From Actinomycetota bacterium (GTDB lineage: Bacteria; Actinomycetota; CADDZG01; WHSQ01), in the NCBI GenBank assembly GCA_009380005.1, contig WHSQ01000015.1, positions 1 through 53,078 on the forward strand: a stretch of DNA of 53,078 nucleotides. The letters run 5' to 3'. The notes beneath the pieces were generated by a model. That model ran no database searches, was not told where the DNA came from, and saw only the letters and a program-made list of their open reading frames with translations. Of the stretch, positions 1-53,078 are shown piece after piece; the first letter of the stretch is position 1; every line of letters starts with the position of its first letter. The translations under genes and the position numbers were made by a program.

Positions 1-721
1 AGTAGAGCGACATCGCGAGTAGGCCCGGGATCAGAGCTAGCGCGATCAACGTCGGCGCCTCTCCCGCCTGTGCGATCACCGCGGGCCCGCTTCGAGCCGC
101 CAGGGCCAGAAGGAGCGCGGCCACCGGGAGGCCGACGGTGAAGCGGAGAGCGGCCTGTTCCAGGTGCGGGATCTTGAACGAGAGTTGCCGGCCCAGGACC
201 GTGCCCAGCCCCCACAGCACCGCCGCCGAGACCGACAGGCCGGCGGCCGCCACTTGCTCGACCCGGACGTCGAGCGGATCCGGGAACGAGAGGAGGTAGC
301 TCCCCGCCAGGGCCGGCACCGCGAACAAGGTGTACCGCGGCGTGAGGCGCTCGCCGAGCATGATGTGCGCGGCCAGCACCACGACGAGCGGTTGGAGCTT
401 CTGCAGCAAGAGCACGCTGGTGGCGTCACCCCGGGCGAACGCGGCCGTGAACAGCACCGTCGCCGCCACGGATGCGCCCGCCCCGACCAGGATCGCGGCG
501 ACCCATTCACGGAGCCCGAAGGCGCGCAGGTAACGGCGGGCTCGGATCAGGAAGGGCAAGCACGCGATCGTCAGGATCAGGTGCTCCCAGAACACGATCT
601 CGATCGCGGGAAGTTCCTGGGCGAGACCACGCCTCAGGATGAGGTCGCTGGCCCATAGCGAGGCGCCGAACGCCACCAGGAACGTTCCCCACCGGCCGCG
701 CTCGCGATCGGGTTGCTTCAT
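1..721 (-). CDS. EamA/DMT-family membrane transporter (3' end cut by window edge)
   Basis: The reading frame starts with ATG at 721 (protein begins MKQPDRERGRWGTF) and runs off the window edge after about 240 codons. It is strongly hydrophobic, with repeated membrane segments such as FLVAFGASLWASDLI and LILTIACLPFLI, and an internal duplication of roughly five-helix units typical of the drug/metabolite transporter (EamA) fold; the family is usually about 290-310 residues, so the last helices are missing here. Such proteins export or exchange small metabolites across the cytoplasmic membrane; the substrate cannot be read from sequence. It lies downstream of, and in the same direction as, the quinone oxidoreductase (157-bp gap), so co-transcription is possible. 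Confidence 0.85.
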   Translation of the reverse strand, partial: MKQPDRERGRWGTFLVAFGASLWASDLILRRGLAQELPAIEIVFWEHLILTIACLPFLIRARRYLRAFGLREWVAAILVGAGASVAATVLFTAAFARGDATSVLLLQKLQPLVVVLAAHIMLGERLTPRYTLFAVPALAGSYLLSFPDPLDVRVEQVAAAGLSVSAAVLWGLGTVLGRQLSFKIPHLEQAALRFTVGLPVAALLLALAARSGPAVIAQAGEAPTLIALALIPGLLAMSLY

Positions 722-878
722 GTGGCTCCTTTCCTGCGGTCCCTAGATGACTCGCCCGCCGTCGATCCCCAGGATCCCTCCGCGATGGGTCTCGCCGGGC
801 GATGCAGGGGACAAGGATGCACCAGATTCCTCGGGGGCCGTGCAAACGGCGACGGTGGCACGCGGACGTGACGTGCGC

Positions 879-1847
879 TCAGGGGATCAGGATCAGCTTG
901 CCCGTCGTCCGACGGCCCTGAAGGGCGCGGTGCGCTTCGGATGCCTGCTCGAGTGGGTAGCGCTGGTGCACGTGCACTCGAAGCTCCCCCGAGCCCACGA
1001 GACCCAGCACCTCCTGGCCGCGCCACAGCAGCTCCTCGCGGGACCGCGTGTAGTCGGCCAACTGCGGCCGGGTCATGTACAGGGACCCGCCTTGCTGGAG
1101 GCTCCGCGGGTCGACCGGAGCGACGGGGCCGCTCGCTTGCCCGAACAGCACCATATATCCACGGGGGGCGAGAACGCCGAGGCTGCGATCGAAGGTCGTC
1201 TTGCCGACGGACTCGTACACGACCCGTACTCCGGCGCCGTCCGTATGTTCTCGAACGGCCGCCGCGAAGTCTTCTTCGCTGTAGTCGACGACGCGTTCCG
1301 CTCCGGCGTCCCGTGCCCGTTCGGCCTTCTCGGGCGTTGAAACGGTGCCGATCACCCGGAGCCCGCTTCGCCTCGCGAGCTGCGTGAGCAGCAGCCCCAC
1401 CCCACCCGCGGCTGCGTGCACCAGGCACCAGTCACCTTCCACGACCGGGCAGACCGAGTGGACGAGGTAGTGGGCGGTCATCCCTTGCAGCAAGACCGCG
1501 GCGGCGCTCTCGTCGTCGACCGGGTCGGGCACGGGGACCAGCCGGTTCGCGCGGACCGCGATGTGCTCACCGTAGGCCCCCGGTACGCCGGCGAAGGCGA
1601 CGCGATCGCCGACCGACACCTCGCCGACGCCCGCACCGATCGATTCGACGACGCCCGCGCCCTCCGTCCCCGGCGTGAAGGGGAGCGAGACCGGATAGGC
1701 GCCGGACCGTTGGTTCACGTCGATGAAATTGACGCCTGCCGCATGCAGCCGGACCAGGGCCTCGCCGTCCCCGGCCGTGGGAGCGACGACGTCCTCCACG
1801 GCCAGCACTTCGGGCCCGCCTGCCTCGTTCACCCGGATCTGCCTCAC
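879..1847 (-). CDS. zinc-independent NADPH:quinone oxidoreductase (MDR superfamily)
   Basis: A 322-residue protein, the usual length for quinone oxidoreductases of the medium-chain dehydrogenase/reductase superfamily. The N-terminal catalytic domain has the QOR hallmark GVNFIDVNQRSGAYP and GTEGAGVV. The central Rossmann domain carries the nucleotide motif AAAGGVGLLLTQLA (about residues 145-160). The Cys/His zinc ligands of alcohol dehydrogenases are absent. It would reduce quinones or alpha,beta-unsaturated carbonyls with NADPH in the cytosol. The start ATG has AGGGAGGAGG just upstream. It is divergent from the ECF transporter and shares an AT-rich intergenic element with it; a GC hairpin (1870-1887, CGAA loop) lies in its leader. 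Confidence 0.9.
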   Translation of the reverse strand: MRQIRVNEAGGPEVLAVEDVVAPTAGDGEALVRLHAAGVNFIDVNQRSGAYPVSLPFTPGTEGAGVVESIGAGVGEVSVGDRVAFAGVPGAYGEHIAVRANRLVPVPDPVDDESAAAVLLQGMTAHYLVHSVCPVVEGDWCLVHAAAGGVGLLLTQLARRSGLRVIGTVSTPEKAERARDAGAERVVDYSEEDFAAAVREHTDGAGVRVVYESVGKTTFDRSLGVLAPRGYMVLFGQASGPVAPVDPRSLQQGGSLYMTRPQLADYTRSREELLWRGQEVLGLVGSGELRVHVHQRYPLEQASEAHRALQGRRTTGKLILIP

Positions 1848-1913
1848 GTGGGCCTCCTCCCTGCGGCCGCCGGGGGCGAACCCCCGGTCTCGCCCCTTGC
1901 TCTCTCGGAAGGG

Positions 1914-1930
1914 TTATATACAATATTTTC
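1914..1930. promoter_or_regulatory. AT-rich operator/promoter-like element (site a)
   Basis: TTATATACAATATTTTC stands out in a GC-rich intergenic region between the divergent quinone oxidoreductase (start 67 bp away) and ECF S component (start 79 bp away). On the opposite strand it reads AATATTGTATATAAC. It resembles six other AT-rich elements of the island and could be a -10 region, a GntR/FCD operator, or both. Confidence 0.45.
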
Positions 1931-2008
1931 TTCACGGGCACGGAAGTGCGCACCGATCGGGCCGGGGGGTCCACGCGATCGCCCGGACCGGGTTAAGGGG
2001 GTGGGTGT

Positions 2009-2665
2009 TTGGCTACAGCGGCAAGTGCACCTAGGGCGGCATCCGCGGGCCGCTACGACTGGCGGGAAGAGTGGCGCTTCGACACCCTGGACATCGTGGT
2101 GGCGACGGTGCTCGGTGGGGTCGAGGCAGCCATCGAGATCCTCGGGGCTCTCGGCTTCCTCGAGAGAACCGTGTGGGCGTCGGGAGCCATCGGCTTCGCG
2201 ATCTACGCCTTCTATAACGGCACCACCTGGATCCTGTTCTACGCTGGCGCCTATCTTCGCAAGCGAGCAGGCATCATCCTCTTGGCGGCGGGGATCACCT
2301 CGTTGATCAGGTGGTTCTTCGGAGACCCGGATGGCCCGGTACTGCTGTTCTATGGGTTGTTCCCGGCGTTCTTCGGGGTAGTGGCATTCAGCGTAATGAA
2401 ATGGAAGGGCATGTGGGCGCTATTCGCTATCTCTTGTGCGTTCACGGCCGGCGCCAACCAGGTCGCTACCTTCGTCGGGCAGGGCGGCTTTGCTCTGTCG
2501 GACGGAGCCATGTGGGGCATCGTCTCCATCCTCATCGGATTCGGGGGTGGACTTCTTTGGGGTCCCCTCGGGAGGTGGCTGGGTACCGCGCTCGAGAAGG
2601 CCGGTGTTCCGACCGTCGACGAGCCTCCAGGCTTGACGGGAGGAAAAGCGGAAACTTACGCCTGA
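2009..2665 (+). CDS. ECF transporter substrate-binding (S) component, YkoE-like
   Basis: A 218-residue polytopic membrane protein with about five or six hydrophobic segments. The stretch GDPDGPVLLFYGLFPAFFG followed by KWKGMWALFAIS resembles the YkoE family (B. subtilis YkoE has GNPSGPMVIVIG then TRWKAYSLPVLM), the S component of YkoEDC importers associated with the thiamine precursor hydroxymethylpyrimidine. I infer the family by recalled similarity; the ligand is not certain. TTG at 2009 is chosen because AAGGGGG lies 7 bases upstream. It is first in the order S - double ATPase - T, the YkoEDC arrangement. The 160-bp leader has no recognisable TPP riboswitch. Confidence 0.75.
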   Translation: MATAASAPRAASAGRYDWREEWRFDTLDIVVATVLGGVEAAIEILGALGFLERTVWASGAIGFAIYAFYNGTTWILFYAGAYLRKRAGIILLAAGITSLIRWFFGDPDGPVLLFYGLFPAFFGVVAFSVMKWKGMWALFAISCAFTAGANQVATFVGQGGFALSDGAMWGIVSILIGFGGGLLWGPLGRWLGTALEKAGVPTVDEPPGLTGGKAETYA

Positions 2666-2686
2666 TACAGGCGTGCCAAGCGATGG

Positions 2687-2719
2687 AGGGGTGAGGATCG
2701 CATGAGTGACCTCGCCCCT
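2687..2719 (+). other. intergenic hairpin between ECF S and ATPase genes
   Basis: AGGGGTGAGG and CCTCGCCCCT form a 10-bp stem with one G-U pair and a 13-base loop. It lies between ecf S and the ATPase gene, so it may stabilise the upstream message or set relative expression. There is no U tract, so full termination is unlikely. Confidence 0.4.
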
Positions 2720-2749
2720 TCATCATCTCGTCGACCGTAGGAAGATCCG

Positions 2750-4582
2750 ATGCGCGAACCTGCTCTCGTAGTCGAGGATTACAGCTTCTGGTTCAAGGCC
2801 CCCGGGGGCAAGCGCATCCTGGCGTTGGACGACGTCTCTTTCTCCATCGCCGAGGGCGACTTCGTTCTCATACTGGGACCGAGCGGGTCGGGCAAGAGCA
2901 CCCTCGCATTGAACCTCGTCGGGGTCTATCCGGACTTCTACGGCGGCTACAACCAGGGGCGCATCCTCGTCAATCATGCCGAGAAGGGCTTGGTGAACCG
3001 CCGCGATCTCGACCGGGGGCAGCGTTTCAAAACGGTCAACATGCTGTTCCAGAACCCCGAGGACCAGATCGTGACCCTCTCGGTCGAAGAAGAGATCGGT
3101 TTCGCGCTGGAGAACTATCTCGTTCCCGCCGAAGAGATAGGGCCTCTCATCGATCATGCCCTGGACCTCGTAGGACTACGCGGGTTCCGCGATCGCTCCA
3201 CCTTGAAGTTGTCGGGCGGCGAGAAGCAGAGGGTCGCCCTGGCGGCCATGCTCGCGATGGAGCCGCGGATCCTGATCCTCGACGAACCGACGTCGAATCT
3301 GGATCCGGTCGGCACCCACGAGGTGCTGGAAGCGATCGAAGATGTTCGCGATCGCGTAGAGATCACGATGATGATCGTGGAGCACGAGGTCGACGAGGTC
3401 TTCCATGAGGTTGACAAGGTGCTGTGTGTCGACGGTCACAAGGTCGAAGGACCGATGGCTCCGCGGGAGTTCATGGATACCCGCGGCCTCCAGGTGAGAG
3501 ATGAGATGGGCTTGTGGATCCCCCAAGCATCGGAGGTCGGGCTCGAGCTTCGAGAGCGGGGCATCCACCTTGCCGGACCTCCGCTCGACGGCGAGGAGCT
3601 GGTGGCCGCGGTCCGGGTGCACCGCGGGGCCGGATCGCTTCCCTTGGAGGCTCCCTCCATGTCGGTTAGACCGACTCCGTCGGGCCTGCCGGATCCGTCG
3701 ACTCCGTTGACGTCGGTGGGGTCGAATGGAGAGCTCAAACAGCCGGGCGACGTCGTGATCCAGGTGAGAGACCTGAGTTTCTCCTATCCGACGAAGGACG
3801 ACGTGATCAGGTCGCTGAGCCTGGACATCAGGAAGGGCGAGCTGCTCGCGATCGTGGGTCAGAACGGCTCGGGGAAGTCGACCCTCGCCGCCAACATCAA
3901 CGGGATCCTCGAGCCGACCTCGGGCGAGGTACTCGTGCATGGGAAGGCGACGACCGACTACAAGTTCGCAGAGTTGGCGAAGCGCGTCGCTTACATCTTC
4001 CAGGTCCCGGAGAAGCAATTCGTGAGGAACGTGGTCTACGACGAGATGGCTCACGGGCTGAAGGCCCTGGGGATGGCGAAGGACCAACTCGATGCCCGGG
4101 TACAGGAGGTGCTGGAGAGCGTTCATCTCGAGGATCGCAAGGAGATCAGTCCCTACCTCCTGAGCCACGGTCAGAAACGGCGCCTATCGGTCGCGTGCAT
4201 GGTCATCTCCGAACCCGATGTCGTGATCCTGGATGAGCCGACCTTCGGTCAAGATTGGCTGCACGCGATGCGCTTGATGGACTATCTGAGAACGCTGGCC
4301 GACAAGGGAGCCGCCGTCACGTTCATCACGCACGACATGCGGCTCGTTGCCCAATACGCCGATCGGTGTGTCGCGATGGCCGGTGGCCACATCCTGTTCG
4401 ACGGCACTCCCCTGGATCTCTTCTCGCAGGAAGAGATCCTCGAGGAGGCGAACTTGAAGCCGCCTCCCGTCTTCCGGTTCTCCCGCGAGCTGCTCGGCGA
4501 AGCTCGGATCCACACACGACAAGTGATCGAAGAGATGGAGGTGAGTCTTGAGAGACCTGGATCTGTCGTTCAGGAAAGGTGA
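2750..4582 (+). CDS. ECF transporter double ATPase (YkoD-like, two ABC domains)
   Basis: A 610-residue protein holding two ABC ATPase domains, as in YkoD/EcfA fusions. Domain 1 (about 5-240) has Walker A GPSGSGKST, signature LSGGEKQRVALAAM and Walker B ILILDEPTSNLDP. A proline/serine-rich linker of about 80 residues follows. Domain 2 (about 335-570) has Walker A GQNGSGKST, a degenerate signature LSHGQKRRLSV and Walker B VVILDEPTFGQDW. It energises uptake through the adjacent S and T membrane proteins. The asymmetric second signature is common in this family. The 3' end overlaps the T-component gene by 35 bp, implying translational coupling. Confidence 0.92.
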   Translation: MREPALVVEDYSFWFKAPGGKRILALDDVSFSIAEGDFVLILGPSGSGKSTLALNLVGVYPDFYGGYNQGRILVNHAEKGLVNRRDLDRGQRFKTVNMLFQNPEDQIVTLSVEEEIGFALENYLVPAEEIGPLIDHALDLVGLRGFRDRSTLKLSGGEKQRVALAAMLAMEPRILILDEPTSNLDPVGTHEVLEAIEDVRDRVEITMMIVEHEVDEVFHEVDKVLCVDGHKVEGPMAPREFMDTRGLQVRDEMGLWIPQASEVGLELRERGIHLAGPPLDGEELVAAVRVHRGAGSLPLEAPSMSVRPTPSGLPDPSTPLTSVGSNGELKQPGDVVIQVRDLSFSYPTKDDVIRSLSLDIRKGELLAIVGQNGSGKSTLAANINGILEPTSGEVLVHGKATTDYKFAELAKRVAYIFQVPEKQFVRNVVYDEMAHGLKALGMAKDQLDARVQEVLESVHLEDRKEISPYLLSHGQKRRLSVACMVISEPDVVILDEPTFGQDWLHAMRLMDYLRTLADKGAAVTFITHDMRLVAQYADRCVAMAGGHILFDGTPLDLFSQEEILEEANLKPPPVFRFSRELLGEARIHTRQVIEEMEVSLERPGSVVQER

Positions 4583-5375
4583 TTCCGCGTTCCATCGGAT
4601 GGATCCTTTCTCTAAGACCCTCTTCATACTGGGCATCTCTCTGGCTGCGATCTTCAACTCCAGCCTGTACGTGGGCGTCGGGATCTTCGTGTTCGCTTTC
4701 ACCTGCGCCGCATTCTTCAGCGGGGTGCCGCTGAAGACGTATTGGTCCTTCGGCAAGGTCATCATCCCGTTCATACTGATCCTCTCGACAGTGTTCCCCT
4801 TCTTCTACGGGGGCCAGCTGAGCGTCGGTTCGGACGAGATCGCCATCCGCACTCCGATCAAGGACCTCTCGTGGGCGGCTCTAGGCTTCGGTGCTCTCCT
4901 CGGACTCAGGTTCCTGGCGATCGGCATCGCCGGCCTTACGTATGCGTTCACGACACACCCGACGGATATGGTCCAGAACTTCGCTCGCAAGGGACTGGAT
5001 TACAGGCTGGTGCACGCGCCGGTCCTGGGACTCGTCCTCTTCCCATCGTTCATCCAACTCGGCAAGGAGATATCGACCACGCAGAGGATCCGCGACCTGG
5101 GCCAGGAGCGGAATCCGCTGAGTCGCAAATGGATCCGGATCAAACATCTCGCGTTCAGCATGCTCGTGCTCGGGCTGAGACGCGGGGAGACGCAGGCGAT
5201 GGCCCTGGACATCCGTGGCTATGGCGCCCACAAGAAGCGCACCTTCATGCGCCCCATGCCGTCCACGCGCGCCGGTCGGATCTTCGGGTGGACCGTGTTC
5301 GTGTTGGCGGCCGGGTATCTCATGTTCCAGATCGGCAACCTGGCCGGTCACATGCAATGGGACATGAAGCTGTAG
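4548..5375 (+). CDS. ecfT: ECF transporter transmembrane (T) component
   Basis: A 275-residue membrane protein of the CbiQ/EcfT family. The N terminus (RKGDSAFHRMDPFSKTLFILG) matches the usual EcfT opening, and the later cytoplasmic region contains the A-R-G type coupling motifs (QNFARKGLDYR, and LRRGETQAMALDIRGYGA). It links the S component to the two ATPase domains in the membrane. TTG at 4548 is chosen because the family's N-terminal motif begins right after it and GGAGGTGAG lies just upstream, inside the ATPase gene. It is the last gene of the three-gene ECF operon and converges on the 2-hydroxyacid dehydrogenase gene with an 18-bp gap. Confidence 0.92.
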   Translation: MRDLDLSFRKGDSAFHRMDPFSKTLFILGISLAAIFNSSLYVGVGIFVFAFTCAAFFSGVPLKTYWSFGKVIIPFILILSTVFPFFYGGQLSVGSDEIAIRTPIKDLSWAALGFGALLGLRFLAIGIAGLTYAFTTHPTDMVQNFARKGLDYRLVHAPVLGLVLFPSFIQLGKEISTTQRIRDLGQERNPLSRKWIRIKHLAFSMLVLGLRRGETQAMALDIRGYGAHKKRTFMRPMPSTRAGRIFGWTVFVLAAGYLMFQIGNLAGHMQWDMKL

Positions 5376-5393
5376 CGATACTTTCGTGCCGGC

Positions 5394-6341
5394 TCAGTTG
5401 ACCCGGTAGTTGGGCTGCTCCCCTCGCAGCACCGCCACGACGTTGTTCGCGGCTTTGGTCTGAGACTCGGTGATGGCCTCGTCCGAGTAGAACGCCGAGT
5501 GGGGCGTGACGACGAGGTTCGCGATCCCGCCGAAGGCCGCGGCGTCCGGCGGCTCCGAAGGGAACACGTCGAGGCCGGCGCCGCCCAGGCGTCCCTCCCG
5601 CAGCGCCGCCACCACCGCATCGACGTCCACGATGGGCCCGCGCGAGGTGTTGAGCACGATGGCCCCCGGTCGCATCTTCTCGATTGCCTCGGCTCCGATC
5701 AAGCCGCGCGTCTCGGGCAGGAGCGGTACGTGGACCGAGACGATGTCGGCGGCCCCCAGCAGCTCGTCCAGCGATCCGGCGCGAGCGGCGCCTAGGGCCC
5801 GAAGGACGTCATCCTTGACGTAGGGGTCGAAGGCCAGGACCTCCAGCCCCAACGGTCGCGCCCGGGCGGCGACGCCGCGCGCGATGTTCCCGAAACCGAC
5901 GAGCCCGAGGGTCTGACCGCGCAGACGGTGAACGGGACGCACGGGGTCGATCCCCCAGCCCCCACCCATCACGTGGGCATGACCGATCACAACCTTGCGG
6001 GCAACCGCCAGTAGGAGCGTGAGCGTGTGGTCGGCCACCTCATCGACGCAATAGTCCGGGACGTTGGTGACGACCACGCCTCGCTCCCGCGCCGCTTCCA
6101 GATCGACGTTGTCCACGCCGATGCCGTAGCGGGCGATGATCTTGACCTTCTCGAGGTGGCCGAGGGTTTCCCCGTCGATGGGGGAGTACGTGTTCAACAA
6201 GGCATCGGCATCGCGCGCGTTGGCGCGTATCGACTCCGGTGATGGATCGTCGAGCACCACGAGCTCGGCCCCGATCTTGCCGAGGATCTCGACTTCCGTG
6301 TCGATGGTCGGGAAGACCTGGTCGGTCAGGACGACCTTCAT
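5394..6341 (-). CDS. D-isomer-specific 2-hydroxyacid dehydrogenase
   Basis: A 315-residue NAD-dependent dehydrogenase of the phosphoglycerate/CtBP-like group. Visible features are the nucleotide motif LVGFGNIARGVA, the substrate-binding arginine in LNTSRGPIVD, and the catalytic Glu/His region ending VTPHSAFYSDEAITE. It interconverts a 2-oxoacid and a D-2-hydroxyacid. A longer frame begins at 6386, but ATG 6341 has AAGGGAG upstream and the protein there begins at the conserved beta strand MKVVLTD. The start overlaps the amidohydrolase stop (ATGA), so it is the last gene of a seven-gene minus-strand operon headed by the GntR gene at 12931. Confidence 0.92.
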   Translation of the reverse strand: MKVVLTDQVFPTIDTEVEILGKIGAELVVLDDPSPESIRANARDADALLNTYSPIDGETLGHLEKVKIIARYGIGVDNVDLEAARERGVVVTNVPDYCVDEVADHTLTLLLAVARKVVIGHAHVMGGGWGIDPVRPVHRLRGQTLGLVGFGNIARGVAARARPLGLEVLAFDPYVKDDVLRALGAARAGSLDELLGAADIVSVHVPLLPETRGLIGAEAIEKMRPGAIVLNTSRGPIVDVDAVVAALREGRLGGAGLDVFPSEPPDAAAFGGIANLVVTPHSAFYSDEAITESQTKAANNVVAVLRGEQPNYRVN

Positions 6342-7705
6342 GAGCGACTCCCTTCGTAACCGGGTCCGGGCAGGAAGACGCCCCAACCAGGATCGACGAT
6401 CGCAGCGCCATCCTCCGCGACCAAACGACCCCGCACGTACGTCCGCGTCACCCGCCCGCGAACCTTGCGTCCTGCGAACGGCGTCCAGCCGACCTTCGCT
6501 ACGACGTCGTCGTCTCGGATCGTCCTCTCGGCTCCCAGATCGACGAGCGCGATGTCTGCGTCCGCGCCCACGCCCAGATGCCCCTTGCGCGGGTAGAGGC
6601 CGTAGGCCTTCGCGGGGGACTCGCTTCGAGCCGCGACGAGCCGTTCGAGGCTCAGCTTGCCTTCCGATACACCCGTCAACATCATCGAGAGGTTCGTCTC
6701 CACCCCGGGCACTCCGAAGGGCGCCGCCCAGATGTCGTCACGACCCACTTCTTTCTGTTCGCGCGTCGAGGGCGCGTGGTCGGCACACACCATGTCGATG
6801 TCTCCCGCCTCGAGCCGCTCCCACATGCCGTCGCGATCGGCCGCGGTGCGGGCGGGCGGAGTGAACTTGTGGAACGGCCCCCATTCGTCGATCTCGTCTT
6901 CGGTGAGGTGGAAGTACTGGGGGCAGCTCTCGACCATCAGCCGGGCGCCGAGCGAACGCTCTCTCCCAACGAGATCGCACACATGGGGATGACTGGCGTG
7001 AGCGATGATGACGCGGCAGCCGGATAGGCGCGCCAGGAGTGCGACCGTGTTCACGGCGACCTGCTCGGCTTCCTTGCTGCGCCATTCGGGGATCACCCGC
7101 GGGTCCTTCCGGCCGGCCGCTTTCAGCCGCTCCTCGTTCTCGGCCGTCACGAACTCGTCCTCGGCGTGGATCAAGCACAGCCCGTCGAAGGCGGCGACCT
7201 CGCGGAAGAGGGTCAACATCCGTCCGGGGAGCACGGCGGGGACCCCATGTAGGTTGCAGGTGAAGACCTTGAAGACGGCCGCTCCGGCTTTCCACATCGG
7301 CAGGAGCTCCTCGACGTTGTCGGGATGACCTCCACCGAACAGCGCGAAGTCGATGCGGGAACGCGTCGACAGGTATGCCGCCTTCTCTGTCAGCACGGTG
7401 GCGTCCAGGACGAAGGGCAGGCTGCGGTGATGTTCCACGATGGTGGTCACCCCGCCGACGGCGGCCGCGGCGGTGCCCGTCGGGAAGTCCTCTTTCTCGG
7501 TCAGGCCCGGGTCCATCATGTGGACGTGGGGATCGACGCCGCCGGGAAGAACCGCCAGACCCGATGCTTCCACGATCTCGGCCGCGTCTCCCGTACCGCT
7601 CGGAACACGTGCCGCGATCCTGCCGTCCTCGATCACGAGATCGCATCGTTCCCGACCGGCCGGCGAGACGACCTCGCCGTCGCGGATAACGAGGTCTGCG
7701 CTCAC
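6338..7705 (-). CDS. cyclic amidohydrolase (dihydroorotase/allantoinase/dihydropyrimidinase-like)
   Basis: A 455-residue amidohydrolase-superfamily enzyme. The metal site is complete by eye: DPHVHMMDPG (HxH), a candidate carboxylated lysine in VFKVFTCN, histidines in LIHAED and IIAHASHPH, and the aspartate in VCADHAPST. The beta-barrel and TIM-barrel order, including the C-terminal GADADIALVDL segment, fits allantoinase, dihydropyrimidinase and class I dihydroorotase relatives. It should hydrolyse a cyclic amide or ureide. It is probably not the biosynthetic dihydroorotase, because no pyrimidine biosynthesis gene is nearby. Start GTG 7705 overlaps the preceding stop (GTGA). Confidence 0.88.
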   Translation of the reverse strand: MSADLVIRDGEVVSPAGRERCDLVIEDGRIAARVPSGTGDAAEIVEASGLAVLPGGVDPHVHMMDPGLTEKEDFPTGTAAAAVGGVTTIVEHHRSLPFVLDATVLTEKAAYLSTRSRIDFALFGGGHPDNVEELLPMWKAGAAVFKVFTCNLHGVPAVLPGRMLTLFREVAAFDGLCLIHAEDEFVTAENEERLKAAGRKDPRVIPEWRSKEAEQVAVNTVALLARLSGCRVIIAHASHPHVCDLVGRERSLGARLMVESCPQYFHLTEDEIDEWGPFHKFTPPARTAADRDGMWERLEAGDIDMVCADHAPSTREQKEVGRDDIWAAPFGVPGVETNLSMMLTGVSEGKLSLERLVAARSESPAKAYGLYPRKGHLGVGADADIALVDLGAERTIRDDDVVAKVGWTPFAGRKVRGRVTRTYVRGRLVAEDGAAIVDPGWGVFLPGPGYEGSRS

Positions 7706-8739
7706 GAGACGCCCGCCACGTCCAAGACCGAACGTCCCACGACCTTCCCGGCCTCCAGATCGGACATCACCTGGTTCGCGTCTTCCAAGGGACGCACGGC
7801 ATCGATCACCATCTGAACCTTCCCGTCCGCGACCAGGCGGATCGCGCGCTGGAGTTCGTCCATCAGGACGTAGCGGGATCCGACGAGCTCGACCTCTTCC
7901 AGCACGAAACGCGTGGAGGGCAACCGGAAATCAGAGGTGAGCGAGTAGCCCACGGCCACTATGCGTCCTCCGGCGCGGACCATCTCCTCGCTCTGGGCGA
8001 TCGTCGCTTCCTGCCCGACGCAGTCGACGACCAGATCCACGCCCTCACCATCCGTAGCCGACATCAGCCTCTCCACCACGTCCGGCTCCCGGTTGTCCCA
8101 TACGTCGAGCCCCAGTTCTCGGCCGGCCTCCAGGGATGCATCGGAGACATCCATGCCCACCACGCGAGCGCCGGCGGCCCGCGCCACCTGGAGCGCGTGG
8201 ATGCCCACGCCTCCCAATCCGACGACGGCGACGCGCGTGCCGGGCACGGCCTTCCCCTGTCCGATGACCGCTCGATAGCCCGTTCCGAGCGCGCAGGTCA
8301 TCGAGGCTGCGTGGACCGGATCGATGTTGTCCGGGACCTCGCTCAGACGGTCGAGCGGAACCACGATGCGCTCGCGGAAGCCGCCCCAGTTCTTGAACCC
8401 CAGCCACGCCCGGGGCGACAGACAGAGGTTCTCCTGTCCCGCCTTGCAGCGAGAGCACACCCGGCACGGCCAGACGTGGTAGCAGACGACCACGGTGCCT
8501 TCCTCGAGCGCCCCCGGCGGATCCGTCCGGACCACGCGTCCGCAGATCTCGTGCCCGCAGACATGGGGGAGCGGCAACTCGCCGCTATAGGGCATCTTGC
8601 CGCGAGCGGTCTTGACGTCCGAGAAGCAGACGCCGCAGGTGAGGACCTCGAGCAGGGCGGAACCGTACTGCAGCTGCGGTTCGTCGACGTCCATCGGCTG
8701 CAGCGGCTCGCCGTACGCGGTGACGGCCATCGCCCTCAC
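7702..8739 (-). CDS. zinc-dependent alcohol dehydrogenase (MDR family)
   Basis: A 345-residue zinc alcohol dehydrogenase. It has the catalytic-zinc motif CGVCFSD, the HVCGHEICG segment, a structural-zinc cysteine cluster (CRVCSRCKAGQENLC) and the Rossmann motif VVGLGGVGIHALQVA. It oxidises an alcohol or reduces an aldehyde or ketone with NAD(P). The annotated GTG start overlaps the stop of the upstream paralogue; ATG at 8730 is an alternative nine bases in. Two different zinc alcohol dehydrogenases in a row suggest two successive oxidations or two stereoisomers of one substrate. Confidence 0.9.
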   Translation of the reverse strand: MRAMAVTAYGEPLQPMDVDEPQLQYGSALLEVLTCGVCFSDVKTARGKMPYSGELPLPHVCGHEICGRVVRTDPPGALEEGTVVVCYHVWPCRVCSRCKAGQENLCLSPRAWLGFKNWGGFRERIVVPLDRLSEVPDNIDPVHAASMTCALGTGYRAVIGQGKAVPGTRVAVVGLGGVGIHALQVARAAGARVVGMDVSDASLEAGRELGLDVWDNREPDVVERLMSATDGEGVDLVVDCVGQEATIAQSEEMVRAGGRIVAVGYSLTSDFRLPSTRFVLEEVELVGSRYVLMDELQRAIRLVADGKVQMVIDAVRPLEDANQVMSDLEAGKVVGRSVLDVAGVS

Positions 8740-9755
8740 GATCGAACCCCCCCGTGGTCGAGGATGATCTTCAAGGTCCCGCTCTCGGCGGTCGCTTCGA
8801 TCGCGGCGCCGGTCTCCTCCAACGGAAACGTGTCGGAGATCAGCGGCGCGAGCCGGACCCGTCCCGATCCGGCGAGATCGATCGCGGCGGGGAAGTCCTC
8901 GGGCTTGGCGGCTCGAGGATTGGTGATCGTCAGCTCCTTGAGATACAGCGAGTAGAAGGGCAGCGCCCCGCGGTCCTCCGTGATCGTGCCGAACAGGACG
9001 ATGTGTCCACCCGGGCGCACCAACCCTATGGCGGCTGCGAGGGTCTCGACGCGCCCGGCGCTTTCGATGACGACATCCGGCCCCCGGCCCCCGGTGGCCT
9101 CTGCCACGCGTTCACCGAGGTGGGAGTCGCCCGGATCGAACGTCAGATCTGCTCCGAGGCTCTCGGCGAGTTCCCGTTTCGACGCGCTGCGCGTGACGCC
9201 GATCAGGGGCGCGGCTCCACGAGCGCGAGCGATCTGCAGGTGGAGCAAGCCGGATACCCCGAGGCCGAGGACGAGCACGGAGTCACCGGGGAACACGGGT
9301 GCATCGCGCTGGGCGTGCACGCACACGGTCAGCACCTGGACGAGAGGAGCGACCTCGTCGGAGATCGAAGCGGGGACCTCGTAGACGTTCGACTGGGGGA
9401 CGGCTATCCGTTCGGCGAAACCTCCGTCGCGATCTCGCCCCAGCAGGGCTCCGTTCGGGCATAGGTTGGTCTGGCCCTTCGAACACCAGTAACAAACACC
9501 ACAGCTCAGGACGGGGTCGATCACGACACGCGTCCCCGCAGCTGCACCTCCGTCCGAGGACGCGACGTGACCGAACATCTCGTGGCCCAGGACCCGCGGG
9601 TGCCGCACCGCGATCTTGCCGGAGTAGATGCTCAGGTCGGTTCCGCAGATCCCGGAGGTCGCGAGGTCGACGAGGACCTCACCACGCCCGGGCGATGGGT
9701 CCGGGCGGTCGTCCATGCGCAGAGATCTATCCGCTTCCAGGACGACCGCGCGCAC
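8736..9755 (-). CDS. zinc-dependent alcohol dehydrogenase (sorbitol/threonine dehydrogenase-like MDR)
   Basis: A 339-residue MDR dehydrogenase with TSGICGTDLSIYSG (zinc ligand), the HPRVLGHEMFG segment, a structural-zinc loop with four cysteines (CGVCYWCSKGQTNLC) and nucleotide motif VLGLGVSGLLHLQIA. The architecture is that of sorbitol, threonine and similar polyol dehydrogenases. It starts with GTG at 9755, directly abutting the stop of the LeuA-like gene, with AAGGGAAG upstream. It is a distant paralogue of the next gene in the operon (7702-8739). The substrate is not predictable, but the neighbourhood suggests a hydroxyl group produced or exposed by the upstream LeuA-like or M24 enzymes. 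Confidence 0.9.
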   Translation of the reverse strand: MRAVVLEADRSLRMDDRPDPSPGRGEVLVDLATSGICGTDLSIYSGKIAVRHPRVLGHEMFGHVASSDGGAAAGTRVVIDPVLSCGVCYWCSKGQTNLCPNGALLGRDRDGGFAERIAVPQSNVYEVPASISDEVAPLVQVLTVCVHAQRDAPVFPGDSVLVLGLGVSGLLHLQIARARGAAPLIGVTRSASKRELAESLGADLTFDPGDSHLGERVAEATGGRGPDVVIESAGRVETLAAAIGLVRPGGHIVLFGTITEDRGALPFYSLYLKELTITNPRAAKPEDFPAAIDLAGSGRVRLAPLISDTFPLEETGAAIEATAESGTLKIILDHGGVRS

Positions 9756-10988
9756 CTAAGTGCTTCCCTTGAGCTGGCGAGCCACGATCTCCTTGACCTC
9801 CTCGAACGGCAAGAGGGCCTTGGTCTCCAGCGCTCGCTCCTTGATCGCCGCCAACACCGAGCGCATCTGCTCGTCGTCCGCGGAGATGCCAAGGGCCTTG
9901 AGCGCGAGCTCCACCGAGGGCAACCCACTGCCCTTGCCGTAGACGACGCGAGCAGGGGGTTGACCGACGACGTCCCAGTGGTAGGGAAAGACCTCCGTGG
10001 GCTCGTCTTCGATGCATCGCTCGTACCAACCGGCGATGATGCCCGACTCGATCTCGAATAGGCGCTCGCCGACGACGGCCCGGTTGGAGGGGATCGTGTG
10101 ACCCGTACGTTCGCGAACCAGGCGCGATAGCGAGTAGAACGCCTCGGTGTTGAGGTTGTGCTCGACCCCATACAGCATGTTCAACGCCAACGCGAGCTCT
10201 TCCATGGGACAGTTGCCGGCCCGCTCGCCGATCCCGGAGACGGTCGTGTGGACGACCTCGACGCCGGCCGAGATCGCCGATAAGGAGTTGGCGACGGCCA
10301 AGCCGAAGTCATCGTGGAAGTGTGCCTCGAGCCGCGTCTCGGGGAGCCGCTCACGTACCTTCTGAACCCATACCGGGATCGCATGAGGCGCGACGCCGCC
10401 CGTCGTGTCGACGAGGGCCAGCGCGTCCATGTGACCCTCGTTGCCGATGCGTTCGACGAGATCGAGGTACCAATCGAACTCGGCACGCGAGGAATCGATC
10501 GTGAAGAAGACCGTTTCGAGCCCGGCCTCCTCCGCGGCCAGGGTTGCCTCGATCGACAGATTGATCGCACGATCCAGAGGCCAGCCGTAGGCCTTCTCGA
10601 TCATGTGTCCCGACGACGGGATCTCGATCACGACTCCGGACACGCCCGTGTCTTTGGCGCGCTTGACGTCGTCGACCATGCAGCGCGAGAACGCGAAGAT
10701 CTGGGGGCCGAGGTCGAGCTGCACGATCTCCTTGATCGCGGCTTCGTCCTCCGGCGAGACGATTGGCATGCCGGCTTCGATCCGGTCGACGCCGGCGGCC
10801 GCGAGCCGCTTCGCGATCGCTACCTTGTCCTCGCGGTCGAGGGCGATGCCTGCCTGCTGCTCGCCATCGCGCAGCGTGATGTCGTGGAAGACGACCTTGT
10901 TCGGCAACTCAAGGCCGGCGCGCGCCTCGTCCAGGTAGTTCCAGGGGCTGGTGAACCAGCGTCCCTCGTTCTGCCACGGGTTGCTCAT
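9756..10988 (-). CDS. isopropylmalate/homocitrate/citramalate synthase-like (HMGL family) enzyme
   Basis: A 410-residue TIM-barrel protein of the HMGL-like family. The opening strand FHDITLRDGEQQAG carries the metal ligand and catalytic residues of LeuA-type synthases, and HFHDDFGLAVANS plus GIGERAGNCPMEELA match the second conserved block. Relatives condense acetyl-CoA with a 2-oxoacid. The C-terminal leucine-regulatory domain of true LeuA is missing at this length, so a catabolic or side-pathway role is likelier than leucine synthesis. The open frame extends to 11633, but that part overlaps the M24 gene; ATG 10988 overlaps its stop by one base (TGATG) and is the real start. Confidence 0.88.
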   Translation of the reverse strand: MSNPWQNEGRWFTSPWNYLDEARAGLELPNKVVFHDITLRDGEQQAGIALDREDKVAIAKRLAAAGVDRIEAGMPIVSPEDEAAIKEIVQLDLGPQIFAFSRCMVDDVKRAKDTGVSGVVIEIPSSGHMIEKAYGWPLDRAINLSIEATLAAEEAGLETVFFTIDSSRAEFDWYLDLVERIGNEGHMDALALVDTTGGVAPHAIPVWVQKVRERLPETRLEAHFHDDFGLAVANSLSAISAGVEVVHTTVSGIGERAGNCPMEELALALNMLYGVEHNLNTEAFYSLSRLVRERTGHTIPSNRAVVGERLFEIESGIIAGWYERCIEDEPTEVFPYHWDVVGQPPARVVYGKGSGLPSVELALKALGISADDEQMRSVLAAIKERALETKALLPFEEVKEIVARQLKGST

Positions 10989-12244
10989 CAGGACTCCCAC
11001 CAGTACTCGGGGTGCTCGACCAACGTCGTGATCGCGTGCCCGTCGTCGGTGATCACCAGGTTCTCCTCGAGCCGCACCGTCTGTTCGAGACCGGGATGGC
11101 CGGCAAAGGTCTCGATTGCGAAGTACATGTTGGGCTTGATCTCGGCCGGATAGTCCAGCGAATAGGCACGACTGATCCACATCCCCTCGTATAGAGACAG
11201 CCCGATGGAGTGCGCGAACTGCTGCAGTGAGACCGATCCGTACTTGTCGTCGTCGTATTTCGGGAACTTCTTGGCCACGTCGGCCGTCGTGTTGCCGGGT
11301 TTCATCTGTTCGATCGCCGCGTAGAGAGAGTCGTAGCACTCCTTGTAGAGATCCTTCTCCTTCTTGCTCGGCTTGCGGTCGACCTTCCAACAGCGGACGA
11401 AGTCGATGAAATAGCCGCCCGGGCCGACGGCGTTGATGTCTACGATCACGTTGTCGCCTTGACGGAAGATCTTGTCGGTGTGCCAGCGCCGGTAGGGGCT
11501 GGTGTTGCCCCCGGAAGCACAGATGATCTCGTACACGACGTCGAAGCCGGACGCGTACAGGTACTCGTTGACCTTGGCGGTGATCTCCGCCTCGCGGACG
11601 CCCGGCTTCGTCCACTCCTTCATCGCCCGCCACATGGCCGCATCACCGTGGGCCGCGGCGATCTTGAGGCTCTCGATCTCGTCCGGCGTCTTGATCACCC
11701 GAGCCCCCGACATCGCCGGCCACGCGTTGACGAGCTTGATGCCCTTCTCCTTCAAGGCCTCGTAGGCGCGGAAATCCATGATGTCGATCCCGACTCGCCC
11801 GTCGGCAGCGCCCTGTTCCTTCAAGACGTCCACTATCGAATCGGCCATCTTGTTGGCCATCATCTCCTCGGCCCCCTCGCCCCACTTCCAGGTGATGGCG
11901 GGGCGTACCTGCTTCAGCCAGGGGGCATCGATCTCCGCGCAGACGAGATCGGAACCCACCGTTTCGAAGAGGACGGGGTCGCCTTCGCGCGTCAGCACGG
12001 CGTAGCGGATGAATATGTTGTTCTTCCAGTTCCCCTGGAACACCGATGTCACGTAACGAACGTTCTCGCCGACGAACAGGATCAGCGCGTCGAGGTCGTG
12101 CTCCGCCATCTGATCACGAGCTCGCTGGACGCGGTCCTTCCGGAGGCGGTCGAAGTCGACGCGCGCCTGCCAGTCCGTGGCGGTCGTCGAGTAGATCCGG
12201 CGGGGCGAGTACTCGTGCTTCGTTTCAAGGAACGGATGTTCCAC
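10988..12244 (-). CDS. M24-family metallohydrolase (creatinase/Xaa-Pro aminopeptidase-like)
   Basis: A 418-residue protein with the two-domain creatinase/prolidase layout: a creatinase-like N-terminal domain and a C-terminal pita-bread domain. The five metal ligands appear intact: two aspartates in IVDINAVGPGGYFIDF, the histidine in QFAHSIGL, and glutamates in YFAIETFAG and VRLEENLVI. Members hydrolyse Xaa-Pro peptides, creatine, ectoine or act as DMSP lyases, so the reaction is open. It follows the GntR gene by 12 bp and precedes the LeuA-like gene with a one-base overlap. A second, diverged M24 gene lies at 15728-16969 in the opposing operon, suggesting sequential C-N or related cleavage steps. 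Confidence 0.88.
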   Translation of the reverse strand: MEHPFLETKHEYSPRRIYSTTATDWQARVDFDRLRKDRVQRARDQMAEHDLDALILFVGENVRYVTSVFQGNWKNNIFIRYAVLTREGDPVLFETVGSDLVCAEIDAPWLKQVRPAITWKWGEGAEEMMANKMADSIVDVLKEQGAADGRVGIDIMDFRAYEALKEKGIKLVNAWPAMSGARVIKTPDEIESLKIAAAHGDAAMWRAMKEWTKPGVREAEITAKVNEYLYASGFDVVYEIICASGGNTSPYRRWHTDKIFRQGDNVIVDINAVGPGGYFIDFVRCWKVDRKPSKKEKDLYKECYDSLYAAIEQMKPGNTTADVAKKFPKYDDDKYGSVSLQQFAHSIGLSLYEGMWISRAYSLDYPAEIKPNMYFAIETFAGHPGLEQTVRLEENLVITDDGHAITTLVEHPEYWWES

Positions 12245-12256
12245 GGTGTCCTCCTT

Positions 12257-12931
12257 CTATCGGGCTATCTGCTTCTCCGAACGTTGGATGAAAGCGGCGA
12301 GCTCGCTTGCGGTGTGTCTCATGTGGTGCGAGATGGATGCCCGCGCGCGCTTTGCATTACGGCTGCGGCAAGCGTCCAGGATCCTCTGGTGGTCGTCGTT
12401 GGAGCGCGTCGCGGGGTTCTGTCGAGCCACGTACATATGGATGTACGCCTTGGAGGCGTCGCGTAGCGTGGCGATCATGCTCGTGAGTCGAGGACGATCG
12501 CTGGCCTCATAGATCGTCCGATGGAAGCGTTCGTTCATCTCCGCCCAGGCCGACTCATCTTCCTCGACCCGCATCCTGGCCACGAGGGCCTGCAGCTCGT
12601 CGAGGGTGTCGTCGTCCAGGTTGGGAAGCGCCAGCGCTATGGCCAGGCTCTCGAGCGCTTCACGGATCTCGTAGTACTCACGCACGTCCTTCACGGAGGG
12701 CAGGAAGACGATGGCGCCTCGATGAGGGTCGATCCGAACGAGCCCCTCGGCCTGGAGCAAGGTGAACGCCTCCCGCACGGGGGTCGTGCTCACCCCGAAC
12801 CGCTTGGCCATCGCTCCCTGACGGAGCCGCGTCCCCGGCGCGAGCTCGGCCCGTAGGATCTCGTCGCGCAGCCGGGCCGCGACCTCTTCGCTCGTGGTCC
12901 GGCGACTGAGACTCTCTTGATTAGTGGACAA
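12257..12931 (-). CDS. GntR-family transcriptional regulator, FCD subfamily (copy 1)
   Basis: A 224-residue regulator. The N-terminal winged helix spans about 10-75 (RLRQGAMAKRFGVSTTPVREAFTLLQAEGLV) and a C-terminal FCD effector domain follows (EIREALESLAI, HRTIYEASDRPRLTSMI, DDHQRILDAC). FCD domains typically bind an organic acid through a metal-His/Asp site. It heads the minus-strand catabolic operon and faces the nitrilase operon across site b, which lies 54 bp upstream of its start and 53 bp upstream of the nitrilase start, so it probably regulates both and itself. It is a clear paralogue of the regulator at 37271-37948, with an almost identical recognition helix. Confidence 0.93.
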   Translation of the reverse strand: MSTNQESLSRRTTSEEVAARLRDEILRAELAPGTRLRQGAMAKRFGVSTTPVREAFTLLQAEGLVRIDPHRGAIVFLPSVKDVREYYEIREALESLAIALALPNLDDDTLDELQALVARMRVEEDESAWAEMNERFHRTIYEASDRPRLTSMIATLRDASKAYIHMYVARQNPATRSNDDHQRILDACRSRNAKRARASISHHMRHTASELAAFIQRSEKQIAR

Positions 12932-12984
12932 TTCGTTCCCCGCACCGCTGCGGGCGGACGACCTAGACCCCGCCCCGATGGATA

Positions 12985-13004
12985 GATACTATGCATCATA
13001 TGTG
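12985..13004. promoter_or_regulatory. AT-rich operator/promoter-like element (site b)
   Basis: GATACTATGCATCATATGTG sits midway between the divergent GntR and nitrilase genes. It contains ATGCAT and CATATG and resembles site e (ACTATGCATCATAT against ATTATGTACGATAT, 10 of 14 positions equal). The central placement next to a GntR gene makes this the best candidate for that regulator's own operator. Confidence 0.55.
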
Positions 13005-13056
13005 ATTCGGTGCGGCCGTCCAACGGATACCGACGACGCGATCGGGGGTCGTAGGC

Positions 13057-14439
13057 ATGGGGCGCGAGGCGCGCGTGGCGTGCGTGCAAACGGCGGCGGG
13101 TGACGTCGACCGGTCGGACGCAGCGCTTAGCGAAGCGGTGGAATTGGCCGCCGGCGCGGCGCGTGAGGCCGATCTCGTGGTGCTTCCGGAGGCCACGTAT
13201 CCCGGTTACATCCTCCACGACGAGGGTTCCTTCCGCGACGACTCGTGGTGGCGCCGAGGCCTCGACGCCTTCGGCGCCGTCGCGCGAGAGGGCGACGCGT
13301 ACGTGGCCGTGGGCCTGATCAGAACGGTGGGTGACCGGATCCGTAACACGGCTGCGATGATCGGGCCCGATGGTCGTTTGGTGGGGACGGCGGACAAATC
13401 GTTCCTGTGGCACTTCGACTCGCAGTGGTTCGAGGCCGGGGTCACCGGCGACGTGCTCGATCTGTCGTTCGGACCGGCGGGCATGATCGTCTGCGCCGAC
13501 GCGCGGATGATGGAGATCCCGCGCTCGCTGGCCGTCGCCGGCGCGCGGCTGCTGTGTGACACGACGGCTCTGGTGCTCGGCCCGACCGGACTCAACGGTC
13601 AGGTCGAATACATGCTGCAAGCTCGCGCCTGGGAGAACGGTTCCTATCTCGCGGTGGCCAACAAGTCCGGCTACGAGGCCGGCATCGCCGCCTACGCCGG
13701 CAGGAGCGCGATCTATGGGCCCGACGGCGAGCGCCTGGTCGAGGCTCCGCCCGAAGGCCCGGCGGTGATCTCCGCAACCGTCGATCTGGACCGCGCACCC
13801 GGTCCCCCGATCCTTCGAGCCCGGACGTCGGATCTTCCGTTCGGCGATCCCGTTTCGGATCCGCCGATAGTCGAGATCCTGCGCGAGCCTCCTCCGGCCC
13901 GGCCCCTGCGAGTGGCCTTCCTGCAACGACCCGGGGACGCGTCTCGGATCAGACGGGAGCTGATGGCGGATCTGGTCCTGACGCGTGAGCCCTCCGACGC
14001 GGAGGGCGCGGTCTCCATCACACCCCACGGCATGACGGTCGCGTCCGTCACCTATCCGACGGGAGCCCTGGTGAAGCTTGGTTCCGCGACCGTCGGTTTC
14101 CTCTCCGGTGACCGGATCGGGGTGCCGGAGGAGGTCCGCCGGCTCATGCTCGAGGGAGCCAGCGTCGTCGTGTGGGACCGGCCCGAAGACGCCCAGGTTC
14201 CGACCGCCGTCGTGCGAACCCGCGCCGACGAGAACCGGATCTTCGTGGTCGTGACCGGCCCCGACGGCAGCTGGCAGGTCGTGGATCCGTCGGGTGCGAT
14301 CCTCGCGGGTACACGGCCGGGTGAGCTCGACGCCGTGATGGTCGAGTTGCCGCTCGCTCTCGCGTGGATGAAGGAGATGGCGCCGGCGACGGACGTGGTC
14401 GCCGGTCGCCGGCCCGCCGGCTATCCGGATCTGGTCTGA
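13057..14439 (+). CDS. carbon-nitrogen hydrolase (nitrilase superfamily) with degenerate second domain
   Basis: A 460-residue protein. The first domain (about 1-270) carries the nitrilase-superfamily triad: Glu in VVLPEATYPG, Lys in GTADKSFLWHF and Cys in MIVCADARMMEIPR. It should hydrolyse an amide, nitrile or carbamoyl group. The remaining residues look like a shortened second copy: VGFLSGDRIGVPEEVRRLMLEGASVVVW lines up with the Cys region, but the Cys position is Ser, and the Glu and Lys segments are absent. Family members are usually 260-330 residues, so the tandem arrangement is unusual. It heads the plus-strand operon under site b and is 11 bp before the histidinol-dehydrogenase-like gene. 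Confidence 0.88.
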   Translation: MGREARVACVQTAAGDVDRSDAALSEAVELAAGAAREADLVVLPEATYPGYILHDEGSFRDDSWWRRGLDAFGAVAREGDAYVAVGLIRTVGDRIRNTAAMIGPDGRLVGTADKSFLWHFDSQWFEAGVTGDVLDLSFGPAGMIVCADARMMEIPRSLAVAGARLLCDTTALVLGPTGLNGQVEYMLQARAWENGSYLAVANKSGYEAGIAAYAGRSAIYGPDGERLVEAPPEGPAVISATVDLDRAPGPPILRARTSDLPFGDPVSDPPIVEILREPPPARPLRVAFLQRPGDASRIRRELMADLVLTREPSDAEGAVSITPHGMTVASVTYPTGALVKLGSATVGFLSGDRIGVPEEVRRLMLEGASVVVWDRPEDAQVPTAVVRTRADENRIFVVVTGPDGSWQVVDPSGAILAGTRPGELDAVMVELPLALAWMKEMAPATDVVAGRRPAGYPDLV

Positions 14440-14450
14440 GGGAGGGTCGA

Positions 14451-15731
14451 ATGACACACCACATCAAGAGAGCCGAGCGCGAACGGGGCCACGATCTCGA
14501 AGCCGTCAGGTCGACGGTCGCCGAGATCATCGAAGACGTCCGGGAGAGAGGAGAGGAAGCCGTTCGCCACCATTCGGAGCGACTCGACCGATGGAACCCG
14601 CCGACGTTCGAGGTGGATGAGACGGCGGCGAGGAAAGCCGAGCGGGATCTCCCCGAGACCCTCAAGGAAGACATCCGGTTCGCGGCAGATCAGGTCGCCA
14701 ACTTCGCTCGCGTCCAGCGCGAGAACATCACGGACGTCGAGGTGGAGCCGTTGCCGGGCGTTCACCTCGGGCAACGCACGATCCCCGTGGAGAGCGTCGG
14801 GTCGTACACCCCGGGGGGCCGGTACCCACTGATAGCGTCGGCGTTGATGACGGTGGTGACCCCACGGGTGGCGGGTGTGGAGAGGGTGGTTGCGATGAGC
14901 CCGCCCCGATCCGCGGAGGGGATGCACCCGCCGACGATCTACGCCATGTCCGTTGCGGGGGCAGATTCGATGTATTGCCTCGGCGGGGTCCAGGCGCTGG
15001 CCGCGATGGCCTTCGGTGCTCTGCCGGGATGCCCTCCCGTGGACATGGTCGTGGGGGCGGGGAACGCCTTCGTCGCCGAGGCCAAGCGTCAGCTCTTCGG
15101 CACCGTCGGCATCGATCTGCTGGCGGGACCCACCGAGATCCTCGTCATCGCAGACGACACCGCGGATCCGGAGGTGGTCGCGTCCGATCTACTGGGGCAG
15201 GCAGAGCACGACCCGCGCTCCCCGGCCGTCCTCGTGACGACCTCGGAGGACCTCGCGCGGCGCGTTGCGGACCTGGTCGAGAAGCTGTTGGAGACGTGGC
15301 CGACCGCAGACGTGGCCGGGCCCGCGTGGAGGGACAACGGCGAGATCATCATCGCGGAGTCTCCCGAGGAGACCGTCGCGGTCGCCGATGGCTTCGCGCC
15401 GGAGCATCTCGAGGTTCAGACCGCCGACCCCGCGTGGTATCTCGAGCGGCTGCGCAACTACGGGAGCCTGTTCCTCGGGGAGGAGTCGACCGTCGTCTAC
15501 TCCGACAAGGCCATGGGGACTAACCACGTCCTCCCCACGATGGGTGCCGCCCGTTACACGGGAGGGCTCTGGGTTGGGAAGTTCCTCAAGACGGTCACGT
15601 ACCAGAGGCTGTCCAAGGAGGGAAGCGTCCGGATCGCGGGTCCGGCGGGCCGCATATCGGTGGCCGAACTCATGTACGGCCATGAGATAACGGCGAGGAT
15701 CCGCAGCGCGCGGTACGGGGATGCCTCGTGA
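14451..15731 (+). CDS. histidinol dehydrogenase-family enzyme (sulfopropanediol 3-dehydrogenase/HpsN-like)
   Basis: A 426-residue member of the histidinol dehydrogenase family. Likely zinc ligands are present: Gln and His in LLGQAEHDP, Asp in YSDKAMGTNHVLPT, and His in LMYGHEITARI; the catalytic Glu-His pair is in FAPEHLEVQT. Segments such as NYGSLFLGEESTVVYSDK and AARYTGGLWVGKFLKTVTYQ look more like HpsN-type (R)-dihydroxypropanesulfonate dehydrogenases than biosynthetic HisD, and no histidine gene is adjacent. It probably performs a double NAD-linked oxidation of a primary alcohol to an acid. ATG 14451 has GGAGGG upstream; the longer frame from 14364 overlaps the nitrilase. Its stop overlaps the M24 start (GTGA). 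Confidence 0.85.
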   Translation: MTHHIKRAERERGHDLEAVRSTVAEIIEDVRERGEEAVRHHSERLDRWNPPTFEVDETAARKAERDLPETLKEDIRFAADQVANFARVQRENITDVEVEPLPGVHLGQRTIPVESVGSYTPGGRYPLIASALMTVVTPRVAGVERVVAMSPPRSAEGMHPPTIYAMSVAGADSMYCLGGVQALAAMAFGALPGCPPVDMVVGAGNAFVAEAKRQLFGTVGIDLLAGPTEILVIADDTADPEVVASDLLGQAEHDPRSPAVLVTTSEDLARRVADLVEKLLETWPTADVAGPAWRDNGEIIIAESPEETVAVADGFAPEHLEVQTADPAWYLERLRNYGSLFLGEESTVVYSDKAMGTNHVLPTMGAARYTGGLWVGKFLKTVTYQRLSKEGSVRIAGPAGRISVAELMYGHEITARIRSARYGDAS

Positions 15732-16969
15732 CCGAGCGCGGGGACCTCGGGGACTACGCACACGGCCAGTTCGCGGTCGACTACGAGACCCGCGTGGATC
15801 ACGCGGCCCTGCGTGCCGATCGCGTCGAGCGGGTCCGGTCCACCATGTCGGAGGCCGGTCTGGATGCGTTGCTGGTGTGGAAAGACGAGAACGTCCGCTT
15901 CCTTTCGGGTCTGCGAGCGCAGATCATCCAGGGCAAGAGCGCTCTGCTCAACGGATGCCTATTGACTGCGGCCGGCGACATGGTGCTGTTCCTCTCCGGA
16001 GGTGAGGTAGACCGGGCCCGCAACGTCATGACCTGGATCGACGAGATCCACGCGATACCGATAATGGAAGCTCGCGGTCTGATCGCCGGCGCCTTCGACA
16101 ACGTCATCGCGCCGGTCTTCCACAAGCTCGATCTCGACTCGGCTCGGCTCGGCCTCGACGAGTTGGCCTTCGCACAGATAGACGAGTTCGGCCGTGTCCT
16201 GCCGGAAGTGAACCTCGCCGATGGTGACGCGGTCATGCAGCGGGTGCGTTTGGTCAAGACCCCCGCGGATATCGCGTTGATGCAGGAAGCGGCCGCCATC
16301 GGGGACGCCGTCACGCAGTCCGCGATCGCGGCCGTCCGCCCCGGCGTGAGGGAGACCGATGTCGTCGCCGAGGCCATGCACACCCTCTACAGGCTCGGGG
16401 GCGAGATGGCGCACGTCGCCACGCCGTTCGTCGCTTCGGGCGAGCATATGAGCCCACCGAATCGATTCGCATCGGACAAGATCATCCGCGAGGGGGACCT
16501 CGTCTTCATCGACATCGGTGCGCAGTACAACGGCCACTACGCGGACGTGGGACGCACCGTCATATGCGGCAGCCCCAGTCGGCGGCAGCAGGAGATCTAT
16601 ACCGCCGTCTACTACGCGCTCCATGCCGGGGTCGCGGCGATGAAGCCGGGAGCGACCAACGACGACGTGGCCGAGGCGGTCACGGTTCGGGGCCGCGATC
16701 GTGGCTTCGGTGACAACTTCTTCTCCTTATTCATCGGTCACGGGGTCGGCATGGGCTCCAACGAACCGCCCTACATCGGAGAGGCGCTTCCCGGCGCCGA
16801 TACCGTGGTGCTGACAGAAGGCATGACCATGGCGGTCGAACCGCTCATCTGGGTCCCCGATGTGAGAGGCGGAGGCGGGGTTCGCCTCGAAGACACGATC
16901 ACCGTGGGCCCCGGCGGCGGCATCCCTCTGACGAGGACCGCTTTCGACGATCGGCTCTTGCTCGACTGA
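15728..16969 (+). CDS. M24-family metallohydrolase (Xaa-Pro aminopeptidase/creatinase-like, copy 2)
   Basis: A 413-residue M24 protein with a creatinase N-terminal domain (about 30-160; ALRADRVERVRSTMSEAGLDALLV) and a pita-bread catalytic domain. Metal ligands are all visible: aspartates in VFIDIGAQYNGHYADVGRT, His in SLFIGHGVGM, Glu in AVEPLIW and VRLEDTITV. It begins at GTG 15728, overlapping the previous stop, so it is translationally coupled to the HpsN-like gene. It shares only the family fold with the M24 protein at 10988-12244. Within a catabolic operon a peptidase-fold hydrolase more likely cleaves a small substrate C-N bond, as creatinase or ectoine hydrolase do, than a peptide; this is inference. 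Confidence 0.88.
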   Translation: MTERGDLGDYAHGQFAVDYETRVDHAALRADRVERVRSTMSEAGLDALLVWKDENVRFLSGLRAQIIQGKSALLNGCLLTAAGDMVLFLSGGEVDRARNVMTWIDEIHAIPIMEARGLIAGAFDNVIAPVFHKLDLDSARLGLDELAFAQIDEFGRVLPEVNLADGDAVMQRVRLVKTPADIALMQEAAAIGDAVTQSAIAAVRPGVRETDVVAEAMHTLYRLGGEMAHVATPFVASGEHMSPPNRFASDKIIREGDLVFIDIGAQYNGHYADVGRTVICGSPSRRQQEIYTAVYYALHAGVAAMKPGATNDDVAEAVTVRGRDRGFGDNFFSLFIGHGVGMGSNEPPYIGEALPGADTVVLTEGMTMAVEPLIWVPDVRGGGGVRLEDTITVGPGGGIPLTRTAFDDRLLLD

Positions 16970-16988
16970 ACCGAAGGGAGCGACGCGC

Positions 16989-17402
16989 ATGAGCGATCGC
17001 AGGTTCGTGGATCCATCGGATATCTCGCCGCCGCGTTCGGCCTACCGGCATGGGATCAGAGCGCGCGGTGAGGTGCTGTGGCTGGCGGGGCAGGTGCCGA
17101 TCGACGAGGAGGGCAAGACGGTGGGCGCGGGAGACGTCGCCGCTCAACTCACTCAGGTGATGCACAACATCGAGCGCATCCTCGATGCCGCCGGTGCCGG
17201 TTGGCCGGAGGTGGTGCGCCTCGTGATCCTGTGCGTCGGCAAGGAGAACGTCGCCCCGCTCCGGGAGGCACGAACCAGGCTGTGGGCCAGGCTGTATCCG
17301 GACGGCGACTATCCCACGGCCACCTTCATCGTCGTGGAGGGACTTGCGTCGGAAGAGTTCCTCGTCGAGGTCGAGGCCACTGCGGTGGTCGCCCCGAGCT
17401 GA
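16989..17402 (+). CDS. RidA/YjgF/UK114-family protein lacking the usual catalytic arginine
   Basis: A 137-residue Rid-family protein with the trimeric chorismate-mutase-like fold pattern: VLWLAGQVPIDEEGKTVGAGDVAAQ, then LDAAGAGWPEVVRLVI, then TATFIVVEGLASEEFLVEVEATAVV. In RidA enzymes that deaminate 2-enamine/imine intermediates the arginine lies in a CVEVARLP-like segment; the matching segment here is FIVVEGLA, with Gly in its place. It is therefore probably not a classical RidA, but one of the divergent Rid subfamilies often found in catabolic operons. GAAGGGAG lies upstream of the ATG. It is 19 bp after the M24 gene and ends 73 bp before the importer genes. Confidence 0.87.
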   Translation: MSDRRFVDPSDISPPRSAYRHGIRARGEVLWLAGQVPIDEEGKTVGAGDVAAQLTQVMHNIERILDAAGAGWPEVVRLVILCVGKENVAPLREARTRLWARLYPDGDYPTATFIVVEGLASEEFLVEVEATAVVAPS

Positions 17403-17419
17403 GCTGCTTGCCGCCTGAC

Positions 17420-17440
17420 ATTATATATTCTATGTTATGC
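17420..17440. promoter_or_regulatory. AT-rich operator/promoter-like element (site c)
   Basis: ATTATATATTCTATGTTATG lies between the Rid-like gene and the ABC importer binding-protein gene, 36-60 bp before the possible starts of the latter. It suggests an internal promoter, possibly GntR-controlled, for the importer. Confidence 0.5.
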
Positions 17441-17475
17441 CTCACGAGGCTTGGGAGGCATCTGACGGGACTTGA

Positions 17476-18564
17476 ATGAGTCCCGAAGGGGGTGGGACCT
17501 TGAGGGCTAGGAGAGGTTCTGTTCGGATGGGCGCCGCTATCGCGGCCTTGCTGCTGATCGCGGCCGCCTGCGGCGGCGATGGGGGCGGCGGTGGTGAGGG
17601 AGACGGCGAGGCCGAACGCGACGTCATCCGCTTCGCCTTCGCTCCGGATCCCGTGTGGGACTGGATGAACGACACCGGGATGATCGTGGAGTGGGAAGAG
17701 GAGTTCAACACCCGGATCGTCACCAGCTCCACCTGGGACGAGTTCACCTTCTTCGCCGGCGGTCACGGAGACATCGTTTCCATGGGCACCTACGAGATCC
17801 CCGTACTGGAGTCGGAGACCGACCTCAAGACGGTCAGCTTCGGCAAGTACAACTTGCTGCGCGTTCCGTTGTTCACGCGCGCGGATGAGGACTACGAGAC
17901 GCTCGCCGACGTCCCGAAGGGCTCCAAGATCTGCGTTCAAAGCGCGGTGAGCAACACCATCTTCTGGTCGGTGGTCGCCAGCGAGCTGCACGACCTCGAC
18001 TACCGGGTGGGCGGTGGCGACTTCGAGCTTGTCGTGAACGACCACTTCCTCAACCCAGACCTTCTAGCGCGAGGAGAGTGCGAGGCCGCGGCCATCATCC
18101 CGGAGGCCGCAGTTCCATACCTTCGCGAGGGAGAGCTGAAGCTCATGTACGACGGCCAGATGCCGTTCCAGCTTTACCAGGACATCACCGGCAGCGACCA
18201 CCTGGGACCGCATTCCAACCTCTTTACGGCTACCGAAGAGTGGTTCGATGAGAACGAGGACCTGGCCGCAGCGTTCCTCGATCTCTGGGAGCGAGGCATG
18301 CAGGCGTGGCAAGAGAATCAGCAGGAGATCATCGAGACCTACCCGCAGCATTTCGCGGTCGAGGATGAAGCCGACGTGCAGTGGATCAGCGACTTCATGG
18401 CCGAGGAGGGCAACGACTGGTTCGTGGATTCCGTCTATCTCGACGAGGCCTGGATAGAGGAAGAGAAGAAGTTCTACGACTTCATGGACGAGAACGGCTG
18501 GATCGAGGAAGGCGCGAACAAGGATCCGCGTTACGAAGCGGTCGAGCCGCCCGAAGGGGCCTGA
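17476..18564 (+). CDS. ABC transporter substrate-binding lipoprotein (NMT1/TauA/SsuA-like)
   Basis: A lipoprotein of up to 362 residues. An Arg-rich start, a hydrophobic stretch (MGAAIAALLLIAAAC) and a lipobox ending at Cys about residue 32 precede a Gly/Glu-rich linker. The mature region (VIRFAFAPDPVWDWM, then KICVQSAVSNTIFW and AAIIPEAAVPYL) has the layout of nitrate/sulfonate/taurine or thiamine-precursor binding proteins. It would capture a solute for the following permeases. TTG at 17500, with GAAGGGGG eight bases upstream, is a good alternative start and gives a normal-length signal peptide. A strong hairpin follows the gene. Confidence 0.87.
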   Translation: MSPEGGGTLRARRGSVRMGAAIAALLLIAAACGGDGGGGGEGDGEAERDVIRFAFAPDPVWDWMNDTGMIVEWEEEFNTRIVTSSTWDEFTFFAGGHGDIVSMGTYEIPVLESETDLKTVSFGKYNLLRVPLFTRADEDYETLADVPKGSKICVQSAVSNTIFWSVVASELHDLDYRVGGGDFELVVNDHFLNPDLLARGECEAAAIIPEAAVPYLREGELKLMYDGQMPFQLYQDITGSDHLGPHSNLFTATEEWFDENEDLAAAFLDLWERGMQAWQENQQEIIETYPQHFAVEDEADVQWISDFMAEEGNDWFVDSVYLDEAWIEEEKKFYDFMDENGWIEEGANKDPRYEAVEPPEGA

Positions 18565-18586
18565 TCCTCACCTAGGAGGCTTGCTC

Positions 18587-18623
18587 GAACCGGCCGTTGG
18601 GCGCAGCTCCCGGCGGCCGGTTC
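18587..18623 (+). other. intergenic hairpin after the binding-protein gene
   Basis: GAACCGGCCG and CGGCCGGTTC form a perfect 10-bp stem around a 17-base loop that can itself pair (GGG with CCC). It separates the binding-protein gene from the permease genes. Such hairpins often protect the upstream message so the binding protein outnumbers the membrane parts. No U tract is present. Confidence 0.55.
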
Positions 18624-18636
18624 AGCACTCAGATCC

Positions 18637-19488
18637 ATGGCGAAGACTTTGGACGCGTCGCCCGACCAACTCCAGAAGATCACGCACGGGCAGGAGACCC
18701 GCGTCGCGGCGAGGAAGAAGCGCCTCCGAGCCGTGAAGCGCTGGGGCTGGCGCATCGCTGGCTACGTGTTCTTCCTCCTGCTGTGGGACGTGGCTTCCGG
18801 CACGCTGATGTCCGACCGGCTGCTGGTCCCACCGGCCGGGGTTGCTCGGGAGATAGGCGAGATCTTCCAGAGTGGTGACCTGTGGATGCACCTGAGCTCG
18901 ACCTTGCAGAAGATCGGGATCGGCTTCACGCTCGCTTTCTTCCTCGGCACCACCATCGGTCTCTTGACGCAATCTCGCTGGTGGGAGGCGTTCTTCAAGG
19001 ATTGGGTCACGTCCACGATGACGACGCCGGGCCTCGTTTACGCCCTGGTCGTCGGGGTGATCTTTGGATTCAGCCCGATCGGGCCGATCGTTGCCATCGT
19101 CTTCGCGAGCTTCTCCTACGTGACCGTGAATGTTGCCGAAGGGATCAGAGCGTTACCGAAGGATCTGATCGACATGTCGAAGGCGTTCCGCGTATCGCCC
19201 GGGTCGCGGCTGCGCAACGTGATCTTCCCTCACCTGGCTCCCTACCTCTTCACTGGAGTGCGCTACGGGTTCTCGATCGCGTGGAAGGTGACGGTGCTCA
19301 CCGAGGTGTTCGCTTCGAACAAGGGGATCGGCTTCATCATGCGGGTCGAGTTTCAGCTCTTCTCTATGGCGGGGCTGCTGGCGTGGATATCGATCTTCTT
19401 CATCTTGATGTTGTTCCTGGAGAAGGGGATCCTCCAGTTCATCGAGCAACGGTTCTTCAGGTGGCGTCAGGAAGTAAAGCTCGCATGA
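18637..19488 (+). CDS. ABC transporter permease (TauC/SsuC-like), first
   Basis: A 283-residue inner-membrane permease of the binding-protein-dependent transport family with about six membrane helices. A long basic cytoplasmic N terminus precedes the first helix (IAGYVFFLLLWDVASG). The EAA-type coupling loop is visible in GIRALPKDLIDMSKAFRVSPGSRLRNVIFPHLAPYLFTG (about residues 167-205). It forms half of the channel and pairs with the next gene's product; together with the ATPase at 20421 they make a taurine/nitrate/sulfonate-type importer. The two permeases are homologous, so the channel is a heterodimer, which is unusual since TauC and SsuC work as homodimers. Confidence 0.9.
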   Translation: MAKTLDASPDQLQKITHGQETRVAARKKRLRAVKRWGWRIAGYVFFLLLWDVASGTLMSDRLLVPPAGVAREIGEIFQSGDLWMHLSSTLQKIGIGFTLAFFLGTTIGLLTQSRWWEAFFKDWVTSTMTTPGLVYALVVGVIFGFSPIGPIVAIVFASFSYVTVNVAEGIRALPKDLIDMSKAFRVSPGSRLRNVIFPHLAPYLFTGVRYGFSIAWKVTVLTEVFASNKGIGFIMRVEFQLFSMAGLLAWISIFFILMLFLEKGILQFIEQRFFRWRQEVKLA

Positions 19489-19515
19489 CCGGAGCGCAGG
19501 TGGAGGGAGGTGGAG

Positions 19516-20421
19516 ATGGCCGTAGCCGCAGCGTCTAGACCCGCCGCCTGGCCGGCGCGGATCATCAGGTCGCGTCGCACCGCCCGGTTCCTGTTCCCCT
19601 TGGTCGTACTGGCCGTCTGGCAGTTGGCGTTCATGTTCCTCGAAACCGCGGTGCTTCCCTCGCCGGGCAAGGTCCTGAGTTTCATGTGGGACGAGGTCCG
19701 GATGGACACCCTGTCCCGACACACTCTCTATCAGTCCTTCGCCATCTCTCTCGGACGCTTGATCGTTGGTTTCTTGATCGCGTTGGCCATAGGCCTCGTC
19801 ATCGGATTGTTGATGGGTCTGGTGAGACCTATCGAATACTTCCTGTACGACGTCGTCGTCGTGGTCCTGGCCGTACCCTCTCTGGTGTGGGCGCTGATCA
19901 CCGGCCTCCTCTTCGGCCTCGGCAACAACGCACCCATCGTCACCGTCATCGGTGTGGGGATCCCGTTCGTGATCCTGAACGTGCTCGAGGGCGTCAAGAA
20001 CAGTCCGAAAGAGTTGTTCGATATGTCGCGCGCCTTCAGGGTCCCGCGCCGGCGCGTCGTTAGGCATGTTCTCCTACCGTCGCTGATGCCCTTCTTCTTC
20101 GCGGCTCTGCGGTACGGATTCGCCAACGGGTGGAAGGGGCTCGTGCTTGCCGAGGTTTTCGCGTCGACCAACGGGGCCGGATGGACGATCCGTTACTGGT
20201 ACGACGCGCACAGAGCCCAGGGCGTACTCGGCTACGCGCTCTTCTTCGTGTTGTTCGCGCTCATCCTGGAGCGCGGGGTGTTCGAACGCGTATCTCGCTA
20301 CGTATTCAGGTGGAGGCCTCAGGCACAGTTGGAAGTCGTCGAGGAAGCCGTCCCCGAGGCGAAGTTGAAGGTGGCGACGGTGGAGGCGGAACGCATGGCA
20401 GCGGATCGGGGGACTGGTTGA
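19516..20421 (+). CDS. ABC transporter permease (TauC/SsuC-like), second
   Basis: A 301-residue permease with about six helices (FLFPLVVLAVWQLAFMFL, LIVGFLIALAIGLVIGLLMG) and the EAA-type loop (GVKNSPKELFDMSRAFRVPRRRVVRHVLLPSLMPFFFAALRYG, in part). It is a paralogue of the permease just upstream. ATG 19516 is chosen because GGGAGGTGG lies at a good distance; GTG 19510 is too close to it. The C terminus has an extra charged tail of about 35 residues after the last helix (RWRPQAQLEVVEEAVPEA). The stop overlaps the ATPase start (TGATG). Confidence 0.9.
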   Translation: MAVAAASRPAAWPARIIRSRRTARFLFPLVVLAVWQLAFMFLETAVLPSPGKVLSFMWDEVRMDTLSRHTLYQSFAISLGRLIVGFLIALAIGLVIGLLMGLVRPIEYFLYDVVVVVLAVPSLVWALITGLLFGLGNNAPIVTVIGVGIPFVILNVLEGVKNSPKELFDMSRAFRVPRRRVVRHVLLPSLMPFFFAALRYGFANGWKGLVLAEVFASTNGAGWTIRYWYDAHRAQGVLGYALFFVLFALILERGVFERVSRYVFRWRPQAQLEVVEEAVPEAKLKVATVEAERMAADRGTG

Positions 20422-21161
20422 TGGCAGACATCAGGGTGGAACATCTCCACAAGGAATTTGGAACCGGTGTAGAAAAGGTGGTGGCCCTGGACGATGTGAA
20501 CCTGGACGTCTCCGGTCACGTCTTCGTGTCCGTAGTCGGACCATCGGGGTGCGGCAAGTCCACGCTCCTGAACGTCCTGACCGGCATCGAGAACCCGACC
20601 CGCGGGAAGGTGGAGATCACCCACGAGGGTCGCGACGCGTTCCCGGGCTACGTCTTCCAGTCCCCCCGGCTTCTACCGTGGCGCTCGGTGATGGACAACC
20701 TGATCTTCGTGCACAAGGACCGCTCCAAGGAGACCCGCGAGCGTTGCAGGAGATATCTCGGCATGGTCGGGCTCGAGGATCGCGGCAGCAAGTATCCCGG
20801 GGAACTATCCGGCGGGATGCAGCAAAGGGTTGGTATCGCTCGCGCCTTCTCGACCGAGCCCGACGTGCTCTTCATGGATGAGCCCTTCAGCCATCTGGAT
20901 GCGATCACGGCCAGGTCGCTTCGACGAGAGCTCCACGACATGTGGAAGGCCACGAAGAAGACCGTCCTGTTCGTCACCCACGATGTAGGCGAAGCGGTCG
21001 AGCTTTCCAACCGCATCGTCGTATTCGCCAAGGGTGGCACGATCAAGGACGACATCACCGTCGATCTTCCGTTCCCGAGGGACCCCGCCGACCAGGACGT
21101 CGCGATCGCCAAGGCGGACGTGCTCAGGAAGTTCGAGGAGCTCGACCTCATAGCCACCTGA
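20421..21161 (+). CDS. ABC transporter ATP-binding protein (TauB/SsuB-like)
   Basis: A 246-residue ATPase with Walker A GPSGCGKST, Q-loop YVFQSPRLLPW, signature ELSGGMQQRVGIARAF, Walker B VLFMDEPFSHLD and the switch histidine in LFVTHDVGEA. The FQSPRLLPWRSVMDN segment is characteristic of the nitrate/sulfonate/taurine ATPase group. It powers the importer formed with the two upstream permeases and the lipoprotein. ATG 20421 shares a base with the permease stop; the longer open frame from 20130 overlaps the permease and is rejected. It is the last gene of the unit that begins with the nitrilase. Confidence 0.92.
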   Translation: MADIRVEHLHKEFGTGVEKVVALDDVNLDVSGHVFVSVVGPSGCGKSTLLNVLTGIENPTRGKVEITHEGRDAFPGYVFQSPRLLPWRSVMDNLIFVHKDRSKETRERCRRYLGMVGLEDRGSKYPGELSGGMQQRVGIARAFSTEPDVLFMDEPFSHLDAITARSLRRELHDMWKATKKTVLFVTHDVGEAVELSNRIVVFAKGGTIKDDITVDLPFPRDPADQDVAIAKADVLRKFEELDLIAT

Positions 21162-21283
21162 TATCGATCCGTTCGTGCCGGAGGAGGGTGTGCTCCCCCT
21201 CTGGATCGCGCGGTGCGTTATGGCATCCCGGGGTTCGTCGTGGTCTCCACGATCGTGTTCATTGACCTCTTCGTTCCGGGCGT

Positions 21284-22234
21284 TCAGGCGATCAGCTTCT
21301 CCAGGATCTCGATGTTGCGTGCGCCGTCCTCACCCGTGGCGTGGGGGACGTCTTCCCCTTCGGCGACGGCGCTTACGGCATCGATCTGGTCGGCCCAGAC
21401 GAACTCCGGTTTCGATGGTGTTACGTCCCGGCCCCCGGGTTCCGATCCGTCGAGCAGGAAGACGTCGCCCTGGCCGGCCGGGTTCGTATCGACCGCGACC
21501 AAGGCACCTTCCGTGCCGTGGATCTCGACGCGGGTGTGCTCCTTCCACACGTTCACGGTCGCCGCAAGGGTCCCCAGGACCCCCGAGCGGAACCGTAGAG
21601 ACGCCACCGCGACATCCTCTGTCTCGAAACCGAGCTGGTGGCCGATCACGCCGTGTGCTTCGTGGACCTCGCCCAAGAGCATGCGCAGGACGTCCAGGTG
21701 ATGGGTTCCGATGTCGGCGAGGGCACCCCAACGGGCGGTTTCCGTCTTCTGCCGCCACTCGGGAGGCGGACCCGCGCGATGGACTCCGTAATACGTCCGC
21801 GCGACGGTGACGTCGCCGATCGCGCCGCTCCCGATCAACTCGGCCATGCGCCGGTGTCCGGGCACGTAACGACCCTGGTACCCCGTCGCCAGAACCCTTC
21901 TGGACTCCTTCGCTATCTCCACAATGTCCCATGCGTCCTCCGCCGTGTACGCGAGCGGCTTCTCGCAGAGCACGTGCAGCCCGGATTCCAGTGCCGCCAC
22001 CGAGTGGTCGTGATGGAGCCAGGTCGGCGAGGTCACCCAGACGGCATCGAGACCCGCGGCGAGGAATCGCTGCATATCGGTGAAGGGCTCGGCATCGTTG
22101 TCGTCGGCGAAGCGCCGGGTCGCCTCGGCGTCCCGTCCCAGGATCGCCACGAGCTTGCCTCGCATCGACCTCGCGATCCCCGGAGCCGCTGCCTTCGCCG
22201 CGTACCCCCGCGTTCCGATCAGTCCCCACCTCAT
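21284..22234 (-). CDS. Gfo/Idh/MocA-family NAD(P)-dependent oxidoreductase
   Basis: A 316-residue oxidoreductase. The N-terminal Rossmann domain starts MRWGLIGTRGYAAKAAAP and reaches the conserved CEKPLA motif (about residue 91), and the C-terminal domain has the DIGTHHLDVLRMLLGEV motif with the usual catalytic histidine region. Members oxidise or reduce sugars, inositols, biliverdin or similar cyclic compounds. The frame extends to 22321, but ATG 22234 has GGAAGGAG upstream and begins at the conserved strand. It is the third gene after the cupin and flavin monooxygenase in the same direction, 65 bp apart, so it may act on the product of hydroxylation. Confidence 0.9.
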   Translation of the reverse strand: MRWGLIGTRGYAAKAAAPGIARSMRGKLVAILGRDAEATRRFADDNDAEPFTDMQRFLAAGLDAVWVTSPTWLHHDHSVAALESGLHVLCEKPLAYTAEDAWDIVEIAKESRRVLATGYQGRYVPGHRRMAELIGSGAIGDVTVARTYYGVHRAGPPPEWRQKTETARWGALADIGTHHLDVLRMLLGEVHEAHGVIGHQLGFETEDVAVASLRFRSGVLGTLAATVNVWKEHTRVEIHGTEGALVAVDTNPAGQGDVFLLDGSEPGGRDVTPSKPEFVWADQIDAVSAVAEGEDVPHATGEDGARNIEILEKLIA

Positions 22235-22299
22235 CGCTCGCTCCTTCCGTGGGACGGTTCGATCGATCGCACCACCTCTACGCCGCACCACATCTACAT

Positions 22300-23511
22300 C
22301 TACGCCGATTCCTGCATCCAACTATCGCCGGGCCGGTAGAGCCCGAAGGACAGATAAGGGTCCGGCGGCCGGTAGGTGCCCAGGAACTGCGACCGGTCGC
22401 CCAGGTCCCGAGCGCGTTCGAGCACCTGTCGGCCCACCTCGAGCTGCCCCGGTTCCCAGCGCTCCAGGGCACGCACGACATCCCCACCCGACGCGGCCAC
22501 CGCTTCCGACAGCCGGTAACCATCCTCTGCGGCCTTCGCCGTCCCCGCCGCCGCATGGGGGCGGATCACGAAGGCTGCATCGCCGATCAGGCAGGCGCGG
22601 CCGAAGGCCATGCGTGGTACCTCGACATCGAAGACGGCCTGGACGAAGGGGGCATCGCTGCGAACGACGGTTTGAGCGATCGCCTCTGGAAGCTCGCTCT
22701 CGGCGGCATCGAACAGGGACGCGACATATCCCTCCTGCACGGCTCCGGGACCCAGCGAGACGTCGTGTTTCTCGCCGTAGCGATCGGTCAGGAGATCGTC
22801 GATCTCCTCTCCCGCCGCAACGTTGCGGTACCAGACGAAGTTGATCCGACGCCTGCCGCTCTCGACGGAGCCGTCGAAGTCGGGGATCGGGTAGGTGAGC
22901 ACGTGGGTGTTGGGTCCCACGTAGTAGACGATCGCCTGATGGAGCGACTCGAACGCCTCGCCGTCGAGATCCGATTCCAGTACCGTGCCCCTCCAACCCA
23001 CGTAACCTGCGTACCGGGGCTTCACTTCGGGCAACAGCGTGCTGCGTCCCGTCGAGTGGATGCCGTCCGCGAACACGAGCAGGTCCGCGTGCTCGATCGA
23101 GCCGTCGCCCAGCCGGACGTCGACGCCGTCTGCATCCGGGTGGAAGTCCACGACCGCAGAGCCGAGGTGGTACCGATCGGGCTCCAGGCATCCGAGCAGG
23201 CCCTGGTAGAGCGTGTAATAGGAGGTGAAGCGGTAGCGACAGGGCTCTTCGTGGCGAACGCTCCCCTCACGGTTCAGGTACCGGAGCCGATCGGCTCTGG
23301 TGCTCACCTCTTCGACCCGGATGGTGCCGTCGGCCTCGAGGTATCGGACCGAGGACGGATGGAGGACGATACCGGCTCCGCGCCCCTCGAGGGGGAGTCG
23401 GGAACGCTCGTGCACGGCGACGTCGCAGCCCGCGTCCCGGAGGTGCAGGGCCGCCGTCAGTCCGCCCAGCGACCCTCCGGCGACGATGACCCGAGGATGA
23501 CCCTCCTCCAT
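22300..23511 (-). CDS. FAD-dependent monooxygenase, 2,6-dihydroxypyridine 3-hydroxylase-like
   Basis: A 403-residue group A flavin monooxygenase. It has the FAD motif VIVAGGSLGGLTAALHL, the DG motif LLVFADGIHSTGRS and the GD motif CLIGDAAFVIRPHAAAG. Several stretches (YRFTSYYTLYQGL, YAGYVGWRGTVLES, THVLTYPIPD, RINFVWYRNVAAGEEID) resemble the 2,6-dihydroxypyridine 3-hydroxylase of the Arthrobacter nicotine pathway as I recall it. It should hydroxylate an electron-rich ring using NAD(P)H and O2. Whether the substrate is a pyridine is inference. It lies 10 bp after the cupin gene and shares its promoter region with the divergent SDR. Confidence 0.88.
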   Translation of the reverse strand: MEEGHPRVIVAGGSLGGLTAALHLRDAGCDVAVHERSRLPLEGRGAGIVLHPSSVRYLEADGTIRVEEVSTRADRLRYLNREGSVRHEEPCRYRFTSYYTLYQGLLGCLEPDRYHLGSAVVDFHPDADGVDVRLGDGSIEHADLLVFADGIHSTGRSTLLPEVKPRYAGYVGWRGTVLESDLDGEAFESLHQAIVYYVGPNTHVLTYPIPDFDGSVESGRRRINFVWYRNVAAGEEIDDLLTDRYGEKHDVSLGPGAVQEGYVASLFDAAESELPEAIAQTVVRSDAPFVQAVFDVEVPRMAFGRACLIGDAAFVIRPHAAAGTAKAAEDGYRLSEAVAASGGDVVRALERWEPGQLEVGRQVLERARDLGDRSQFLGTYRPPDPYLSFGLYRPGDSWMQESA

Positions 23512-23521
23512 GCCGGGCGGC

Positions 23522-23896
23522 TCAGCGCTTTAACTCGACGGTCACGAACCTGAGGGTGGTGTCGCCCACGTTCTCGAGGTCGTGGATCAACGGATCGTCG
23601 GGCGTTTGCTCTCGGTAGGCCGTGTCGCCAAGACCGAATCGAGTCGTCGTCCAGGTGCCGTCCGCGTAGTGCTGGAGGCCCTTGCCCGGGTCCACGACGG
23701 TCCAGAAATAGGTCTTGTCGTGGATGTGGAAGGTGGCTCGTTCGCCGGGTTCGAGGCGGGACTCGAACACCCGGATGTGGTCGTTCTCGAACCACAACGT
23801 GGTTCCGATGTCGTGGTTGTGTGGGGCTGCGGCGAGCTCCTCGCCGTACGCGGCCGTGTCGTAGGTTCCGCGCTCGTCCAGGATGCGTTCGTGCAT
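23522..23896 (-). CDS. small single-domain cupin protein
   Basis: A 124-residue cupin: ESRLEPGERATFHIHDKTYFW forms the first metal motif (HxH), and a shorter second motif follows toward the C terminus. Such proteins act as isomerases, dioxygenases or hydrolases, or bind a metabolite; the reaction is unknown. ATG 23896 is preceded by GGGAGG; the longer frame from 24319 is antisense to the SDR and is not used. It is the first gene of the unit containing the flavin monooxygenase and Gfo/Idh genes, 30 bp from site d, and divergent from the SDR at 23976. Confidence 0.8.
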   Translation of the reverse strand: MHERILDERGTYDTAAYGEELAAAPHNHDIGTTLWFENDHIRVFESRLEPGERATFHIHDKTYFWTVVDPGKGLQHYADGTWTTTRFGLGDTAYREQTPDDPLIHDLENVGDTTLRFVTVELKR

Positions 23897-23925
23897 CGAT
23901 CCTCCCGCCCGGTCGGTGAGGTTGT

Positions 23926-23940
23926 GCATAATACATTGTC
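23926..23940. promoter_or_regulatory. AT-rich operator/promoter-like element (site d)
   Basis: GCATAATACATTGTC lies between the divergent cupin (start 30 bp away) and SDR (start 36 bp away). CATAAT could serve as a -10 box for the SDR, and the opposite strand reads AATGTATTATGC, similar to the other sites. Confidence 0.5.
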
Positions 23941-23975
23941 GTGCGAGCGCCCTGCAGAACGGAGGAGGCACCGCG

Positions 23976-24731
23976 TTGAGGCTCGAGGGCAAGCGCGCCG
24001 TGGTGACCGGTGCCGCGGGAGGGATCGGGAGCGCCATCGCCCGGGGCCTCGCAGACGAGGGCGCCGCCGTGGCGTGCCTCGACCTCCACGAGGCCGGGGT
24101 GCAAGAGGTTGCCGGGTCCCTGTCCGCGGTGGGCGCCCGTGCGTGGGGGTGGCGCTGCGACGTCACGGATCCGGCCGACGTGGATGCGGCGGCCGCTCGA
24201 AGCGTGGAGCTCATGGGAGGCATCGACATCCTCTGCGCCAACGCAGGCGGCTCCCAGGGCGAGATGATCCCCTTCCTGGATCTCGACCTCGACACCTTCC
24301 GGCGGATGATCGAGCGCAACTTGACCAGCGTGTTCCTCTGTTGCTCCGCTTTCGGTCGGCAGATGGCGAAGGACGGAGGGGGCGCGATCGTCGTGACCTC
24401 GTCCCAACTGGCGGAGATCGTCCGCCCCGGTATGGGTCACTACGCCGCGGCCAAGGGGGGAGTGAAGCAGCTCGTCAAGGCCATGGCCGTCGATCTGTCA
24501 CCCGTCGGGATCCGGGTGAATGCGATGGCGCCGGGGCCCACCTTGACGCCGGGGAACAAGGAGATGTTCGAACGTCCCGAGGTGCGCGAGGCGAACCTGC
24601 GGACCATTCCCCTGGGGCGAATCGCGGAACCGGACGAGATGGTCGGCGCGGTGATCTATCTCGCGTCCGACGAGGCGACCTTCACGACGGGGGCCACCAT
24701 CCTCGTGGACGGCGGCTACACGATCCTCTGA
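23976..24731 (+). CDS. short-chain dehydrogenase/reductase (classical SDR)
   Basis: A 251-residue classical SDR, with cofactor motif VVTGAAGGIGSAIA, the LCANAGG segment, and the catalytic Ser (VVTSSQLAE) with Tyr-x-x-x-Lys (GHYAAAKGG). The C terminus (GATILVDGGYTIL) is typical. It interconverts an alcohol and a ketone with NAD(P). The TTG start at 23976 has GGAGGAGG seven bases upstream; the ATG at 23883 of the longer frame would lie inside the divergent cupin gene. It converges with a second SDR (24760-25563) with 28 bp between the stops. Confidence 0.9.
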   Translation: MRLEGKRAVVTGAAGGIGSAIARGLADEGAAVACLDLHEAGVQEVAGSLSAVGARAWGWRCDVTDPADVDAAAARSVELMGGIDILCANAGGSQGEMIPFLDLDLDTFRRMIERNLTSVFLCCSAFGRQMAKDGGGAIVVTSSQLAEIVRPGMGHYAAAKGGVKQLVKAMAVDLSPVGIRVNAMAPGPTLTPGNKEMFERPEVREANLRTIPLGRIAEPDEMVGAVIYLASDEATFTTGATILVDGGYTIL

Positions 24732-24759
24732 TCGGCCGGACGCCTCGGACTCGGCTCCG

Positions 24760-25563
24760 TCAGTGGATCGTCCAGCCCCCATCGACGACCAGGGTGTGTC
24801 CGGTCACGATCGGCGCCGCTTGGGACGTCAAGAACAACACGGCGGCGGCCACCTCCTCGATCGCCGCGACGCGGCCGAGTGGGATCATGGACAGGACCTT
24901 CCGTTCGAAGGCCTCGTCGGCCAGCATGGGCTCGCTCAGGGGAGTGAGGACGAAGGTGGGCGCAACCGCGTTCACGCGGATGCCGTGCGTCGCCCATTCC
25001 AGAGCCAGTTCCCGTGTGAGATTGATGACCCCCGCCTTGGATGAGCCGTAGGCGGCGCGGAGGTCGATGCCTACCAATCCCGCCTGTGAGGCGATGTTGA
25101 CGATCGCGCCCCGGCGCCCTTCGGGGATCCAGCGCCGAGCGATGGCTTGGGACATGAAGAACGTCCCCTTCAGATTGATATCCATGACGGTGTCCCACGA
25201 TCCCTCGGTCACGTCGACGGCAGGCTCGGGGATGTTGGTCCCGGCGTTGTTGACCACCGAGTCGACACCTCCGACGTCTTGCCAGATCCTTTCGACGAGC
25301 CCGTCGATCGATCGCGGGCTGGACACGTCCAGCTCGTAGCCTCGAACGTCTTCGACCGCATGGACCCGTATGGCTTCGGCGGCCTCTTCGGCATCCTCCG
25401 GCGACCTGCTCGTGACTACGACCGCGGCGCCGTGAGTCGCCAGGTAGGCGGCGATGCCCTTTCCGATCCCGCGGCTGCCGCCGGTCACCAGGACGCGCTT
25501 ACCCGCCAGCGCGTCGGAGGCGAAGGGCGACCGGATCCCGGACGGGTCGTTCGCGTCAGGCAC
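24760..25563 (-). CDS. short-chain dehydrogenase/reductase (classical SDR)
   Basis: A 267-residue classical SDR with VLVTGGSRGIGKGIA, SVVNNAGTN, catalytic Ser in VNIASQAG and Tyr-x-x-x-Lys in AAYGSSKAG; the end VTGHTLVVDGGWTIH is standard. The N terminus is about 20 residues longer than the fold requires. It begins at GTG 25563 and overlaps the crotonase gene by 8 bp, so it is the fourth and last gene of the unit cyclase - aldehyde dehydrogenase - crotonase - SDR. That set would open a ring, oxidise an aldehyde and process the acid or its CoA ester. Confidence 0.9.
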   Translation of the reverse strand: MPDANDPSGIRSPFASDALAGKRVLVTGGSRGIGKGIAAYLATHGAAVVVTSRSPEDAEEAAEAIRVHAVEDVRGYELDVSSPRSIDGLVERIWQDVGGVDSVVNNAGTNIPEPAVDVTEGSWDTVMDINLKGTFFMSQAIARRWIPEGRRGAIVNIASQAGLVGIDLRAAYGSSKAGVINLTRELALEWATHGIRVNAVAPTFVLTPLSEPMLADEAFERKVLSMIPLGRVAAIEEVAAAVLFLTSQAAPIVTGHTLVVDGGWTIH

Positions 25564-26281
25564 TCGCCTGTTCTTTTTCGGCCTTGTTCCGTACGGCCGA
25601 CAGAGCCAAGGTCTCGACGGCGGCGATCGAAGAGTTGCCGGGATCCAGACCGCGGATACGGACGAAGAATTCCTTGATCTCCCTTATGGCGCCGGGGCTC
25701 ATGTCGGCGAGTCCCTTCAGACGCTCGTCGACGGCTGCCTCCAGCTCCTCCGCCGGGACGACATCGGTGACGAGACCGAGGCGCTGTGCCTCGCGGGGAT
25801 CGATCGGATCGCCGGACGTCACCATGTCGTACGCAACCTTGTACGGGACCGTCTTGGCCAACCAGCTGATGACGACGCTGGGCGCGAGCCCACCGAGGAT
25901 CTCGGGGAACCAGAGGCGAACGCCTTCGGCCGCCACCGCGATGTCGGCGGCGGCCACGATCCCTACGCCGAAGCCTGCGGCGTCGCCCTGCACCTCGGCG
26001 ATGACGGTTAGAGGGGTGGTGCGCAGGGTCTCGCTGACGCGTACGATGCGCGCCGCTTCGTCACGGAGCGCAAGAGGCGTCTTGGCGGCTCGGTCGCGTC
26101 CGACGCAGAAGACCGGCCCCCTGGCCCGGATGCGGACGAAGCGGGCGCCGTCGCTTCCTGCGCCGTCGACGGCATCGCACAATGCAGTGATCATCTCGCC
26201 GGAGAACAGGTTCTCCTCGCCGCGGTCGACCGTGACGACGAGCGTATGGTCCTCCCGCTCGATCAGTAGACCCTCCACCAT
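25556..26281 (-). CDS. enoyl-CoA hydratase/isomerase-family (crotonase) protein
   Basis: A 241-residue crotonase-fold protein with the oxyanion-hole region VQGDAAGFGVGIVAAADIAVA and a later WFPEILGGLAPS segment. In enoyl-CoA hydratase two glutamates act; here the second (in FPEILGG) is kept, but the first lies in a GGGCELA-like position that reads FGVGIV, so it is missing. A function other than hydration, for example isomerisation, hydrolysis or decarboxylation of a CoA ester, is therefore likely. The frame extends to 26389, inside the aldehyde dehydrogenase; ATG 26281, directly after that gene's stop, is preferred. Confidence 0.85.
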   Translation of the reverse strand: MVEGLLIEREDHTLVVTVDRGEENLFSGEMITALCDAVDGAGSDGARFVRIRARGPVFCVGRDRAAKTPLALRDEAARIVRVSETLRTTPLTVIAEVQGDAAGFGVGIVAAADIAVAAEGVRLWFPEILGGLAPSVVISWLAKTVPYKVAYDMVTSGDPIDPREAQRLGLVTDVVPAEELEAAVDERLKGLADMSPGAIREIKEFFVRIRGLDPGNSSIAAVETLALSAVRNKAEKEQASA

Positions 26282-26283
26282 GT

Positions 26284-27804
26284 CTAGTTCAACCTCCTCG
26301 GTTGATCGTCTGAATACCAGTCGACGTCGCTTGTCTCCGTCCGCACGAACACGCTCCGCAGATGTGTGAAGTCGTTGAACGACTCCCAACCGCCCTCTCT
26401 ACCGACGCCGGAGTCCTTCACCCCGCCCCACGGGGAAGCGGGATCGAGCCGGTGGTGATCGTTGATCCAGACCATGCCGGCCTGGATCCCGGAGGCGACC
26501 CGATGCGCCCGCGCCACGTCTCGGGTCCACACGGCGGAGCCGAGCCCGAAGGGGATGTCGTTCGCCTTCTCGAGCCCGTCGGCTTCATCCTCGAACGGCA
26601 CGACGACCGCCACGGGACCGAAGATCTCCTCTTGCGCGCAGCGCATCTCGTTGCGGGCATCGACGACGACCGTCGGTTCGAAGTAGAACCCGCCGTCGAG
26701 AGGGGCCGGCATGTCGGGTATCCCGCCACCGGTGGTGACCCGGGCGTCCTCGTCTTTGGCGATCGATACGTACCCCTGCACGCGGTCACGCTGTCGCTGC
26801 GAGATCAGCGGCCCCATCTGCGTCGACGCGTCGGTCGGATCTCCGAGCCGGATCGCTCCGGCCCTCGCCGTGAACGCAGCCGTGAACTCGTCGTAGATGG
26901 ATCTCTGCACCAGGATGCGAGAGCCGCATATGCAGGTCTGGCCCGCGGCGATGAAGGCGCCGAACGCCGCCCCTGCGGCCGCCCGTTCGACCCCGGCATC
27001 GTCGAAGATGATCACGGGAGTCTTCCCGCCCAGCTCGGTGGTTGCCCGGGCGAATCTCGATGCTGCTGCGATGCCTATGGCGCGGCCGACCTCGGTGCTT
27101 CCGGTGAAGGTGATCTTGGATACGCCGGGATGCTCCGCCAGGGCTCGCCCCGCCGAGGCGCCCAGACCGGTGACGACGTTGATGACGCCTTCGGGTATGC
27201 CGGAGTCGAGAGCGATCCGCGCCAGCTCGAGCGTGGTCAGCGGCGTCAGCTCGGAGGGCTTGATCACGACGGTGTTGCCGGTCGTGATCGCGGGGGCCAG
27301 GCTCTTGGCGAGGATCATGAGCGGGTGGTTGAACGGCGTCAGGAGTCCGCAGACGCCCAAGGGAAAACGTTGCAGGTAGTTCAGATAGCCGTCACCTGCT
27401 GGGACGACGTCGGTTCGTTGCGCGAGGGCGAGCGCGGCGGCGTACCGGAACCATTCCGGCAGGCGACCGACCTGGGCGCGGGTTTCGATGATCGGCCGCC
27501 CGTTGTTGGCGGTCTCCAACCGGAACAGTCGCTCGATGTTCTCCTCGATAGCGTCTGCGAAGTGGTTCACCGCGCGCGCCCGGTCCTTGGCGGACACGCG
27601 CGGCCAGGGGCCCTGCTCGAAAGCGGTCTTGGCCGCGCGGACCGCAACGTCGACGTCTTCGGCGTGACCCGCCGGCACCTCGGCTATGCGTCGACCGGTC
27701 GCAGGATTCAGAACATCGAGCCACTCGCCGCCCGCGGCTTCACGCTCTTTCCCTTCGATGAGCATGGCCCTGCGCTCGGTCGCCGAGCCCATCGCGCTCA
27801 TCAT
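26284..27804 (-). CDS. NAD(P)-dependent aldehyde dehydrogenase
   Basis: A 506-residue aldehyde dehydrogenase. The family features are all present: Asn in LTPFNHPLMI, cofactor loop FTGSTEVGRAIG, catalytic Glu in TTELGGKTPVI, nucleophile Cys in AGQTCICGSR, and EEIFGPVAVV near the C terminus. The WPRVSAKDRARAVNHFADAIEEN start is typical of betaine/semialdehyde-type members. It oxidises an aldehyde to an acid. The start overlaps the cyclase-family stop (ATGA), and two adjacent ATG codons (27804 and 27801) are possible. Confidence 0.93.
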   Translation of the reverse strand: MMSAMGSATERRAMLIEGKEREAAGGEWLDVLNPATGRRIAEVPAGHAEDVDVAVRAAKTAFEQGPWPRVSAKDRARAVNHFADAIEENIERLFRLETANNGRPIIETRAQVGRLPEWFRYAAALALAQRTDVVPAGDGYLNYLQRFPLGVCGLLTPFNHPLMILAKSLAPAITTGNTVVIKPSELTPLTTLELARIALDSGIPEGVINVVTGLGASAGRALAEHPGVSKITFTGSTEVGRAIGIAAASRFARATTELGGKTPVIIFDDAGVERAAAGAAFGAFIAAGQTCICGSRILVQRSIYDEFTAAFTARAGAIRLGDPTDASTQMGPLISQRQRDRVQGYVSIAKDEDARVTTGGGIPDMPAPLDGGFYFEPTVVVDARNEMRCAQEEIFGPVAVVVPFEDEADGLEKANDIPFGLGSAVWTRDVARAHRVASGIQAGMVWINDHHRLDPASPWGGVKDSGVGREGGWESFNDFTHLRSVFVRTETSDVDWYSDDQPRRLN

Positions 27805-28574
27805 GAGTCTTCTTCGTCCCAGAGGGCTATGGGCCTGATGGGGCTCCCCGTCATACCGATGAACCGTAGCGGAAGCATCATGTACCAGAAGCCTTGATGC
27901 ATCGGGATCTTGGTCATGTTGGCGACCAGCTCGGTGTGAACGACGAGGCGTTCACCGTGGGCCTTATGGTTCGGGTATCGGAGGTTGGACGGATTGTCCG
28001 TCGACACCGCATCGGTGCATAGGTTCACGATGCCTTGATCCAACAACCACCGTGATGCTTCCTCGCCCATCCCCGGATACTCGGTGAGGAACCTCTTGGG
28101 GTCCTCGGTCCAGAGTGGCTCGACCCCGGTGTGGTACAGGAGCGTGGATCCCGGCTCTACCGTCACCTCGGCTTCGTCGAGGGCGCGTTTCAATCGATCA
28201 AGGCTGATGTCCGTCCGGGGTTCGCAGCCCGAAAGATCGATCCACGCGGCCGGGGTGATCATCGTGGCCAGAGGGATGGCATCCACGCTGAGGTCCGGCC
28301 GGTTCGGGTTGAAATGGAACACCGCGTCGACGTGCGTCGACACGTGCTCGCACAGCGACATCCCGCGAACCCCGTACCCCCAGAAATCGGTGTCGCCCAT
28401 GCGCATCAGCGACTCTTCGTGGGTCAGGTGCCACCAGGTAGCCACCTTCATGTGGCCGGGATAGACGGGGATGTCGTCGGAAAGTTCGTGCCCGAGGTCG
28501 AGGGCCCTCATCGGCCGCCCGAAGACGTTCAGCACCTGGGTCTCTTCGTAGCCGGTGCGTTCGATGGCTTCCAC
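27801..28574 (-). CDS. cyclase-family metal-dependent hydrolase (kynurenine formamidase/isatin hydrolase-like)
   Basis: A 257-residue member of the cyclase family (PF04199 type). The metal-binding motif CEHVSTHVDAVFHF corresponds to the family's HxGTHxDxxxH signature, with Ser in the Gly position. Known members hydrolyse amide or lactam bonds (kynurenine formamidase, isatin hydrolase), so a ring-opening hydrolysis is a reasonable inference. It begins at GTG 28574 with GGGAGG upstream and leads the unit with aldehyde dehydrogenase, crotonase and SDR. It is divergent from the paired cupin genes across site e. Confidence 0.88.
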   Translation of the reverse strand: MEAIERTGYEETQVLNVFGRPMRALDLGHELSDDIPVYPGHMKVATWWHLTHEESLMRMGDTDFWGYGVRGMSLCEHVSTHVDAVFHFNPNRPDLSVDAIPLATMITPAAWIDLSGCEPRTDISLDRLKRALDEAEVTVEPGSTLLYHTGVEPLWTEDPKRFLTEYPGMGEEASRWLLDQGIVNLCTDAVSTDNPSNLRYPNHKAHGERLVVHTELVANMTKIPMHQGFWYMMLPLRFIGMTGSPIRPIALWDEEDS

Positions 28575-28622
28575 GATCCTCCCGCGGTGATGGTTTGGCC
28601 TCCGTTGCCGGGCTCGGAGGGT

Positions 28623-28643
28623 CTATATATTATGTACGATATC
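28623..28643. promoter_or_regulatory. AT-rich operator/promoter-like element (site e)
   Basis: CTATATATTATGTACGATAT lies 49 bp from the cyclase-family start and 123 bp from the cupin start. It includes TATGTAC, as in site f, and is immediately followed by a hairpin. Confidence 0.55.
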
Positions 28644-28663
28644 GGCTCCGGCGGAAGGAGCCG
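28643..28663 (+). other. hairpin in the leader of the paired-cupin operon
   Basis: CGGCTCC and GGAGCCG form a 7-bp stem with a 7-base loop, immediately after site e. If transcription starts in site e, the hairpin sits at the 5' end of the plus-strand message and may protect it. Confidence 0.35.
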
Positions 28664-28765
28664 GTACGGGGGGATGGGTGGACCCCATTACAGGGGCCGA
28701 GCGCAGACCCTCCTGGACCTGCGTGCGTGGGCGGTCGAGGACCCGTCCGAGGTTAGGAGGAGACC

Positions 28766-29119
28766 ATGGGACTTGTTAGGTGGGACGAGGACACCGATCA
28801 TCTCGTATCCGGCGGCTACTCGGCAGCCCGGGGTCCCGTGCTCCGTAGCGAGAAGCAAGAAGTCACCAAGGTCAGGTTCAAGGCCGGCGAAGGCGCACAC
28901 GAACACAGCCATCCCGAGGAGCAGACGTTCTACGTCCTCGAGGGACGACTGCGGGTAACGCTCGACGGCGGGGAGCCGTACGAGGTCGGCCCGCACGAGG
29001 GCAGCTTCCATCCCTCCAACATGCCTCACAAGGTCGAAGCGCTCGAGGACACGGTGGCGATCAGCTTCAAGAACATCGTCGATCCCAGCGGCTACGAACC
29101 GACCGGCAAGCTCAATTAG
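28766..29119 (+). CDS. single-domain cupin protein (first of a pair)
   Basis: A 117-residue cupin. The metal motif GEGAHEHSHPEEQTFYVLEG (about residues 44-63) holds the expected His, His, Glu, and the second motif centres on HPSNMPHKVEAL. Proteins of this size are often small-molecule dioxygenases, isomerases or sensors; no reaction can be assigned. AGGAGGAG lies just before the ATG. It is followed after 25 bp by a second cupin with the same layout, and about two-fifths of positions look identical by eye, so this is probably a duplicated or heteromeric pair. Confidence 0.87.
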   Translation: MGLVRWDEDTDHLVSGGYSAARGPVLRSEKQEVTKVRFKAGEGAHEHSHPEEQTFYVLEGRLRVTLDGGEPYEVGPHEGSFHPSNMPHKVEALEDTVAISFKNIVDPSGYEPTGKLN

Positions 29120-29144
29120 GCCACCGACCAGTTAGGAGACGAAG

Positions 29145-29522
29145 ATGCCTTTCTTCCACTTCGACAACATGGAGAAAGAGTACGCGACGCCGAAGTATTC
29201 GACGGCGTTCGGCGAGCTCGTCGCGGGCGACAAGCTCGAGATGGGCCGCCTGACGTTCGAAGCGGGCGAGGGCGCGGTCGAACACGCGCACCCGCAGGAA
29301 CAGATCATGTACGTGATCTCCGGCCGGCTGAAGGTGGAATTCGCGGACGAGACCCAGGAGATCGGTCCGGGGTCGGCGTTCGTGGCTCCATCCAACATGA
29401 AGCATCGAGTCACCGCGCTCCAGAACACCACGGTCATCAGCGTCAAGGACCTGGTGGACGGTATCGGGCACAAGCTGGCGCCGGACGAAAAGGACCGTCT
29501 CGAGGAACTCGGCAAGATCTAG
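29145..29522 (+). CDS. single-domain cupin protein (second of a pair)
   Basis: A 125-residue cupin with metal motif GEGAVEHAHPQEQIMYVISG and second motif APSNMKHRVTAL. It is a paralogue of the upstream cupin and starts with ATG preceded by TTAGGAGACGAAG. The C-terminal tail (DGIGHKLAPDEKDRLEELGKI) is charged and absent from its partner. It lies 14 bp before the ACMSD-like amidohydrolase, suggesting the cupins and that enzyme act on one intermediate. Substrate and metal are unknown. Confidence 0.87.
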   Translation: MPFFHFDNMEKEYATPKYSTAFGELVAGDKLEMGRLTFEAGEGAVEHAHPQEQIMYVISGRLKVEFADETQEIGPGSAFVAPSNMKHRVTALQNTTVISVKDLVDGIGHKLAPDEKDRLEELGKI

Positions 29523-29536
29523 GCATAGGCGCCACC

Positions 29537-30535
29537 TTGGCCGGTCAGCGTGCCTATCGGATAGACGTTCACAGGCATTACTTCCCGAGTTTCCTGGTCG
29601 GGGACGCTCGCGAGGGTTCTGCGATCGACGGGCTCCGCGTCGAGGGCGACGTCGTCATGCACCGGCAGGGATACAACTATCCCCTCGATGCCGAGTTCCA
29701 CGACATCGAGGCGATGGTCGGCAGCCTCGACGCCGGCGAAGTGGATCACGCAGTGATGTCGGTGGCGCCGACGCTGTACTTCTACAACGCGGCCCCCGCC
29801 GAAGCCGTCGCTTTCTGCCGCCGTACCAACGATTGGATCGTCAAGTCGGGGGCCGAGCTAGGCGGACGCGTGAGTGGCATGGCGAACCTGCCGATGCAGG
29901 ATCCCGATGCAGCTACGGTAGAGCTTCGTCGCTGCGTGGAAGAGCTCGGCATCCGTTCTGCGCAGATCGGGACCGATATAGAAGGCGTGCCGCTGGATGA
30001 TCCAAGGTACGAAAGCTTCTTCGCGGTGGCCGACGAATTGGGAGCCGTCTTCTTGCTGCATCCGTACTTCGTGGGACCCAGGCCGGGGTTCGAGGACTTC
30101 TACATGACGAACCTGGTCGGGCTTCCTCTCTCTACGACCATGGCCGCGGCTCGGTTGTTCTACTCCGGTTTCTTCGCCCGCCACGGCGTTCGTTTCGTCC
30201 TGGTGCATGGTGGGGGTTACATGCCCTACAAGATCGGCAGGTTGGACCGAGGCTACGACGTGCGTCCGGAGAGCTCGTCCATGTCGGACCGGCGCCCCAG
30301 CGGATGGCTCGATCATGTCTACTACGACACCCTCACCCACAACGCGAAGGCCCTCCGCTTCCTGATCGACCTCGCCGGCGCAGACCACGTCCTGTTCGGC
30401 ACGGATCTTCCGTTCGACATGACGGACCCGGAGCAGGAGCGTGTGATCGACGAACTACCGGCTGAAGTCGGACGCAAGGTCTGGGGTGAGAACGCCATGG
30501 ACCTCCTCGGGATAGCGGTTCCGTCGGCGGACTAG
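29537..30535 (+). CDS. ACMSD-like amidohydrolase (amidohydrolase 2 family), copy 1
   Basis: A 332-residue amidohydrolase-2 protein. The metal motif is YRIDVHRHYFPSFL (HxH), with later His in LHPYFVGPRPGFEDF and LVHGGGYMPYKIGR, and the final Asp in LFGTDLPFDM. Relatives are aminocarboxymuconate-semialdehyde and resorcylate decarboxylases or hydrolases, so it probably removes a carboxyl group or hydrolyses a ring product. The TTG start lacks an ideal ribosome binding site but begins just before the conserved strand. It is a paralogue of the enzyme at 38022-39020, about half identical by eye. Confidence 0.88.
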   Translation: MAGQRAYRIDVHRHYFPSFLVGDAREGSAIDGLRVEGDVVMHRQGYNYPLDAEFHDIEAMVGSLDAGEVDHAVMSVAPTLYFYNAAPAEAVAFCRRTNDWIVKSGAELGGRVSGMANLPMQDPDAATVELRRCVEELGIRSAQIGTDIEGVPLDDPRYESFFAVADELGAVFLLHPYFVGPRPGFEDFYMTNLVGLPLSTTMAAARLFYSGFFARHGVRFVLVHGGGYMPYKIGRLDRGYDVRPESSSMSDRRPSGWLDHVYYDTLTHNAKALRFLIDLAGADHVLFGTDLPFDMTDPEQERVIDELPAEVGRKVWGENAMDLLGIAVPSAD

Positions 30536-30545
30536 CGGGGTCGGC

Positions 30546-31883
30546 GTGAAGGGTTCGTACGCACGCATCAGCGTGGTCCTGTTCGCCGCGGGCATGGCGG
30601 GGACGGTCGCCAACGTTTCCGTCACGGTTGTGACGTCGTCACTGGCGCGGGAGTGGGGCCTCCCCCTGAGTCAGGTCGCGGTCGCCGTGCTCGCCCAGAA
30701 CGTCGCGATGGCCTTCGTCATGCCCGTCGCCGGCCTAACGGCGGGTCGCTATGGGATGCGAGCTCTGTTGATCCTGGGCGGAGGGACGCTCGCCGTCTCG
30801 TCGATCCTGCTGTTGTTCGCCCAAGACCTCACCCTGCTGACGATCGGCCGGCTCGGCCAGGGCGCGGGCATGGCCGCGGTCACCCCGACGGCAGTGCAGG
30901 CTTCGAACAACCTCCTGTCGCGCGCCGACCACGCGAGAGCGCTCGGTTGGTGGTCGGCGGCGAACGGCGCCGGGCTCGCGCTCGGCCCCGTGATGGGAGG
31001 TGGGCTCTTCGACCTCGGCGGATGGAGGTTGGTGCCGTTACCGACGCTGTTCATCGCCCTCCTCGTGATCGTTTCGACCCTCCGCGGCGTGCCCGGCGGG
31101 ATCCGATACGAGGGGCCGACACGCCTCTTCGGCGTGATCATGCTGTCCCTGGTGGCCGGGATCTCGGTCGCCGTCCTGTCCGCGATCTCGGTCGGGGCGC
31201 TCGCGGCGGCTGCGATCGGCGCCCTGGTACTGACGGCGATCCTTGCGTACTCGTTGCTCGGACGCAGACGATCTGAACTACCCCTCCACTGGCTCAAGGA
31301 CCTGATGGTGCGGCGGTCGGGGACCGGGGCGTCGATGCAGATGTTCATCAACGGGATGGTGCAGGTAGGGGTCCCGGCATGGCTCGTCACCGAGGCCATC
31401 ACTTCTTCGGGCGGAGCGGGGGTGACCTTACTGGCGATGACGCTGACGATGACGGTCATGGGACCCGTCACCGGTCGCAGGTTCCACGTGTCCTACGCGC
31501 GCTGGTTCAAGGTCGGAGCTCTCTTGTGCGCGGCGGGCGTTGCCGGTCTCGCGCTGTCGGCGAGCGTCGCTCCGTGGTGGATAGCTTGGCCTACGCTCGT
31601 CATCACCGGTCTTGGCGCCGGTTCCCTCCTGACTCCCTCTTTCCAAGCGTTCAGCGCGACCGCTCCGGGGAGGGACGGCGTCGGGATAGCGATGTACAAC
31701 CTGTGCCGGCTTTCATCCTTCGCGGTGGGTGGCATCGTCGCCGCAGCAGCGGTGGACGGCGGTGCCCCGTGGATCGCGTTCCTCGTCGGGGCGAGCATCT
31801 GTCTGCTGCTCCTGACGAGATCCTTCCCATCGACCCCGAGCCCGGCTCCGGCGACACGGCCGTCGGACATCGAGGTGGGCTAG
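30546..31883 (+). CDS. MFS transporter
   Basis: A 445-residue membrane protein with about 12-14 hydrophobic segments, starting VVLFAAGMAGTVANVSVTVV. The loop-2/3 region AGLTAGRYGMRALLILGG has the G-x-x-x-D/R-x-x-G-R pattern of the major facilitator superfamily, and motif C-like AANGAGLALGPVMGG occurs in the fifth helix, as in drug/proton antiporters. It exports or imports a pathway compound; direction is unknown. The GTG start at 30546 is 10 bp after the amidohydrolase. Its stop shares bases with the convergent 2Fe-2S subunit stop (CTAG). Confidence 0.88.
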   Translation: MKGSYARISVVLFAAGMAGTVANVSVTVVTSSLAREWGLPLSQVAVAVLAQNVAMAFVMPVAGLTAGRYGMRALLILGGGTLAVSSILLLFAQDLTLLTIGRLGQGAGMAAVTPTAVQASNNLLSRADHARALGWWSAANGAGLALGPVMGGGLFDLGGWRLVPLPTLFIALLVIVSTLRGVPGGIRYEGPTRLFGVIMLSLVAGISVAVLSAISVGALAAAAIGALVLTAILAYSLLGRRRSELPLHWLKDLMVRRSGTGASMQMFINGMVQVGVPAWLVTEAITSSGGAGVTLLAMTLTMTVMGPVTGRRFHVSYARWFKVGALLCAAGVAGLALSASVAPWWIAWPTLVITGLGAGSLLTPSFQAFSATAPGRDGVGIAMYNLCRLSSFAVGGIVAAAAVDGGAPWIAFLVGASICLLLLTRSFPSTPSPAPATRPSDIEVG

Positions 31884-32356
31884 ACGGGGTCCTCGGGTAT
31901 CAGCGCCTCGAGCGCCTCGAGGACCTGGGGGTAAGTGCCGCATCGACATAAGTTCCCGCCCAGAGCTTCGCGCGCCCCCTCCACCGTGGGATCTTCTGTG
32001 CCGTCGAGGTAGGCCCGCACCATGAGGACCATCGCCGGGATGCAGTAGGAGCATTGGAACGCGTTGTTCTCGACGAACCTTTCCTGCACCTCGTCGAGCG
32101 CTCCGTTCGGGCCGACCAAGCCTTCGGACGTGACGATCTCACGACCTTCGTGCAGCGCGGTGAGCGTGATGCACGAGCTGATGGCGCGGCCGTCCACCAG
32201 GACGGTGCACGTTCCGCAGATCCCTATCCCGCACGTGCCTCGAACGCTGGTCAGACCCAGGTCACGGAGCGTCTCGAGCAGGAAGTCGGAGTTCGATATC
32301 TCGGTCTCGACCTTCTCGCCGTTGATGTTCAGGAGCGCCGGCATCCGATCGGTCAC
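31880..32356 (-). CDS. molybdenum hydroxylase small (2Fe-2S) subunit
   Basis: A 158-residue subunit with two iron-sulfur centres: plant-type ferredoxin motif CGIGICGTCTVLVDG followed by a fourth Cys, and the alpha-helical cluster CSYC plus NLCRCGTYP. This is the standard small subunit of xanthine-oxidase-family enzymes (CoxS, NdhS or QorS type) that pass electrons from molybdenum to FAD. GTG 32356 is chosen because GGAGGAGG lies upstream and it overlaps the large-subunit stop (GTGA). The longer frame from 32719 is a shadow of the large-subunit gene. Confidence 0.93.
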   Translation of the reverse strand: MTDRMPALLNINGEKVETEISNSDFLLETLRDLGLTSVRGTCGIGICGTCTVLVDGRAISSCITLTALHEGREIVTSEGLVGPNGALDEVQERFVENNAFQCSYCIPAMVLMVRAYLDGTEDPTVEGAREALGGNLCRCGTYPQVLEALEALIPEDPV

Positions 32357-34605
32357 GAGGCCTCCTCCCGGGCCCGGAGCGCCCTCAGTACGCGTTCGGG
32401 GGTCATCGGCAGATCGTGGATCCTGACGCCCGTGGCCGCGAAGAGCGCGTTGCCGATGGCCGGAGCGATGCACGGGATCGTCATCTCGCCGACGCCGTGC
32501 ACGTCGGGATCCGGCTCGAGGCTCTCCACCGCGCTGCTGGTCAGCCGCTTCGGGATGTCCAGGATCGAAGGGATCATGTAGTCGGACAGGTTCGGATTGA
32601 CGAGTTGACCGGAGTCGTAGACGAGCTCTTCGAAGAGTGCCTGACCGAGTCCGAAGATGATGTTGCCCTCGTTCTGCTGGCGGACCCGTGTCGGGCTGAT
32701 GACCCGTCCCGCGTAGCACGCCCCGTGGCAGTTCAACACCTCGATCTTGCCGGTCTGCAGGTCGACCTCGATCTCGACCGCAACGGCGCCTTCGTGCCAG
32801 TGCACGGAGGCTTGGCCCTGGCCCGTCTCGGGATCGAGGGTCGCCATCCCACCCTCGCTCTGGAAGACGCCCTCGACCTCCAGTGCGGGCAGCTCCGCCT
32901 CGCGGAGCAGGTCGGCGTAGCTCACGGCGCGCTCTGGTGCAGCGGCCCGGAAGACGGTTCCGCCCTCGAAGCGCAACTCTCCTGCCGTCGTGGTCAGATG
33001 TTCCTCGGCCAGGCCCGCGAGCTCGTCCTTCAGCTTGCGTGCGGCGTCTTTGATGGCCGCGCCCATGGAGAAGGTCGCGCGGCTGGAGGCCGTCGTCGTG
33101 TCGAACGGCGCCTGGAAGGTGTCCGGCAGCGGGATGGTGATCCGCTCGATCGGCACGCCGGTGTAGGCAGCCGTCATCTGCATCAGCGTGGTGCCGGCAC
33201 CCTGGCCCATCTCGACGGTGGCGCAGAACGCGGTAAGCATCCCGTCGTCGTCCAGTCGCAGGCGCGCCTCCGAGCGCGACGGCGTCAAGGTGCTCTTGAT
33301 CATCACCGCGACTCCCCTGCCTCGCGCGCGACCGGCGGGGGCAGGATCCGCGGGCCCCCGAGACCAGATCGCCTCGGTTACATCGTCGAGAAGCTCATCG
33401 AAATGAACGTCGTGCATCTTCTCCCCGGTGATGAACTCGTCACCGTCGGAAAGAAGATTGCGGCGGCGGATCTCGATCGGGTCGATCCCGAGGTCGTGAG
33501 CGATGTCGTCCATCTGTTGTTCGTAGGCCCAGCAGAGCTGGGACGTCATCGCACCCCGGAACGGTCCGGTCGGTACGGTGTTCGTGTAGCGGGCGGTGGA
33601 ATCGATCCAGACGTGCGGGATGCGGTAGGGGCCGCTTGCCCTCGTCATGGCCTGACCGGCGCCGAGCGGGCTCGATACCGCGTAGGCGCCGGCGTTGAAC
33701 ACCGCGCGCACGCGCCGGGCGACGATGGTTCCATCGGTCTTGACTCCGGTCCGAAGCGCGATGTGTGCCGCGTGCTTACCAAGGGTGTTGAACACCTCGG
33801 GCCGGGTTAGTACCAGCCGGACGGGACATCCTGCCGCCAGCGCCGCGCATGCGACGAGCGGCTCGATCTTGACGCCGCCTTTGGCCCCGTAACCGCCTCC
33901 GAGGTTGAACGTCTTTATGCGGAGTCGCTCGTCGGGCAGCCCGAAGGTCTTCTTCAGAGCCGTGTGGACCATGTAGGGAGCCTGGGCCGCCGTCCACACC
34001 TCCAGCACGTCGCCCTCGAAGCGTGCCAGCGCGACGTGTGGCTCCATCGGGACGTGGCTCGCCGGGGGGGACGTGTACTCGGCTTCGTAGACCCGGTCCG
34101 CGAGTGCCCAGCCGGTTTCGATATCGCCGTGCCGGAGACGCCACGTCCCGCAGTCGTTGTCGGGCCACTCGTCGTGGATCGGGGGAGCTTCCGGCGTCAT
34201 CGCCTCGCGAGCGTCGGTTACGAACGGCAGCTCCTCGAAGTCGACGTCGATCCAACCCGCCGCCTCTTCGGCCTGTGCTTCGGTGTCCGCAACCACCAGG
34301 GCGACGGCTTCCCCCTCGTGCCGGACCTTGTCGATGGCCAGCACGGGCTGGTCGTTCCGGAGGCCGCCGTAGTAGGGATCGACGCCGAGCTCTGCGAGGG
34401 AAGCGCCCGTGAGCACGGCCCTTACGCCCGGCATCCGGGCGGCCTCGGATGTCTCGATCGACCGTATGAGCCCGTGGGGGACGGGGCTGCGGACGACCTT
34501 GACGTGCGCCATCCCCGGCATCGCCTGGTCGATCGTCATGGGTATCGCCCCCGTGACGCGCTCGCGCGCGTCGATCATGGGGATGTCCGCGAACGTTTCG
34601 CTCAT
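32353..34605 (-). CDS. molybdenum hydroxylase large (molybdopterin) subunit
   Basis: A 750-residue large subunit of the xanthine oxidase family. The a/b hammerhead domain is at the N terminus and the molybdopterin-binding domains follow. The catalytic glutamate is in VHGVGEMTIPCIAP near the C terminus, and the Mo-site arginine region is TGPFRGAMTSQ. True form I CO dehydrogenases have an AYRCSFR loop there, which is absent, so this is a hydroxylase of another carbon, most likely of an N-heterocycle or aldehyde. It uses water as the oxygen donor. It overlaps the FAD gene and the small-subunit gene by four bases each. Confidence 0.92.
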   Translation of the reverse strand: MSETFADIPMIDARERVTGAIPMTIDQAMPGMAHVKVVRSPVPHGLIRSIETSEAARMPGVRAVLTGASLAELGVDPYYGGLRNDQPVLAIDKVRHEGEAVALVVADTEAQAEEAAGWIDVDFEELPFVTDAREAMTPEAPPIHDEWPDNDCGTWRLRHGDIETGWALADRVYEAEYTSPPASHVPMEPHVALARFEGDVLEVWTAAQAPYMVHTALKKTFGLPDERLRIKTFNLGGGYGAKGGVKIEPLVACAALAAGCPVRLVLTRPEVFNTLGKHAAHIALRTGVKTDGTIVARRVRAVFNAGAYAVSSPLGAGQAMTRASGPYRIPHVWIDSTARYTNTVPTGPFRGAMTSQLCWAYEQQMDDIAHDLGIDPIEIRRRNLLSDGDEFITGEKMHDVHFDELLDDVTEAIWSRGPADPAPAGRARGRGVAVMIKSTLTPSRSEARLRLDDDGMLTAFCATVEMGQGAGTTLMQMTAAYTGVPIERITIPLPDTFQAPFDTTTASSRATFSMGAAIKDAARKLKDELAGLAEEHLTTTAGELRFEGGTVFRAAAPERAVSYADLLREAELPALEVEGVFQSEGGMATLDPETGQGQASVHWHEGAVAVEIEVDLQTGKIEVLNCHGACYAGRVISPTRVRQQNEGNIIFGLGQALFEELVYDSGQLVNPNLSDYMIPSILDIPKRLTSSAVESLEPDPDVHGVGEMTIPCIAPAIGNALFAATGVRIHDLPMTPERVLRALRAREEAS

Positions 34606-35450
34606 GCCGGCTCCCTGAGGGTCTGCAGAGCCCGTGTCACGAAGACCCGGATCATCTGGGTCCGGTACCAGGCCGAGCCGCGGGCGTCTTCCATGGGATC
34701 GATGGAGTCGGCATACGCTTCGGCGACGTCCGCGATGGCCCCATCCTCCAAAGGCCGCCCGATCCCCAGGTCGCAGGCGTGCGGAGCGACGGCCGGCGTC
34801 CCTGCAACGCCGGCGATCACGACGTTCAGCTCTTTCACCGCGCCGTCGTCGAATAGGGCGCGGGCGGCTACTCCCACACAGGGTCGGTCCTCGGAGGAGC
34901 GCGAGACGTACTTGAGGTAGGCCGTGCGCTCATTGCGTCGCCCCATCGGGACCGATACCTCTTTGATCACTTCTGCGGGCCCGAGCGCGGTCGAGTAGAA
35001 CCCCGTGATGAGCTCGGAGATCGGGAGCGTCCGGCTTCCATCGGGGCCCTGCACCGAACAGGTCGCGCCGATGCACGTCAACACCGACGGCGCGTCCGAG
35101 GCATAGTCGGCCTCGGCCAGGTTGCCGGCGAGCGTCGCAACGTTGCGGACGCGAAGGTTACCCACCACGTTGCAAGCGTGTGCCAGTGCCGGCGCGTGCG
35201 CCCGCACCAGCTCGGACGACGCGACCGCGCCGAGGGTGACCCGTGAACCGATCCGCACGGAGCCACCGGCCTGGTCGATGCCCGTCATCCCCTGCACGTC
35301 CTGCAGCGACACCAGGAGCGGAGGAGAGATGAGCCCCTGACGCATCATGAGTACGACGGCGGTGCCGCCCGCGATCAGCTTCCCCTCGCCTTCGCTGTCG
35401 TCCAGGATGCGTACCGCTTCATCAACCGTCGCCGGTCGTGCCAGTTCCAC
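34602..35450 (-). CDS. molybdenum hydroxylase medium (FAD) subunit
   Basis: A 282-residue FAD-binding subunit (CoxM/XdhB type). The FAD motifs are visible as LIAGGTAVVLMMRQGL and ATLAGNLAEADYASD. The gene starts with GTG at 35450, just 3 bp after the CoxG stop. Together with the 2Fe-2S and large subunits it makes the classical L-M-S heterotrimer, here in order G-M-L-S. The cofactor order implies NAD- or quinone-linked electron export; the acceptor cannot be told from sequence. Confidence 0.92.
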   Translation of the reverse strand: MELARPATVDEAVRILDDSEGEGKLIAGGTAVVLMMRQGLISPPLLVSLQDVQGMTGIDQAGGSVRIGSRVTLGAVASSELVRAHAPALAHACNVVGNLRVRNVATLAGNLAEADYASDAPSVLTCIGATCSVQGPDGSRTLPISELITGFYSTALGPAEVIKEVSVPMGRRNERTAYLKYVSRSSEDRPCVGVAARALFDDGAVKELNVVIAGVAGTPAVAPHACDLGIGRPLEDGAIADVAEAYADSIDPMEDARGSAWYRTQMIRVFVTRALQTLREPA

Positions 35451-35453
35451 GCT

Positions 35454-36023
35454 TTACTCGGCCTTCGCTCTACGTCGGTTACGTCTGAACAGCGACGTCA
35501 CACGGGCCCAGAGAACGGTCATCAGCGTGCGCAACACGGGAACCGACCGCGGCGCCGTCGCGGTCTCGTCACCGGGCGCCGCGGTGAGCCGGCTGTTAAC
35601 GCACGAGACGAAGTCGCCGATCATCTGCTTCGCGGTCGCCTGGATGACTCCGGTGCCGAAGCTGCCGAGGCGGCCCCGGATCGTTACGTCTGCCGTCGTC
35701 TCGACCGTTGTCAGGTTCGTTCCGGCTTCGATCAGCCGAGCGTCGAAGGTGACGGTCGCCATGCTCCCGCTCGCCCGATCCTTGCCCCGCGCCGATGCTC
35801 GTAGTCGCTCGGGGCTTTCGCTCGCGTCGAGCGTCACCGATCCCTGGAACGAAGACTTGATCGGGCCCACCTGGGCCGAGAGCGTTGCCCGGTATCCGTC
35901 GGCAGCGACCTTCGTGACCTCGCTGACTCCCGGTACGCACGATTGGATGTTCTCCACGTCCAGTAGGAGCGCCGCGACGCGATCCCGCGGCCCGTCGAGC
36001 GAGAAGATCTCGGAGATGATCAT
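35454..36023 (-). CDS. CoxG-like SRPBCC protein with C-terminal basic tail
   Basis: A 189-residue CoxG/carbon-monoxide-dehydrogenase subunit G family protein. The SRPBCC (START-like) fold occupies about residues 1-145 (DRVAALLLDVENIQSCVPGVSEV, then VGPIKSSFQGSVTLD). The C terminus has a hydrophobic segment (VPVLRTLMTVLWARVTSLF) and a basic tail, which fits membrane recruitment of the hydroxylase, as proposed for CoxG. It is the first gene of the molybdenum hydroxylase operon, 36 bp from site f. The ribosome binding site is weak. Confidence 0.88.
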   Translation of the reverse strand: MIISEIFSLDGPRDRVAALLLDVENIQSCVPGVSEVTKVAADGYRATLSAQVGPIKSSFQGSVTLDASESPERLRASARGKDRASGSMATVTFDARLIEAGTNLTTVETTADVTIRGRLGSFGTGVIQATAKQMIGDFVSCVNSRLTAAPGDETATAPRSVPVLRTLMTVLWARVTSLFRRNRRRAKAE

Positions 36024-36058
36024 CGGCCGGGTGCCTGGCCCCCTGGAGGTCTCGGCGG

Positions 36059-36080
36059 ATTATGTACTGTACATGATATG
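36059..36080. promoter_or_regulatory. AT-rich palindromic operator-like element (site f)
   Basis: The core ATGTACTGTACAT (36062-36074) is a perfect inverted repeat with a one-base centre. It lies between divergent coxG (36 bp) and the MFS gene, whose ATG at 36078 is only three bases beyond it. It is the most symmetrical of the seven AT-rich elements. Confidence 0.6.
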
Positions 36081-37277
36081 CAAGACGCCCCCGAGGCCGG
36101 CCCGGTGAGCCCCGAGGACGGTCCGCCGCCCCGACGCCGGGTCGCGATGCTCGCGCGCCTCGTCGGGATCCAACTCACCGCGGCGATGATAGTCCTCGGC
36201 ATCCCGCCGCTGACTCCCGCGCTGCGCGATGAGTTCGGCCTGTCGCGAGCCGGAGCCGGGCTGCTGATGACGGCCGCGTTCCTCGGTGTGGTCGCGGCGT
36301 CGTGGCCGGCCGGGCGCGTCGTGAACGCCGTGGGCGTCCGGCGTTCCATGCTCTGGGCTTGTGTCGGACTGGGGGCCTCCTTGGCCATGACGGGTCTGGC
36401 CTCGAGCTACATCCTTGTCCTCTTGGCCCTCTTCGTCGTGGGCGTCTTCTACAGTCCCGTGACGCCGGCCACGAACGCGGGGGTCGTCGCTTGGGCGCAG
36501 GTGGGATTCCGGACCCGAGCCATGGCCATCAAGCAGATGGGCGTCACCGCGGGGGCCGCCGTATCCGCGGCCCTCATCCCCCTCTTGATAACGCGCTTCG
36601 GATGGAGGAGTGCGGCGGCGATAGTGGGCGCGATCGTGATCGTCGTAGGCGTCTTTTCCGCGTTCTGGTTCCAACGACCTCCCGCGGCCCGCTCGGTCAA
36701 GCGCGGAGGACCGCTCGAGAACCGGCCCCTGGTGATCGTGCTTGGCATCGCCGCGCTCCTGCTGCTCTTCGTGCAGCATTGCGTATCCACGCACTACATC
36801 CTTGCCCTGCAGGATGAGGGCGTCGCTCTCGTCGTTGCGGGCGCTGCTCTCAGCCTGTTACAGGCATCCGCGACCGGCGCTCGCTACGGCTGGGCGTGGC
36901 TGGCGGACAGGTTCTTGGGGGGCAACGCTGCCCTGGCGCTGTTGGTCCTGTCTGCTTCCAGCGCGATCGTGCTCGCGGTCATGACGGTCTTCGATGGAGC
37001 GCGATCGCCGGCGCTTGCGGCGGTCTTCCTCGGTGCGACCACGCAGGCGGGCAACGGTCTCATCCAACTGGTGTTGTCGGATGCGGGTGGAGCGGCCCCG
37101 GCGTCCAGCACCGGTCTGGGGATGTCGCTCGGGTTCTCCGGCACCGTGATCGGTCCGCCTCTGTTCGGCCTCCTGGCCGATACATGGACCTACCGTTCCA
37201 GTTGGATCGCTCTATCTGCCGTCGCCCTCGCCGCGGGCGGCCTGACGTGGTGGGCCACCCGCCGCCTGCATCAGTGA
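36078..37277 (+). CDS. MFS transporter (CynX/NimT-like)
   Basis: A 399-residue 12-helix major facilitator (LVGIQLTAAMIVLGIPPLTPALR, then AASWPAGRVVNAVGVRRSM with the superfamily loop). It probably imports or exports the substrate of the molybdenum hydroxylase encoded on the other side of site f. The ATG at 36078 follows a perfect palindrome almost directly and has no ribosome binding site, so either the message is leaderless or translation begins later (GTG 36105 or ATG 36147). Its stop overlaps the end of the convergent GntR gene by seven bases. Confidence 0.86.
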   Translation: MQDAPEAGPVSPEDGPPPRRRVAMLARLVGIQLTAAMIVLGIPPLTPALRDEFGLSRAGAGLLMTAAFLGVVAASWPAGRVVNAVGVRRSMLWACVGLGASLAMTGLASSYILVLLALFVVGVFYSPVTPATNAGVVAWAQVGFRTRAMAIKQMGVTAGAAVSAALIPLLITRFGWRSAAAIVGAIVIVVGVFSAFWFQRPPAARSVKRGGPLENRPLVIVLGIAALLLLFVQHCVSTHYILALQDEGVALVVAGAALSLLQASATGARYGWAWLADRFLGGNAALALLVLSASSAIVLAVMTVFDGARSPALAAVFLGATTQAGNGLIQLVLSDAGGAAPASSTGLGMSLGFSGTVIGPPLFGLLADTWTYRSSWIALSAVALAAGGLTWWATRRLHQ

Positions 37278-37948
37278 ACCGCCCCGGCCTTCTCGTTCTC
37301 TTCTATGAACTGCACCAGCCCCGTGACGGTGTGATCGAGGTGTAGCGTGATGGCCTTGCGCGCGCTCCTTACATCTCCCGCGGCGCAGGCATCCAGGATG
37401 TCCTGGTGATCGACGTCGGCCCGATGAGCCGGCAGGTCGTGGGCCGCGAACATGTGGATGTAGGTGCTCGAAGAGTCGCGCAGGTTGGCGATCATGCCGC
37501 ATAGGCGGGGCATGCCGGAGGCCTGGTACAGACGCATGTGGAACTGGTTGTTCATCTCCACCCAGCGGACCTCGTCCTTCTCCTTCTTCATCTCGTCGAG
37601 CAGCTCTTGGAGCTCGGCGACGAGTTCGTTCGTCAACTGGGGGGTCGCCTTCTCGATGGCCAGCGCTTCGAGCGTCTTGCGGATCTCGTAGGACTCGCGT
37701 ACGTCGGCCACCGTCGGGTGGAAGACGATCGCTCCTCGATGGGGATCGATGCGTACGAGCCCCTCGGCCTGGAGCCAGGCGAGGGCTTCACGTACGGGCG
37801 TCGTGCTGATGCCGAAGCGCTGGGCAACCTCGTTCTGACGCAGCCGGGTCCCGGGAGGCAGTTGCCCGGTCTGTATCTCGGTGCGGAGCATCTGTGCCAC
37901 CGTGTCTGCAGTGGTTCGGCGCTTCAGGAACTCGTCTTCGACCGCCAT
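37271..37948 (-). CDS. GntR-family transcriptional regulator, FCD subfamily (copy 2)
   Basis: A 225-residue GntR/FCD regulator. The winged helix is about residues 10-75 (RLRQNEVAQRFGISTTPVREALAWLQAEGLVRIDPHRGAIVF) and the FCD domain follows (DDHQ-like motif VDHQDILDAC). ATG 37948 has AAGGAG upstream; the longer frame to 38176 is not needed. More than half the positions match the regulator at 12257-12931, and the recognition helix differs by only two residues (FGISTTPVREAL against FGVSTTPVREAF), so both should bind the same sequence. It is in the same direction as the downstream amidohydrolase of the pathway (38022-39020 lies upstream of it). Confidence 0.93.
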   Translation of the reverse strand: MAVEDEFLKRRTTADTVAQMLRTEIQTGQLPPGTRLRQNEVAQRFGISTTPVREALAWLQAEGLVRIDPHRGAIVFHPTVADVRESYEIRKTLEALAIEKATPQLTNELVAELQELLDEMKKEKDEVRWVEMNNQFHMRLYQASGMPRLCGMIANLRDSSSTYIHMFAAHDLPAHRADVDHQDILDACAAGDVRSARKAITLHLDHTVTGLVQFIEENEKAGAVH

Positions 37949-38021
37949 GCTGCTCTCCTTGGGGCCTGAGGCCCCATCCGTGCGGGCGCGGTTTGGTGTG
38001 CGACCGTCGGCTATCTGACGA

Positions 38022-39020
38022 TTACATCTTCTCACGCAGGCCGAACAGGTCGGCGGCGTTAGCAGCTCCGATGCGAGCTCGGGTTGTCCCCTCGGCGGTG
38101 CGTTCCAGGCGTCCCACGGGGTCCTCGTCCGCCATGTCGAACGGCAGGTCGGTACCGAGCACCACCCGGTTGGCACCCACGAGTTCGATGAGCCAGCGTA
38201 ACGCGCTGTCGTTGTGCGTGATCGTGTCCAGGTAGAACCTATCCATGTACTCGCTGGGCCGCCTGTCGATCTTGTGTTTCGGCTCTTCCCTCACCTTCCA
38301 TCCGTGGTCCAAGCGGCCTATCTGGAAGGGCAGGAAGCCCCCCGCGTGAACCAGCATCAGCGTGATATCGGGGAAGCGATCGAGCAGGCCCGAGAAGATG
38401 ACCCGCGACGCTGCGATCGCCGTATCCATGGGGTTCACGAAGATGTTCGTTAGGTAATAGTCCTCGTACCCGCTCTTCGGTCCGACGTAATAGGGATGCA
38501 GGACGAAAGGGACCTTCAACTCGTTCGCGGCTTCCCACACCGGCAGGAACCGGTCCCGATCGATGTAATCGCCCTCCATCGTCGTGCCTATCTGGGCCCC
38601 CACCATCCCCAGTTCTTCCACCGCACGGCGCAACTCGATCGCCGCTCCTTCGGGATCCTGCATCGGGAGGCTGGCCAGACCGAAGAGCTTCCCTCCGGAT
38701 TCGACGACGGCCTTCGCCAGGGAGTCGTTGGCCATGCGAGCGAAGGCGACCGCATCGGCGGCATCGATCCAGTAGTAGAAGAGGGTGGGCGCGAGGGAGA
38801 CGACGGACAGGTCGATGCTCCGCTTCCTCATGTCCTCGAACTTCGCGTCCTCGCAGAGGAAGGTGGGATGGAAGGGATAGGCGAAGCCTTCGTCGTGCAC
38901 GATCCAGGGGACGCCGCCTCGATCTTCGATCCGGGCCCCCCATTCGGGGTGGTCGTCGGCGTCCAGGTACTCCCTCGGTATGAAATGGGTGTGGACGTCG
39001 ATCACGTCCGCGAGCTTCAC
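38022..39020 (-). CDS. ACMSD-like amidohydrolase (amidohydrolase 2 family), copy 2
   Basis: A 332-residue amidohydrolase-2 protein. Metal motif VIDVHTHFIPREYL (HxH), later His in LHPYYVGPKSGYEDY and LVHAGGFLPFQIGRLDHGW, and Asp in LGTDLPFDMAD. GTG 39020 is chosen because GGAAGGAG is upstream and the protein then begins at the conserved strand. It is a paralogue of the enzyme at 29537-30535, so the pathway may have two successive or stereospecific decarboxylation/hydrolysis steps. Site g lies 72 bp upstream of the start. The GntR copy 2 gene follows 73 bp downstream. Confidence 0.88.
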   Translation of the reverse strand: MKLADVIDVHTHFIPREYLDADDHPEWGARIEDRGGVPWIVHDEGFAYPFHPTFLCEDAKFEDMRKRSIDLSVVSLAPTLFYYWIDAADAVAFARMANDSLAKAVVESGGKLFGLASLPMQDPEGAAIELRRAVEELGMVGAQIGTTMEGDYIDRDRFLPVWEAANELKVPFVLHPYYVGPKSGYEDYYLTNIFVNPMDTAIAASRVIFSGLLDRFPDITLMLVHAGGFLPFQIGRLDHGWKVREEPKHKIDRRPSEYMDRFYLDTITHNDSALRWLIELVGANRVVLGTDLPFDMADEDPVGRLERTAEGTTRARIGAANAADLFGLREKM

Positions 39021-39091
39021 CGTGGCTCCTTCCCCCACCTCGTCTTCAGTCGCGCTCCGTGCCTCCGGGACCCAGCCCCCCGCCGGAGGGC

Positions 39092-39111
39092 TTTGTATAA
39101 AATATATTTCC
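39092..39111. promoter_or_regulatory. AT-rich operator/promoter-like element (site g)
   Basis: TTTGTATAAAATATATTTCC lies upstream of the ACMSD-like amidohydrolase gene. It is one of seven AT-rich islands of this region and contains TATAAA as a possible -10 box on the plus strand and ATATAT/TTTATAC on the minus. Confidence 0.5.
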
Positions 39112-39215
39112 ACTCCGGGAGCCGCAAGTAGAGAGCAGGGAACGCGGGTGGTTCGAGGATCCCCGGCGCACGTGCCGGGTCTGCAAGGCGGGGCGGGATC
39201 TCGCCGGCTACCCGG

Positions 39216-39842
39216 TCAGCGAACCACCCCGCGCCGGAACGCCTCGGCCACGGCCTCGGCTCGGTCGTGGACCCCCAGCTTGCGGAAGATGTTCTTGAGA
39301 TGGGTCTTGATGGTCTCCTCCGACAGGTACAGGTGCGCAGCCACTTCCTTCGTGGACTGCCCCTGGCTTATCTGCCGGAGCACGTCGAGCTCTCGATCGG
39401 TCAACGCGGTGGGGTCCTTGTCGGTCAAGCGGCCGAACACGCCCTGTGTGACCCGCGGGTCGAGCACCGCACGCCCCTCGAGGATCTGCCGGATGGCATC
39501 GGTGAGGGCCGCTTCCGACGCGCCCTTCGAGAGGTAGCCGTCCGCCCCCGCCTTCACCGCGTCCGTGACCGTGCCGGGATCGGTGAACATCGTGAGCATC
39601 AGGATCTTCGTATCCGGTGACGCTTCCTTGATGCGGCGTGTCGCCTCGACCCCGTCGATGCCCTCTCCAAGACTGACGTCCATCAGCACCACGTCCACGA
39701 CGCCGTGCTTGACCGCCTCGACGGCGTCCTCGCCGGAGTGGACGACCCCCGCCGACTCGAAGCCCTCGACCATCGACAGCATCATCTCGAGCCCGCGCGA
39801 TACGAGCTTGTGGTCCTCGACGACCAGGATCCGATGCGTCAC
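39216..39842 (-). CDS. NarL/LuxR-family response regulator
   Basis: A 208-residue response regulator. The receiver domain (about 1-120) has the acidic pair in ILVVEDHKLVS and the phosphoryl Asp in VVLMDVSLGEG; the output domain is a LuxR-type helix-turn-helix (LTDRELDVLRQISQGQSTKEVAAHLYLSEETIKTHLKNIFRKLG). It binds DNA when phosphorylated, usually at inverted or direct repeats. Its GTG start overlaps the kinase stop by four bases, so it is coupled to the histidine kinase at 39839-41185. The two peptide genes lie farther upstream on the same strand. Confidence 0.93.
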   Translation of the reverse strand: MTHRILVVEDHKLVSRGLEMMLSMVEGFESAGVVHSGEDAVEAVKHGVVDVVLMDVSLGEGIDGVEATRRIKEASPDTKILMLTMFTDPGTVTDAVKAGADGYLSKGASEAALTDAIRQILEGRAVLDPRVTQGVFGRLTDKDPTALTDRELDVLRQISQGQSTKEVAAHLYLSEETIKTHLKNIFRKLGVHDRAEAVAEAFRRGVVR

Positions 39843-41185
39843 GACAGCCCGACCCCCGCAGGAAGCGTGGCCGCGATGGACGTGCCCCGTCCCGGCGTGG
39901 AGCTGATGTCGAGCGTTCCGCCGACGCCCGCGGCTCGTTCCTGCATCAGCTGCATTCCCACGTGTTCTGCACCCTTCTCCTCTTGGAGATCGAAACCACC
40001 ACCATCATCCTCGACCACCACGACGATGGCGCCATCGTTCTGGGCGATGTTCACCCGGATCTCGTCGCTGCCGGCGTGTTTGAGCGCATTGACCAGCGCC
40101 TCCTGCACGATCTGCACGGCGGCCAACGCGACCGAGATCGGGGGCTCGCTCTCCAGGTCGGCTTTGACCGCGATATTCGCGCCCCAGACGGTGGAGAGCT
40201 GATCGGCGAAGCGCGTCACGGTTTGGAGGAGACCCCCCGCCTCGACCGCGGATCGACGCAGGTCGACGAGGGAGTCGCGAAGGGTTCCCATGGCCTCGTC
40301 GAGAGCCTCGCGGACCATGTCCGATGATTCCCTGGCGCGACCCACATCGCCGGTGCTCAGCAGCTTCGACGTGTTAGCCGATCCGTAGGACGCAGCGGCC
40401 AGCATCTGGAGGCTCGTGTCGTGGATGTGCGCGGCGATACGGGCTCGCTCCTGCTCGCGATCCTCGAGCACGCGTTCCGTCGCTTTGCGCAACGCCTCCT
40501 GCTGCTTGAGAACGCGCTCGGACAATTCCTCGCGCGATCTCGCGCCGCTGATCGCCATCCGGGCGAACAACAGGGGAACGAGGATCGCCACGACCACCCA
40601 CGTCCCCTGGCGCGAGGCAGCGGCCGTTGCGGCGCCCAGAGCGGTCAACAGCGCGTAGCTCAACAAGAAGCCTGCAAGGGGGCTCGGTGGGATCTTGCGG
40701 GCCACCTCTCTCAAGGGGATCCCGTGTTCCATATGGACGGCCACGGAGACGAGCCCGAGGTTGATGATGAGGTCGGCCGCGGCGGCCGCCGCGATGAAGA
40801 ACGGGTTGAGGAGGTCGCCGGACAGGCTCATGATGGCGCTCGCCGCGCCGATGTGGAGCATCGCCTGCGCCCGGTTGAACAGAGCGCGGTGAACGGGTAT
40901 CTGGGTGCGCAGCTCACGGAGGTCGAGCGATCCGAGCCCCGCTATGACCATGGTGACGCCGGGCTCGAACAGGATCGCGGCCGCAAGCAGGATGGGATAG
41001 CCCATCGTGATCCGGGTCTCGAAGCCGAGCGTGACGGGAAGGAGCTCGGCGACCACGAGAGCGCCGACCCAGAAGATGAGGATGGGCAGGCGTGGGAACG
41101 CGGAGGGTTGTGCAACGAGCGATGTCGCGAGGAACGCCGCCGCGGCCGCCACTACAGCCCAGGAATAGACCTTGATCCGATCCAC
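39839..41185 (-). CDS. membrane sensor histidine kinase, NarL-type (HisKA_3 + HATPase_c)
   Basis: A 448-residue kinase. Residues 1-210 hold about six or seven membrane helices with no large extracellular loop (VYSWAVVAAAAAFLATSLVA, PILLAAAILFEPGVTMVIAGLGSLD), resembling MASE-type domains. A coiled-coil linker leads to the HisKA_3 motif ERARIAAHIHDTSLQMLA (phosphoryl His) and the HATPase domain (ALVNALKHAG, VVVEDDGGGFD, GMQLMQERAAGVGG). GTG 41185 is chosen because it begins just before the first helix; the ribosome binding site is weak, so the start is uncertain. A helical membrane sensor suits detection of a peptide or hydrophobic signal. Confidence 0.87.
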   Translation of the reverse strand: MDRIKVYSWAVVAAAAAFLATSLVAQPSAFPRLPILIFWVGALVVAELLPVTLGFETRITMGYPILLAAAILFEPGVTMVIAGLGSLDLRELRTQIPVHRALFNRAQAMLHIGAASAIMSLSGDLLNPFFIAAAAAADLIINLGLVSVAVHMEHGIPLREVARKIPPSPLAGFLLSYALLTALGAATAAASRQGTWVVVAILVPLLFARMAISGARSREELSERVLKQQEALRKATERVLEDREQERARIAAHIHDTSLQMLAAASYGSANTSKLLSTGDVGRARESSDMVREALDEAMGTLRDSLVDLRRSAVEAGGLLQTVTRFADQLSTVWGANIAVKADLESEPPISVALAAVQIVQEALVNALKHAGSDEIRVNIAQNDGAIVVVVEDDGGGFDLQEEKGAEHVGMQLMQERAAGVGGTLDISSTPGRGTSIAATLPAGVGLS

Positions 41186-41226
41186 AGCACTTAGGACGTT
41201 ACAGAGGGACCAGATCGATACACAAG

Positions 41227-41260
41227 AGAAGGAGAGAGGCAACGAGGCCTCTCTCCTTCT
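41227..41260 (-). terminator. perfect 14-bp hairpin between the peptide genes and the kinase gene
   Basis: AGAAGGAGAGAGGC and GCCTCTCTCCTTCT pair perfectly around a 6-base loop. On the minus strand the sequence CTTGTGTATCG follows, so the U tract is poor. It lies 27 bp after the last peptide gene and 42 bp before the kinase start, and could act as a partial terminator or attenuator that makes the peptide genes more abundant than the kinase. Confidence 0.6.
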
Positions 41261-41287
41261 GGGGTCCTGCAGATGCTCAGAGAGCTG

Positions 41288-41365
41288 CTACCACTTGAAC
41301 TGGGCGCCGGCCACCTGGAAAAGAGCAACGAGGGTGCTGGCCATTGCGACGAGACGCAGTTTCAT
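41288..41365 (-). CDS. signal-peptide-like micropeptide ending in QFKW (tandem copy 1)
   Basis: A 25-codon gene too short for standard gene callers. The product begins MKLRLVAM and ends VAGAQFKW. It has a basic N terminus, a hydrophobic core and an A-G-A end like a signal peptidase I site, which would release a QFKW tetrapeptide. GGAGG lies eight bases before the ATG. It is duplicated at 41420-41497; the copies differ at four of 75 coding positions, three of them synonymous, which supports selection for the peptide. It could be a secreted signal for the adjacent histidine kinase, or a small membrane-acting toxin. An in-frame ATG lies 15 bases upstream but has no ribosome binding site. Confidence 0.7.
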   Translation of the reverse strand: MKLRLVAMASTLVALFQVAGAQFKW

Positions 41366-41419
41366 CTGGGATTCCTCCATCTATCGGATGAGTGGACTAA
41401 CGAGCGTGTGAGAGATCGA

Positions 41420-41497
41420 CTACCACTTGAAGTGGGCGCCGGCCACCTGGAAGAGAGCAACGAGGGTGCTGGCCATAGCAACGAGACGCAGTTTCAT
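41420..41497 (-). CDS. signal-peptide-like micropeptide ending in HFKW (tandem copy 2)
   Basis: A 25-codon gene, nearly identical to copy 1 and upstream of it. The product ends VAGAHFKW, so the only amino acid change between copies is Gln to His in the predicted mature end. The five bases GGAGG eight bases before the ATG and the intervening leader are kept in both copies. The gap between the copies (54 bp) is not conserved. Both copies point toward the kinase and response regulator genes. The upstream region holds two GGTTCGA-type repeats, possible regulator sites. Confidence 0.7.
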   Translation of the reverse strand: MKLRLVAMASTLVALFQVAGAHFKW

Positions 41498-41561
41498 CTG
41501 GGATGCCTCCATTTCAGGACGAGTTGGTACACGGATATGGTCTTGATGTGGGCCCCGATCC

Positions 41562-41596
41562 GGATCGAACCTGCTCGATATGCATGGGTTCGAACC
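41562..41596. promoter_or_regulatory. paired GGTTCGA repeats upstream of the micropeptide genes
   Basis: GGTTCGATCC (minus strand, 41562-41571) and the perfect palindrome GGTTCGAACC (41587-41596) are spaced 25 bp apart, about two and a half helical turns. They lie 65 bp before the first micropeptide gene and are candidate binding sites for the NarL-type regulator. Confidence 0.35.
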
Positions 41597-41735
41597 GTTT
41601 GGACCGCCGCTCCGCTCGTCCCGGGGGGGAAGGCCTTTCCCCCAAGTGTGGGATGTGATGACCCTAAGACCGTGCTATTCGTGGAACAACACGCAAAAAT
41701 GACTAGGTGATCTTCGCGCGCGAGGGGTGCAGCAG

Positions 41736-42395
41736 ATGACGCAGGGGAGCAAGGGTCCCCCGGTCGTGGGTGGCTCGCCACCCGACCTCGAGGGCACGCT
41801 GCTTCGGGTGCCCGGCGTCGTGAAGGTCCATGTCGTCGGCGGCGACGCACCTACCGAGATCCACGTCGTCACCGCCGGGGGACGCTCGGCCAAGCAATAC
41901 GTACGGGACGTTCAGTCTCTGGCCTCGGCCGAGCTCGGTCGACGGATCGATTACCGCATCATCTCGGTCGTCCAGCTGGATGAAAAGGACGCCGACGTCC
42001 TACAGCGTGAGCTGCGGCCGTGGATCGAGCGGGTCTCCATGGGCACCAGGGGCAAGACCGAATGGGTCGAGGTCGCCCTCGGCTGGCCCGACGGCCGGGT
42101 GACCGAGGGCCTCGGCGCCGGCGGGAAGAGCAGGCAGGCCCGGGCACGTGGGGCCGCGGCGGCAACCGTCGCCTGCCTCGATCCCGAGCTGGGGAGCCGG
42201 GGCCAGACGATCGAGGTCTCGGCCGTGGAGCTGCAGAGCATCGGAGGGGCCGAGTGGGTCCTCGTTCACCTCTTCTTCTACTGGAAGGGTGAGTCCGTGC
42301 CCCTCCTGGGCTCGGCGCTGGTGGCGGACGACGTCGCTTCGGCGGCGGCCAGGGCCCTGCTGGACGCCGTCAACCGGAAGCTGCTGGCTCGCTAG
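41736..42395 (+). CDS. conserved hypothetical protein with two small alpha/beta domains
   Basis: A 219-residue soluble protein I cannot assign to a named family. The N-terminal part (LEGTLLRVPGVVKVHVVGG, then TEIHVVTAGGRSAKQYVRDVQSLASAELGR) has the beta-alpha-beta pattern of a small ferredoxin/ACT-like fold; the C-terminal part (ARGAAAATVACLDPELGSRGQ, then VLVHLFFYWKGESVPLLGSALV) repeats a similar pattern. ATG 41736 has GAGGGG upstream. It is divergent from the micropeptide genes and converges with DUF5317 (26-bp overlap of the 3' ends). Confidence 0.7.
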   Translation: MTQGSKGPPVVGGSPPDLEGTLLRVPGVVKVHVVGGDAPTEIHVVTAGGRSAKQYVRDVQSLASAELGRRIDYRIISVVQLDEKDADVLQRELRPWIERVSMGTRGKTEWVEVALGWPDGRVTEGLGAGGKSRQARARGAAAATVACLDPELGSRGQTIEVSAVELQSIGGAEWVLVHLFFYWKGESVPLLGSALVADDVASAAARALLDAVNRKLLAR

Positions 42396-42918
42396 CCTCC
42401 CCGGCCCCGGCCATCGTGCGCCGGTAGACCAGCCACGCGATGCCGATCGCGAGGAGCACGTCTCCGACGCTGATCAGGACCCGCAGCCCCGGCACGGGGA
42501 TCACGTCGCCGAGCCACGGGAGCCGTGTCTCCGCGTCCAGGATCTCGTGCTTGATGCCCAGGTCGCGGACGCCGGCCCCTGCGATCTGGGCGGCACCCAG
42601 CGCCACGGGCATGGCGCCGTTGACGGCTATCACCAGGACGTTCAGCATCGTTCCCACGGCCGCGAGCACCATGCCCGGCAGACGCCGGTTGAATGCCAGG
42701 AAGGCGGCAACCAGGACGTTGGTCGCCAGGATCACCGCGAGGCCTCCGGTGGAACCGAGCCACTCGGGGTCCCAGGCACCGAAGGCGATCTGGGCGATGA
42801 GGCTCGTCCACAGCAGGAGCGGCCAGCGGAACGGGGTGGCCGCCAGGGACTCGAGCGACCCGCCCCTCAGGCGGGCGACGAGCGCGGCGACCACGCCGGC
42901 TATCAGGGCTATCAGCAT
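42370..42918 (-). CDS. DUF5317 family membrane protein
   Basis: A 182-residue protein with about five membrane helices (MLIALIAGVVAALVARLRGG, GLAVILATNVLVAAFLAF, VLLAIGIAWLVYRR). The conserved block NGAMPVALGAAQIAG followed by KHEILDAETRLPWLGDVIPVPG is typical of DUF5317 proteins, whose role is unknown. ATG 42918 is chosen for its position at the first helix; the longer frame from 42963 lacks support. It overlaps the end of the convergent hypothetical gene by 26 bp. Proteins of this kind often lie near signalling genes in actinobacteria, as here. Confidence 0.82.
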   Translation of the reverse strand: MLIALIAGVVAALVARLRGGSLESLAATPFRWPLLLWTSLIAQIAFGAWDPEWLGSTGGLAVILATNVLVAAFLAFNRRLPGMVLAAVGTMLNVLVIAVNGAMPVALGAAQIAGAGVRDLGIKHEILDAETRLPWLGDVIPVPGLRVLISVGDVLLAIGIAWLVYRRTMAGAGEASEPAASG

Positions 42919-43083
42919 GGTGCCGACCCTAGAGGAGTCGACCGGCCGGCGCCCCTGCGTCAACGGGGGATGTCTTGCCCCCCCAGCGGGGGTACCGTCG
43001 GGGGCGGCTTAGGACGACCCTAGGAGCAGCGGAATCGCGGTCCCGGAGCGTCCGGTGGCTGCCGGACGAAAGAGATCAACGAG

Positions 43084-44259
43084 ATGGTGGTCTTGGGCGA
43101 GCCTGGAGCGAAGAGGGTATTGCTGGTCGACGATCACGTCGTCCTGAGGCGCGCCGTCCGAGACCTGATCGACCTGTCCGATCGATTCACGGTCGTCGAC
43201 GAGGCCTCCAACGGCGACGATGCCCTTCGCATCATGGGCGACGGGCGGGTCGACATCGTCCTGATGGACGTCAACATGCCGGGACTCGGCGGGATCGAGG
43301 CAACGCGCCGCATCAAGCGGTGGCACCCAGACGTCGAGGTCGTCGCGCTGTCTGCGACCGGCGACGTCGACCTCGTTCAAGGGATGATCGACGCCGGCGC
43401 AGCGGGATACGTGCTCAAGGGCGGGTCCCCCGAGGAGCTCCTGCAATCGCTCCAGGCTGTCGCCGAGGGCAAGGGCGTTCTCGATGACACGGTAGCGCGC
43501 GACGTCTTCAACCAGATGTCCCAGATGTACCGGGAGCAGCAGGCACGCGCCGACGAGCTCGACGAGGTGAACAGGATGAAGACCGAGTTCATCTCGGTCA
43601 TCTCCCACGAGCTTCAGACCCCTCTCTCGATCATGAAGGCCGGCCTCCACCTCCTCCACCACCGCGAAGACACGGTCGACGACGAGACCAAGGACGTCTT
43701 CTTCACATCGCTCGCCGCGGAGACCGACAAGCTCATCCACGTGGTCGATCAGATGCTCACCGTGGCTGCGATCCAGAAGGGGGACGTGTTCGCCGTTCCC
43801 GAAGAGATGGTGATGAGCGATATCGCTCTCGGCGCGATCACCAGCATGAAGGACCATCCCGGCACGGAACGGATGACGCTCGACATCAGGGACGACGCCG
43901 TCCTCGTCACCGGCGACAGAGGACGTCTCGTGAAGGTGGTGCGTTCGCTCATCGATAACGCGCTGCGTTTCAGCTCCGAAGAGGTCTCGGTGGTCGTCGA
44001 CAGGAACCACCAGTGGGGGCAACTGACGGTGACCGATCGGGGGCCGGGCTTGGAGGCATCCCTGCGCGAGCGCGTCCTGCGGGAGCCGTTCGTGCAGGGC
44101 GACTCTTCGAACACGCGTGAGCACGGGGGACTGGGGCTCTCGCTGTACATCGCGAACGGCGTGCTGGAGGCTTGCGGTGGCCAACTCAGGATCGGGGAGG
44201 GTCCGGGCGGGAGCTTCCGGATGATGCTCCCGCTGCTCAAGCGCCAGTCCAGCGCCTGA
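43084..44259 (+). CDS. response-regulator/histidine-kinase fusion (REC-HisKA-HATPase), no membrane domain
   Basis: A 391-residue soluble protein. An N-terminal receiver (about 10-130) has the acidic pair (LLVDDHVVLRRA) and phosphoryl Asp (VLMDVNMPG); its sequence is closest to NarL-type receivers. A short linker then leads to the HisKA dimerisation motif FISVISHELQTPLSIMK (phosphoryl His) and a HATPase domain (VVRSLIDNALRFSSEE, VTDRGPGLEAS, GGLGLSLYIANGVLEA). It is a kinase whose activity is presumably set by phosphotransfer to its own receiver from another kinase. No dedicated output gene is adjacent. Confidence 0.9.
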   Translation: MVVLGEPGAKRVLLVDDHVVLRRAVRDLIDLSDRFTVVDEASNGDDALRIMGDGRVDIVLMDVNMPGLGGIEATRRIKRWHPDVEVVALSATGDVDLVQGMIDAGAAGYVLKGGSPEELLQSLQAVAEGKGVLDDTVARDVFNQMSQMYREQQARADELDEVNRMKTEFISVISHELQTPLSIMKAGLHLLHHREDTVDDETKDVFFTSLAAETDKLIHVVDQMLTVAAIQKGDVFAVPEEMVMSDIALGAITSMKDHPGTERMTLDIRDDAVLVTGDRGRLVKVVRSLIDNALRFSSEEVSVVVDRNHQWGQLTVTDRGPGLEASLRERVLREPFVQGDSSNTREHGGLGLSLYIANGVLEACGGQLRIGEGPGGSFRMMLPLLKRQSSA

Positions 44260-44391
44260 CTCCCGGGAGCTTCCCGGTGGCCCAACAAGCCGCCCGAAGC
44301 CGCGGTGGGAAGGACGGCGGGCCGACCCGTTCCCAACGCTGAGACGGCCGGCGACGGCCGCTGCTACCCGTAACGATTACGAGACGTTCAA

Positions 44392-44580
44392 ATGGATTCC
44401 GTTCAGACGATGGAACCGGCCGCGTCTGGAACCAGGATCACGCACACGGCCGAAGGCGATCCGCGCGGCTTCTTCAAGGTCGCGGAGGGCGCCCTGGAGA
44501 AGATCGTCCGCCGCCAGCTGACGGCGTCGCTCGGGAACCTGAAGGACCTGCTAGAAGGAGCTGGGGAACCCGCATCCTGA
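44392..44580 (+). pseudogene. C-terminal remnant of an SRPBCC/polyketide-cyclase-like protein
   Basis: A 62-codon open frame whose end ([35 protein letters not shown]) matches the usual C-terminal helix of SRPBCC/polyketide-cyclase family proteins, normally about 145 residues. The preceding bases do not encode the missing N-terminal strands in any frame I examined, so the gene appears truncated. A short functional protein is possible, but the ribosome binding site (GAGACG) is weak. Confidence 0.55.
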
Positions 44581-44627
44581 GCCCGACCGCGGACCGCATG
44601 TACACTTATCCGCAGTTAGTCATTTGA

Positions 44628-44644
44628 GGGCGCATACGGCGCCC
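44628..44644 (+). other. small hairpin in the leader of the DEAD-box gene
   Basis: GGGCGC and GCGCCC form a 6-bp stem around a 5-base loop, about 100 bp before the helicase start and after a TACACT-like -10 box near 44600. It may be part of a structured cold-regulated leader. Confidence 0.3.
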
Positions 44645-44743
44645 TGGGATTCAGTTCTCCGGTTCCTCCTCTCGGCGGTGCGGGTGTTTCGAATCTCCCG
44701 TACAGCGGCCGTTCCAAGGCCGCAGAAGAAGGAGTTGAACCAA

Positions 44744-46222
44744 GTGTCATCTTTCGCCCAGCTAGGCGTGTCCGCGCCCGTCTGCCGGGCGCTCGCCTCT
44801 AAGGGCATAACCGAGCCCTTCCCGATCCAACGGCTAGTGATGCGAGACGCCCTGTCGGGCCGCGACGTCCTGGCCAGGTCCCGGACCGGGTCCGGCAAGA
44901 CCCTGGCGTTCGGCATTCCCATGATCGAGCGACTCGAGGCGGCCGCGCGCAGGCCGATCGGTCTCGTCCTCGTGCCTACTCGTGAGCTTGCGGTCCAGGT
45001 GACCGACGAGCTGAAGGGCATTGCTCGCAAGAGCCGGCTCAGGATCGCGCCCGTCTACGGCGGCGTATCCCTGCAGAAGCAGGCTTCGTACGCGTCGACC
45101 TCTCAGTTGATCGTGGCGACGCCCGGGCGACTGCAGGACCTGATCGATCGCCGCATGATCTCGATCGCAGGGATCCGGATCCTGGTGCTCGACGAGGCGG
45201 ACCGGATGCTGGACATGGGCTTCCAGCCCCAGGTCGACCGGATCGTCGCGGGCATCACCGGTGAGCATCAGACGATGTTCTTCTCGGCGACGCTTGACGG
45301 CAGCGTGGGCAAGCTGGCCCGCTCGTACACGACCGGCCCGGTGCGTCACGAGATCGAGGACAAGAGCCGCGTCATCGAGACGGCCGACCATCGCTTCGTC
45401 CCCGTACGCCATGAGACGAAGATCGAGACGCTCGTCGACGAGCTCCGTCGCGACCGAGATCTTGCACTCGTGTTCGTTCGCACCAAGCGGGGGGCCGACA
45501 AGCTCTGCAAGAGGCTGCGCTCGGAAGGTATCCCCGCGGTGGCGATGCACGGGAACCTGAGCCAATCGCAACGTCAGCGAGCGCTTGCGCAGTTCGACTC
45601 GGGGCGCGTCGACGTCCTGATAGCGACCGACGTCGCCGCGCGAGGGTTGGATCTCGATGGGATCACCCACGTCTTCAACTACGACCCGCCCGGCGATCAC
45701 AAGGACTACGTGCACCGCGTCGGACGTACGGCACGCGCGGGCCGCTCCGGAACGGGCATCACGTTCGTCGCAGACGACCAGATCTACGATCTGAGCGTCA
45801 TAGCCAGGGCATTGAGGCTCGATGCGCAGTTCGAAGCCGAGGGCCTGGCGCTCACGCGGCCGGGCCACAGGTTCAAGCCGGCGAGCGCCTCGGTTGGCCG
45901 CAGCCGCCGGCCGCCGGCCACCAGCAGGCATACAAGGTTCAAGGAAACCAAGAGCGACTCCGGACGTAGCCGCAAGGCAGCTCCGCGCCGTTCGTCACGC
46001 GCGGGGGGAGGTGTTCACATGGCAACCGGAACCGTCAAGTGGTTCAACGACGAGAAGGGCTTCGGCTTCATCGAGCCCGAAGATGGCTCGAAGGATCTGT
46101 TCGTCCATCACACGAGTATCGTCGCCGAGGGCTTCAAGAGCCTCGCCGAGGGTGCGAAGGTCGAGTTCGACGCTCAGCAGGGTCAGAAAGGCCCCGAGGC
46201 GAAGAACGTCACGGCGATCTAG
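44744..46222 (+). CDS. DEAD-box RNA helicase in frame with a C-terminal cold-shock domain
   Basis: A 492-residue reading frame with no stop between two proteins. Residues 1-370 are a DEAD-box helicase: Q motif (FAQLG and FPIQ), Walker [28 protein letters not shown] box [12 protein letters not shown] in FFSATLD, and the helicase C motifs [10 protein letters not shown] and [11 protein letters not shown] basic linker (about 375-425) precedes a complete cold-shock domain ([21 protein letters not shown]). GTG 44744 is chosen, with AAGAAGGAG upstream; 5' extension to 44624 is unlikely. It unwinds RNA, probably during cold adaptation. Confidence 0.85.
46007..46013 (+). promoter_or_regulatory. internal ribosome binding site for the cold-shock protein
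   Basis: GGAGGTG lies six bases before the ATG at 46019, inside the helicase reading frame. It is among the strongest Shine-Dalgarno sites in the window and implies independent translation of the cold-shock domain. Confidence 0.7.
46019..46222 (+). CDS. cold-shock protein (CspA family), internal start
   Basis: A 67-residue complete cold-shock protein with RNP1 (KGFGFIEP) and RNP2 (LFVHH) and the start [14 protein letters not shown]. The length is exactly that of stand-alone Csp proteins. It begins at ATG 46019 after a strong ribosome binding site, but its frame is open to the upstream helicase. Csp proteins bind single-stranded RNA and act as RNA chaperones in cold or stationary phase. Both separate translation and a helicase-Csp fusion are possible; a terminator follows 24 bp after the stop. 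Confidence 0.88.
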
Positions 46223-46245
46223 ATACCAGAACCAAGACGAGGGGA

Positions 46246-46276
46246 GGGCCGCCATCCGTACGGGTGGCGGCCCTTT
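46246..46276 (+). terminator. intrinsic terminator after the cold-shock gene
   Basis: GGGCCGCCATCCG and CGGGTGGCGGCCC form a 13-bp stem with one G-U pair around TA, followed by TTT. It lies 24 bp after the cold-shock stop. Confidence 0.75.
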
Positions 46277-46300
46277 GCCACGCCACGCCACGCCACGCCA
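46277..46300 (+). repeat. short GCCAC tandem repeat
   Basis: Almost five head-to-tail copies of the 5-base unit GCCAC directly follow the terminator. A slippage-prone repeat; no function is evident. Confidence 0.7.
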
Positions 46301-46405
46301 TACCTGCTCCGCTCGGGGGACGGAACCGGACTAAACGGACGCGGATATCTTGTGGTCCGAGGGGGAGTCCGGGGCCGCATCCCATCCGTCCAGGGGGTTC
46401 GTTCG

Positions 46406-47785
46406 ATGCGCAGAGCCATAGCGATGCTCGTCGCCGCGGCCGCCGTCGCCCTGTCGACGCCGATGGCGGTGCCCGCCTCGGCGACCCCGACGTATCCCCT
46501 CGGCATCGACGTGTCTCGCTGGCAGGAGACCATCGATTGGGGCTCGGTCAAGGCCGACGGCTACGGTTTCGTATTCGCCAAGGCGACCGAGGGCAACACC
46601 CACGACGATCCCAGATACGTGTCCAACCGAGCCGGGGCCAGGAAGGCGGGGCTCCACGCCGGCGCCTACCATTTCGCCCGTCCCAACGGGCCGACGCCGG
46701 GGGATGTCGTGGCGGACGCCATCGCCGAGGCCGATCATTTCCTGAGCGTGGCGCGGCCCGCTGCCAGCGATCTGCGTCCGGTGCTCGACATGGAAGCGCA
46801 CGGGTCCCTGTCGCGGGGCGACCTCATATCGTGGACGTCGGCCTGGCTGTCCGAGGTGGAAGACGCCGTCGGCGTCAAACCCATCATCTACACGACTGCA
46901 TCCTTCTGGAACTCCTACATGGGCGGGACCACGACGTTCGCGAGCGCAGGTCATCCCCTCTGGGTGGCGCACTACACGAACAACCCCTCTCCGAACGTTC
47001 CCGCCGAGAACTGGGCCGGGCACGGATGGACGCTGTGGCAGTGGACGGCTTCCGCCCGCGTCGATGGGATCGAAGGTGATGTCGCCGAGGACCGCTACAA
47101 CGGGAGCCGGATCTCCGATCTGAAGATCGACCCATCCGTGGCTGCTCCACGGATGACCGCGCCCCGCCGACCTTCGGTCACTCGGACGGTATTCAAGGTG
47201 GCATGGTCCGGTGCCGACGCCAGTGGCATAGCCGGCTACGACGTCCGTTACCGGCAGGCGAGCGCCAGGTCGGGCTTCGGAAGGTTCCGCAGGCTCGTCA
47301 CCGACACCTTGGCGACGAGCCGGCGTTTCTCGGGAGATCCCGGCCGTACCTACTGTTTCTCCGCCCGGGCGCGAGATGGAGCCGGGAACGTCTCGGCCTG
47401 GAGCAGCGAGAGGTGCACGGCGGTCCCGCTCGACGATCGAGACATGAAGAAGGCATCCGCGGGGTGGACCAGACGTACGGGAGACGATCATTTCCTCAGA
47501 ACGTTCACCGTGACGAGGAGGAGGGGGGCGGCCCTGCGCGCGCGTGACCTGCGCGTCAAACGGGTGGCCATCGTCGCCGATGTCTGTCCACGATGTGGCT
47601 CGTTCGCGCTCCGCTGGAACGGAAGGCTCATACAGAGGGTCTCTCTGAAGCGCTCGACGTCGCGCACCAGGGTGGTCGTGGGCATGACCGTCTTCGACCG
47701 GGTGCGGTCGGGGACGTTGAAGCTCGTGGTGACGTCGAGGCATCGCCGGGTGATCGTGGACGGCCTCATAGCAAGTCCTCGCTGA
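46406..47785 (+). CDS. secreted GH25 lysozyme with C-terminal domains
   Basis: A 459-residue secreted protein. A signal peptide of about 26 residues (ending VPASA) precedes a GH25 muramidase domain (about 30-245), with LGIDVSRWQETIDW, the catalytic DxE in PVLDMEAHGS, and the terminal WQWTAS. A fibronectin-III-like domain follows (about 255-340), with a C-terminal beta-rich basic domain of about 100 residues. It cleaves the glycan of peptidoglycan outside the cell. ATG 46406 has CAGGGGG eight bases upstream. It converges with the LVIVD gene across a bidirectional terminator. Confidence 0.9.
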   Translation: MRRAIAMLVAAAAVALSTPMAVPASATPTYPLGIDVSRWQETIDWGSVKADGYGFVFAKATEGNTHDDPRYVSNRAGARKAGLHAGAYHFARPNGPTPGDVVADAIAEADHFLSVARPAASDLRPVLDMEAHGSLSRGDLISWTSAWLSEVEDAVGVKPIIYTTASFWNSYMGGTTTFASAGHPLWVAHYTNNPSPNVPAENWAGHGWTLWQWTASARVDGIEGDVAEDRYNGSRISDLKIDPSVAAPRMTAPRRPSVTRTVFKVAWSGADASGIAGYDVRYRQASARSGFGRFRRLVTDTLATSRRFSGDPGRTYCFSARARDGAGNVSAWSSERCTAVPLDDRDMKKASAGWTRRTGDDHFLRTFTVTRRRGAALRARDLRVKRVAIVADVCPRCGSFALRWNGRLIQRVSLKRSTSRTRVVVGMTVFDRVRSGTLKLVVTSRHRRVIVDGLIASPR

Positions 47786-47886
47786 CGGAGCGTGTTGACG
47801 CCGGGTTACGGGTCTCGTGGGGGAGATCCGGCATCGACGGGCTGGGCCCGCGGGGAGCCGCGATCATCGACCCCCGGACCGCAACG

Positions 47887-47919
47887 AAGTAGGCCCCCGG
47901 ACGATCCGGGGGCCTACTT
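47887..47919. terminator. bidirectional intrinsic terminator-like hairpin
   Basis: AAGTAGGCCCCCGGA and TCCGGGGGCCTACTT form a perfect 15-bp stem around CGA, between the convergent lysozyme and LVIVD-protein genes. T-rich ends on both sides suit bidirectional termination. Confidence 0.75.
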
Positions 47920-47947
47920 GGGTCGGGATGCTGGATCCTCTTTAGTC

Positions 47948-49858
47948 CTAGTCGCCCGTGTACCTGAAGATCCAGAGCCCGCTGTCGCGGTCGCTCATCA
48001 AGAGGTAGGGCTTGCCCGCGTTGCCGATCTGAAGCGGATAGACGCCCCAGAAATCGTTGCCCCCCTCGGCGATGTAGTGCCCGACCTCTTTGATGCCCTT
48101 CTTGCCGAACTTCGCCACGCGCAATCCGGCGTCGTAATAGGAGAAGTACGCCAGATTGACGTTCATGCGTGGATCGGTCTTGACCTCGTGCACCGTGAGG
48201 TTGCCGAACCCTCGGGCGTAGTCCGGATCGAGCCCCTCGGGTACTGCGTAGTCGTCGATGATGCGCAAGGTCGAAGCGTCGTGCAGGTGGACGTAACCCC
48301 AACCGTCGAAGACGGTGGTGGCGGAGACCGACGCACCGAGCGTCCCGATGGCGGGCATGTCTCCCCCCGCTTCGTAGCCCTCGGGCGGCGAGAATGCGGG
48401 CTCGTCGTCGAACAGCAGGTGCATCGCCCGGTGTCCGATGCAAAGGGCAGAGACGGTCGGCTCGTACTCGTGACCCCTGCTGCCGCACACGAAGCCGTCC
48501 TGCAGGAGCCCGTTGCGTGATCCGCCGTGGCTGTTACCGATGATGACCGCGTCGTACCCGGCGTTCTCGCCTGCCTCCACCTTGGTCGAGAAGAAGCACA
48601 CGCCTCGGCCGAACACGACGATATCTGCGCCGGTTGCGCTGGCCGCAGGCACCTCCTCATCGTCGTCTATCCCGTTGCCGTTCTGGTCGCTGTCACAACC
48701 CGAACCACCCCACACGGTGGATCCGCTGAGACCGGCCTCTCCGTACTGCTCGCTTATGGGCACGGTCCAGCCGAACTCGCCGCCGCCGTACGGGCCCGCG
48801 TGGGGGCCCGACGTGATCTCGAACAAGGTCCGCGTCGGCGAGAAGTCCTCGTCACTCGACAGCACGAACTTGCCGTTGCTGCTCCAGTAGGACTGGTGGC
48901 TGTTGCCCTCGGGGATCTCCAGGCCGGTCAGTGGGTCCGGCTGCGAGAAGTCCGAGTCGGTGACGAACACCGGGTTCGCCGGATCGTCGATGTTCAGCAG
49001 GACCTGTCCGGCATCCCAGTACGACGCCAACAGGAAGTTGTGGCCGTCGATGACCTTCTGTTGCATGTCGTGGTGGAAGACGGAATCACCGTTCGCGTAG
49101 CTCCCCTGCGCGCCCGGCCAGTCCTCCAGTCCAACCTCGGAGACCAGGACGGCCGGACCCGTGCCGTTGACCACCGGCGTGATGTCGAAGATGTCGACGT
49201 CCTTCAGGTCCTGGTTGTCCTGTGCGACCGCGTAGGCCTTGTCGTTCCAGGTGAAGGCCTGGACCGAGTGGGTGGTGTGGAAGGTCTGGTTCGTCACCGC
49301 GGGAAGCGAATCGCCGTACTGGCCCAGTCCCTCGGGCTCCGTCGGGTCGGTTACGTCAACGACGGAGAACCCGGACGTAACCGGCTGGTTCGAGTCGCAA
49401 GTCTCGTTGTTGTGAACGAGGATGTCCTTACCGTTGAACCGGATCACATGGACGCCTTCGCCCACGTAGCTGTTGGGCTCCGCGTCGATGAAGGCGACCT
49501 TCGTGGGATTCGCGGGATCGCTGACGTCGACGACGTGGACGCCCGTCCCGGTACCGCCTCGCTGGGTGCACTCGGGGTGGAACGCGTTCAGATAAGCGTA
49601 GTTACCGAACGCTCCTACGTCCGCGATGCCGCCGTCGCGGTTCGTCAGATCGACCTTGCCGACGAGCTCGACGTTCGAGCTCGACGCGGGCAGGTGCCCG
49701 TCGTCACCACCGTGCTGTTTGTCTTCCGGATGCGCCTCGATCGCAGTATCGACGCCGTCGTCGCTGTGCTCGCTCTCGGGATGAGCGATCGCCGACGTCG
49801 TCAGGAACATCATCGAGACGACCCCTACGAGAAGTGGCCACAAGCGTTTCCGCCGCAT
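47948..49858 (-). CDS. secreted LVIVD-repeat protein with PA domain
   Basis: A 636-residue secreted protein. A signal peptide (LLVGVVSMMFLTTSAIA) is followed by a His/Asp/Glu-rich stretch and then several beta-propeller-like LVIVD repeats (GVHVVDVSDPANPTKVAFID, GFSVVDVTDPTEPEGLG, QVLLNIDDPANPVFV). Residues about 400-500 contain a protease-associated (PA) domain, RGVCFFSTKVEAGENAGYDAVII. LVIVD proteins are surface proteins of unknown function, sometimes linked with choice-of-anchor or metal-rich motifs. ATG 49858 is chosen, with GAAGGAGG six bases upstream. Many Asp-rich segments (DSDQNGNGIDDDEE) suggest calcium binding. Confidence 0.85.
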   Translation of the reverse strand: MRRKRLWPLLVGVVSMMFLTTSAIAHPESEHSDDGVDTAIEAHPEDKQHGGDDGHLPASSSNVELVGKVDLTNRDGGIADVGAFGNYAYLNAFHPECTQRGGTGTGVHVVDVSDPANPTKVAFIDAEPNSYVGEGVHVIRFNGKDILVHNNETCDSNQPVTSGFSVVDVTDPTEPEGLGQYGDSLPAVTNQTFHTTHSVQAFTWNDKAYAVAQDNQDLKDVDIFDITPVVNGTGPAVLVSEVGLEDWPGAQGSYANGDSVFHHDMQQKVIDGHNFLLASYWDAGQVLLNIDDPANPVFVTDSDFSQPDPLTGLEIPEGNSHQSYWSSNGKFVLSSDEDFSPTRTLFEITSGPHAGPYGGGEFGWTVPISEQYGEAGLSGSTVWGGSGCDSDQNGNGIDDDEEVPAASATGADIVVFGRGVCFFSTKVEAGENAGYDAVIIGNSHGGSRNGLLQDGFVCGSRGHEYEPTVSALCIGHRAMHLLFDDEPAFSPPEGYEAGGDMPAIGTLGASVSATTVFDGWGYVHLHDASTLRIIDDYAVPEGLDPDYARGFGNLTVHEVKTDPRMNVNLAYFSYYDAGLRVAKFGKKGIKEVGHYIAEGGNDFWGVYPLQIGNAGKPYLLMSDRDSGLWIFRYTGD

Positions 49859-50052
49859 CCACACCCTCCTTCGTGATGGTCCCGGCGCCCATGTCGGGAC
49901 TCAAGCCCGAGAGGGTACCAACACGGGCCAGCCCGATGGAACTAGTCAAGCAAGTGGGATGGATGGGGACGAAGCCCTCAAAGCCGCCGAGCCGAGGCGT
50001 CTAGTGCATGGCAGACTTAGGCGTGGGTTCGCGTTCTTTCGAAGGAGGCCTC

Positions 50053-50295
50053 GTGGATCAGACGTTCTCTTGCGAGCGGTGTGGCAGGGAGTTGTCCCGG
50101 AGGCGCCTCAAGGAGGTCGTCTACGAAGAGGGCCGGCACCGCATCCGCGAGCTGCTTTGCGCCAACTGCCTCGACCAGGTCATGAACGAGTCGAGCCGCG
50201 TCCGGGGCGTGGTGGGCACGATCAGGGCGGCGGCGGCTCACATCGACCGGGGACCCGCTGGCGGCGAGCGCGTGAGCATGGGGCAGCGCGGCTGA
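50053..50295 (+). CDS. small zinc-ribbon-like hypothetical protein
   Basis: An 80-residue protein with two Cys pairs, FSCERCGREL and LLCANCLDQV, which form a probable zinc ribbon or treble-clef knuckle; the rest is basic and then helical (SRVRGVVGTIRAAAAHIDRG). No family name is assigned. GTG 50053 is chosen because GAAGGAGG lies upstream; ATG 50008 is an alternative with no ribosome binding site. It is 11 bp before the PPOX gene, so the two may be co-transcribed. Function unknown; nucleic-acid or protein binding is possible. Confidence 0.7.
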   Translation: MDQTFSCERCGRELSRRRLKEVVYEEGRHRIRELLCANCLDQVMNESSRVRGVVGTIRAAAAHIDRGPAGGERVSMGQRG

Positions 50296-50306
50296 ACCGC
50301 TGATCC

Positions 50307-50732
50307 GTGACGGATCGCTGCACGAGGTTGTCCGAGCTTCCGGCCGAAGCGCGCGAGATCCTCGACTACGAGCGCCGGGGGATCCTCGCCACGATCGACG
50401 AGCACGGCCGCCCGCACGCGGTGCCGGTCTGCTACGTGGTGAGTGGGGACGAGATCCTCACGCCGATCGATGCCAAGCCGAAGTCGGGGCGAACGTTGGG
50501 CAGGCGCAGGAACCTGGAGCGCGACCCGAAGGCGACCTTCCTCGTCGACCGGTGGGACGAGGACTGGTCGAAGCTGGGTTGGGTGATGGCTCGGGGGACC
50601 GCGCGGCTCGAACCGGCGGGCCGGGCCGACGAGGCCCTCGCGGCCCGCTATCCCCAGTATCGAGACGTGCTTGTGGGCAGCGAGGTCATCTCGATCCAGC
50701 CGAACGACATCGTCTGGTGGCTCTGGCGCTGA
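50307..50732 (+). CDS. PPOX-class (F420- or flavin-dependent) pyridoxamine-oxidase-like protein
   Basis: A 141-residue split-barrel protein. The N-terminal strand GILATIDEHGRPHAVPVCYVVSGDEILTPID and the KSGRTLGRRRNLERDPKATFLVDRWDED segment match PPOX-class F420-dependent oxidoreductases of actinobacteria. It would use F420 or FMN to reduce an unsaturated or quinone-like compound. The GTG start at 50307 is close to the upstream stop. It is followed by the remnant of a YihY/BrkB gene on the other strand. Substrate unknown. Confidence 0.85.
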   Translation: MTDRCTRLSELPAEAREILDYERRGILATIDEHGRPHAVPVCYVVSGDEILTPIDAKPKSGRTLGRRRNLERDPKATFLVDRWDEDWSKLGWVMARGTARLEPAGRADEALAARYPQYRDVLVGSEVISIQPNDIVWWLWR

Positions 50733-50749
50733 TCTCGGATGTTCGGTGC

Positions 50750-51245
50750 TCAAGCGACTCCCGCGACGCGCTGTTCCTCCGCCGTGAGGGGACGTACATC
50801 CTCGAGCTCTTGGGTCTCTGCAGGGTCGCGGACCGTCTCGTTGTACCGCCGCAAGGTCCGGGGGCCGGGAACCCCGGCGCGGATGGCTTCGAGCTGAGCG
50901 GCTAGCGACATCCCGAAATACGTCGCGAGTCCCGTCGCGTAAGCCCATGTCAACAGCACGATGACCCCGAGCAAGGGACCGTACGTCTCGTTCATCCGAT
51001 CGCTACTGGCGTAGTACAACGCGAGCAGTGCGGTGAGGGCCGACCACAGCAGGGCGGCTATGACCGTGCCCGTCTGCAACCAACCTCCGCCGGGTTGGCG
51101 CCGTGCGGCGAGAACTTGTAGATGAGGGTGAGCGCGGCGAACGTGAGTAGGACGGCGATCGGCCACCGCACCAGGACGATCCCATCGATGACGCCGTCTC
51201 CGAGCGTCGACGCGCGCCGTAGCGTCTCGGCAAGTGCGCGACTCG
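50750..51245 (-). pseudogene. truncated, frameshifted YihY/BrkB-family membrane protein
   Basis: Two overlapping minus-strand frames together give the C-terminal half of a YihY/BrkB protein: LAETLRRASTLGDGVIDGIVLVRWPIAVLLTFAALTLIYKFSPHGANP (about 51245-51100), and after a shift near 51090, GGGWLQTGTVIAALLWSALTALLALYYASS to LTWAYATGLATYFGMSLAAQLEA. The N-terminal half is missing, because the endonuclease gene takes over at 51246. A single-base change or assembly error could explain the frameshift, but not the lost 5' part. It is therefore a decayed gene. Confidence 0.75.
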
Positions 51246-52346
51246 TCAGGGCGTTAGGGTCGCCATCACCCCGGCGTGGTCGGAAGGCCACATCCCCGTG
51301 GCGGTCCGGTTGTCGGGATCGGTGCCGTAGATCTTCGAACGCACGACACCCACGTTGCCCAGCGCCATCACGTGGTCGACGCGATGCTCGAGCGCCGACT
51401 CCAGCGGCTCGTCGAGCAGCTCGCCGAAGCCAGAGGTGAAGCCCGGATCGCCGGGATTCGCGACCGCCCACGTGTCGACCAGGCCGAAGCCCGTCAATTC
51501 GAAGAACGCCAGACGGTTCACCTCCACCGGCAACTCGGGACCGGAGTTGATGTCGCCGGCGAGCACGACGTTGCCCGTCGCCGAGCCGATGGGCCCAGTG
51601 GGCGCGATGAGTTCCTCGGCCTGTGCGAGGCGGACGAGGGGGTGGAACGCTTCGAGGTGCGTGTTGACGAGGCGGAACGTGCGCCGGTTGACGGTGACGT
51701 CTACCGACGTCCAGCCGCGCTCGACCGGGATCTGCAGCCCGATCCCGCTTGAGATCGTCAGGATGTTGTCGAAGTTGTCGGACTGCGCGTTGCTCATCCG
51801 TACTTCATCACCGAGTCCCGCCTTGACGAGGATGACATCGCGCTGTACCAGCCGGAAGTCTTTGAAGTAGGGGGCGCCGGCCGGGGCCTCGATGTCCGCC
51901 TCGTCCTGCACGCGTACCACGTCATAGGGTGCTCCCACCGCGCTGAGCTCCTGTTGGAGGATCTCGAGGAAGTCGTACTCGAGCGTCGTCGCCGGAGCGG
52001 GATCGTTGAACGCGCCGCTGTACCAGAGCGCCACTTCCTGAAGCCCGATCAAGGCGGGATCGGCATCGGCGATCTCGTGGGCCAGTGCCACCGCGCGTTC
52101 GGGGAAATTCGTCTGTTGCACGACCGAGAAGATATGAGCATTGGCCGCGAGGAACTCGGGCAACGAGGTCGCGGTGATGGCCGGGGTGAGGTCGGCGCCG
52201 AGGTACAGGTTGCGGGTCATGACCTTGACCGGCCGGGGGTTGGCTGCTCCCGCAGTCGAAGCCGCCGGACCCGTAAGGGCCATGGCCACGACACAGATCA
52301 GAGTTGCAATTCGCGCCGCGCCGCGGCGGTCGAACCTGTGGCTCAT
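51246..52346 (-). CDS. secreted endonuclease/exonuclease/phosphatase-family protein
   Basis: A 366-residue secreted protein. A signal peptide (ATLICVVAMALTGPAASTAGA) precedes the EEP fold: VMTRNLYLGADL, IGLQEVALW (Glu), VNTHLEAFHPL (His), AGDINSGPELP (Asp/Asn), HRVDHVMALG and the final SDHAGVMATL (Asp-His). All catalytic positions of the DNase I/phosphatase superfamily are in place. It would cleave phosphodiesters or phosphomonoesters, for example extracellular DNA or phospholipids. The start ATG has GAGGAGGG upstream. Confidence 0.88.
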   Translation of the reverse strand: MSHRFDRRGAARIATLICVVAMALTGPAASTAGAANPRPVKVMTRNLYLGADLTPAITATSLPEFLAANAHIFSVVQQTNFPERAVALAHEIADADPALIGLQEVALWYSGAFNDPAPATTLEYDFLEILQQELSAVGAPYDVVRVQDEADIEAPAGAPYFKDFRLVQRDVILVKAGLGDEVRMSNAQSDNFDNILTISSGIGLQIPVERGWTSVDVTVNRRTFRLVNTHLEAFHPLVRLAQAEELIAPTGPIGSATGNVVLAGDINSGPELPVEVNRLAFFELTGFGLVDTWAVANPGDPGFTSGFGELLDEPLESALEHRVDHVMALGNVGVVRSKIYGTDPDNRTATGMWPSDHAGVMATLTP

Positions 52347-52583
52347 AGTGCCCTCCTCGTCGATCCCGGACGCCTATCCCCGCGCAGCCGTCAATGGTGG
52401 AGAGGGCGGAGGCCGGTGTCAACGGGGTTCGGCAGGCTTCTGGATGGGGCTCTTAACGTGGACGCCAAGCCGGGGCGCTCTCGATCTTCCGAGAAGGCCT
52501 TTGGGCAGGCGTTCGCTGACAGCCACGCCCTGCCGCACCTCCAGCGAGGGGCCGCCGACGCCGTGGGCCGCCTGCTCTGGGGC

Positions 52584-52601
52584 GATAACTAAGCTGTTAT
52601 C
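52584..52601. promoter_or_regulatory. palindromic operator of the XRE/nucleotidyltransferase pair
   Basis: GATAAC and GTTATC form a perfect inverted repeat with a 6-base spacer (TAAGCT) just upstream of the XRE start codon at 52610. Its AT content and position suit an autoregulatory operator overlapping the promoter. Confidence 0.6.
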
Positions 52602-52609
52602 ATGTGCCC

Positions 52610-52918
52610 ATGACCGCCGCCGACATGCTGCGCTACGCACGCCGGAGAAGGGGATGGTCGCAACGCGCCCTCGCCGAGGCCAGCGGCGTGGCCCAGCCTG
52701 CGATCGCCCGGATCGAGTCGGGGCGCGTCGTTCCCAGGATCGACACCTTGAACGGACTGCTGGCCATCTGCGGCTACCTGCTCGAGCCTTCGCCCCGTCT
52801 GGGTGTCGGCGTCGACCGGACCGGGATCCGCGAGCGGTTGGCGCTGACGGCCACGGAGCGACTTGACCTGACGGTGGCCGCGGCCCGCAATTTGGCTCGT
52901 CTGCGGGGTGAGTCGTGA
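52610..52918 (+). CDS. XRE-family helix-turn-helix protein (putative antitoxin)
   Basis: A 102-residue protein with an N-terminal XRE helix-turn-helix (MLRYARRRRGWSQRALAEASGVAQPAIARIESGRVVPRIDTLNGLLAICGY, about residues 6-57) and a short C-terminal helical part ending TVAAARNLARLRGES. ATG 52610 follows a palindromic operator closely, leaving little leader, so translation may be leaderless; GTG 52604 is an alternative. It overlaps the nucleotidyltransferase-like gene by four bases (GTGA). This arrangement is that of an antitoxin/toxin pair in which the XRE protein represses the operon. Confidence 0.78.
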   Translation: MTAADMLRYARRRRGWSQRALAEASGVAQPAIARIESGRVVPRIDTLNGLLAICGYLLEPSPRLGVGVDRTGIRERLALTATERLDLTVAAARNLARLRGES

Positions 52919-53078
52919 GCCTCAGGCCATGGGATCCGGCGGGGGCGTTCCGGGTCCTGGAGGCTCACCAGGTCGACTACATCGTGATCGGTGGCTTGGC
53001 CGGCTCTCTCCTCGGTTCGACCTCCGTGACCGACGACACCGACATCTGTTACGGACGTGATGACGCCAACCTCGAACG
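52915..53078 (+). CDS. nucleotidyltransferase-like protein (putative toxin; 3' end outside window)
   Basis: The frame starts at GTG 52915, overlapping the XRE stop, and is cut by the window end after 54 codons. YIVIGGLAGSLLGSTSVTDDTDICYG matches the GG...GS...T-x-D-x-D pattern of minimal nucleotidyltransferase folds found in MNT/AbiEii-type toxins. It is too short here to assign further. Together with the XRE protein it is a candidate two-gene toxin-antitoxin module. Confidence 0.6.
   Translation, partial: MSLRPWDPAGAFRVLEAHQVDYIVIGGLAGSLLGSTSVTDDTDICYGRDDANLE

Follow-up and report, generated by a model that had tools for sequence, protein, structure and literature searches.

A DEAD-box RNA helicase gene in the stretch of actinobacterial DNA analysed here (contig WHSQ01000015.1, 53,078 nucleotides; the window) runs without a stop codon into a complete cold-shock protein (Csp) that has an SD and an ATG of its own. 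We consider it probable that this one gene yields two products, a helicase-Csp fusion and a free Csp made by internal initiation, following capture of a csp gene behind the helicase. The uninterrupted fusion is present in three genomes from two genera, the last 36 nt of the linker between the two parts derive from a csp leader, and the SD and ATG have been retained in all three. The downstream gene thus kept its own translation start through the fusion, its untranslated leader becoming a coding linker in which SD and start codon survived. Coordinates are collected in Table 1.

Table 1. Features of the helicase-csp locus, in window coordinates
Feature	Position	Strand	Basis
Conserved structured 5' leader of helicase mRNA	44618..44741	+	covariance model R1, E 1.9e-14
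Hairpin P0	44628-44633 with 44639-44644	+	leader model
Helix P1 (GAGAUUC with GAAUCUC)	44646-44652 with 44691-44697	+	leader model
Anti-SD GUUC-CUCCU, inside P1	44662-44670	+	able to pair with helicase SD
Helicase SD AAGGAG	44729..44734	+	sequence; AGGAG invariant in 21 aligned leaders
Fused ORF, 492 aa: DEAD-box helicase, basic linker, cold-shock domain	44744..46222	+	translation, stop-free; L008/L009 open over same span
DEAD domain, aa 27-186	44822..45301	+	Pfam PF00270, E 2.5e-44
Helicase_C domain, aa 226-333	45419..45742	+	Pfam PF00271, E 2.4e-31
Basic linker, aa 374-425	45863..46018	+	tail comparison, composition
Linker stretch attributed to csp 5' leader: loop motif CGTTCGT (45989-45995), then GGAGGTGTT	45983..46018	+	leader scores, pattern
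Internal SD GGAGGTG	46007..46013	+	identical in L008, L009; codons GGA GGT GTT same in all three
Complete Csp frame, 67 aa, from internal ATG through own stop	46019..46222	+	Pfam PF00313
GC-rich hairpin then TTT, possible transcription end 3' of Csp	46246..46273	+	RNA fold, z -2.6

The fused reading frame and its relatives

Translation from the GTG at 44744 to the TAG ending at 46222 is free of stops and gives a single protein of 492 residues in which all three Pfam domains, DEAD, Helicase_C and CSD, are found. This agrees with the first-pass annotation, which had noticed that no stop separates helicase and Csp domain, that the linker is basic and that GGAGGTG and the ATG at 46019 precede a full-length, 67-residue Csp. 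Among the 52 linker residues there are 15 K/R against 2 D/E. By its domains and motif the protein is a DEAD-box RNA helicase, with PF00270 and PF00271 far over cut-off and VLDEAD present, and ATP-dependent RNA unwinding is predicted for it. The cold-shock domain (aa 428-491, PF00313, E 7.9e-29) is of the CspA type, being about 67 residues long and carrying the RNP motifs KGFGFI and DLFVHH. An AlphaFold2 model of the fusion, with three sequences as input, reached a mean pLDDT of 48.7, too low for use. Hairpins similar to the one 3' of the window gene were seen by eye 3' of the fused genes at L008 and L009; a strict terminator scan did not pick up the window hairpin. A short tandem CGCCA run of about four copies lies just 3' of it (46279-46302).

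The class was sampled with 24 genomes, 16 from the same family, and the fusion was found in three: that of the window (G000) and two from another genus of the family (G014 and G007), in which the gene is 76-77% identical to that of the window over 490 aa and has the same internal SD and ATG. The helicase start codon is GTG in the window and TTG in both relatives. No stop interrupts the linker frame in any of the three; the linker region differs slightly in length at two places, both times by whole codons. In the helicase tree the fused sequences group as a single clade (100/99), with the unfused helicase G002a as sister, and each fusion genome additionally encodes a separate unfused helicase; the clade sample consists of three genomes, all draft assemblies. 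A stop upstream of the Csp, which the first-pass annotation had proposed looking for in relatives, is absent from the clade and was met only in the distant genomes G111 and G364, where helicase and csp are adjacent but separate. At the G364 locus (L169) only one TAG separates the helicase from a csp that continues its frame, possibly a pre-fusion state. In Streptomyces (L074-L078) the two are separate neighbouring genes with csp upstream of the helicase.

DEAD-CSD fusions also occur elsewhere in the phylum (G127, G166, G243, G293, L066 and L068), with the same domain order in one frame, but none of these six has an SD and ATG before the cold-shock domain. Their helicases fall mostly in a separate clade (L066 stands apart and is poorly placed), and their cold-shock domains are divergent, whereas the window gene has a full-length Csp that closely resembles free Csps. 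DEAD-box helicases whose C-terminal cold-shock domain is divergent and lacks an internal start were observed at L066 (Thermoleophilia), L068 (Acidimicrobiaceae), L037, L170, L171 and L172, pointing to at least one further fusion origin. Fusion of helicase and cold-shock domain is, as such, recurrent, and what distinguishes the window clade is the predicted embedded start.

Descent of the linker end and constraint on the internal SD and ATG

Free csp genes of this class were found in six other genomes of the family (G005, G008, G010, G013, G009 and G001). Their leader, about 75 nt long, begins with AGAACGTGAG, continues with the CTCGTTCGTGA motif and GGGGAGGTGTT, and is followed by the ATG. The fused linker retains CGTTCGT, its spacing to the SD, GGAGGTGTT and ATGGCAACCGGAAC, and its proximal 36 nt match the free csp leaders with z 5.6-7.4 over in-frame segments of the same helicase genes, and also over the best such segment. 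A pattern for the leader-derived stretch occurred once per genome in 7 of the 24 class genomes (three fused, four free) and had 0 matches in a reversed control. Most unfused helicases of the family stop after a basic tail of about 25-30 aa, counted from the corresponding point, at a place where the fused ones carry on with their longer linker. These comparisons indicate that the helicase frame was joined to a csp gene plus part of the csp leader, which turned into linker; we infer a deletion or rearrangement as the joining event. Retention of the whole 72-nt leader was considered and rejected, since only the proximal 36 nt are supported and the distal half did no better than chance. A covariance model of the free csp leaders matches the fused linkers only weakly (E 0.2-5). 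In the SD-pairing and leader-score analyses the window row lay one base too far 3', which slightly lowered its score and left the result unchanged.

The Csp of the fused gene is 73-81% identical to the free csp genes of G013, G005, G009 and G010, and it shares Csp class, proximal leader, SD and start region with all six free genes of the family. The free genes differ in being unfused, in having the full leader with a predicted SD-hiding hairpin and, usually, a -10-like box. Predicted folds of the free leaders pair the SD to a CCUUCC-type stretch, leaving an unpaired SD fraction of 0-0.17 in 7 of 7; this arm is absent from the fused genes, whose internal SD is predicted to be mostly paired, with an unpaired fraction of 0.20-0.33. 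Of five free csp genes, four have a TANNNT box between -82 and -96, while the 260 nt upstream of the ATG contain none in G014 or G007 and, in the window, a single one at -234. An internal promoter was rejected as a candidate, as there is no conserved -10-like box and a scan of the region gave no promoter-like site. A class search with the covariance model of the six free leaders plus that of a free csp in G000 gave one match per genome, in those seven and, weakly, in G004. Invariant GAACGT and CTCGTTC and a predicted SD-hiding hairpin characterize the free csp leader loci (L126-L128, L136-L140, L142), which are not in Rfam. The cspA thermoregulator (RF01766) is likewise an RNA spanning csp leader and gene, but at 28.3 bits against a gathering cut-off of 78 the present RNA is not a member.

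GGAGG is separated from the ATG at 46019 by 7 nt. In 128 helicase ORFs, GGAGG lies 4-10 nt upstream of 15 of 2663 internal ATG/GTG codons, so a chance internal SD is expected in about one in ten such ORFs; taken singly, the internal SD is weak evidence. Three findings exceed what chance would give: frame, SD and ATG are kept in two genomes of another genus, the last 36 nt of the linker descend from a csp leader, and third-position divergence is low in this part of the gene. The gene has, in three genomes of two genera, an SD and start codon at the border of its C-terminal domain, as expected of a gene with an internal in-frame start.

Third positions differ at 10 of 93 codons in linker and csp between G014 and G007, as opposed to 129 of 371 in the helicase core (p 2e-6), and between the window and G014 the corresponding figures are 22/93 and 170/371 (p 9e-5), third positions of the helicase core differing by about 46% between genera. 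Where the linker amino acid is the same in the window and G014, 14 of 15 codons are also the same, compared with around half in the helicase; for codons -22 to +5 in all three genomes the contrast is 15/19 versus 153/339 (Fisher p 0.004). The seven codons from the ATG at 46019 have zero first- or second-position changes. Between-genus changes in the linker are at least as frequent at codon positions 1 and 2 as at position 3, and since its amino acids vary so freely the constraint acts on nucleotides more than on protein. Codon bias alone could be the cause of the low third-position divergence in csp.

In neither G007 nor G014 was another csp above 54% identity found (best others 51-54%) or, by the covariance model of the free leader, a full csp leader. 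Any free Csp of that class that these two genomes may need must therefore be supplied by the fusion gene. The window genome also has a free csp (C555, 69% identical), so there the fusion is not required as a source of free Csp.

Two probable products and the alternatives

In the scenario that we favour, the clade's ancestor would have captured a free csp downstream of a DEAD-box helicase gene, the csp leader becoming coding linker as the frames were joined. Ribosomes starting at GTG 44744 would read through to produce a helicase to which a cold-shock domain is tethered; others would load on the same mRNA at the internal SD and ATG to produce free Csp, probably in excess. With the csp promoter and the SD-hiding leader arm gone, the helicase transcript would now be the source on which free Csp from this gene relies. 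That Csp is made in excess is suggested by three features: helicase start codons that are weak, a Csp start that combines ATG with a strong SD, and third positions that diverge less in csp. The Csps of B. subtilis are among its most abundant proteins (PMC8307031), which makes a one-to-one supply of Csp and helicase unlikely. The first-pass annotation had raised the possibility that one gene gives both a fusion and a free Csp; that proposal fits all of the comparative evidence, its two products being predicted from sequence. It did not include the capture of a csp gene whose leader became linker, nor the structured leader in front of the helicase start.

Internal in-frame starts that yield a C-terminal domain have been proven experimentally for Cas11b, made from cas8b in Haloferax (PMC11899642), and for the CTP1L endolysin (PMC4777826), and these precedents establish that such a start is able to give a second product. 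As in Cas11b, for which excess production of the small product was inferred in the same paper, a single ORF here is predicted to have its C-terminal domain also made singly from an internal ATG. The small Cas subunit, however, becomes part of the large subunit's complex, whereas the window gene ends in a general RNA chaperone that has free relatives, and the linker in front of it descends from the leader of the free gene. CTP1L resembles the window gene in that an internal ribosome-binding site and start in a bacterial-type gene provide a C-terminal nucleic-acid- or ligand-binding module alone, but it is a phage cell-wall enzyme whose short form binds the long one. The literature searched, which lay mostly outside subscription journals, contained no description of bacterial helicase-CSD fusions or of helicase leaders.

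It is conceivable, though in our view unlikely, that the fusion protein alone is made, the internal SD and ATG being unused relics of the captured csp and the cold-shock domain serving as an RNA-binding tail of the helicase. The other actinobacterial fusions, which work without an internal start, and the free paralogous csp in the window genome would both accommodate this. Against it, SD, ATG and start-proximal codons are the same between genera despite the divergence at third positions of the helicase core, and the Csp part has stayed undiverged, unlike the cold-shock domains of those other fusions. Free Csp could instead be the important product but come from a separate short transcript, through an internal promoter or RNA processing, with loss of the stop nearly neutral and the fusion devoid of a role. 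The slight constraint on linker amino acids agrees with this, yet the TANNNT boxes of the free csp genes have no counterpart near the ATG of the fused ones, both length differences in the linker region are whole codons, and the frame is free of stops in all three genomes; we judge this version highly improbable.

The window genome is a draft metagenome assembly (3.8 Mb in 639 contigs) of an uncultured actinobacterium, and the named relatives of its helicase likewise come from actinobacterial metagenomes; in such a draft a sequencing or assembly error might have deleted a stop codon or merged two genes. This explanation, of which the first-pass annotation had named the loss of a stop by sequencing error as what would undo its reading, is refuted by the same open frame in two independent assemblies of the other genus (L008, L009), and we give it next to no credence. 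A fusion of this kind, in which the downstream gene keeps its translation start, is a plausible route to "two proteins from one gene" arrangements, and here unfused relatives let the steps be read. It would also tie helicase and Csp, two parts of the cold response, together both physically and in expression.

A structured leader upstream of the helicase

The 124 nt upstream of the helicase start are conserved among fused and unfused helicases, in the family and beyond. Helix P1 has standard pairs in 93.8% of cells and both-side changes at three pairs, and the anti-SD, GUUC-CUCCUU, has a predicted partner in AAGGAG-NN-GAAC at the helicase SD; in the positions beside the SD several types of pair occur. 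Swapping partners between leaders weakens the pairing, none of 5000 permutations being as good for P1 and 3 of 5000 for anti-SD:SD, in a test that relatedness inflates. In the window the anti-SD pairing is of average strength (-10.2 kcal/mol, rank 21 of 25). Formed jointly, P1 and the anti-SD:SD pairing would make a pseudoknot; alternatively, the two might alternate.

Run against 296 actinobacterial genomes, a covariance model of this leader matched at 39 sites in 35 of them, from ten numbered families, with E-values that are rough; the sites compared by coordinates lie directly upstream of DEAD-box helicase matches. A comparison with Rfam yielded nothing at gathering level for the window or for seven loci that have csp or helicase leaders, and relaxing E to 5 over 44400-46400 brought up no plausible match. 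The helicase leader loci (L174-L203), spread over at least ten actinobacterial families and without an Rfam match, are possibly the most novel element at the locus. Preceding DEAD-box helicases in at least ten sampled families and absent from Rfam, the leader is testable in its own right.

The helicase start is probably controlled separately from that of the Csp, by its structured leader, where an anti-SD can mask the SD. We tentatively suggest, as a serious possibility that falls short of being probable, that one mRNA carries two controls: a pseudoknot-like leader, of a previously undescribed class of actinobacterial DEAD-box helicase leaders, that covers the helicase SD and sets the level of the fusion, perhaps in response to cold or to helicase activity, and an embedded start that supplies free Csp in excess. 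As triggers of the leader, cold and the activity of the helicase itself come to mind first.

DEAD-box helicase genes from acidobacterial and verrucomicrobial genomes (L082, L084, L093, L100 and L105) have recurrent upstream motifs of their own (GGTTCTCnCTTACGCAT; TTTCGTTTCCTTCTTGC), which may represent analogous or related leaders. Upstream of the helicase, window positions 43084-44259 encode one protein that begins with a response regulator receiver domain, followed by HisKA and HATPase domains.
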